A stretch of DNA of 34,388 nucleotides, taken from assembly GCA_015064315.1 (NCBI GenBank), contig SVSL01000001.1, positions 79,801 through 114,188 on the forward strand. Direction: 5' to 3'. Position numbers and translations under genes: made by a program. The notes below the pieces were generated by a model. It saw nothing but the letters and a program-made list of their open reading frames with translations. It made no database searches and was not told the origin of the DNA. The DNA is from Oscillospiraceae bacterium (GTDB taxonomy: Bacteria; Bacillota; Clostridia; Oscillospirales; CAG-272). Positions 1-34,388 of the stretch are shown here, in pieces. Every line of letters starts with the position of its first letter. Position 1 is the first letter of the stretch.

Positions 1-120
1 CGCAGTCGAAATCCGAGCTTCGCGAGGATCGAATGCTGCAAAGCAGTATTCGGGGTCTCGGTGGAAAAAGTTCGACTCCGTCTCGTTTACGAGACTACGC
101 TCAGAATGACACGGGGCGAA
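1..120. repeat. Left-edge hairpin repeat downstream of era
   Basis: Non-coding stretch after the era stop codon. It holds a 9-bp hairpin (31-39 with 43-51, AAA loop, one G-T pair) and a perfect 6-bp palindrome (80-85 with 90-95, TTTA loop). Read on the minus strand, 71-114 starts CCGTGTCATTCTGAGCG and ends AGTCGAA. It therefore resembles the element at 31332-31366, which reads CCGTGTCACCCTGAGCG and ends GTCGAA. I read it as one member of a dispersed intergenic repeat family; it may also help terminate the era operon. The window edge cuts it, so its full extent is unknown. Confidence 0.6.
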
Positions 121-141
121 ATCGGGATAATTGATCAAAAA

Positions 142-1026
142 TTATTCCTCGGTATAACCGAAATTCAAAATACCTCTTTGGCTGTCGCGCCAGTTCTCCT
201 TGACCTTAACCCAAAGGTTGAGGTAGACCTGCGCATCCAGCATCTTTTCCAGGTCCTCTCTGGCATAGCTGCCGATCCGCTTGAGGGTCTCGCCGTTCTT
301 GCCCACAAGAATTCCCTTATGGGATGCCTTTTCGCAAAAGATCTCGGCTCGAATGCGGACAATGGAGCCTTCGTCCTTGTATTCCTCAATGACAACGGCA
401 ACACCGTGAGGAATCTCCTTGTCAAGGGAGCGCAGGATCTTTTCACGAATGACCTCTGCCGCCATTTGTCTTTGGGGCTGATCGGTGATCATATCCTCCT
501 CGTAGAACCATTCGCCCTCGCGCAAGAGCTTGGCGCATTCATCCATCAGCTCGTCCACGTACTTGCCCTTCTTGGCGGAGATCGGAACCACCGCCTCAAA
601 ATTGAAGAGCGCGGCATAATCGGCAATGGTCTTGGCAATCTGCTCACGGCGGTAAAGATCCACCTTGTTCAGTGCCAGAATACCGGGAGTCTCGGACTGC
701 TTGAGATAGTTGATAATGCTGATCTCCACGTCGCCGGGAGCAAAGCCCACGTCAGCAACCAGAATCACGGCATCCCCCTCGTGCATGGTGCTGTTTGCCG
801 TTTTGACCATAAAGTCGCCAAGGGAATTTTGGGGCTTGAAGATACCGGGAGTATCCAAAAATACAAACTGATCCTCACCGCGGGTCTCAATGCCGGCAAT
901 GCGGTTACGGGTGGTCTGGGGCTTTGCCGAAACAATGGCGATCTTCTGTCCCAGAATGGCATTCAAAAGGGTGGATTTTCCCACGTTGGGACGTCCTACG
1001 ATGGTAATAAAGCCTGTTCTTTTCAT
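142..1026 (-). CDS. era: GTPase Era
   Basis: Era is a GTPase that binds the 3' end of 16S rRNA and helps 30S subunit maturation. The 294-residue protein has the full G-motif set: GRPNVGKST (residues 11-19), the switch I segment PQTTRNR (36-42), DTPG (58-61), NKVD (120-123) and SAKKG (150-154). A C-terminal KH domain follows, with GILVGKNGETLKRIG near residue 240. Length is normal for the family. It is the last gene of the yqfC-yqfD-phoH-ybeY-X-era run, two bases after the preceding stop, with AAAGGA upstream of the ATG. The ybeY-era association is widely conserved and fits a shared role in 16S rRNA maturation. Confidence 0.97.
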   Translation of the reverse strand: MKRTGFITIVGRPNVGKSTLLNAILGQKIAIVSAKPQTTRNRIAGIETRGEDQFVFLDTPGIFKPQNSLGDFMVKTANSTMHEGDAVILVADVGFAPGDVEISIINYLKQSETPGILALNKVDLYRREQIAKTIADYAALFNFEAVVPISAKKGKYVDELMDECAKLLREGEWFYEEDMITDQPQRQMAAEVIREKILRSLDKEIPHGVAVVIEEYKDEGSIVRIRAEIFCEKASHKGILVGKNGETLKRIGSYAREDLEKMLDAQVYLNLWVKVKENWRDSQRGILNFGYTEE

Positions 1027-1028
1027 GT

Positions 1029-1613
1029 TTAAGGTTCCTTTGTTTGTTCGGTTGTGGGGGTGGAGGTGGTCTCCTCCGGTGCAGTGGTGGGCACGGGATT
1101 GCCTGCTAAGAAGGAGCGGATATCATCCTTGAGCACGTCGGCTCTCCATTGATTTTTCACGTTGCTTATCTGAAAATAAATAATTTTTTCGGTATCGATC
1201 TCGGCAATGGCAAGAGCCGTATAATTCTCGCCCACGTCAAAGTAGTAGTAGATCTCGACCTCGCGTGTTGCGGTACCGCCGCCGATGACTGATACGGTAA
1301 TGGACCTGATATCCTCGGTCCCCTTGAAGCCCTTAATATCCGAATAATACAGATCACGGTCCAATTCCGACAGTGTGATCAGCTCCTCCTCGGACATTAC
1401 GGGACGGGTGTCCTTTCTTTCTTCTATGTATGCGATGATCTTAAAGATCGTCAGCGGACCGAAAAACGCCAAAAATACGCCCAAGCAGATCAAAAAGGTG
1501 ATCAGCTTGACGTTTCGGCTCAAAAAATTCTCGGTCTTTCCCACGGTGTCCTTGTGGTTGGGATTTTCAATGATCCAACCGTTTTCGTCTCGTTTTTTTC
1601 TTCCAAAAGCCAT
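1029..1613 (-). CDS. Hypothetical single-pass membrane protein between ybeY and era
   Basis: Unrecognised 194-residue protein. A basic, hydrophilic N-terminus (residues 1-33) is followed by one strong membrane segment at about residues 36-61. A soluble domain of about 110 residues follows, with alternating beta-like stretches such as REVEIYYYFDVGENYTALAI. The tail from about residue 175 is low-complexity, rich in Thr, Pro and Glu. With a basic N-terminus the soluble part is probably extracytoplasmic. It starts at an ATG preceded by AAAGGATTG, lies 26 bases after ybeY and 2 bases before era, and is surely cotranscribed. In Bacillus-type operons this slot holds dgkA and cdd, and this protein resembles neither. 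Function unknown. Confidence 0.85.
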   Translation of the reverse strand: MAFGRKKRDENGWIIENPNHKDTVGKTENFLSRNVKLITFLICLGVFLAFFGPLTIFKIIAYIEERKDTRPVMSEEELITLSELDRDLYYSDIKGFKGTEDIRSITVSVIGGGTATREVEIYYYFDVGENYTALAIAEIDTEKIIYFQISNVKNQWRADVLKDDIRSFLAGNPVPTTAPEETTSTPTTEQTKEP

Positions 1614-1639
1614 GCTTTTACAATCCTTTCCGCACGCGC

Positions 1640-2134
1640 TTATCCAACGGACAAGCCCATACGATCCATGATCTCACTCTGACGGCGACGCATATCCGCC
1701 TCGTCCTCCTCACCCGTTTCATGGTCGTAGCCCAAAAGATGAAGCATGGAATGAACCGTCAGGAATGCCACCTCGCGTTCAAAGCTGTGTCCGTATTCCT
1801 CCGCTTGTGCCTTTGCCTGCTCCAGAGAAAGCACCACGTCGCCAAGCATTCCCATCAGCTCGTCCACGGGAGGCTCCTCGCTCTCCCCCTCGTAGTCGAA
1901 GAGTGGGAAGGAAAGCACGTCGGTGGGACGATCGATGCCGCGGAATTTCTTGTTCAGCTCCCAAATCCCCGCGTTGTCGGTAAAGGAAACCGAAACCTCG
2001 CAGACGTTTCCGTACTGCTCATAGTCAAGGGTTTCCTCAATGGCGTTTCGGATCAGCATCTTTGTTTTGTAGGTCAGGGGAATCAGCTCCTGCTCGTTTT
2101 CAAAATATACCTTCAGCTTCATTTTTCTGCTCAT
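1640..2134 (-). CDS. ybeY: Endoribonuclease YbeY (16S rRNA maturation)
   Basis: YbeY is a zinc-dependent single-strand endoribonuclease involved in 16S rRNA 3'-end processing and ribosome quality control. The 164-residue protein carries the signature metal site HSMLHLLGYDH, with His128, His132 and His138 in H-x3-H-x5-H spacing. The upstream segment RGIDRPTDVLSFP (about 65-77) is also typical. I use the first ATG because AAAGGAAG lies about nine bases before it; a second ATG four codons later is less likely. It lies 24 bases after phoH, as in most Firmicutes. Confidence 0.96.
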   Translation of the reverse strand: MSRKMKLKVYFENEQELIPLTYKTKMLIRNAIEETLDYEQYGNVCEVSVSFTDNAGIWELNKKFRGIDRPTDVLSFPLFDYEGESEEPPVDELMGMLGDVVLSLEQAKAQAEEYGHSFEREVAFLTVHSMLHLLGYDHETGEEDEADMRRRQSEIMDRMGLSVG

Positions 2135-2158
2135 GATGATACTTCCTTTCTGTTACCG

Positions 2159-3208
2159 TCATTTCTCGTTTTTTTCAAATTTGCGCGCATCGCGGAGCTT
2201 TACGGCAGCCGCGGCACGTCTTTCGGCATCCTTGCGCTCCTGTTCACGGTCGTATTTCTCGTATGCCTGAATGATCTTTTGCACCAATCTGTGACGAACC
2301 ACGTCACGCTCCGAGAAGTAGTGGATGCCAATATCGTCGATGCCAGACAAAATCTTGACCGCCGACGCAAGTCCGCTCTTTTGTCCGCGCGGCAGGTCGG
2401 TTTGGGTAATATCGCCCGTAACAACCGCCTTGGAATTGAAGCCGAGACGCGTGAGGAACATCTTCATCTGCTCGGGGGTGGCATTCTGCGCCTCATCCAG
2501 AATGATAAAGGAATCGTCCAGCGTCCGTCCTCTCATATATGCCAGAGGCGCAATTTCGATCACGCCCTTTTCCACCATCTTCTGATAGGTCTCCACGCCG
2601 AGCATCTCGTAAAGTGCGTCGTAAAGAGGACGCAGATAGGGATCGATCTTGCTTTGCAGATCTCCCGGCAAAAAGCCCAGCTTTTCGCCCGCCTCAATGG
2701 CGGGACGGGTAAGGATGATGCGATTGATCTTTTTCTCCCGCAGGGCGCGAACCGCCATGGCAACCGCCAAAAAGGTCTTTCCCGTGCCGGCAGGTCCTAC
2801 ACCGAGCACAATGGTGTTACGGGTGATGAGATCCACGTATTGCTTTTGCCCCACCGTCTTTGCCTTGACGGGCTTACCGCGAGTGGTCAGACAAATACAT
2901 TCGTCCCCCAGCTCGGCAAGGCTTGTGCCCTCTCCCGACAGAATCATATCAATGGCGTATTTGACCGATTGCTCGCCAATAACGTCGGTCTTTCCCGAAA
3001 GCTCGTGAAGATAGGCAATGCACTGCGCTGCTCCCGAGACGTTTTCCTCCCGCTCGCCCTCAATGACGATGGAATCTCCCGCCTCGCTTTCGCGATTGCG
3101 CAGCGTGACGGAAAAATGATCCTCGATCAGGCGTGCGTTGGAGTCAAAGCTTCCAAAAATTTTGGCAGTTGCTCCCACTTGATCGATCTTGATGATTTTA
3201 CGGTTCAT
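2159..3208 (-). CDS. phoH: PhoH-family ATPase
   Basis: PhoH-like P-loop ATPase of about 349 residues, predicted cytoplasmic. Walker A is GPAGTGKT (residues 138-145) and Walker B lies in SFIILDEAQNATPEQM (DEAQ at 238-241). The motif TRPAIEAGEKLGFLPG (about 167-182) is typical of PhoH. An N-terminal region of about 100 residues precedes the ATPase core. The open frame extends upstream to 3259, but the start at 3208 (protein MNRKIIKID) has GAAAGGA in front and lies just after the yqfD stop at 3225, so I prefer it. The exact role is not settled in any organism; the constant pairing with ybeY suggests RNA metabolism. Confidence 0.94.
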   Translation of the reverse strand: MNRKIIKIDQVGATAKIFGSFDSNARLIEDHFSVTLRNRESEAGDSIVIEGEREENVSGAAQCIAYLHELSGKTDVIGEQSVKYAIDMILSGEGTSLAELGDECICLTTRGKPVKAKTVGQKQYVDLITRNTIVLGVGPAGTGKTFLAVAMAVRALREKKINRIILTRPAIEAGEKLGFLPGDLQSKIDPYLRPLYDALYEMLGVETYQKMVEKGVIEIAPLAYMRGRTLDDSFIILDEAQNATPEQMKMFLTRLGFNSKAVVTGDITQTDLPRGQKSGLASAVKILSGIDDIGIHYFSERDVVRHRLVQKIIQAYEKYDREQERKDAERRAAAAVKLRDARKFEKNEK

Positions 3209-3224
3209 AGAAATCCTTTCGTTT

Positions 3225-4406
3225 TCAATCGGTGATTTCGATCTCCACCTGCTCGGCAATGTTCATGATGCAAAGCAGATCGCATTCCAAAACCAAGGAG
3301 GTCTCGGTCACGGTCGTAAACACCGATTTTTTCAGCAGAAGAGTATCCTCGGGAAGCTCCGAGAGCCGATCCTCCAGCTCCCCGTAGGCAAGCTCCAACG
3401 CTTCCTCCCACGTACGCTCCGCAGCTCTGATCTCATACGGCAGGCAGGTGGATACGGTCAATCCCATGGGCAGAGACACGCCGCCGAGCCAGTCGATTCC
3501 CTTCTCATCATCTATTATATCATAACTACCTACCAAATTTCCAGTACTTTTTAAAATTTTCGTAGAAAAACCAAAAAAATTCAGGGTAATATCGCCTCTT
3601 TGGGCTTCCCCGTAGACCTTTTTCTCGTAGCAGAAAGGAATTTCCACCCGAATCCTTTGCCAAGCTCTTGCAAAAACCTTACCCGAAGCCCTTGTATAGC
3701 GCATCCCCTGGGTCTGACTGTCATAAATACCGCTGACCAACAGATCCCCCTTTTTCACCGCCTGTCCCGCCGTAACCAGACAGCTTCCGCGATAAAGCTC
3801 AAGGGTTTCGATCTGTCCGTCAAACGCCGCCACAAGATTGGCAGGCTTGGAGACATCCTCCGCAGGCGGCGCCGTGCCGTGCTCCACCACCTGTACCGTC
3901 GCCACGGTTCCGTCCAGATAGATCGAGATCCACGCAATCTTATCCGAGGAAATGAGCACCCGATTTTCCAGCTCTCCCGCCCGAAAGCCCGGAATATAGC
4001 TCCCCACGCCAAAGCCGCAGGCGGATAACTCCTCGATCACCTCGCTCTCGGTCATCGTGTCATTTCCCGTCACCCGCACGTCCCAGACGAATCTTTGGGA
4101 AAGAAAAACGAGAATCACCGAAAGGAGCGTTCCGAGAAAAATCCCGGCTCTTTTGCGATGACGGTAGCAAAAATACGGCAATCCAAAGCTGCGCTCCACG
4201 CCAACCTCAACACCGCTTTCCTCGCAAAGCCTCCGCAAACGCGCGGCGGTCCCTCCCGAGCAGCTGATAAAAACCGCGCCGGTCCCATCATAGGAAAAAT
4301 CGGTGTAAGGAATCCCGTAGCGCAGACAAATATCCAAAAACGCCGTGGCATATTCTGCGTGCGCAACCATCCGTTTTCCACCCAAAAGAAGCAAAAAAGC
4401 GTTCAT
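3225..4406 (-). CDS. yqfD: Sporulation protein YqfD
   Basis: A 393-residue protein matching the YqfD family of sporulation membrane proteins, which is made in the mother cell during spore formation. An N-terminal soluble region of about 80 residues is followed by one membrane segment at about 88-106 (AGIFLGTLLSVILVFL). A long extracytoplasmic part follows, containing WDVRVTGNDTMTESEVIEEL, the family hallmark, and a late segment near GQIETLELYRGSCLV. Length is close to the Bacillus protein (about 400). Its ATG overlaps the yqfC stop as ATGA, so translation is coupled. The pairing and order with yqfC and phoH are strong support. Confidence 0.92.
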   Translation of the reverse strand: MNAFLLLLGGKRMVAHAEYATAFLDICLRYGIPYTDFSYDGTGAVFISCSGGTAARLRRLCEESGVEVGVERSFGLPYFCYRHRKRAGIFLGTLLSVILVFLSQRFVWDVRVTGNDTMTESEVIEELSACGFGVGSYIPGFRAGELENRVLISSDKIAWISIYLDGTVATVQVVEHGTAPPAEDVSKPANLVAAFDGQIETLELYRGSCLVTAGQAVKKGDLLVSGIYDSQTQGMRYTRASGKVFARAWQRIRVEIPFCYEKKVYGEAQRGDITLNFFGFSTKILKSTGNLVGSYDIIDDEKGIDWLGGVSLPMGLTVSTCLPYEIRAAERTWEEALELAYGELEDRLSELPEDTLLLKKSVFTTVTETSLVLECDLLCIMNIAEQVEIEITD

Positions 4407-4711
4407 ACGTCGGCATCCTTTTCTTCTTTACGATCCTCGGCTCCCAAGAAAAAAACGCCCCGGATCCGCCCCTTGACCGATGCAGAGCCCCCCGAAAAAG
4501 CGGTGCAGATCATATCCCTTCCATCCAAAGCCACAATGCGCTTTCCGCTTTGCAGGCGAATCCGCTCGGGGGAATACTGCAAAATCCTGCGGCATCCGTA
4601 CACGGTAACGCTCCTTTGTCCGCGAAGCACAACAAGATCGGTCTGCCTCGGCTGGGCATACCGCCGTACGATTGCCTGTCGCCAACTCTGTTTAGGGCTA
4701 TTTTGTGCCAT
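4403..4711 (-). CDS. yqfC: Sporulation protein YqfC
   Basis: Small protein of about 102 residues matching the YqfC family, a partner of YqfD in sporulating Firmicutes. The core LVVLRGQRSVTVYGCRRIL...YSPERIRLQSGKRIVALDG is a compact beta-rich domain similar to YabP/YqfC. The C-terminus is charged. An in-frame TTG lies two codons upstream (4717), but the AGGAGG is only two bases from it and eight bases from the ATG at 4711, so the ATG is the start. It overlaps yqfD by four bases (ATGA) and opens the operon running to era. Confidence 0.88.
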   Translation of the reverse strand: MAQNSPKQSWRQAIVRRYAQPRQTDLVVLRGQRSVTVYGCRRILQYSPERIRLQSGKRIVALDGRDMICTAFSGGSASVKGRIRGVFFLGAEDRKEEKDADV

Positions 4712-4798
4712 TGTCAAAACCTCCTGTCATAGTTTCCTCTTTTTTTGCGTAAATTGCAACGAGTCCTTGACTCATTTTATGCAAACGAGGTGCTTGTC
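4712..4798. promoter_or_regulatory. Divergent control region between yqfC and ylbJ
   Basis: This 87-bp gap must hold the promoters of two oppositely directed sporulation genes. No convincing sigA-type -35/-10 pair is visible on either strand, which would fit a sporulation sigma factor, but no clean sigma-E match could be fixed either. A short dyad, GAGTC-CTT-GACTC, sits at 4761-4773 near the middle and could be a regulator site. The AGGAGG of yqfC and the GAGGTG of ylbJ are at the two ends. Confidence 0.4.
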
Positions 4799-5794
4799 AT
4801 GACAACGGAAGAACGCTTTGTCCGATGCAAACCAAAAAATCGGATCGCCTATGGGCAGATCCTTTTTGGCACCTTTTCGTTGTTTTGTCTGCTTCTGCTG
4901 CTCAAAAACGCCGACGTTGCCGTATCTTCCATGAAGGAAGGGCTTTTGCTTTGCGCCGGAACCGTGGTCCCCTCCTTGTTCCCCTTTATGGTGCTCTCCG
5001 AGTTGATTCTGTCCGGGAACCTGCTGCAGCGACTCCTGAAAAAGCTGACGGCGCCTCTGCAAAGAATTTTTCACGTCTCCTCCGCGGGATGCATCGCCCT
5101 TCTTTTGGGGCTTCTGTGCGGCTTCCCCATTGGCGCGCGGTGCGCCGTCAACGCCTATGATAAGGGTCTGCTTTCCAAGGAAGAAACGCAGCACGTGTTG
5201 TGTTTTTCGGGGGTTCCTTCCTCTGCGTTCCTCATCAACGCCGTAGGGCTTTCACTCTTTCACAGTCGAAAAATCGGTGTTCTTCTCTGGGGAAGTGTTC
5301 TTCTTTCGGCACTTCTTGTAGGGGCGCTGTTCGCATGGCAGACAAAGAAAAAAGAGGATCTTCCCTACTGTGAAAATCCTCTTTTAACAGAAACCGCGTC
5401 CGGCGGCGCGCAGCTCTTTACCAATGCGATATCGTCGGCAACGCGAGGGATCCTGCTGGTTTGTGCCTACGTGGTGTTTTTTTTCACGTTGGCGGGGGCG
5501 CTGAACGCCATTTTGCAGGGCTTTTGCATCCCGCCGCTTTTGCAAGCTCTGACCTTTGGCGGCCTTGAGCTTTCGGCGGGCGTTCATCAAGCAACAAGGC
5601 TTTTTGACCGCTCGGTCGCCCTTCCCCTTTGCGCCTTTTTTGCCGGGTGGTCGGGTCTATCGGTGCATTGTCAGGTAATGTCGGTATGCGAGGGAAGAAG
5701 CTTCGCCTTTCGAAAATACTTTCTCGCAAAGCTCTTGCAGGGCTTTCTATGCGCTCTGCTATGCGCTTTTGCAATGATTTTTGGAAAGCTGTAA
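4799..5794 (+). CDS. ylbJ: Sporulation integral membrane protein YlbJ
   Basis: Polytopic membrane protein of about 331 residues resembling YlbJ, a sporulation membrane protein needed for spore cortex formation in Bacillus. Several hydrophobic segments are visible. Family-like stretches are GTVVPSLFPFMVLSELI and LLGLLCGFPIGARCAV early on, and a late segment around CAFFAGWSGLSVHCQVMS. The frame is open from 4745, but ATG 4799 is preceded at the right distance by GAGGTG, so the shorter form is chosen. It is transcribed away from yqfC, so two sporulation loci share one intergenic region. Confidence 0.85.
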   Translation: MTTEERFVRCKPKNRIAYGQILFGTFSLFCLLLLLKNADVAVSSMKEGLLLCAGTVVPSLFPFMVLSELILSGNLLQRLLKKLTAPLQRIFHVSSAGCIALLLGLLCGFPIGARCAVNAYDKGLLSKEETQHVLCFSGVPSSAFLINAVGLSLFHSRKIGVLLWGSVLLSALLVGALFAWQTKKKEDLPYCENPLLTETASGGAQLFTNAISSATRGILLVCAYVVFFFTLAGALNAILQGFCIPPLLQALTFGGLELSAGVHQATRLFDRSVALPLCAFFAGWSGLSVHCQVMSVCEGRSFAFRKYFLAKLLQGFLCALLCAFAMIFGKL

Positions 5795-5829
5795 AAGCGT
5801 TTTCCTTTAAGAAATGCCAACGGAAGAAC

Positions 5830-6687
5830 TTAATCGTATCTTCTGACCGTAACCACGTAATAGCCGGTATTATCGGGCGAAATCGTGCAGATATCAGATA
5901 AGCCCGAGGGGAGCTTGATCGATTCGGAATCAAAGCGGCCCACAAAATAATCCTCTGTGATGTACCAGACACCAACCTCCAAAAGCTCCAGATACTCCTC
6001 CAAGGTCAGTCCGCTATCCATAATGATGCGGGCGTGGGGTTGTCCCACGTAACGCAGATGCCAAGGCTCGTAGGACATTCCCGTAACGTCCTCCTTGCCC
6101 TCGGGATAGCGAATGATGAAGCCGTAATCACTGCAAATGCGCGCGATCTCACGTCCCGACTTTGATTTGAGGAAGCTCATACCACCGTACCCTTTGACGT
6201 AAACGTCGAGAGCAAGACCTGCCTCGTGCTCACTGCATCCCACCGCGGCGGCAACCTCCGAGCCCTTTTCCTCAAGGATCTTCTTCTGCTCCTCGGCGGT
6301 GCGAAAATCGGCGGAAACGTAGATACGCTCCCCTGTTTTTTGCTCCAGCGCGTCTCGCAAAGCAGCATAAGCCTCCACCATTTCGGGATGCATCTTAGCA
6401 CCGTTATACTCGGCAAGTACGGGCACAAAGTCTTTGGGTAACGGATGCTTCTCGTTGACGAGAAGCAAAGTCTCCTTCCATCCGTCCAAGGACTGCGCAC
6501 GGTCAAAGGAGACCTCCTCCAGATTGGAAAGCTTTATCTCCTCAAGATCGGGCTTGGGATAGATGCGAATGGCGTTCCAAAGACGAAATCTCCAATCGGC
6601 GCGATACCAAAGCAAGCCGACCAGGGAAAGAAGCGCCGCGCCTACCAAAATCAAGCACAAAACGCAGATCTTTTTCTTAACGCTCAT
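5830..6687 (-). CDS. D-alanyl-D-alanine carboxypeptidase, VanY/M15 family, membrane-anchored
   Basis: Zinc peptidase predicted to trim the terminal D-Ala from peptidoglycan stem peptides outside the cell. The 285-residue protein has an N-terminal membrane anchor (about 6-28) and no cleavage site that I can see. The M15 metal site is SEHEAGLALD (residues 152-161, His154 and Asp161) together with EPWH (207-210, Glu207 and His210). An Arg128-containing stretch, YVSADFRTAEEQ, is also typical. It overlaps the upstream dehydrogenase gene by four bases. About 75 residues follow the catalytic core; they have no recognisable motif. The name VanY here means family, not vancomycin resistance. Confidence 0.9.
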   Translation of the reverse strand: MSVKKKICVLCLILVGAALLSLVGLLWYRADWRFRLWNAIRIYPKPDLEEIKLSNLEEVSFDRAQSLDGWKETLLLVNEKHPLPKDFVPVLAEYNGAKMHPEMVEAYAALRDALEQKTGERIYVSADFRTAEEQKKILEEKGSEVAAAVGCSEHEAGLALDVYVKGYGGMSFLKSKSGREIARICSDYGFIIRYPEGKEDVTGMSYEPWHLRYVGQPHARIIMDSGLTLEEYLELLEVGVWYITEDYFVGRFDSESIKLPSGLSDICTISPDNTGYYVVTVRRYD

Positions 6688-7400
6688 ATTGCAAAGCCTC
6701 CGTCAACGCCAAGGATCTGTCCCGTAATGAAGGACGCCTTCTCCGACGAAAGAAATAAAACCGCATCCGCAACCTCCTCGGGACGCCCGATGCGGCAAAG
6801 CGGCGTTTCCTCTGCCAAGGCGGATCTCGTTTCTGCATCCAACGCGGCATTCATCTCGGTATCGATAACCCCCGGCTCCACGCAGTTGACCGTGATATGA
6901 GAAGGCCCCAGCTCCTTGGCAAGTGCCAAGGTCATTCCGCGCAGCGCCGCCTTGGTAGCCGAATAGTGCACCTCACAGGATGCTCCCACCTTGCCCCACA
7001 TGGAGCCGATGAAAACAATCCTTCCGCTCTGCTGCCTTACCATCTGTCTCGCCACGGCACGGGTTACGTAAAAGGCTCCGTCCAGATTGGTGGAACGAAC
7101 CGTCTCCCAATCCTCATCCGTCAGATCGGTAAAGAGCTTGATCTGCGACACACCCGCGTTATTGACCAGCACGTCGATGCTTCCAAGATGTGCCACCGCG
7201 CTTGCAATCGCCGCATCCACCGCCCAAGGATCCGAAACGTCGGCTTGCAGAGCAAGGGCACCGGTCTTGGCGGCAAGCGCGTCGGCTCTCTCCTTTTGGC
7301 TTCTGTAAAGAAACACCACGCGATCCTGATTGTTGCAAAATGCTTTTACAAGAGCTTCTCCAATACCGCGAGAGCCTCCCGTGATCAGTATGTTAGCCAT
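6684..7400 (-). CDS. Short-chain dehydrogenase/reductase (FabG-like)
   Basis: Classical SDR of 238 residues, predicted to be a cytoplasmic NAD(P)-dependent oxidoreductase. The nucleotide motif is TGGSRGIG (7-14), NNAG is at 80-83, and the catalytic set is Ser133, Tyr146 and Lys150 (YSATK). Arg residues after the glycine motif (SRG, and YRSQK near 32-36) suggest a preference for NADPH. The C-terminus ends SFITGQILGVDGGFAI, as in FabG-type enzymes. The substrate cannot be read from sequence; fatty-acid 3-oxoacyl-ACP reduction is one option, but no fab genes are near. It lies between the metallo-beta-lactamase gene and the carboxypeptidase gene in one transcript. Confidence 0.9.
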   Translation of the reverse strand: MANILITGGSRGIGEALVKAFCNNQDRVVFLYRSQKERADALAAKTGALALQADVSDPWAVDAAIASAVAHLGSIDVLVNNAGVSQIKLFTDLTDEDWETVRSTNLDGAFYVTRAVARQMVRQQSGRIVFIGSMWGKVGASCEVHYSATKAALRGMTLALAKELGPSHITVNCVEPGVIDTEMNAALDAETRSALAEETPLCRIGRPEEVADAVLFLSSEKASFITGQILGVDGGFAI

Positions 7401-7441
7401 GTTTTCTCTCTTTCTTTTTCTTTTCTATACTCTGTCTTTTT

Positions 7442-8275
7442 CTATTTTTGCCAAATTTCGATACCGTCGGTCTCAAGAAGAATTTCTCCCAGAAGATCGA
7501 CCCTTAGAATTTTTGCCCCCGCTGCTTCAAGAGAAGCCAGAACGTCGCCGTGAGGATGTCCGTAGGAATTCCCCTTACCGCTGCTGATCAGCGCGAGCGT
7601 TGGCGACATCGCCTCCAAAAAATCAGCTCCTGTGGAGGTATTGGAGCCGTGATGACCAACCTTGTAAAGATCGCAATCCAGCTGTGACGCGCCGTAATAG
7701 TCAAGCAATGCCTGCTCCGCCTTGAGATCGGCATCCCCCGTAAAAATGGCGGAAATATTTCCACAAAAGATTTTGAGCACGATACTGTCGGCATTTCCGC
7801 TCTCAATCTCGCCCCCAAATGGGGAAAGCACAAAAAGCACCACGTCGCCAATCTCCAGCGCATCCCCAGCCTTCACCGCGCGGGGCGTGACGTTGCAGGC
7901 ATCTGCCGCATCAAGCAGTGCCGTGAAGCATTCTTCCTCACTCTCGGCACCGTTGATCCAGATCTCCTGTGCGGGAAAGCGTTGCAGAACACCGTCCGCT
8001 CCGCCGATATGATCCTCGTCGGGGTGGGTAAAGATCGCGAGCCTGAGCGTTGTCACCCCCAGCTGCTCCAGCCGTAGACAAAGCAGCTCCTGGGAGCTTT
8101 CGGTTCCGGCATCAATGAGAATATCCCCCTCTCCCGTGCGCAAGAGAAAGCAATCGCCCTGTCCCACGTCCAGCGCGTAGATCTGCAGAAGAACCTCCTT
8201 TGAGGAATCCTTCCCGCAGGAGACTCCGTACAAAAGAAGCGTGGCGGCAACAAGCAGTGCAAGCATTCTTTTCAA
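7442..8275 (-). CDS. ComEC-like metallo-beta-lactamase-fold lipoprotein
   Basis: Protein of about 277 residues resembling the soluble metallo-hydrolase domain of ComEC, but without ComEC's membrane channel. A short hydrophobic signal ends at Cys20 (LLYGVSC), an acceptable though not ideal lipobox. Motifs are LDVGQGDC (35-42), DAGT (55-58), THPDEDHIGG (83-92), FTGDAD and KVGHHGSNTST. The TTG at 8275 is taken as start because AAGGAG precedes it by nine bases and the promoter overlaps the more upstream ATGs. Relatives are thought to be extracellular phosphodiesterases or nucleases. It is the first gene of the run into the SDR and VanY genes. Confidence 0.85.
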   Translation of the reverse strand: MKRMLALLVAATLLLYGVSCGKDSSKEVLLQIYALDVGQGDCFLLRTGEGDILIDAGTESSQELLCLRLEQLGVTTLRLAIFTHPDEDHIGGADGVLQRFPAQEIWINGAESEEECFTALLDAADACNVTPRAVKAGDALEIGDVVLFVLSPFGGEIESGNADSIVLKIFCGNISAIFTGDADLKAEQALLDYYGASQLDCDLYKVGHHGSNTSTGADFLEAMSPTLALISSGKGNSYGHPHGDVLASLEAAGAKILRVDLLGEILLETDGIEIWQK

Positions 8276-8300
8276 GCAGATCCACTCCTTTTTTCTTTTC

Positions 8301-8329
8301 ATTATACCATTCGCGTACCTTTTTTTCAA
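8301..8329 (-). promoter_or_regulatory. SigA-type promoter for the MBL-SDR-VanY operon
   Basis: On the minus strand, TTGAAA (8324-8329) and TATAAT (8301-8306) are separated by 17 bases, with TGG directly before the -10. The predicted transcript start lies about 20 bases before the TTG start codon of the lipoprotein, which supports that start choice. Confidence 0.85.
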
Positions 8330-8420
8330 TATAAAAGATCAAAAAAATTACAAAAAACCGTTTTTTCAAAAGAATATATAAAATATAGTAAAAAAACGGG
8401 AACAAAATATCAAAAAGCTA

Positions 8421-8449
8421 TTGACAAACAAATCGAAGTATGGTATAAT
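8421..8449 (+). promoter_or_regulatory. Consensus SigA promoter for rpsF-ssb-rpsR
   Basis: TTGACA (8421-8426), a 17-base spacer and TATAAT (8444-8449), with an extended TGG before the -10. Both hexamers match consensus exactly, as expected for ribosomal protein genes. The A/T-rich 90 bases upstream could act as an UP element and separate it from the divergent promoter at 8301-8329. Confidence 0.92.
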
Positions 8450-8455
8450 ACTGCC

Positions 8456-8536
8456 TTGGTACGGATAAAATCCGTCTCTCTACCGCGCAAATTCAAACGC
8501 AGGCGCGGTCGAAAAGTCCATAGGGAGGTGTAAAAC
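8456..8536 (+). promoter_or_regulatory. Structured rpsF leader, possible S6:S18 autoregulatory site
   Basis: The 81-base leader has two hairpins. The first is 8461-8466 with 8470-8475 (six pairs). The second is ACCGCGC (8482-8488) with GCGCGGT (8503-8509), with a 14-base loop. GGGAGG lies just before the start codon. In many bacteria the S6:S18 complex represses its own operon through a leader hairpin with an exposed CCG. The second hairpin has the right place and a CCG in its arm, but I could not confirm the conserved bulge. Confidence 0.4.
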
Positions 8537-8917
8537 ATGGAAAAAGTAATCAACTCTTATGAAGGAATGTACGTTGTTAGCCTTGCAAACGGCGAAGAAG
8601 CCGCAAAGGCAACAGTGGCAAAGTTCAACGATCTGATTGCCGCTAACGCAGAAGTGATCAAGATCGACGACTGGGGCAAGCGTCGCTTTGCATATCCTAT
8701 CCAGGATATGAACGATGGCTACTACACGGTTGTTACCTTCAAGTGCGATGGCAATTTCCCCGCAGAGCTCCAGCGTTTGATGAACATTGACGAAAGCGTA
8801 CTTCGCGCAATGGTTATCAGACTTGAGTATGATGCAGCCGTTAAGGCAGCAGAAGCTCCTGCAGAGGAAGTAGCTACCGAGGATGCTCCTGTTGAAGCAG
8901 CAGCTGACGCAGAGTAA
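8537..8917 (+). CDS. rpsF: 30S ribosomal protein S6
   Basis: Ribosomal protein S6, which binds S18 and the central domain of 16S rRNA in the 30S platform. The 126-residue protein shows the S6 pattern: NSYEGMYVV near the start, DDWGKRRFAYPIQDMNDGYYTVVTF (about 50-74), and a late segment ending SVLRAMVIRLE. The last 30 residues are an Ala/Glu-rich acidic tail, as in many Clostridia. AGGGAGG lies eight bases before the ATG. First gene of rpsF-ssb-rpsR, an order conserved across Firmicutes. Confidence 0.98.
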   Translation: MEKVINSYEGMYVVSLANGEEAAKATVAKFNDLIAANAEVIKIDDWGKRRFAYPIQDMNDGYYTVVTFKCDGNFPAELQRLMNIDESVLRAMVIRLEYDAAVKAAEAPAEEVATEDAPVEAAADAE

Positions 8918-8949
8918 TCTCACACAAACAAGGTAAAGGAGGCGTAAAC

Positions 8950-9411
8950 ATGTCCAGCTTGAATCTTAACAAGGTAATTCTTTGCGGAAGACTGACGGCA
9001 GACCCCGAGCTGAAGCAAACCGCCAGCGGTATTGCCGTGGTATCTTTCACCTTAGCGGTCAACCGCCGCTATCAATCCAAGTCTGCAGACGGAGCACAGG
9101 CTCAGCAGGCAGACTTCATCAGCGTTGTAGCATGGAGACAGACCGCTGAGTTTATTTCCCGTTATTTCAAAAAGGGCTCTGCCCTCTGCGTTACCGGTTC
9201 CATCCAGACAAGATCCTGGCAGGACCAGCAGGGACAGAAGCGTTACGCAACCGAAGTTGTTGCCGACGAAGCAATGTTCGTAGACAGCAAGAATGAAGGA
9301 GGCGCAGTTGGCGGCTACACCGATAGCTACAATGCCCCCTCGTACTCCTCGAGCCCAGCGCAAGCGCCTAAGTTTGAGGAGCTCAAAACCGATGATGACC
9401 TGCCCTTTTAA
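8950..9411 (+). CDS. ssb: Single-stranded DNA-binding protein
   Basis: SSB coats single-stranded DNA during replication, repair and recombination and recruits partner proteins by its C-terminal tip. The 153-residue protein has an N-terminal OB fold ([17 protein letters not shown], then [22 protein letters not shown] and [20 protein letters not shown]). A flexible linker rich in Ser, Ala and Pro follows, and then the acidic tip DDDLPF. AAAGGAGGCG precedes the ATG. Its position between rpsF and rpsR is the standard Firmicutes arrangement. Confidence 0.98.
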
Positions 9412-9446
9412 CGGCAAGGATTTTTGAACAAGGAGGATTTCATAAG

Positions 9447-9713
9447 ATGGATAACAAGACCGAAAACGTTGTTGTTCGCCCCGCTCGTCCCGCGGCAAAC
9501 AACCGCAGAAGAAGAAAGGTTTGCATTTTCTGCGCAGATAAAGTTGATTTTATTGATTACAAGGATAGCGCAAAGCTGAGAAAGTTCATCAGCGAGAGAG
9601 GTAAGATTCTTCCCAGAAGAATCTCCGGTGCTTGCGCAGTTCACCAGAGAGAGCTGAACACCGCTATTAAGCGCGCTCGTAACATGGCTCTTCTGCCCTT
9701 CGTAACCGACTAA
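9447..9713 (+). CDS. rpsR: 30S ribosomal protein S18
   Basis: Ribosomal protein S18, partner of S6 in the 30S platform. The 88-residue protein has the typical core [17 protein letters not shown], then [18 protein letters not shown], then a basic end with [13 protein letters not shown]. The two cysteines of CIFC are those of the common C-x2-C form of S18. AAGGAGG precedes the ATG. Last gene of its operon, with a strong terminator directly after. Confidence 0.98.
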
Positions 9714-9723
9714 TTTACAAACG

Positions 9724-9761
9724 AAAAAAAGACCGTCTCAAGCTTGAGACGGTCTTTTTTT
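9724..9761. terminator. Bidirectional terminator between rpsR and the glmU-like gene
   Basis: GACCGTCTCA at 9731 forms a perfect self-complementary stem with TGAGACGGTC ending at 9754 (core AGCT). It is flanked by seven A (9724-9730) and seven T (9755-9761). It can terminate rpsR on plus and the glmM operon on minus. Confidence 0.95.
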
Positions 9762-9768
9762 GTGCGCA

Positions 9769-10449
9769 TCACGTATTTTTCTGCTTTTTCACAATGCGAT
9801 CCTGCGACTTGAGGATACTGTCCCCCGGTACGTATCCCCGCACCGAGGAGAGCGGATAGATATTGGTATTGGAGCCGATGACCGTACCGGGATTGAGAAC
9901 ACATCCGCATCCAACCTCCACAAAATCTCCCAGCATAGCGCCAAGCTTGCGGCATCCCGTGAGGATCCGCTCCTCGCCAATCCGAATGACCACCTCGGTC
10001 TTATCGCTTTTGACGTTGGAGGTAATGGCACCTGCTCCCAGATGAGATTTGTATCCCAGCACCGAATCCCCCACGTAATTGTAGTGCGGCACCTGCACGC
10101 CGTCAAACAGAATGCAGTTCTTCAGCTCGGTGGAATTCCCCACCACCGCTCCGGCACCGACCAGAGCCGCGCCGCGGATGAAGGCACAGTGCCGCACCTC
10201 GGTATCGGGTCCGATGATGCAAGGACCCGTAATGCTTGCCGTAGGGAAAATCCGTGCGCTCCTCGCAATCCACACGTCCTCCCCAACACGGTGGTATTCT
10301 TCCTCCGAAAGCCCCTTCCCGATCTCCCGGATGATCTCGGGAATCGCAGAAAGAAGCTCCCACGGATAGGTCAAGCGCGCAAAATAGGGCTGCGCCAAAG
10401 AATGCTCCAAATGGGTATAAAGTGCCGAGAGTTTCCATTCATCTTTCAT
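9769..10449 (-). CDS. GlmU-type left-handed beta-helix acyltransferase (no uridylyltransferase domain)
   Basis: A 226-residue hexapeptide-repeat protein resembling the C-terminal half of GlmU. The first about 55 residues are helical. The beta-helix then runs through repeats such as ARIFPTASITGPCIIGP, AALVGAGAVVG and LGAGAITSN. VPHYNYVGDSVLG (residues 120-132) matches the GlmU segment holding the catalytic histidine, so His122 is probably the base. GAGAITSN (138-145) matches GlmU GAGTITCN. It follows glmM by 11 bases with AAGGAGG before the ATG, which suggests acetylation of glucosamine-1-phosphate made by GlmM. Other sugar acetyl- or nucleotidyltransferase-associated roles remain possible. 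Confidence 0.8.
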   Translation of the reverse strand: MKDEWKLSALYTHLEHSLAQPYFARLTYPWELLSAIPEIIREIGKGLSEEEYHRVGEDVWIARSARIFPTASITGPCIIGPDTEVRHCAFIRGAALVGAGAVVGNSTELKNCILFDGVQVPHYNYVGDSVLGYKSHLGAGAITSNVKSDKTEVVIRIGEERILTGCRKLGAMLGDFVEVGCGCVLNPGTVIGSNTNIYPLSSVRGYVPGDSILKSQDRIVKKQKNT

Positions 10450-10460
10450 GTTTTTCCTCC

Positions 10461-11828
10461 TTATGCCAGACCTTCGGCGCGAATAACCGCAAGGATCTCA
10501 TCCACAAAAGCCTCGCACTCCTCCCTGGTGGGGGCTTCACACATCACGCGGATCACGGGCTCGGTTCCGCTCTCGCGCAAAAGCACTCTGCCCCGCTTGC
10601 CAAGACGTTCTCCAATGATTCTCACCGCATTCTGCACACGCTCGTTTTCACGCACTGCCCTTTTATCGGCAACACGAAGATTTTTCAGCACCTGAGGGAA
10701 CATGATCACCGGCTCTGCCAGCTTGGAAAGCGGAAGCTTATTGCTGACGACCGCTTCCATCACCTTGATCGCCGTCAGAAGTCCATCCCCCGTGGTGGCG
10801 TATTTACTCATGATGATATGCCCCGATTGCTCACCGCCGATGCAGTTCCCCGTGGCAAGCATATTTTCGTATACAAAACGATCTCCCACGGTGGTTTGCA
10901 CGTAATCCATTCCCGCATCCTCCAATGCCCGATACAAGCCCATGTTGGACATCACGGTGGTTACGACCGTATTGTTAACCAGCTGATCCTTCTTTTTCAT
11001 CTCCTTGGCAAGAAGATAAAGGATATGATCCCCGTTGACCACCTCGCCGCGCTCATCCACGGCAATGCAACGGTCGGCGTCCCCGTCAAAGGCAAAGCCA
11101 ACGTCCAGATGATTTTCCTTGACGTGCCTTTGGAGCGCCTCAATATGGGTGGAGCCCGCCCGATCGTTGATGTTCAATCCGTTGGGCTCGGTGCCGATGG
11201 GATAGGTCTTTGCCCCAAGCGCATCGAAAACGCTTTTGGCAATCATCCATGCCGCGCCGTTGGCACAGTCAAGCCCCACGCGGAAGCCTTTGAAGGAATA
11301 TCCCGAAAGCGAGATCAGATACCCGATATAGCGGTTTCTTCCCGCCGCATAATCCACGATTTCCCCAAGATCGGCTCCCGTAGCAAAGGGAATATCCGAT
11401 GCGGGAATGCCCAAAGCCTCCCACGAGCCATCCAGATATTGCTCGATTAGACAGATGGTGTCATCATCGATCTTTTCCCCTTTTCCGTTTACCAGCTTGA
11501 TGCCGTTGTCATAATAGGGATTATGGCTTGCAGAAATCATGATTCCACAGTCAAAATCATCCCCCGCCACCGCATAAGAAACGCTTGGCGTGGTGGTAAC
11601 GTGAAGCATATAAGCATCCGCGCCCGAGGCAGTAAGCCCTGCCGCAATCGAGTATTCGAAGGTATACCCTGAGCGTCGGGTATCCTTGCCGATTACGGCA
11701 CGCACCCTTCCGCGCTTCTTCTTTGCGTAATACCATCCCAAAAATCTGCCGATCCTGTAAGCGTGCTCCGACGTCAGCGTAACACCGGCTTCTCCGCGAA
11801 ATCCGTCGGTTCCAAAATACTTTCCCAT
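10461..11828 (-). CDS. glmM: Phosphoglucosamine mutase GlmM
   Basis: GlmM converts glucosamine-6-phosphate to glucosamine-1-phosphate, on the route to UDP-GlcNAc and peptidoglycan. The 455-residue cytoplasmic enzyme has KYFGTDGFRG at the N-terminus and the phosphoserine loop ISASHNP (98-104, catalytic Ser101). It also has the metal site DGDADR (about 249-254) and the C-terminal phosphate site RESGTEPVIRVM. Length is normal. It is preceded by its own promoter (11891-11920) and followed closely by the GlmU-like gene, so the two form a short amino-sugar operon. Confidence 0.96.
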   Translation of the reverse strand: MGKYFGTDGFRGEAGVTLTSEHAYRIGRFLGWYYAKKKRGRVRAVIGKDTRRSGYTFEYSIAAGLTASGADAYMLHVTTTPSVSYAVAGDDFDCGIMISASHNPYYDNGIKLVNGKGEKIDDDTICLIEQYLDGSWEALGIPASDIPFATGADLGEIVDYAAGRNRYIGYLISLSGYSFKGFRVGLDCANGAAWMIAKSVFDALGAKTYPIGTEPNGLNINDRAGSTHIEALQRHVKENHLDVGFAFDGDADRCIAVDERGEVVNGDHILYLLAKEMKKKDQLVNNTVVTTVMSNMGLYRALEDAGMDYVQTTVGDRFVYENMLATGNCIGGEQSGHIIMSKYATTGDGLLTAIKVMEAVVSNKLPLSKLAEPVIMFPQVLKNLRVADKRAVRENERVQNAVRIIGERLGKRGRVLLRESGTEPVIRVMCEAPTREECEAFVDEILAVIRAEGLA

Positions 11829-11890
11829 TTTTCGAGTTTCTCCCGTTTATATTGTTCCTCAACAGAAAGAAAAAAAGCAGTCTCCCTGTT

Positions 11891-11920
11891 AGTATATCTC
11901 AAAAATCGGAAAATTGTCAA
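11891..11920 (-). promoter_or_regulatory. SigA-type promoter for glmM
   Basis: On the minus strand, TTGACA (11915-11920), an 18-base spacer and TATACT (11891-11896). The predicted start lies about 55 bases before the glmM ATG. No glmS-ribozyme-like fold was recognised in this short leader. Confidence 0.82.
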
Positions 11921-11941
11921 AAACGCAAAAGAAAATATCAA

Positions 11942-11975
11942 AAAGCGTCTCTCCAACGGTGCGGAGAGACGCTTT
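11942..11975 (-). terminator. Terminator after the EEP lipoprotein gene 1
   Basis: Thirteen perfect pairs (11942-11954 with 11963-11975) with an 8-base loop, followed on the minus strand by a T-rich tract. It lies a few bases after the stop codon at 11983-11985 and separates this gene from glmM. Confidence 0.92.
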
Positions 11976-11982
11976 GAAATTC

Positions 11983-13737
11983 TTATTTCTTCAATTTGAC
12001 GTCAACGTAAATGGGATTGTGATCGGAGGAGGGCGCGAGGCACTGGTCGATCAGCACGTTGTAGAAAAGGAGCTCTACGTCGGAGGATGCAAAAACGTGG
12101 TCGATTGCCTCACCCGGTCCGCGGTGGCTCTGGGTGAACAGCTCGTGCGTGGTCTTGATAGAGCGATTGACCACCTTTGCACTCTGACAAGCGTCCAGCA
12201 TTCCGGAATTTTCCATATAGGTCTTAATGGGAGCCTCGCTCAAACGGCTGTTATAGTCTCCCGTGGTGATCACAGGACATTGGTACTTTTTCTGCATAGA
12301 AAGAACCAATTTTGCCATTTCCCCGGCTTGAACCACGCGCTCCGACATATCACTATCCTTGTCTCCGGGATTCAAATGGGTATTGATGGCTACAAAGCGA
12401 ACGCCGTCGCTCTTGCGCTCAAAGTATCCCCAGGACATGGTGCGGTGTCCGTTTCCAACCACGGGCAACGGCTCAACACCATGCTCCAGAAGCGTCAACG
12501 TTTGGGTGTTGTAAACCAAGGGGGTAAAATTGGCGTCACCGTTTTTATCCTTGCTGTCCGCGAAGGCATAGAGATCCCCAAAAAGCGCTTCCAGCTCGGG
12601 ATACCAAGCATCGGAAACCTCCTGCATACCTAAAATATCGGGTTTATAGGTAAAGATCGGCGCGATCACGGGGATCTGACGTCCCTCGATCACTGCCAGC
12701 TCGTTAAAGAGCTCACACAAAATGTTAAAGGACATCACGCGCAGATCAGCGCCCTCGGCAAGCGCGGTGCTCTCGGAGAAGCTGAAGGAATCGCCAATCT
12801 CTTCCAGCGATGCGGGTGCGTGGATCAGGAAGGAATATTGAGGAATCATGTATTTTTTGCAGAAGTTTGCAACCAGAAAATCAAACAGATCCTCGTTTTG
12901 AGAGGCAAACAGGATCTTTTTCTCCTTGACAACCGTCATGCATACAAACGGTTGCTTTGCTTCCGCCTTTCCAAAATATTCTTTGGCAAGGTGGCGGTTC
13001 ACGTCACCGATCAGAATCTCGCACGCACTCTCGGCTGTGGTATCATCCACCACGGGCAGCTCCACGCCGTAGATCTCCTTTGTATTCTTTTGGAAGAGCT
13101 CCGCGGATTTCTTCATCTTTTCCGAGCCCTTGGGATATACGATGGAGTAGCTTTTCAATTCATCCTGCTTATTGAAGAGATATTGCACAGAGCCCGTATA
13201 GGTATAATCGCCAAGATAAACGATCTCCTTTTGTCCCTGATCATTGGTGCGAACCTGCAAAAGCTTGGAGCAGAAATAATCCACGGCATCCGTAAGTCTT
13301 TCGGGCGTGTGCGCAGCAATGACGATCTTGCCGTTTTGTGTCCGAATGGCAAAATCATCGTGATTGATGCTTTGCAGAACCGCAAGGGATTCGGGGCGGT
13401 TGGTAAAGCCCACCAAAATCTCGGCATCGGTTGCGGCATTCTTATCATTGGTCCACTTAAAGGTCATGTTTCTCACGCCCTGAGAGTTGGGATAATCCAT
13501 GATCTTGGTGGCAGCATCGGTAACGGGAGGCAACGTACTGTTGGGACGAACGATGCGATAATAGCTGGTCTTGGTATCGCACAAAACAACGGGCTCAAAG
13601 CCCTCTTCGCGTTCCTCGGTTTGCTCGGGCTCGGTGGAAGGTGTTTCCGCGTTGCCATCCTTTTTGCAGGCAGCAAGAGGTGCGCAAAGCATGGAAATTG
13701 CCAAAAGCGTGATCAACAGTTTTTTCAAAGCATTCAT
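11983..13737 (-). CDS. Secreted EEP-family lipoprotein, paralog 1
   Basis: A 584-residue lipoprotein with signal peptide and lipobox LAAC (Cys24). The C-terminal about 250 residues are an endonuclease/exonuclease/phosphatase domain with every core motif: MSFNILCE, MQEVSD (metal-binding Glu), INTHLNPGD, TTGDYNS, DHVFAS and SSDHNPI. The N-terminal about 310 residues hold two related modules, each with an EILVGFTNR / EILIGDVNR motif followed by a KIVIAAH or KKILFASQ strand. These resemble the small alpha/beta domains found before some glycosidase barrels. Substrate unknown: a phosphodiester or phosphate ester outside the cell. Start chosen by AGGAG nine bases before ATG 13737; the open frame continues upstream without support. 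It has its own promoter and terminator. Confidence 0.85.
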   Translation of the reverse strand: MNALKKLLITLLAISMLCAPLAACKKDGNAETPSTEPEQTEEREEGFEPVVLCDTKTSYYRIVRPNSTLPPVTDAATKIMDYPNSQGVRNMTFKWTNDKNAATDAEILVGFTNRPESLAVLQSINHDDFAIRTQNGKIVIAAHTPERLTDAVDYFCSKLLQVRTNDQGQKEIVYLGDYTYTGSVQYLFNKQDELKSYSIVYPKGSEKMKKSAELFQKNTKEIYGVELPVVDDTTAESACEILIGDVNRHLAKEYFGKAEAKQPFVCMTVVKEKKILFASQNEDLFDFLVANFCKKYMIPQYSFLIHAPASLEEIGDSFSFSESTALAEGADLRVMSFNILCELFNELAVIEGRQIPVIAPIFTYKPDILGMQEVSDAWYPELEALFGDLYAFADSKDKNGDANFTPLVYNTQTLTLLEHGVEPLPVVGNGHRTMSWGYFERKSDGVRFVAINTHLNPGDKDSDMSERVVQAGEMAKLVLSMQKKYQCPVITTGDYNSRLSEAPIKTYMENSGMLDACQSAKVVNRSIKTTHELFTQSHRGPGEAIDHVFASSDVELLFYNVLIDQCLAPSSDHNPIYVDVKLKK

Positions 13738-13782
13738 GATCAATTCTCCTAACTCATATCGAGCGTTTGAAATTACCCATCT

Positions 13783-13811
13783 ATTGTACCACAAAAGATA
13801 CGTAAATGCAA
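13783..13811 (-). promoter_or_regulatory. Promoter of EEP lipoprotein gene 1
   Basis: On the minus strand, TACAAT (13783-13788) with TGG just before it, a 17-base spacer and a weak -35 TTGCAT (13806-13811). The weak -35 next to repeated upstream elements (13813-13851) suggests dependence on an activator or UP-element contact. Confidence 0.7.
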
Positions 13812-13812
13812 T

Positions 13813-13851
13813 ATACAAAAATATGATTTTCCGATACAAAAATATGATTTT
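13813..13851. repeat. Two 18-bp direct repeats abutting the promoter of EEP gene 1
   Basis: ATACAAAAATATGATTTT occurs at 13813-13830 and again without change at 13834-13851, giving a period of 21 bp, two turns of the helix. The pair directly flanks the -35 on its upstream side. The placement fits a regulator binding side by side on one DNA face. Confidence 0.8.
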
Positions 13852-13870
13852 TCAATATTTTTACACAAAA

Positions 13871-13903
13871 AAGTCCTCCGCAGACAGTATCCGCGGAGGG
13901 CTT
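13871..13903 (-). terminator. Terminator after EEP lipoprotein gene 2
   Basis: Eleven pairs (13871-13881 with 13893-13903, one G-T), an 11-base loop and a run of T on the minus strand. It ends the gene 3-gene 2 transcript before the promoter of gene 1. Confidence 0.88.
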
Positions 13904-13915
13904 GATGGAATCTGA

Positions 13916-15685
13916 TTACTTGTTCAGTTTAATATCTGCGTAGATGGGATAGTGGTCGGAGGAAGGTGCCAGACATTTGTCGATCAGCACGTTGTAGTAC
14001 AGAATCTCAACCTCCGAGGAAGCAAAGATATGGTCGATGGCTTCTCCCTCGCCGCGGGTGTTCTCATTGAACAGCGAGTGTGTTGTCTTGATGGCGCGGT
14101 TGATCACCTTTGCGGTGGTTCCCGCATCAAAAAATCCCGAATTTGCCACGTAGGTCTGAACGGGAACCTCGCTCATGCGGCTGTTGTAGTCCCCCGTCGT
14201 AATGATGGGACAGTTATATTGGTTCTTCAGCATCAGCGCAAACTCTGCCATTTCCTTTGCCTGTGCCGTTTGCTGGACGGTCTTGGCATCGTCGCCGCCC
14301 ACGTTCCAGTGGGTGTTGATCACCACGAAGCGAGCGCCGTCGCTCTTGCGCTCAAAGTAGCCCCAAGACATGACGCGATGCCCGTTTCCGCCGACCTCCA
14401 AGCCCTTGGCTCCGTGCTCCAGAACCGTCAGCGTTTTTGTGTTATACGCCAAAGGACTCATGTTGGTATAATTGCGGTTATCGTATTGATCCAAGATCTC
14501 GTAAGTGTCTCCAAAGAGAGGATACAGCTCGGGATACCACGCCTTGGAAACCTCCTGCATACCCAAAATATCGGGCATATAGGTAAAGATGGGCGCAACA
14601 ACGGGAAGCTGACGACCTTCAATTCCCGCATTATCGGCGTAAAGCTCGCACAGAATATTGAAGGACATGACGCGCAGATTTGCTCCCTCGGCAAGTGCGG
14701 TGCTCTCGGAGAAGTTCATGGAGTCACCGATCTCCTCGGTATCTGCGGCAAGATTCAACTGATAGGAATAATTCGAGGAAACGTATTTGGAAATAAAGGA
14801 ATGGATCATATACTCGGCAATGAGATCGGAGTGGGAAGCGATCAACAGTTTCTTCCCCTTTGCCGCGGTTACGTAGGAAAACATTGCCGTCTGTTCCTCG
14901 GTTTTGAAATATGCGTCCACCATATCGCGGTCAACCTTTCCGAGCAGGATCTCGCACTCACGCTCGGCTTCGCTGTCGGGAACGATGGGAAGCTCAACGC
15001 CGTAGGTCTCCTTCAAAGCGCTCTGCAAAGTCTCGGCAGCCTTCAAAAAGTTCGCGGAATCCTTGGGATATACGATCGCGTAATCCTTCATCGCGTTTCC
15101 GTCGGCAAGATTAAACAGATATTTCTGGGAACCTGTAAAGACGTAGTCGCCCAAATAAACCATCTCCTTCTGACCGTTTTCGTTGGTGCGGATCTGAAGC
15201 AAATTCTTGCAAAGATACTCGGCAGCCTGCGCCATTCTCTCGGCTTTGTGTGCCACAACCACGATCTTTCCGTTCTTGGATACGATGGCAAAATCATCGT
15301 AGTCGATGCTCTTAAGCACCTCCAAGGATTCGGGGCGGTTGGTGTAACCGAGCAGGATCTCATGCTCGACAGCCGCGTTCTTATCACTGCTCCACTTGAT
15401 CGTCAGATTTCTGGCACCGTTCTCGCCGGGATATTCCATGATAGCGTTGGACGCATCGGAAACCTCAATGGGCGAAGAAGCGGGACGGACGATCCGATAA
15501 TAGCTGGTGCTTGCATCGCAAAGCACGATGGGATCCACGGGAGTCTCTACACCCGTTCCCTCCGTGGTCGCGGCAGCATCCTCCGTGGGCTCTGCTTCCG
15601 CAGGAGCCTTCTGGCAGGCGGTAAAGGGCGCACAGAGCATAGAAAGGATCAAGCTTGCAATCAAAATTTTCTTCAAAGCCTTCAT
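13916..15685 (-). CDS. Secreted EEP-family lipoprotein, paralog 2
   Basis: A 589-residue paralog of its two neighbours with the same layout: signal peptide ending at Cys24 (FTAC), an acidic linker rich in Ala, Glu and Thr, two N-terminal modules (EILLGYTNRPES and EILLGKVDRDM) and the EEP domain. EEP motifs are MSFNILCEL, MQEVSK, INTHWNVGG, TTGDYNS, DHIFAS and SSDHYPI, so it should be catalytically competent. An in-frame TTG lies two codons upstream, but AAGGAG is eight bases from ATG 15685. It starts only 33 bases after the gene 3 stop codon, with no promoter visible, so it is probably cotranscribed with gene 3. Substrate unknown. Confidence 0.85.
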   Translation of the reverse strand: MKALKKILIASLILSMLCAPFTACQKAPAEAEPTEDAAATTEGTGVETPVDPIVLCDASTSYYRIVRPASSPIEVSDASNAIMEYPGENGARNLTIKWSSDKNAAVEHEILLGYTNRPESLEVLKSIDYDDFAIVSKNGKIVVVAHKAERMAQAAEYLCKNLLQIRTNENGQKEMVYLGDYVFTGSQKYLFNLADGNAMKDYAIVYPKDSANFLKAAETLQSALKETYGVELPIVPDSEAERECEILLGKVDRDMVDAYFKTEEQTAMFSYVTAAKGKKLLIASHSDLIAEYMIHSFISKYVSSNYSYQLNLAADTEEIGDSMNFSESTALAEGANLRVMSFNILCELYADNAGIEGRQLPVVAPIFTYMPDILGMQEVSKAWYPELYPLFGDTYEILDQYDNRNYTNMSPLAYNTKTLTVLEHGAKGLEVGGNGHRVMSWGYFERKSDGARFVVINTHWNVGGDDAKTVQQTAQAKEMAEFALMLKNQYNCPIITTGDYNSRMSEVPVQTYVANSGFFDAGTTAKVINRAIKTTHSLFNENTRGEGEAIDHIFASSEVEILYYNVLIDKCLAPSSDHYPIYADIKLNK

Positions 15686-15718
15686 TTCCAAATCTCCTTT
15701 AAGGGGTAATATTTTTCG

Positions 15719-17497
15719 TTATTGCTTGGTAAGCTTCAAATCGGCGTAAACGGGATAGTGGTCGGATGCACCGGCAAGAATCTTATCACACAAAGTATTA
15801 TAATAAAGGATCTCAAACTCCTCGGAGGTAAACACGTGGTCGATGGCAGCGCCCGAGGTAACGCTCGAAGCGAACAAGGTATGCGTGGTCTTGATCAAAC
15901 GGTTGACCACCTTGGCATTCAGTCCTGCATCCTTGAACCCTGTTTCCGATACGTAGTAGTCATAAGGCTCCTGACCCGTACGGTTGTTATAGTCACCCGT
16001 GGTAACGATGGGACAGTTATAGATGCTTTTCACGGTTTCTATAAACGCTACCATATCCTTTGCCTGCGTCAAACGCTCTGTATTATCCGATGCCTCGGAT
16101 CCCACATTCCAGTGGGTGTTGATGGCTACAAAGCGCGCACCGTCGCTCTTGCGCTCAAAATAGCCCCAAGACAATACACGCAGACCGCGGATTTCTGCAT
16201 TATTGCTGGCATAAGGCAAGACCTTTACGCCATGATCGAGCAATGTCATTGTCTCGGTGTTGTACAGCAAGGGACTAAAATTTACGTCTCCCAGCGAGGT
16301 AACACGATCAACAACGGCATAGGTCTCTCCCAAGAGTGGATCCAGTGCATCATACCATGCGTCAGAAACCTCCTGCAAGCCCAGAATATCGGGTTGATAG
16401 GTATAGATCGGTGCGATCACGGGGATCTCGCGTCCCTCGATCACAGCTTGATTGTTCCAAAGCTCGCACAGAATGTTAAAGGACATCACGCGCATATTGG
16501 CTCCCTCGGCAAGCTCTGTGCTGTCGGAGAAGGAAATTGCGTTGTTAACCTCCAGCGTATCGGCAGGAATGTTCAGAAGATAAGTATAATCGGGCTTGAT
16601 GTATTTGTTGCAGAAGGAGTCGATCATGTAATCGGTGATCATGTCGCTCTGCGCGCCGATCAGAATCTTCTGATCCTTTACCGCGGTAACGTAAGTGAAC
16701 ATGGACTTTTCAGTCGCATTCTCAATGTACTCCTTTGCAATGGCGCGGTTTACGTTGCCAATCAGGAGCTCGCATTCGCGCTCTGCCGCGGAATCGTCTG
16801 CCACGGGCAGTTCAACCCCGTAGGTATTCTTCAAAATGTCCCGAAGCTCCTCGGCAGCCTTCTTGAGGGTTTGGGAATCCTTTTGATATACGATGGCGTA
16901 ATCGGAAAGCTGATTTTCATTTGCCAGATTGAACAGGTACTTCTTCTCTCCCTTGAAAACGTAGTCTCCAAGATATACCAGCTCCTTCTTGCCGCTTTCG
17001 TTGGTGCGGATCTGAAGAAGGTTCTTGAGAAGATATTCCGAAGCCTCTTCCATTCTCTCTGCGGTATGAGCGGCAATTACGATCTTGCCGTTCTTATAAA
17101 CGATTGCAAAATCGTCATAGTCAATGCTCTTGAGCACCTCCAGGGATTCGGGACGGTTGGTGTAGCCGATCAGAATCTCGGCATCGGTTGCCGCGTTCTT
17201 ATCGCTGCTCCAGCTGAGCTTCAGGTTGCGCGCACCGTTGGACAGGGGATAATCCATCAGAGCAGCCGCCGCGTTGCCCACGCATTCGGGGGCGGTGGCG
17301 GGACGAACGATCTTATAATAGCTCTTGTCGGCGTCACAAAGCACAACGGGCTCAGCGAGCGCCTCCCCTTCTCCGGTTCCGGAGGTTGCGGGCTCCTCGG
17401 TGACGGCAGGCACATCCTGCTTTTTGCAGGCGGCAAGCGGCGCGCACAGCATGGAAATTGCCAAAATCGCGATCAAAAGTCTCTTTAAGGTGTTCAT
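15719..17497 (-). CDS. Secreted EEP-family lipoprotein, paralog 3
   Basis: A 592-residue paralog and first gene of the triplet transcript. Its signal peptide is nearly identical to that of paralog 1 (LAAC, Cys24). The two N-terminal modules carry EILIGYTNRPES and ELLIGNVNRAI. EEP motifs are MSFNILCEL, LQEVSD, INTHWNVGS, TTGDYNN, DHVFTS and ASDHYPV. Differences from its siblings near the active site (GDYNN for GDYNS, ASDH for SSDH, and an insert before the GYFERKSDG segment) suggest a shifted specificity. AAGGAG lies eight bases before the ATG, and a sigA-type promoter is at 17536-17564. Divergent from the PEP carboxykinase gene. Confidence 0.85.
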   Translation of the reverse strand: MNTLKRLLIAILAISMLCAPLAACKKQDVPAVTEEPATSGTGEGEALAEPVVLCDADKSYYKIVRPATAPECVGNAAAALMDYPLSNGARNLKLSWSSDKNAATDAEILIGYTNRPESLEVLKSIDYDDFAIVYKNGKIVIAAHTAERMEEASEYLLKNLLQIRTNESGKKELVYLGDYVFKGEKKYLFNLANENQLSDYAIVYQKDSQTLKKAAEELRDILKNTYGVELPVADDSAAERECELLIGNVNRAIAKEYIENATEKSMFTYVTAVKDQKILIGAQSDMITDYMIDSFCNKYIKPDYTYLLNIPADTLEVNNAISFSDSTELAEGANMRVMSFNILCELWNNQAVIEGREIPVIAPIYTYQPDILGLQEVSDAWYDALDPLLGETYAVVDRVTSLGDVNFSPLLYNTETMTLLDHGVKVLPYASNNAEIRGLRVLSWGYFERKSDGARFVAINTHWNVGSEASDNTERLTQAKDMVAFIETVKSIYNCPIVTTGDYNNRTGQEPYDYYVSETGFKDAGLNAKVVNRLIKTTHTLFASSVTSGAAIDHVFTSEEFEILYYNTLCDKILAGASDHYPVYADLKLTKQ

Positions 17498-17535
17498 GAT
17501 CAGATCTCCTTTCGGTTTTTGTATACAACGTTTTA

Positions 17536-17564
17536 ATCATACCATAACTGATAGAAAAAAGCAA
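17536..17564 (-). promoter_or_regulatory. Promoter of the EEP gene 3-gene 2 transcript
   Basis: On the minus strand, TTGCTT (17559-17564), a 17-base spacer and TATGAT (17536-17541), preceded by TGG. The 18-bp repeats seen at gene 1 are absent here. Confidence 0.75.
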
Positions 17565-17704
17565 GATTTTTTTCAAGAAAATCCGCAAAAAAAGAAAAAA
17601 TTCACATTTTTGAGCGTTTGGCAAAAACATTCTGCTTTTTTTCCATAAAGCACCACCGTTTCGCTTAAAATTTATGAACAAATCGTAACCTTTTGAAAAC
17701 CCTC

Positions 17705-17733
17705 TTGCAAAAAGAGAAAAAATGTTGTAAAAT
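17705..17733 (+). promoter_or_regulatory. Promoter of the PEP carboxykinase gene
   Basis: TTGCAA (17705-17710), a 17-base spacer and TAAAAT (17728-17733). The predicted start, near 17740, coincides with the foot of a hairpin. No catabolite-response element was recognised nearby. The 17565-17704 stretch between the two divergent promoters is A/T-rich with no gene. Confidence 0.75.
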
Positions 17734-17740
17734 ATATACT

Positions 17741-17763
17741 GGGAAACAAGGTGGCTTGTTCCC
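17741..17763 (+). promoter_or_regulatory. 5'-terminal hairpin of the pckG transcript
   Basis: GGGA and ACAAG (with one bulged A) pair with CTTGT and TCCC across a GTGG loop. The hairpin begins at the predicted first transcribed base. Such 5' structures are known to slow mRNA decay in Firmicutes; that role here is inferred. Confidence 0.5.
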
Positions 17764-17812
17764 GATCAATCTGTTTTTTGAATAATTCAACATAAAAAAG
17801 GAGCAAAAAATC

Positions 17813-19597
17813 ATGACCAACAACAAGCACGTTTTGGACTGGATCAAGGAAATGTCCGATCTGGTTCAGCCCGAGAAGATCGTTTGGATCGACGGTAGTG
17901 AGGAGCAGACCAACGCCCTGCGCGCAGAAGCCTGCGCAAGCGGCGAGCTGGAGGCTCTGAATCCCGAGAAGTACCCCAACTGCTACCTGCACCGCACCGC
18001 TATCAACGACGTTGCGCGCGTAGAGAACAGAACCTTCATCTGCACCCGCAAGAAGGAGGACGCCGGTACCATCAACAACTGGATGGATCCCCAGGAGTGC
18101 TATGCAACCCTGTCCAAGCTCTACAAGAACTCCTACAAGGGCAAGACCATGTACGTAATTCCCTACTCCATGGGCGTGGTTGGCTCTGATTTCGCAAAGA
18201 TCGGTATTGAATTGACCGACTCCATCTACGTTGTTCTCAACATGCTGATCATGACCCGCGTTGGCACCAACGTAATCGAGGCTCTTGGTGACTCCGCTGA
18301 CTTCGTTAAGGGTCTGCACGCCGTTGCTGACTGCGACGAGGAGAAGCGTTACATCTGCCACTTCCCCGAGGACAACACCATCTGGTCCGTTAACTCCGGT
18401 TACGGCGGAAACGTTCTCTTGGGCAAGAAGTGCTTTGCGCTTCGTATTGCTTCCTACCTGGGACGCAAGGAGGGCTGGATGGCTGAGCATATGCTCATTC
18501 TCGGCCTTGAGAATCCCGAGGGAGAGGTAAAGTACATCTCCGCAGCATTCCCCTCCGCTTGCGGTAAGACCAACCTGGCGATGCTCATTCCTCCTTCCAT
18601 TTACAAGAAGGCAGGCTACAAGGTATGGACCGTTGGTGACGACATCGCTTGGATCCGTGTAGGCGAGGATGGCAGACTCTATGCCGTAAACCCTGAGAAC
18701 GGCTTCTTCGGCGTTGCTCCCGGTACCAATGAGCACTCCAACTACAATGCGCTCATGACCGCACAGAAGAACTGCATCTTCACCAACGTTTGCCACAATC
18801 TGGATGACAACACCGTTTGGTGGGAAGGACTTGATAACAATCCTCCCAAGAACGCTCTCAACTGGAGAGGCGAGAAGTGGGATTACACCAAGTACGATAA
18901 GAACGATAAGGTTGGCACCTCCGGCGCTCACCCCAACTCCCGTTTCACCGCAATGGCTTCCAACTGCCCCTGCATTTCTCCCGAGTTCAACAGCCTCAAG
19001 GGCGTTCCGCTGACCGCTATCATCTTTGGTGGCCGTCGTGCAAAGACCGCTCCCCTGGTTTACGAATCCCGTAGCTGGCAGCACGGTACCTTCGTTGGTT
19101 CCATCATGGCTTCCGAGACCACCGCAGCAGCTGCAGGTGCAGTAGGTGTGGTTCGCCGCGATCCCATGGCTATGCGTCCCTTCGTTGGTTACGACATGGG
19201 CGACTACTTTGCTCACTGGCTCAACATGGGCAAGAAGATCCCCAACGCTCCCAAGATCTTCCACGTTAACTGGTTCCGCACCGATGCTGAGGGTCACTTC
19301 ATCTGGCCCGGATTCGGTGACAACATGAGAGTTCTGATGTGGATTCTCGACAGATGCGCAGGCAAGGTTGACGCTGTTGAAACCCCCATCGGCTTTGTTC
19401 CCAAGGCTGAGGATATCAACATTGAGGATCTTGACGGTGTAACCATTGACACCATCCGCGACCTGCTCACCATTGACACCGAGAGCTGGCTTGAGGACGT
19501 TGAGAACATCAAGGCGTTCTACAAGCAGATCGGCGATCGCGTTCCCGCAGAGCTTTACGATGAGCTTGCAATTCTGGAAGGCAATTTGAAGAAGTAA
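17813..19597 (+). CDS. pckG: Phosphoenolpyruvate carboxykinase (GTP type)
   Basis: Interconverts oxaloacetate and PEP with a guanine nucleotide, linking the C4-acid pool to gluconeogenesis or anaplerosis in the cytoplasm. The 594-residue protein has the GTP-class P-loop FPSACGKTN (246-254) with the reactive Cys250. DDIAW (276-280), FFGVAPGTN and the segment VVRRDPMAMRPFVGYDMGDYF are also class-typical. ATP-type PEPCK has a different loop. Codon use is strongly biased (AAC, AAG, TTC, CGC or CGT), as for a very highly expressed gene. AAGGAG lies nine bases before the ATG, after a 72-base leader. A strong terminator follows. Confidence 0.96.
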   Translation: MTNNKHVLDWIKEMSDLVQPEKIVWIDGSEEQTNALRAEACASGELEALNPEKYPNCYLHRTAINDVARVENRTFICTRKKEDAGTINNWMDPQECYATLSKLYKNSYKGKTMYVIPYSMGVVGSDFAKIGIELTDSIYVVLNMLIMTRVGTNVIEALGDSADFVKGLHAVADCDEEKRYICHFPEDNTIWSVNSGYGGNVLLGKKCFALRIASYLGRKEGWMAEHMLILGLENPEGEVKYISAAFPSACGKTNLAMLIPPSIYKKAGYKVWTVGDDIAWIRVGEDGRLYAVNPENGFFGVAPGTNEHSNYNALMTAQKNCIFTNVCHNLDDNTVWWEGLDNNPPKNALNWRGEKWDYTKYDKNDKVGTSGAHPNSRFTAMASNCPCISPEFNSLKGVPLTAIIFGGRRAKTAPLVYESRSWQHGTFVGSIMASETTAAAAGAVGVVRRDPMAMRPFVGYDMGDYFAHWLNMGKKIPNAPKIFHVNWFRTDAEGHFIWPGFGDNMRVLMWILDRCAGKVDAVETPIGFVPKAEDINIEDLDGVTIDTIRDLLTIDTESWLEDVENIKAFYKQIGDRVPAELYDELAILEGNLKK

Positions 19598-19612
19598 TTT
19601 TTCAATCCCAAT

Positions 19613-19653
19613 AAAAATCACGGGCTGACTCAATGAGTCAGCCCGTGATTTTT
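19613..19653. terminator. Bidirectional terminator between pckG and the TIM-barrel pair
   Basis: Nineteen perfect pairs (19613-19631 with 19635-19653) and a 3-base loop, with A-rich and T-rich outer ends. It serves pckG on plus and the isomerase-like genes on minus. Confidence 0.95.
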
Positions 19654-19655
19654 AT

Positions 19656-20402
19656 TTAAGTGTTTAAGGATTGAAGATAGTTCATGCAACGGGCAACCTC
19701 AAGAGGTCCCGTGGGATAGCAATCACCGCTTTCCACGATCATGGGAAGTCCCAGCTCGATCGCCTTCTTATGAACCGCCGCAACGGGTGCCTCCCCTTCC
19801 CCAAGCGCCATGCCGCGCCCGGTTCCCTCGGGATGCAAAAGATCCTTTTTAAAGCCGTCCTTCAAATGAACAAAGCACAGTCGATCCCCCAGCCGTTCCA
19901 TCAGCTCCACGGGATCAAGACCTGCGTTGTACGCCCAAAAGGTATCCAGCTCAAACCGCAGATCGGTTCTCTTCCAAAGCTCCTCAAAAAAGATCTGCCC
20001 GTCCGCATTGGGTAAAAATTCGGGAATGTGGTTGTGGAACATCAGCTCCATGCCCTCTTTTTTCAGCTTCTCCCGAAAATACAAAACAGTCTCCATGGTT
20101 TGCTCCAGCTGTGCCGCCGTTTTGAACTTGGAGCTGGAAAAGATCAGCGTATTGCATCCGATGGCGCGATGCATTTTGATCACGCCGTCAAAGTTCTCGG
20201 TCAGCTCCCGCAGTCCCGTGTGGGTAGTGGGAACGCCAAGACCGTATTTTTGAAGCATTGCCGCAACGTCTTCGGGAGCGTTTCCGAAAAATCCCGCAGG
20301 CTCTACCGAGGAAAATCCCATCTCGGCGGCAACCCTGAGCGCTTCGTCAAAATTCTGTTCAGCAACGTCGCGCAGGCTGAACAGCTGTAATCCGTACTCC
20401 AT
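19656..20402 (-). CDS. Xylose-isomerase-like TIM-barrel protein, copy B
   Basis: A 248-residue member of the sugar phosphate isomerase/epimerase superfamily (AP endonuclease 2 fold), predicted soluble and metal-dependent. Visible landmarks are EYGLQLFSLRD at the N-terminus, MFHNHIPEF, FELDTFWAYNAGLDPVELM, CFVHLKDGF and MIVESGD, which supply the Glu, Asp and His ligands of this fold. The start is uncertain: ATG 20402 aligns with the sister gene, while ATG 20408 overlaps the upstream stop as TGATG. It is a tandem duplicate of the gene just upstream and cotranscribed with it. The substrate cannot be read from sequence; inositol- or keto-sugar-type compounds are candidates. Confidence 0.82.
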   Translation of the reverse strand: MEYGLQLFSLRDVAEQNFDEALRVAAEMGFSSVEPAGFFGNAPEDVAAMLQKYGLGVPTTHTGLRELTENFDGVIKMHRAIGCNTLIFSSSKFKTAAQLEQTMETVLYFREKLKKEGMELMFHNHIPEFLPNADGQIFFEELWKRTDLRFELDTFWAYNAGLDPVELMERLGDRLCFVHLKDGFKKDLLHPEGTGRGMALGEGEAPVAAVHKKAIELGLPMIVESGDCYPTGPLEVARCMNYLQSLNT

Positions 20403-20407
20403 TGCCA

Positions 20408-21163
20408 TCAAGCGTCAAGGGCATCCTCTGCCTTGAGGAAGTCCATGCATCTTGCAACCTCTTCGGGTCCCGAGGGAGAAAGATCCTCGCTCTCCACTAC
20501 AATGGTCAGTCCCAGCTCGATGGCCTTTTTGCGAACTGCCGCCGCGGGAGCCGCGCCCGATCCCAAGGACTTGCCCACGGGCTTGCTTTCGGGGTCGTTG
20601 CGATCCTGCGCAAAGCCGTCCTTGAGGTGAACGAAATACATACGGCCCTTGTAGGTCTCCAGCATTTCGATGGGATCCAGTCCCGCGTTGAAAAGCCAGA
20701 AGGTATCGAACTCAAAGAGAACGTTGGTCTGATCGCGGAGCATCTCAAAGAAGATCTGACCGTCCTCGTTGGGCCAGAATTCCTTGGAGTGGTTGTGATA
20801 GTGCAGACGCATACCTGCCGCCTCAACCTTGGGCTGAAGCTCGTTGATGGTTTTGATGGTCTCATCTGCCTGCTCGGCGGTCTTGAACTTGGAGGAAGGG
20901 ATGATAATGTCCTTGCATCCAATCGCCTTGTGCATGGCGATCACGGCGTCAACGTCGGCAGCCAGCTCCTTGATGGAGGTATGGGTGCTGCAGGCGGTCA
21001 GTCCGTATTTTTCCAGCATTTTGGCAACGTCCTCGGGAGCGTTTTCGAAAAGACCGGCAGTCTCCACCAAGGAATATCCGATCTCGGAGACCTTTTTCAG
21101 AGCCTCCTCATAGTTTTCGGCGGCAACGTCGCGCACGCTGTAAAGCTGTAAGCCGTATTGCAT
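20408..21163 (-). CDS. Xylose-isomerase-like TIM-barrel protein, copy A
   Basis: A 251-residue paralog of the preceding entry and first gene of the pair. Landmarks are QYGLQLYSVRDVA, YSLVETAGLFENAPEDVAKML, RLHYHNHSKEF, FEFDTFWLFNAGLDPIEML, YFVHLKDGFAQD and IVVESED. The aromatic and ligand residues around the barrel mouth are shared between the copies. The loop after HLKDGF differs (AQDRNDPESKP against KKDLLHPEGTG), which may change the substrate. The ATG is preceded by AAAGGA, and a promoter lies at 21203-21230. No transporter or kinase gene accompanies the pair, so the pathway is not evident. Confidence 0.84.
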   Translation of the reverse strand: MQYGLQLYSVRDVAAENYEEALKKVSEIGYSLVETAGLFENAPEDVAKMLEKYGLTACSTHTSIKELAADVDAVIAMHKAIGCKDIIIPSSKFKTAEQADETIKTINELQPKVEAAGMRLHYHNHSKEFWPNEDGQIFFEMLRDQTNVLFEFDTFWLFNAGLDPIEMLETYKGRMYFVHLKDGFAQDRNDPESKPVGKSLGSGAAPAAAVRKKAIELGLTIVVESEDLSPSGPEEVARCMDFLKAEDALDA

Positions 21164-21202
21164 AATTTTTGAATCCTTTCATTGATAAAAATTTCCATTT
21201 CT

Positions 21203-21230
21203 ATTTTACCACAAAAACAAGAAAATGCAA
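21203..21230 (-). promoter_or_regulatory. Promoter of the TIM-barrel pair
   Basis: On the minus strand, TTGCAT (21225-21230), a 16-base spacer and TAAAAT (21203-21208) with TGG before the -10. Divergent from the PAP2 promoter. Confidence 0.7.
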
Positions 21231-21262
21231 TAGTAAATTGGAAAATCTTTGATTTTTTCCTC

Positions 21263-21291
21263 TTGACAGGAGAGAAAATATTGGATATAAT
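21263..21291 (+). promoter_or_regulatory. Consensus SigA promoter for the PAP2 gene
   Basis: TTGACA (21263-21268), a 17-base spacer and TATAAT (21286-21291), both exact consensus. The predicted start is about 40 bases before ATG 21336. Confidence 0.9.
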
Positions 21292-21335
21292 AAAACAGTA
21301 AAAGCAGTTGCTATGTGACCGAAAGGAGTATACAC

Positions 21336-22250
21336 ATGGATTTTCTATACCTTCTACAAGATCTTCGCAATCCCTTTTTGGATGCGATCATCTCTGCCGT
21401 GACTCATCTTGGAGAGGAGACTCTCTTTATGATCATGGCACTCGTATTTTTTTGGTGCTTTGATAAAAAAAGAGGATATTATCTTCTCTTCACGGGCTTT
21501 GCCGGCATTGTGAGCATTCAATTTCTCAAAATGATCTTCCGCATCCCGCGCCCTTGGGTACTGGATCCCGAATTTCCCATTGTAGAAAGCGCACGCGCCG
21601 AGGCAACGGGATATTCCTTCCCCAGCGGTCATACCCAATGCGCCACAGCCCTCTACGGAGGCATTTCCCGCTCCTCCAAAACAAGATGGGTACAGCTTGG
21701 CGGCGTTTGTATTGTTCTTGCCGTGGCTTTCTCGCGGATGTATCTGGGCGTTCACACGCCAAAGGACGTGCTGGTTTCCCTCGCGATCGGTGCGGCGTGG
21801 ATATTGCTCCTCTATCCCATTTTTCAAAAATGCTTTGAAAAGCCGAAATTCATGTACGGCACTATTGGCGGCGTTCTGTTGCTCGCCCTTGCGAACCTGC
21901 TTTTCGTCTTCCTCTATCCCTTCCCTGCCGACGTGGATGCGGTCAATCTTGCCGACGCTGAAAAGGTAGCCTGCCAGCTCTTTGCCATTGTGCTTGCCAT
22001 GTGCATTCTCTATCCCGTGGATCATTTTTGGTTGAAATTCCAGACCGATGCCGTCTGGTGGGCGCAGATTTTGAAATTGATCGGCGGCGTTGCCATCATC
22101 CTGGCGGTGCGCCTGCTCCTGAAAGAGCCTTTGAACGCTCTCCTTGGTATCAACCTCGGATGCGGCGTGCGTTATTTTCTCATGGTCATTGCCGCAGGGA
22201 TCCTGTGGCCCATGACCTTTGGATGGTTTGCGAGATTGGGGAATAAATAA
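21336..22250 (+). CDS. PAP2-family membrane phosphatase
   Basis: Integral membrane acid phosphatase of about 304 residues, of the type that dephosphorylates lipid phosphates such as undecaprenyl pyrophosphate or phosphatidate at the outer face of the membrane. The three PAP2 motifs are KMIFRIPRP (65-73), YSFPSGHT (93-100) and SRMYLGVHTPKD (133-144), with active-site His99 and His140. Six or more hydrophobic segments surround them, and about 120 residues of extra membrane domain follow the core. A GTG start at 21315 is possible, but ATG 21336 has AAAGGAG at the right distance. It is a single-gene transcript. Confidence 0.92.
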   Translation: MDFLYLLQDLRNPFLDAIISAVTHLGEETLFMIMALVFFWCFDKKRGYYLLFTGFAGIVSIQFLKMIFRIPRPWVLDPEFPIVESARAEATGYSFPSGHTQCATALYGGISRSSKTRWVQLGGVCIVLAVAFSRMYLGVHTPKDVLVSLAIGAAWILLLYPIFQKCFEKPKFMYGTIGGVLLLALANLLFVFLYPFPADVDAVNLADAEKVACQLFAIVLAMCILYPVDHFWLKFQTDAVWWAQILKLIGGVAIILAVRLLLKEPLNALLGINLGCGVRYFLMVIAAGILWPMTFGWFARLGNK

Positions 22251-22258
22251 ACAAGTAA

Positions 22259-22288
22259 CCCCGACAGATTTTTAAAGATCTGTCGGGG
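22259..22288. terminator. Hairpin between the PAP2 and GNAT genes
   Basis: Eleven perfect pairs (22259-22269 with 22278-22288) with an 8-base loop. It sits between convergent genes and probably terminates both, although the T-tract is weak on each side. Confidence 0.7.
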
Positions 22289-22295
22289 ATTCCTA

Positions 22296-22793
22296 TTATA
22301 ACACATATTCCATTGTGAGATTTTTAAAGTTTTCACATTTCGCTTCCGCAATGATAGAAAAGCCTAAATGTTTCCAAAAAGACAAACCGCTGATATTATT
22401 GTCTTGCACCGACAAACGAATGCACTTGATAGATGTTTCTTTCAAGGAATCAATTAGTGCTTTTATACATTTCGAACCGATGTGTTTTCGTTTGTACTTA
22501 TTATGTACAAGAAAAAGACCGAGCCACAGTATGTCTGCACAAGGGTAGCCCTCAATCAAAAACAAACAAGCTACCGCCTCATTGTTTTTGCAAAATCCTA
22601 TATTGTGAATATTGTTTTTTGATATGTCGTCAATGGAGTATTCTATGGTTTCGATGCAATCCGTTCTTGTAGCAGGATGTCCATCTGTAATTATATAGTA
22701 TTCTTCGTTGCAATAAAAAACATCTTCGTATTTGTCAAGATTGTTTATTGTTATAGGTTCTATAGCATATTCATTCAAATATATGTTACGCAT
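22296..22793 (-). CDS. GNAT-family N-acetyltransferase
   Basis: Predicted acetyl-CoA-dependent acetyltransferase of about 165 residues. The acetyl-CoA loop is in LFLVHNKYKRKHIGSKCIKALI (R-x-x-I-G form), followed by IRLSVQDNNISGLSFWKHLGF, the usual C-terminal GNAT motif. The acceptor is unknown. ATG 22793 is chosen because AGGAG lies eight bases before it; the frame is open to 22853 without a better site. The gene is much richer in A and T than its neighbours, with AAA, ATA and TTT codons frequent, and repeat hairpins lie upstream. Both point to recent arrival by transfer. Confidence 0.85.
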   Translation of the reverse strand: MRNIYLNEYAIEPITINNLDKYEDVFYCNEEYYIITDGHPATRTDCIETIEYSIDDISKNNIHNIGFCKNNEAVACLFLIEGYPCADILWLGLFLVHNKYKRKHIGSKCIKALIDSLKETSIKCIRLSVQDNNISGLSFWKHLGFSIIAEAKCENFKNLTMEYVL

Positions 22794-22863
22794 GTCGGGC
22801 ACTCCTGTTATTGTTTTATCGTGCGAGTTTCGCCTTTGTATTACAAAAGACACAAGGCTTAGC

Positions 22864-22935
22864 CATGTCCCCCTCTTGCTCCATCATCTTACCCTCTCCG
22901 TCGGCTACGCCGCCACCTCTCCCAAAGGGAGAGGC
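22864..22935. repeat. Palindromic intergenic repeat (CCTCTCCC-GGGAGAGG type)
   Basis: Contains CCTCTCCC (22916-22923), an AAA loop and GGGAGAGG (22927-22934). Just before it is a smaller CGGC-TAC-GCCG hairpin (22902-22912). The preceding CTCTCC at 22894-22899 offers an alternative partner for the same GGAGAG arm. The sequence style is that of short dispersed palindromes common in gut Clostridia genomes. It would lie in the GNAT leader if the promoter at 22950-22978 is used. Confidence 0.65.
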
Positions 22936-22949
22936 TTGCCGTTAATCCC

Positions 22950-22978
22950 ATTATACCACAAATCGGCAGAGGAAACAA
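22950..22978 (-). promoter_or_regulatory. Possible promoter of the GNAT gene
   Basis: On the minus strand, TATAAT (22950-22955) preceded by TGG, a 17-base spacer and a poor -35 TTGTTT (22973-22978). The transcript would carry a leader of about 150 bases containing the palindromic repeat. Confidence 0.5.
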
Positions 22979-23035
22979 TCCATCTGCCGAAATTTTTATG
23001 CTTGCCATTCTCCGTTAATGACAACGGAGAATGGC
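22963..23035. terminator. Two hairpins downstream of ligA
   Basis: A 13-bp hairpin (23004-23016 with 23023-23035) lies directly after ligA, and an 8-bp hairpin (22963-22970 with 22983-22990) follows. The first probably stops ligA transcription, though its T-tract is poor. The second overlaps the spacer of the possible GNAT promoter. Confidence 0.55.
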
Positions 23036-23058
23036 CTGTGATGTCTTTTTTATATTCA

Positions 23059-25134
<2,076 letters not shown>

Positions 25135-25216
25135 TGACGATTTTGTATGGATTTTTCATCATTTTTCGTCATTTTGCACAAACTTTTTTGTTTTAAAAGA
25201 TTTTATTTGAAACATC

Positions 25217-25245
25217 TTTACATTTACACAAAAACGTGATATACT
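25217..25245 (+). promoter_or_regulatory. Promoter of the hibernation factor gene
   Basis: TTTACA (25217-25222), a 17-base spacer and TATACT (25240-25245), with TGA before the -10. The start is predicted near 25252, the first base of the leader hairpin. Confidence 0.8.
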
Positions 25246-25251
25246 ATAAAT

Positions 25252-25268
25252 GCGGAGAGGATCTCCGC
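25252..25268 (+). promoter_or_regulatory. 5'-terminal hairpin of the hpf transcript
   Basis: GCGGAGA (25252-25258) pairs with TCTCCGC (25262-25268) across a GGA loop, right at the predicted transcript start. It probably protects the 5' end. Confidence 0.55.
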
Positions 25269-25299
25269 ACGAAAAACAAAGAAAGGTTAGGTCCGTAGT

Positions 25300-25830
25300 A
25301 TGAAGATTACCGTAGTAGGCAGACAAATGAACGTTTACGACGACATGAAAGCACTGATTGAAAAAAAGCTTTCCAAGCTTGATAAGTTCTTTGCGGCAGA
25401 GCCTGACGCAACCGTTACGCTCAGCTGTAAGCATAATGATAGAAACATCGAAATTACCATTTCCGCTGCGGGCACCCTGTTCCGCAGCGAGGTCAGAGGA
25501 GACAGCTTCCGTGACGCTCTTGACGATGCGGTGAGCAACATTGAGCGTCAGATCCGCAAGAACAAGACGCGCCTTGCCAAGAGACTCCGCTCCACCATGG
25601 CACCTCCCCCCGAGGTTGAGGAGTTTGACGACACCGTTGCCGATGAAGAAGAGATCATCCGCACCAAGACCTACCCCACCAAGCCCATGTCCGCAGAGGA
25701 AGCCATTTTGCAGATGAACCTTTTGGGACATCAGTTCTTCGTCTTCAAGGATGACCAGTCGAGCGACACCTGCGTGGTCTACGCCCGTAAGGACGGCGGC
25801 TACGGCTTGATCGTTCCCGAGAAGGACTAA
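25300..25830 (+). CDS. hpf: Ribosome hibernation promoting factor, long form
   Basis: Binds the 30S subunit in slow growth and, in the long form, pairs ribosomes into inactive 100S dimers. The 176-residue protein has the N-terminal beta-alpha domain (KITVVGRQMNVYDDMKALIEKKLSKLDKFF and on to about residue 100). An acidic linker follows, then the C-terminal dimerisation domain (about 122-176: KPMSAEEAILQMNLLGHQFFVF and ending YGLIVPEKD). Length matches the long form of Firmicutes. Single-gene transcript with its own promoter and terminator. Confidence 0.95.
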   Translation: MKITVVGRQMNVYDDMKALIEKKLSKLDKFFAAEPDATVTLSCKHNDRNIEITISAAGTLFRSEVRGDSFRDALDDAVSNIERQIRKNKTRLAKRLRSTMAPPPEVEEFDDTVADEEEIIRTKTYPTKPMSAEEAILQMNLLGHQFFVFKDDQSSDTCVVYARKDGGYGLIVPEKD

Positions 25831-25863
25831 AAGATCCATCAAAAACGATAGAAAATAAAATTT

Positions 25864-25892
25864 GGGAGCCGACGAAAGTCGGCTCCCTTTTT
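25864..25892 (+). terminator. Terminator after hpf
   Basis: GGGAGCCGAC (25864-25873) pairs with GTCGGCTCCC (25878-25887) across a GAAA tetraloop, followed by five T. The minus-strand lipoprotein gene ends five bases further on and may share it. Confidence 0.93.
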
Positions 25893-25896
25893 GGGG

Positions 25897-26772
25897 TTAT
25901 TCTACGACATATTGAAAAACACATTGGAAAGAGCTCCGTCCATGCCGATCATCTTTTACGGAATATTCCCCCTGCAAAGTAACGCCCAAAACAACGTACC
26001 AAACACCTGTCGCAAGGTCTTTCACTTCATCCCAAATTTTTCCTGAACAGACTTCCTGAACCGCTCCATCCGCCTTTGCCATAACTTTAAAATAAGTAAT
26101 AGAAGCATCCGCCGGCAAATGAATGGATAGGATCTCGTCTTCGCTCAATATCGGCAAAGCGTTCATTTTTTCTTCAGATCGAAACAAGCTCCCTGTTCCA
26201 CTACCGCTCGTGTGCATCCAGTCTCCTTTTTGTGTCAAATGATATCCCCCCATATAATAGCTGGGAATCTCAAATTCCCTATGCTTTGTGGAAACAGTCG
26301 CTTGAAAAGGTCCATCTACGTCAGAAAGATGCGTTTGAATCAACGCATCAAACTGCTCCGATTGCTCCGTGCTCATCTCCATCCAAACGCCATCGGATTC
26401 ACGCAAAAAGTTGCCCAATCGGTAAAAACGCGTTGTCGATCCATCGACATTTTGGAATGCAATCTCATAAGTTATGCCGTTCAGTTGACCGGGATCTTGA
26501 CTTGAATTCTGATTCAATTCCAAGGAATTGAAATAATCGACAAACACCTGTTTCTTCCCTTCTGTGGTATAGGAACGACTATAACCCACATTTTCGGGAT
26601 ATGTGGCAACCGTGAGCGAAAGAACAGTCTCGTGATCAGTTGGAAACCATCCCTTGGCATCTGTCAATTCTTCGGATTGCTGTAAATCTTCCGGTGTGGT
26701 ACAAGCACCCAAAATCGAAGGAAAACCAATCAAAAGCAATCCGGAAAGCAAAAAGCAAAGTATTTTCTTCAT
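25897..26772 (-). CDS. Hypothetical lipoprotein of the sigma-factor operon
   Basis: A 291-residue lipoprotein with signal peptide and lipobox LGAC (Cys24). I do not recognise the mature part. It is beta-rich, with stretches such as VLSLTVATYPENVGYSRSY, ITYEIAFQNVDGSTTRFYRL and WYVVLGVTLQGEYSV. AAGGAG lies six bases before the ATG. It starts 84 bases after the anti-sigma-like gene on the same strand with no terminator between, so it is probably the third gene of the sigma operon. A role as envelope sensor or target of the regulon is possible but not shown. Confidence 0.75.
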   Translation of the reverse strand: MKKILCFLLSGLLLIGFPSILGACTTPEDLQQSEELTDAKGWFPTDHETVLSLTVATYPENVGYSRSYTTEGKKQVFVDYFNSLELNQNSSQDPGQLNGITYEIAFQNVDGSTTRFYRLGNFLRESDGVWMEMSTEQSEQFDALIQTHLSDVDGPFQATVSTKHREFEIPSYYMGGYHLTQKGDWMHTSGSGTGSLFRSEEKMNALPILSEDEILSIHLPADASITYFKVMAKADGAVQEVCSGKIWDEVKDLATGVWYVVLGVTLQGEYSVKDDRHGRSSFQCVFQYVVE

Positions 26773-26856
26773 AATCGTCTCCTTTTCTTCTGTATTTGAA
26801 AGTGGGATTCTCTCCCAAAGTCATTAAGATCAGCCTTTATTTATTGAAAATTGGTA

Positions 26857-28200
26857 TTAAAACCCAAACAGATCGAGCCACGATGCCTCGTTTGCGCTAT
26901 GTGGGGTAAATCCCGCAGCTAAAACGGGGTATCTTTCGGCGTTGCCGTATGCCGTAAGCTCGTGGTTTATGAGAACAAACATATCGTCTGCAATCACAAT
27001 GGTATCGCTCAAAGAGGTTTCGGTTCCGTAAGGCGAAGGCTTTTTGTCCCCATAGGGCTGATATTTCAGCTCCAATCGAAAATCTTGATGGTTGACGTTG
27101 CTTTCCAGAAAGCTCCAAGACAAATAGCTTTGCACGTAGGCGCAATTCTTTTTGTTCACCGCGTCGTTGAAGAAATTGATCAGTCTGACCAATCTCGGAT
27201 CGTTTACGTCAACTTCGATCACTTCCCCGTTCTTGTAAAGGGTTGCCGAAAGAGGACGACCGTGCTGATTGGGGTAAGATTCGTAGTGATCGGAGGGAAT
27301 TTGGGCAATTTTTTCCTCAAGATCTGTTTCGCTCTTTTCCGGATACGCTGTTTCCCACAGAGCAATAAGAACGTCGATCTGCGCGGGGGCGGTGGAAAGA
27401 TGAGAGAGATTATCCATCATATCTCCCTCGGGATAACACATAGAAAGATCAAAAGGATCGAAATTAAAGGAAAAGAAAATGATGCGATTATTTACAAAGA
27501 AAATGATTCTTTCAATTCCTCGGGATGTCTCGCCGGGACGAAAATAATAATATGCCTTTCCGATTTGAACGTAAGTATCACCAATTCCGAGCCCGTTATC
27601 AATCAAGCTTTCATCAAAATGTTCATACTCCAACGCCGTTTCTAACGGCATAATGTTTACGTATTTATCTTGTTTGAATTCTTCCTCCGTCATCCCCCCC
27701 ACGGTTACTTCAAAGCAGGATGTCTCAGCCGTTGGATGCGCTTCATCAAAACAATATCTGTAAAAAGCAGGACTTGAATACTCCGGATAATTCGCATAAA
27801 AGGATAACTTTGAAAAAGAAACATCAAAAATATTCAACAGCTCAACATCCATATAGTAACGGTAATTTTTCGCTTCATTTTTCACAAAGCTTGCCAGATC
27901 CTCCGGACGAATGACCTTATACCTCGTAACCGAGCCACCAATCACTCCACCTTCGGTAACCTCCTCGGTCGGTTCCTCGCGCCCGGCAACGTTATGTTGG
28001 GCATAATCGGAAACAGACTCTTGGGAAATCCAAAATACGGCAGAAAATAACAAACAAAAGCAGGCGGCAACACTTACCCATTTGAACAGAAGCACGCGGT
28101 TATATTTTTTGGGGGTCATTCTCTGCGAGATCCTCTCATAGCGCATCAAAAGGCTATCGTCGATCTCGCCCATCGCTTGTATAAATCTCTTGTTCTTCAT
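26857..28200 (-). CDS. Membrane-anchored anti-sigma factor candidate
   Basis: A 447-residue single-pass membrane protein. A short cytoplasmic part (1-37) with FIQAMGEIDDSLLMRYE resembles the start of putative anti-sigma factors in Clostridia. The membrane segment is at about 38-58, and about 385 residues lie outside. The usual zinc anti-sigma motif (H-x3-C-x2-C) is absent. The ATG overlaps the sigma stop codon as ATGA, so the two are translationally coupled, which is the main evidence for the anti-sigma role. The outer part has no recognised domain; its last about 130 residues contain segments (RLINFFNDAVNKK, RLELKYQPYGDKKPS) that weakly recall the lipoprotein encoded next. Confidence 0.72.
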   Translation of the reverse strand: MKNKRFIQAMGEIDDSLLMRYERISQRMTPKKYNRVLLFKWVSVAACFCLLFSAVFWISQESVSDYAQHNVAGREEPTEEVTEGGVIGGSVTRYKVIRPEDLASFVKNEAKNYRYYMDVELLNIFDVSFSKLSFYANYPEYSSPAFYRYCFDEAHPTAETSCFEVTVGGMTEEEFKQDKYVNIMPLETALEYEHFDESLIDNGLGIGDTYVQIGKAYYYFRPGETSRGIERIIFFVNNRIIFFSFNFDPFDLSMCYPEGDMMDNLSHLSTAPAQIDVLIALWETAYPEKSETDLEEKIAQIPSDHYESYPNQHGRPLSATLYKNGEVIEVDVNDPRLVRLINFFNDAVNKKNCAYVQSYLSWSFLESNVNHQDFRLELKYQPYGDKKPSPYGTETSLSDTIVIADDMFVLINHELTAYGNAERYPVLAAGFTPHSANEASWLDLFGF

Positions 28201-28784
28201 ACCTCGATTCCCTCCTTTTCCAGTCTTGCGCGCAGCTCCTTTTTCATGGATGCCAGGGTTTTGTTGACCCATGACAGGCTGCATCCCATTCTTCGGGCAA
28301 TCTCCTCAAGGGGCATGACGAAAAAATATCGGCTCATAAAAGCATACAGCTTTTTATCCGACACCGAATCCAGATACGCCGAGATGATCCTGCCGATCTC
28401 CTTGGCTTCCAATTCCTTTTCGAGATCGGTATCGGTCAGGAAGGTCTCAAAATCGGCGGACAGAGACTCGCACAGCTCGGCTGGTATCCGCTTTTGACGA
28501 TTTCTTTCATCATAGCGATCCAGCGCCGTGGTGCGCGCGATCTTTGCCAAAAAGGCACGCAATATCTGCGGCTTGGCAGGCGGAATGGCGTTCCACGTTT
28601 TTAAATAGGTATCGTTGAGACATTCCTCGCCGTCCTCCCGATTTTTTAAAATATTGAAGGCGATGGCAAACAGATAGTTTCCGTATTTCAGATCGGTCTC
28701 AGAAATGGCACGCTCGTCACGTTCCCAAAACAGTTCGATAATCGTGTCGTCGGACAACAGCTTGGTATTTAGTTGATATTCCAC
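28197..28784 (-). CDS. ECF-like RNA polymerase sigma factor
   Basis: A 195-residue sigma-70 family protein with only regions 2 and 4. Region 2 covers about residues 20-90 (IAFNILKNREDGEECLNDTYLKTWN, then RAFLAKIARTTALDRYDE). Region 4 covers about 125-190 with the helix-turn-helix PLEEIARRMGCSLSWVNKTLASMKKEL. It starts at GTG with AAGGAGG nine bases upstream. Coupled to the membrane protein gene that follows. The regulon is unknown; the operon begins from a sigA-type promoter, and I found no convincing auto-promoter of the GGAAC type. Confidence 0.88.
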   Translation of the reverse strand: MEYQLNTKLLSDDTIIELFWERDERAISETDLKYGNYLFAIAFNILKNREDGEECLNDTYLKTWNAIPPAKPQILRAFLAKIARTTALDRYDERNRQKRIPAELCESLSADFETFLTDTDLEKELEAKEIGRIISAYLDSVSDKKLYAFMSRYFFVMPLEEIARRMGCSLSWVNKTLASMKKELRARLEKEGIEV

Positions 28785-28883
28785 GGTGGGACACCTCCTT
28801 TGCTAATCTTAAAGAGCCCTTCACCCATATAGACGGCATTTTTTGGAAAAACGTGTACGCTTTTTCATTCCTTTACAAAAAAT

Positions 28884-28912
28884 ATTTTACCATAAAACCG
28901 TCAAAAACGCAA
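28884..28912 (-). promoter_or_regulatory. SigA-type promoter of the sigma-factor operon
   Basis: On the minus strand, TTGCGT (28907-28912), a 17-base spacer and TAAAAT (28884-28889), preceded by TGG. The leader is about 90 bases. The 28785-28997 gap otherwise holds only the ribosome binding sites of the two divergent genes. Confidence 0.7.
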
Positions 28913-28997
28913 GCCTGTTCAAAAAATAAACTTTTGGAAGCCTTTTGCATAGAATGCTAAAGAATCACGCAAAAAGATCGTATAAGGAGGAGAAGGA

Positions 28998-29429
28998 ATG
29001 AATCTTGATGACAACAACAAGCTCACGGGTACGGGATATCTCATCGTTCGCGTCACGACCGCATCGGGTGCCATCCCCTTGGAGGGGGCGCAGGTGGGAA
29101 TCCGAGAATATTCTCCCGAAAACGAAGGCGGCGGCGAATTTGTGGCGGCACTCGTCAGCGGTCCCGACGGGAACACCGAGGTAATCTCTCTTCCCACCCA
29201 TCCAAAATCCGAATCTCTCGTGGCGGGCAACGCCATTCCCTATTCCACCTACGTGGCAGAGGTGCGCTTGGAGGGGTATTCCGATCAGACCTTTATCGGC
29301 ATTCCCATCTTTGACGGCATCGTTGCCATTCAGCCTGTGAATATGATCCCCCTGCCCGAGAACGGCAAAGCACTCCCCGACACCAACGAAAACAACCGAT
29401 TTTTTGAGACCGAGAGGAACGGTTTGTAA
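28998..29429 (+). CDS. Small beta-rich protein, carboxypeptidase-regulatory-like fold
   Basis: A 143-residue protein with no signal peptide or membrane segment. The N-terminal part (about 10-105) looks like a transthyretin or carboxypeptidase-regulatory-like beta sandwich: GYLIVRVTTASGAIPLEGAQ, then GPDGNTEVISLPTHP, then STYVAEVRLEGYSDQTF. Such domains usually act as structural or binding modules. The C-terminus is polar and disordered. AAGGAGG lies seven bases before the ATG. It is 32 bases upstream of the SpoIID/peptidoglycan-binding gene and probably cotranscribed. Function unknown; the context suggests a spore or wall-associated partner. Confidence 0.75.
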   Translation: MNLDDNNKLTGTGYLIVRVTTASGAIPLEGAQVGIREYSPENEGGGEFVAALVSGPDGNTEVISLPTHPKSESLVAGNAIPYSTYVAEVRLEGYSDQTFIGIPIFDGIVAIQPVNMIPLPENGKALPDTNENNRFFETERNGL

Positions 29430-29461
29430 TTTCCAAAAACCGAAGAAAGGATTTTTCCGTC

Positions 29462-30859
29462 ATGCCCAATCTTCCAACCATTCCCCAAACCATTACCGTA
29501 CATCTGGGGCCGCCCGATTCCGATGCCGAGAACGTGACCCTTCCCTTCCCGGACTATATCGCCAACGTGGCGTCCAGCGAGATTTATCCCACCTGGCCCG
29601 AAAACGCCATCCGCGCCAATATGTATGCGCAGATCTCCTTTGCGCTGAGCCGCATCTACACCGAATATTACCGCACGCGGGGCTACGATTTTGACATTAC
29701 CAATTCCACCGCCTATGATCAGTATTTCGTCAACGGACGTGATATCTTTGAAAACATCCGAGAGATCGCCGCCGAGCTTTTTAACGACTACATCCGAAGA
29801 AGCGGAAGCGTTCAGCCTCTCTTTGCCCAATACTGCAACGGCACAACCGTGTTTTGCAACGGGCTCTCACAGTGGGGCTCGGTGGAGCTTGCCAATCAAG
29901 GATTTACCCCTTATGAAATTTTGACCTACTACTATGGCGACAACATTGAGCTGGTGCAAAACGCCCCCATTGCCGGCAACTCTATCAGTGCCCCCGAGGT
30001 GGCTCTGCGCTTGGGTTCTGCCAACGATGACGTGCGCACGGCACAGCTTCGGCTCAACCGCATCTCGGCAAACTATCCCTCCATTCCCAAGATCGCCGTG
30101 GTGGACGGCATCTTTGGAACAGACACCGAAGCGGCGGTGCGAAGATTTCAAGAAATCTTCAATCTCACTCCCGATGGCGTCATTGGAAAATCCACCTGGT
30201 ACACCATTCAAAACATCTACATCGGTGTGAAAAAGCTGAATGATCTGAACGCCGAAAGCATCACTCTTGAAGAGGTCACCCAGCAATATCCGGGCTCGCT
30301 TCAGCTTGGAAGCACGGGGGGAGGAACGCGGAATCTGCAGTTCTTTCTCAATTATCTCTCGGGATTTTACAACACCATTCCTCCCGTCACGGTGGACGGC
30401 GTGTTCGGGCAAACCACCGCCGATGCCGTTCGCGCCGCGCAAAGAACCTTTGGGCTTCCCGTTGACGGAGTGGTGGGGGAGCAAACGTGGAATCGAATCT
30501 ACGGAGCCTATCGGGGAATCGTTACCACCATCCCCCTTGAATACATCGAAGGGGTTACCGTCCCCTATCAAGGGAATCCCCTGCGCATTGGATCGGAAGC
30601 CGAAGAAGTAAGACTTCTGCAAGAATATCTGAATTATATCTCGCTCTCCTATCCCTCAATCCCATCCCTTCCCGTCACAGGCTATTTTGGCCCGCGCACC
30701 GAAGAAGCCGTCATCGCCTTTCAACGTCTGGAAGGTCTTGAACCCAACGGTCTGGTGCAATCCACCACCTGGACGGCAATCACCGACCTCTACAACACCC
30801 TCTACCGCGGAAATCAGCTGCAAGAAGGTCAGTACCCCGGATTTGAGGTGGGACAGTAA
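29462..30859 (+). CDS. SpoIID-domain protein with three peptidoglycan-binding domains
   Basis: A 465-residue protein. Residues about 30-160 match the SpoIID/LytB domain, a lytic transglycosylase acting on stem-peptide-free glycan. VASSEIYPTWPENAIRAN places Glu40 at the position of the catalytic Glu of SpoIID, and GLSQWGSVELANQGFTPYEI (134-153) matches its C-terminal signature. Three PG_binding_1 domains follow (about 181-252, 279-347 and 373-446), each with a VDGIFG- or GYFG-type motif and a late TW. There is no signal peptide, unlike SpoIID itself. AAAGGA precedes the ATG. A mother-cell role on the spore cortex is the simplest reading. Confidence 0.85.
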   Translation: MPNLPTIPQTITVHLGPPDSDAENVTLPFPDYIANVASSEIYPTWPENAIRANMYAQISFALSRIYTEYYRTRGYDFDITNSTAYDQYFVNGRDIFENIREIAAELFNDYIRRSGSVQPLFAQYCNGTTVFCNGLSQWGSVELANQGFTPYEILTYYYGDNIELVQNAPIAGNSISAPEVALRLGSANDDVRTAQLRLNRISANYPSIPKIAVVDGIFGTDTEAAVRRFQEIFNLTPDGVIGKSTWYTIQNIYIGVKKLNDLNAESITLEEVTQQYPGSLQLGSTGGGTRNLQFFLNYLSGFYNTIPPVTVDGVFGQTTADAVRAAQRTFGLPVDGVVGEQTWNRIYGAYRGIVTTIPLEYIEGVTVPYQGNPLRIGSEAEEVRLLQEYLNYISLSYPSIPSLPVTGYFGPRTEEAVIAFQRLEGLEPNGLVQSTTWTAITDLYNTLYRGNQLQEGQYPGFEVGQ

Positions 30860-30890
30860 GGGGAGAGTTTCGTCGTCTGCGGAGGGCGCG

Positions 30891-30995
30891 GGGGAGTTTC
30901 GCGCTCTCCGCAGCGCGAGGGGGGCTCCTCGCCCCTCCACCCTCGCCCGCTTTTTAAAAAAAGCGGGGCAAAAACTTTTCACAGAAAAGTTTTTT
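30891..30995 (+). repeat. Four-hairpin repeat module, copy 1
   Basis: Four consecutive hairpins follow the SpoIID-like gene. H1 is 30899-30905 with 30912-30918. H2 is GAGGGG near 30917 with CCCCTC near 30932. H3 is CCCGCTTTTT (30946-30955) with AAAAAGCGGG (30958-30967). H4 is 30970-30980 with 30984-30994, loop ACA. GGGGGAGTTTCGCGCTCT at the left and AAAAACTTTTCACAGAAAAG at the right are shared with the inverted copy at 32014-32117. It may also act as a terminator. Confidence 0.85.
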
Positions 30996-31453
30996 GGAAG
31001 GATAGAGAAAATGGGAATGTTTTAGTCCCGATCGTCAGACACCCCTGCCGTGACTTGTTAGGGAGCGGATAGACGGAAAGAATAGCTCCCGCGAGCGATC
31101 AGGGACCACCACCCTGCTCGCTCACCGATGTTAGTGAGAGAATAAAAATGAATGGATGCGAACATCCCGTCTATGTGTCACCCTGAGCGGAGCAAACCGC
31201 CGAACGCGCGGCAAGACCGCCTTATTTGATTGTAGGGGCGACCATTGGTCGCCCGTTTTAAAAAATATCGAATCCGTACGGGCGGGCGCTTCGTGAAGCG
31301 CCCCTACGGGTTTGTGCGGACTTTATCATTTCCGTGTCACCCTGAGCGGAGCGAAGCGTAGTCGAACCCGACCATAGGGAGGGCGACGTGCGTAGCACGA
31401 CGGGGTCTCCTAACGATTTTCCATATCCCCTGCGCGGAGAAAAAACGCACGTT

Positions 31454-31583
31454 CGGCGTATTGATGCGGTTTAATTTTTTGCCTGTAGGGGTCGACGTCC
31501 TCGACGGTCCGGAAACGATAAGGTCTTCGCTCCGTATCGGCGTATCGATGCGATTTGAATTTTTTGCCTGTAGGGGTCGACGT
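31454..31583. repeat. 45-bp tandem-like direct repeat in the island
   Basis: Segments starting CGGCGTAT and ending GGGGTCGACGT occur at 31454-31498 and 31538-31583 with a few base changes and one length difference; the period is about 84 bp. The core AATTTTTTGCCTGTAGGGG is shared. Confidence 0.8.
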
Positions 31584-31773
31584 AGCAAAGCGGCGCGAGC
31601 GTAATGAATGACACCACGGTGTGGTGTCAGAACGGGAGCGTGACCGAGTCGCAACGAGAACTCGACGACCCGAGAAGCAACAAATTTTGCTTTTTATACG
31701 GCTACCAATCATAGCCAGTTGCAAATTGAAAATTCTTTTATTTTCGGGGCGTCGAGGACGTCGCCCCCTACAA
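31484..31773. repeat. Inverted repeat pair in the island
   Basis: CTGTAGGGGTCGACGTCCTC at 31484 and on to about 31515 is matched on the other strand by 31742-31773, which reads TTGTAGGGGGCGACGTCCTC on minus. The arms are about 32 bp with a few mismatches and enclose about 225 bp. Confidence 0.75.
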
Positions 31774-32013
31774 GGTTTGAGGAAAATCGGACGAAAGAGC
31801 GTAGCCGGATCATTCCCGATTTCATCTATTCTTGAATCGCCCCTACGGGTTTGCGCGAAAATTTATCATTTCCGTGTCACCGCAAACTAACTTTGTGGAG
31901 CATTTTGGGTAGCGGTCCCAAAATGCTATCGGCAGTACCATTCCGTCTGTTATAGAAACTAACAAAAACCAGTCACCCAACAAACGACAGAGGCACCGCA
32001 CCTCAAAAAAAGT

Positions 32014-32117
32014 AAAAACCTTTTCTGTGAAAAGTTTTTCGTCCACCTTTTTTCAAAAAGGTGGCGCGGATCCAACGCCGCGTAGCGTTGGTCGCGCTCC
32101 GCAGAGCGCGAAACTCC
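32014..32117 (-). repeat. Four-hairpin repeat module, copy 2 (inverted)
   Basis: Inverted relative to copy 1 at 30891-30995. H4 is CTTTTC-TGT-GAAAAG near 32020. H3 is CCACCTTTTT (32043-32052) with AAAAAGGTGG (32055-32064). H2 is CCAACGC (32072-32078) with GCGTTGG (32085-32091). H1 is TCGCGCTC (32092-32099) with GAGCGCGA (32104-32111). H2 and H3 differ in sequence from copy 1 but pair perfectly. Confidence 0.85.
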
Positions 32118-32152
32118 CCCTCACCCCAAAAACAATCAAAGGAGGAATCGTA

Positions 32153-32689
32153 TTGCCAACACCAAATCAGAACGAGCAGGAAGCCATCCGTAATTTGCAA
32201 CGATATTTACGGCAGTTGTATTTCAGCGAGGAGAACATTCCCGAGGCTCCCGTGGACGGCGTATTTGACAGTACAACGGAGGCGGCGTTGCGCGCGTTTC
32301 AGCGTTCCCGCGGGCTTCCCGAGACAGGAATTGCCGACCAAAGAACGTGGGAATTGCTCTTCAACGCTTACCGTGCAGCCCTCGCGCTTGCGGCACCGCC
32401 CGTCAGCGTGGAGATTTTTCCCATTTATCCCCAAGGCACGGTGCTATCCCCAGGAAGCCAAGGCTTTGCGGTCATGACCCTGCAATATCTGCTCGGAGAG
32501 CTGGAGCATACTTACAGGGAGCTGATCGCGCCGCCCATGGACGGCATCTATGGAGAAAAAACGCAGGGAGCTGTTCGCGCCTTTCAGCTTCGCAACGCCC
32601 TGCCCCCCGACGGTATCGCCGATCTTCTCACGTGGAATCGGATTGTGGATCAGTATAACACCCTGTTCCGAAGCTTTCAGGCAGAATAA
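32153..32689 (+). CDS. Protein with two peptidoglycan-binding domains
   Basis: A 178-residue protein made almost entirely of two PG_binding_1 domains (about 10-75 and 98-170). Motifs are PVDGVFDSTTEAALRAFQ with ADQRTWELL in the first, and PMDGIYGEKTQGAVRAFQ with LLTWNRIVDQYN in the second. The TTG at 32153 is the best start: AAAGGAGG lies seven bases before it. The frame upstream to 32027 runs through the repeat module and would be a spurious extension. No signal peptide is present. It resembles the C-terminal part of the SpoIID-domain protein 1.3 kb upstream, so it may be a duplicate cut off by the repeat island. Confidence 0.83.
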   Translation: MPTPNQNEQEAIRNLQRYLRQLYFSEENIPEAPVDGVFDSTTEAALRAFQRSRGLPETGIADQRTWELLFNAYRAALALAAPPVSVEIFPIYPQGTVLSPGSQGFAVMTLQYLLGELEHTYRELIAPPMDGIYGEKTQGAVRAFQLRNALPPDGIADLLTWNRIVDQYNTLFRSFQAE

Positions 32690-32692
32690 AAG

Positions 32693-32727
32693 AAAAAGAC
32701 TTGCGAAAAATCATCGCAAGTCTTTTT
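32693..32727. terminator. Bidirectional terminator between the PG-binding gene and potD
   Basis: AAAAAGACTTGCG (32693-32705) pairs with CGCAAGTCTTTTT (32715-32727) across a 9-base loop, giving T-tracts on both strands. Confidence 0.93.
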
Positions 32728-32745
32728 GGGTTATTTAAAAATTTT

Positions 32746-33990
32746 TCAATCGTACAGCTTGCCCCAACGGCGCTTTTTGAGGATATGATACGTCAAAAGT
32801 GCCAGCAATGCCGCTACGATCAAGCCGCAAAGAAGGTAAATTCCCGTCCCCACGCTACTCTCCATCTTCAGCTTTTCCCACATGGAGTAGAGCTTTTGAA
32901 GCTCCTCGGGCTCAAGATTCATATAAGGTTCCGTGGGCACGGAGGATGCCATTTCACCGTACAGGATCTCCATAGCGTCCTCGTGAACCTCTGCCATGGT
33001 TTCCTGATAGCCTTCGTCCTCAATCACGGAGGTCAAAGGCGAGGCGTAATAGGTGTACTCCGCGTTGGCAACGGCGATTTCGGTCTCGCACATAAAGTTG
33101 ATGTAACGCATGGCAAGCTCCTTGTTTTTGGAGTTTGCGGGAACGCACATGGCGTCCACGTAGCGGTTGGTTCCCTCCTTGGGATAGAAGAACGCAAGGT
33201 CGGGATTATCCTCATACATAGAAAGATAGTCGCCTGCGTAGTACGCCGCAATTGCCGCCGAGCCGCTCTTCATCTTATTGAAGATCTCGTCCATGACGTA
33301 GCCCTGGATCACAGCCTTTTGCTCGATCAAAAGATCGAGTGCCTCCTGCCATTGCTCCTCGGTGGCCTCATTGACGCTGTATCCCAGCTTGTAAAGCGCG
33401 GTACCAAAGGCGTCACGGCAGTTGTTGAACTGCAGAATATCGTCAGCATAATCCTCATCCCACATCAGATCCCAGCTGCCGAGAGACTCCTCGTCCTCAG
33501 CAACGTACCGGGTATTGTAAATGATGCCTACCATACCGTAGAAATAAGGCACGGAATAGATCTCGTCCGAGTCGCCCTCGTAATAGACGTTATCCCCCTT
33601 GAATTCCTCGGAGATATTGGCATAATTGGGAATCAGCGACATATCCAGGGGAGCCAGCAGATCGTCTTCTATCATACGCTCGATCATATAGTCCGAAGGA
33701 ATGACGATATCATAAGCGACTGCGCCGCTTTTGACCTTATCATACATGCTCTCATTGCTGGAATAAGTGGAATAATTCACCTTGACGTTGAGCCCCAGCT
33801 CTTTTTTGCAATAGATCTCAAACCGCTCGTTAACGTCCAACGTATCGTCCGAGCCGTCGGAGATATATTCTCCCCAGTTATAAACGTACAGGGTGATCAT
33901 ATCATCCTCTTTTTTACAGCCCGAGAAGGACGTGCACAGGAAAGACAGCGTCATCAGGGACAAAACGAGAATACTAAGCTTTCTTTTCAT
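32746..33990 (-). CDS. potD: Spermidine/putrescine ABC transporter substrate-binding protein PotD
   Basis: Captures polyamines outside the cell for the PotABC transporter. The 414-residue protein has a signal peptide with a lipobox-like FSGC (Cys25). It then shows the PotD/PotF pattern: ITLYVYNWGEYI, YDIVIPSDYMIERM, LDMSLIPNYANI, YSVPYFYGMVGIIYNT and AIAAYYAGDY. Unusually it ends with a second membrane segment (about 382-404) and a basic tail RRWGKLYD, so it may be held at both ends. It starts one base after the potC stop codon. potA and potB should lie beyond the right edge. Confidence 0.93.
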   Translation of the reverse strand: MKRKLSILVLSLMTLSFLCTSFSGCKKEDDMITLYVYNWGEYISDGSDDTLDVNERFEIYCKKELGLNVKVNYSTYSSNESMYDKVKSGAVAYDIVIPSDYMIERMIEDDLLAPLDMSLIPNYANISEEFKGDNVYYEGDSDEIYSVPYFYGMVGIIYNTRYVAEDEESLGSWDLMWDEDYADDILQFNNCRDAFGTALYKLGYSVNEATEEQWQEALDLLIEQKAVIQGYVMDEIFNKMKSGSAAIAAYYAGDYLSMYEDNPDLAFFYPKEGTNRYVDAMCVPANSKNKELAMRYINFMCETEIAVANAEYTYYASPLTSVIEDEGYQETMAEVHEDAMEILYGEMASSVPTEPYMNLEPEELQKLYSMWEKLKMESSVGTGIYLLCGLIVAALLALLTYHILKKRRWGKLYD

Positions 33991-33991
33991 G

Positions 33992-34388
33992 TCATCTTCC
34001 CCCCTTCACGCTGCTCTTCAGCTTCTTACGGTTCTTTTTTTCACCCGCCGAGCCTGCCACGTTCACCGCGATCAGCAAGAACAGGATCACAAAAATGATC
34101 AGTGTACAAAGGGCATACATACTGAACTTCACCTCATGTGCCGTTTGGTTATAAATGTAAAGCGGCAGGGTCTTGAAATCGGGCGAGGACACGAAATGGC
34201 TGATGACAAAGTCATCCAAAGAAAGCGTAAAGCTCATCATCAGACCGGAAATTACACCCGGTAAAATAAAGGGAAACTCCACGCGGAAGAAGGTCTGGGC
34301 CGGTGTACATCCCAGATCCAGTGCCGCCTCGGTCAGACTCTTGTCCATTTGCCGGAACTTGGGAAGCACCGACAGGATCACATAAGGC
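33992..34388 (-). CDS. potC: Spermidine/putrescine ABC transporter permease PotC (5' part outside the window)
   Basis: C-terminal part of a polyamine transporter inner-membrane permease; the gene runs off the right edge, so the start is not visible. The last codons before the edge read P-Y-V-I-L-S, matching the PotC context before the EAA loop. That loop is EAALDLGCTPAQTFF and the adjoining RVEFPFILPGVISGL, the contact site with the ATPase PotA. A membrane segment (SMYALCTLIIFVILFLLIAV) and a basic tail follow. The potD start is one base after its stop. Confidence 0.92.
   Translation of the reverse strand, partial: PYVILSVLPKFRQMDKSLTEAALDLGCTPAQTFFRVEFPFILPGVISGLMMSFTLSLDDFVISHFVSSPDFKTLPLYIYNQTAHEVKFSMYALCTLIIFVILFLLIAVNVAGSAGEKKNRKKLKSSVKGGR

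What the first reader, a model, noticed from the sequence alone, without database searches (positions are those of the whole stretch)
11983..17497. Three tandem secreted EEP-domain lipoproteins with intact catalytic motifs
Three adjacent paralogs (584, 589 and 592 residues) share nearly the same signal peptide, lipobox cysteine and layout, and all keep the EEP metal and catalytic motifs. Local triplication of a surface phosphodiesterase- or phosphatase-type enzyme suggests selection for dose or for different substrates. Active-site neighbours differ in copy 3 (GDYNN, ASDH). I know of no named system with this architecture.
Basis: partly seen in the sequence, partly recalled or inferred. Interest (0 to 1): 0.72.

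Follow-up and report, generated by a model that had tools for sequence, protein, structure and literature searches.

The report
Tandem surface phosphoesterases on shared chassis
Three neighbouring genes in an uncultured Clostridia genome make surface-anchored enzymes that probably cut phosphate off sugars or glycans; their front half looks like a shared "tool holder" that related bacteria fit with many different cutting enzymes.

Summary

The larger result is the N-terminal half. It occurs in 109 of 146 genomes of the window's family, 85 of 295 of the order, and 2 of 397 others in a phylum sample. It carries exchangeable heads: EEP, metallo-beta-lactamase, GH26, NAGPA, alkaline phosphatase, GDPD and others, often in tandem. 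In this genome all seven carry EEP, and EEP occurs at 14 places against 0-4 in 198 other phylum genomes.

Best reading: lineage-expanded, surface-tethered, metal-dependent phosphoesterases acting on phosphorylated sugars or glycans. The substrate is untested. New variant of a known kind.

The parts
11983..13737 (-). Copy 1, 584-aa EEP lipoprotein gene (includes stop)
   Evidence: ORF; PF03372 E 2.2e-10
13916..15685 (-). Copy 2, 589-aa EEP lipoprotein gene (includes stop)
   Evidence: ORF; PF03372 E 1.4e-7; model pLDDT 94.1
15719..17497 (-). Copy 3, 592-aa EEP lipoprotein gene (includes stop), 33 bases upstream of copy 2
   Evidence: ORF; PF03372 21.9 bits alone, 25.5 with neighbours
13192..13599 (-). 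Copy 1 N-module 1
   Evidence: alignment boundaries; module 1 and 2 profiles homologous
12778..13191 (-). Copy 1 N-module 2
11986..12756 (-). Copy 1 EEP domain
15131..15538 (-). Copy 2 N-module 1
14711..15130 (-). Copy 2 N-module 2
13919..14689 (-). Copy 2 EEP domain
16949..17356 (-). Copy 3 N-module 1
16529..16948 (-). Copy 3 N-module 2
15725..16507 (-). Copy 3 EEP domain
13875..13899 (-). Intrinsic terminator-like hairpin (11 pairs) after copy 2
   Evidence: 7 terminator-like sites found against 7.0 expected by chance, so single sites are weak evidence
11942..11975 (-). Intrinsic terminator-like hairpin (14 pairs) after copy 1
   Evidence: same caveat
13783..13811 (-). Candidate promoter before copy 1, read by eye
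   Evidence: coordinates; not listed by the promoter scan
17536..17564 (-). Candidate promoter before copies 3 and 2, read by eye
   Evidence: coordinates; not listed by the promoter scan

Best explanation
Each gene makes a lipoprotein: it is exported, cut before Cys24 and tethered to the outer face of the membrane (inferred from the conserved lipobox). Two tandem modules, distantly like the GH20b/NAGLU_N/GH67N domains, hold the catalytic head away from the membrane and may touch glycan (inferred). The head is an EEP-fold, divalent-metal-dependent phosphoesterase with a complete set of catalytic residues (fold and residues shown at sequence and model level; activity inferred). Its most likely reaction is removal of phosphate from phosphorylated sugars or glycans at the cell surface, as the name of its close solved relative Bt3783 (mannosyl-6-phosphatase) suggests, so that sugar and phosphate can be taken up (inferred). 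The three copies, with a fourth elsewhere in the genome, arose by old duplication within this lineage and have been kept with different sequences, most simply because they serve different phosphorylated substrates (inferred). The chassis is a general holder in this order of Clostridia, loaded with many glycan- and phosphoester-cleaving heads; in this genome every copy found carries EEP.
Against: No substrate was tested. The rim loop SETP..KGWDA of Bt3783 is missing in all three copies and in 12 of 12 module-bearing rows, while 44 of 49 EEP-only rows keep its GWD, so the pocket is not the same. No mannanase or mannosidase was found among the 20 other window ORFs scanned. The commonest non-EEP head in my sample is a metallo-beta-lactamase fold (22 of 82; weak ComEC_Rec2 matches in 17), which fits nucleic acid at least as well as glycan. 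Neighbours of the best relatives are mixed: DNA polymerase III, MFS transporter, AMP-binding enzyme, alpha-2-macroglobulin. 3mpr and 4c1r look like one protein (same letters over the aligned stretch), so the functional hint rests on one annotated relative, whose paper I did not see.
Confidence: 0.46

Rival explanations
1. Surface nuclease or nucleotidase array: the EEP heads degrade extracellular DNA/RNA or strip phosphate from nucleotides for nucleoside and phosphate scavenging (TDP2, nocturnin or CCR4-like chemistry).
Against: Profile scores for DNase I (16 bits) and exonuclease III (22.5) are far below the Bacteroides group (119-151); ExeM score 24.1 against a cut-off of 300.
Confidence: 0.28
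2. Phospholipid- or teichoic-acid-directed phosphodiesterase (sphingomyelinase-like, or cutting glycerol-phosphate polymers).
Against: Sequence profile scores for sphingomyelinases and beta-hemolysin are at most 32 bits and mostly partial.
Confidence: 0.1
3. Recent gene amplification for dose: three copies doing the same job.
For: Tandem array, same orientation, same architecture.
Against: dS 1.4-1.6 and only 56-61% protein identity; a terminator-like hairpin and a separate promoter-like site before copy 1.
Confidence: 0.08
4. Catalytically idle EEP used as a binding module.
For: No activity has been shown for any module-bearing member; the preceding modules resemble domains of carbohydrate enzymes.
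Against: All catalytic columns kept in all three copies under purifying selection.
Confidence: 0.04

Closest known systems
Bacteroides EEP enzymes: mannosyl-6-phosphatase Bt3783 (PDB 4c1r; 3mpr looks like the same protein) and 3g6s
   Same: Nearest EEP sequence and fold; same catalytic residues.
   Different: Those chains are single EEP domains of 267-298 residues with a GWDA rim loop; here the loop is missing and two N-modules precede the EEP. Substrate untested here.
Nocturnin / PDE12 / TDP2 / CCR4 EEP phosphatases and nucleases
   Different: About half or less of the profile score of the Bacteroides group.
N-terminal alpha/beta domains of GH20, GH67, GH84, GH89 (Pfam Glyco_hydro_20b, Glyco_hydro_67N, NAGLU_N)
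   Same: Weak Pfam matches in relatives of the N-modules: NAGLU_N 6, Glyco_hydro_20b 5, Glyco_hydro_67N 2 of 17; BT_4395 O-GlcNAcase at E 0.03.
   Different: Those domains are known (recalled) to precede a glycoside hydrolase domain; here two in tandem precede an EEP or other heads, and no window copy reaches a Pfam cut-off.
ExeM/NucH extracellular nucleases
   Same: Secreted protein with an EEP domain (recalled).
   Different: NCBIfam score 24.1 at best against a cut-off of 300.

Membership tests
EEP superfamily (PF03372) | Pfam score over curated cut-off | tested here: met
   41.1 and 31.9 bits for copies 1 and 2; copy 3 21.9 alone, 25.5 with neighbours in the frame
EEP superfamily (PF03372) | Catalytic Asn, Glu, His, Asp-x-Asn, Asp, Asp-His residues | tested here: met
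   (roles of the residues recalled from APE1/nocturnin literature)
EEP superfamily (PF03372) | EEP fold | tested here: met
EEP superfamily (PF03372) | Metal-dependent phosphoester hydrolysis | not testable with these tools
   needs purified protein
Bt3783-type mannosyl-6-phosphatase | Closest in sequence and fold | tested here: met
   among the three best chains
Bt3783-type mannosyl-6-phosphatase | Rim loop SETP..KGWDA | tested here: not met
   present in 4c1r and 3mpr, absent in 3 of 3 copies. That it is defining is my judgement
Bt3783-type mannosyl-6-phosphatase | Alpha-mannan locus context | tested here: not met
   no mannanase or mannosidase among the 20 other window ORFs scanned with Pfam; that Bt3783 lies in such a locus is recalled
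Bt3783-type mannosyl-6-phosphatase | Activity on mannose-6-phosphate | not testable with these tools
   needs purified protein
GH20b / NAGLU_N / GH67N domain group (N-modules) | Pfam score over cut-off in the window proteins | tested here: not met
   best 18.2 bits against 24.3 (copy 3, Glyco_hydro_67N)
GH20b / NAGLU_N / GH67N domain group (N-modules) | Shared fold | tested here: inconclusive
   fold listing was filled by the EEP domain; a further search could not be run
ExeM/NucH extracellular nuclease | NCBIfam NF033681 over cut-off | tested here: not met
   24.1 of 300
Bacterial lipoproteins | N-terminal hydrophobic signal followed by lipobox Cys | tested here: met
   Cys24 in all three, invariant in 17 of 17

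The most novel reading that the evidence does not exclude
The twin N-module is an unnamed, order-concentrated surface chassis of Clostridia on which ten or more Pfam-distinct catalytic heads (EEP, metallo-beta-lactamase, GH26, NAGPA, alkaline phosphatase, GDPD, GDSL, AXE1, DUF4838, GH76 and others) have been swapped and then tandem-amplified: a tethered answer to the same need as the cellulosome, met by one common holder rather than a scaffold. The three window genes are an EEP-loaded array of it.
Probability: 0.55. Interest if true: 0.66.

Novelty: new variant of a known kind. Interest (0 to 1): 0.52.

Why it matters
How uncultured Clostridia of the gut present their extracellular enzymes is poorly known (recalled). 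A single exchangeable membrane-tethered chassis, found in three quarters of the genomes sampled in one family (109 of 146), would be a general answer and would let one annotate many unnamed lipoproteins by their heads. The EEP version would add phosphate removal from glycans, sugars or nucleotides to the surface repertoire of these bacteria, and the old, conserved paralogs are a ready set for testing how one EEP scaffold takes on different substrates.

Tried and rejected
Recent amplification or gene conversion: rejected, saturated dS and no patch of raised synonymous identity. Copy-3 active-site divergence as functional: rejected, columns hypervariable. DNase or sphingomyelinase assignment: disfavoured by profile scores, not excluded. 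Conserved synteny as a clue: hexapeptide transferase and glmM stay together in two same-genus genomes (G028, G090), but none of the three EEP copies was found by tblastn in the 20-kb stretches fetched there, so the array is accessory, gained here or lost there. Neighbours of the named relatives gave mixed signals. The first structure job, with three sequences, was useless (pLDDT 47). The first genome-contig scan confirmed no relative. Literature: ten searches; none of the listed titles or abstract starts showed this architecture or Bt3783; no paper was opened. Absent from the fold listing: any match to the N-modules; the tool warns that one domain can fill the list.

Limits: the 137 N-module proteins come from loci picked partly because they matched an EEP-containing query, so 53 EEP to 84 others is not a census; 82 of the 84 were scanned (two had almost no C-terminal part). 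DUF4838 proteins are recalled to carry a GH67N-like domain anyway, and one of them matched it here, so that head is the least surprising. The order count includes matches to one module only, and the two non-order matches cover about one module. Matches per genome are capped by the number of candidates scored, so counts near 17-18 are lower bounds. The lipobox count of 109 of 137 used a loose pattern. The tree has SH-aLRT support only, from 38 rows left after removing identical ones from 55, with five long branches flagged. All genomes are assemblies and may be incomplete at these loci; the window's own is 81.5% complete.

They showed that 4c1r itself has the rim loop and that 3mpr and 4c1r look like one protein; I therefore lowered the main odds from 0.48 to 0.46 and raised the first rival from 0.27 to 0.28.

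Full report
What is there. Three minus-strand genes encode lipoproteins of 584, 589 and 592 aa, 56-61% identical end to end. Each has a signal peptide with lipobox Cys24, a short linker, two modules of about 135-140 residues and a C-terminal EEP domain of about 257 residues (boundaries). On the minus strand the order is copy 3, 33 bases, copy 2, a terminator-like hairpin (13899-13875), a promoter-like site, copy 1, and a 14-pair terminator-like hairpin (11975-11942). The scans found no more terminators (7 against 7.0) or promoters (8 against 7.1) than chance, and the two promoter-like sites were read by eye, so two transcription units are probable, not shown. Flanking genes are PEPCK-like (17813-19597, plus strand, divergent) and glmM-like (10461-11828), both named from my reading of the ORFs and not from a family search, then a hexapeptide transferase.

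N-terminal half. Modules 1 and 2 are homologous to each other (hhalign 99.35%, E 6e-21). Of 17 relatives, 6 give weak matches to NAGLU_N, 5 to Glyco_hydro_20b and 2 to Glyco_hydro_67N at E up to 0.05; BT_4395 O-GlcNAcase appears at E 0.03. No window copy passes a Pfam cut-off. The fold search did not test this part, because the EEP domain filled the list.

The chassis. A profile of the twin module finds 109 of 146 genomes of the window's family, its own included (74 of 103 good ones), 85 of 295 in the order (18 rows in the family, 67 in other families by my count of the listing; many match one module only), and 3 of 398 in a phylum sample, one of them the window's own. From the fetched loci I collected 137 distinct ORFs with the module: 53 carry EEP and 84 do not. 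Pfam on 82 of these 84 C-termini gives Lactamase_B 22, GH26 15, DUF4838 5, NAGPA 5, alkaline phosphatase 5, AXE1 3, GDPD 3, GDSL 3, GxGYxYP 2, and GH76, GH88, GH127, CE2_N and BNR_2 once each, among the 25 of 32 families shown. NCBIfam gives many of the lactamase-fold heads weak ComEC matches (ComEC_Rec2 17 of 82). Single examples with full tables are; a calcineurin-like head in L025 stayed just under its cut-off. The loci were chosen partly for EEP, so these numbers show range, not frequency. Arrays occur repeatedly: seven in a row (L150), six (L151), four (L169, and L197).

This genome. All seven module-bearing places found in the window's genome lie in frames that also carry EEP; the C18 one matches module 2 only. 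PF03372 occurs at 14 places, 13 over the cut-off, against 0-4 in each of 198 other phylum genomes. In its own family the highest listed counts are G069 18, G028 16, this genome 14 and G051 12 (counts near 18 are capped). Two other same-genus genomes have 1 and 0, so the expansion varies within a genus.

History. On a 38-row tree (SH-aLRT only) the three copies form a clade (100), with the copy on contig C4 as sister (100); the four-gene array of G069 is a separate clade (100). The two arrays therefore arose independently. dN is 0.30-0.35 and dS 1.43-1.61: old, saturated, and under purifying selection, though a ratio from saturated dS is rough. In G028 and G090 the transferase-glmM pair is kept, but no EEP copy was found in the 20-kb stretch fetched around it.

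Mechanism. Shown: coding integrity, lipobox, domain order, catalytic residues, a confident model of copy 2, nearest solved relatives. Inferred: surface tethering, metal-dependent phosphoester hydrolysis, a glycan or sugar-phosphate substrate, and division of labour among copies. The glycan reading rests on the one functionally named near relative (name from the PDB title; a search for its paper found none in the library) and on the company of heads on the same chassis. The nucleic-acid reading is kept at 0.28 because metallo-beta-lactamase heads with weak ComEC matches are the commonest non-EEP head in my sample and TDP2 and nocturnin are among the next folds.

Known or new. Every part is of a known kind. 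The combination of two GH20b-like modules with EEP, and the wider head-swapping chassis, was not found under any name in Pfam or NCBIfam or in the listings of ten paper searches, which see only the open-licence library. I rate it a new variant of a known kind.

Noticed in passing
L085, L087, L088, L089, L090, L091, L092, L094 (about 7.8-10.5 kb in most), also L068 and L071: Recurrent trios of tandem EEP genes without the N-modules in named MAGs, mostly Clostridia (L071 is labelled Thermoguttaceae). In L087 the trio follows GH77, two further genes and a phosphoglucomutase; the first two EEPs have a hydrophobic N-terminal segment and the third has none.
   Followed up: partly
window 7442-8329 (-): Metallo-beta-lactamase-fold protein (PF00753, E 2.9e-19) with a lipobox-like GVSC and a DVGQGD motif, ComEC-like by eye: the same kind of head that sits on the chassis in relatives, here without N-modules.
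   Followed up: no
L150:431-13650 and L151:2317-13347: Runs of seven and six tandem module-bearing genes; the one member of each shown with a full table carries a metallo-beta-lactamase head.
   Followed up: partly
window 17813-19597 (+): This PEPCK-like gene has a second copy, 91% identical, on contig C8 of the same genome, while no match was found in two of three same-genus genomes.
   Followed up: no
L044:1127-6789, L045:1745-10750: Twin-module EEP followed by an EEP-only gene, a solute-binding-type lipoprotein (by eye) and, in L045, two F5/8 type C proteins.
   Followed up: no
L039:7273-9066: A twin-module EEP relative split by an in-frame stop into two ORF pieces in a horse-faeces MAG.
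   Followed up: no
L143:1-2481: Protein with three module matches followed by DUF4838, hinting at longer strings of the module.
   Followed up: no
alignment A6, loop between copy-2 residues 424 and 441 (window 14363-14416): Loss of the GWD rim loop goes with possession of the N-modules: 0 of 12 module-bearing rows have it, 44 of 49 EEP-only rows do.
   Followed up: partly
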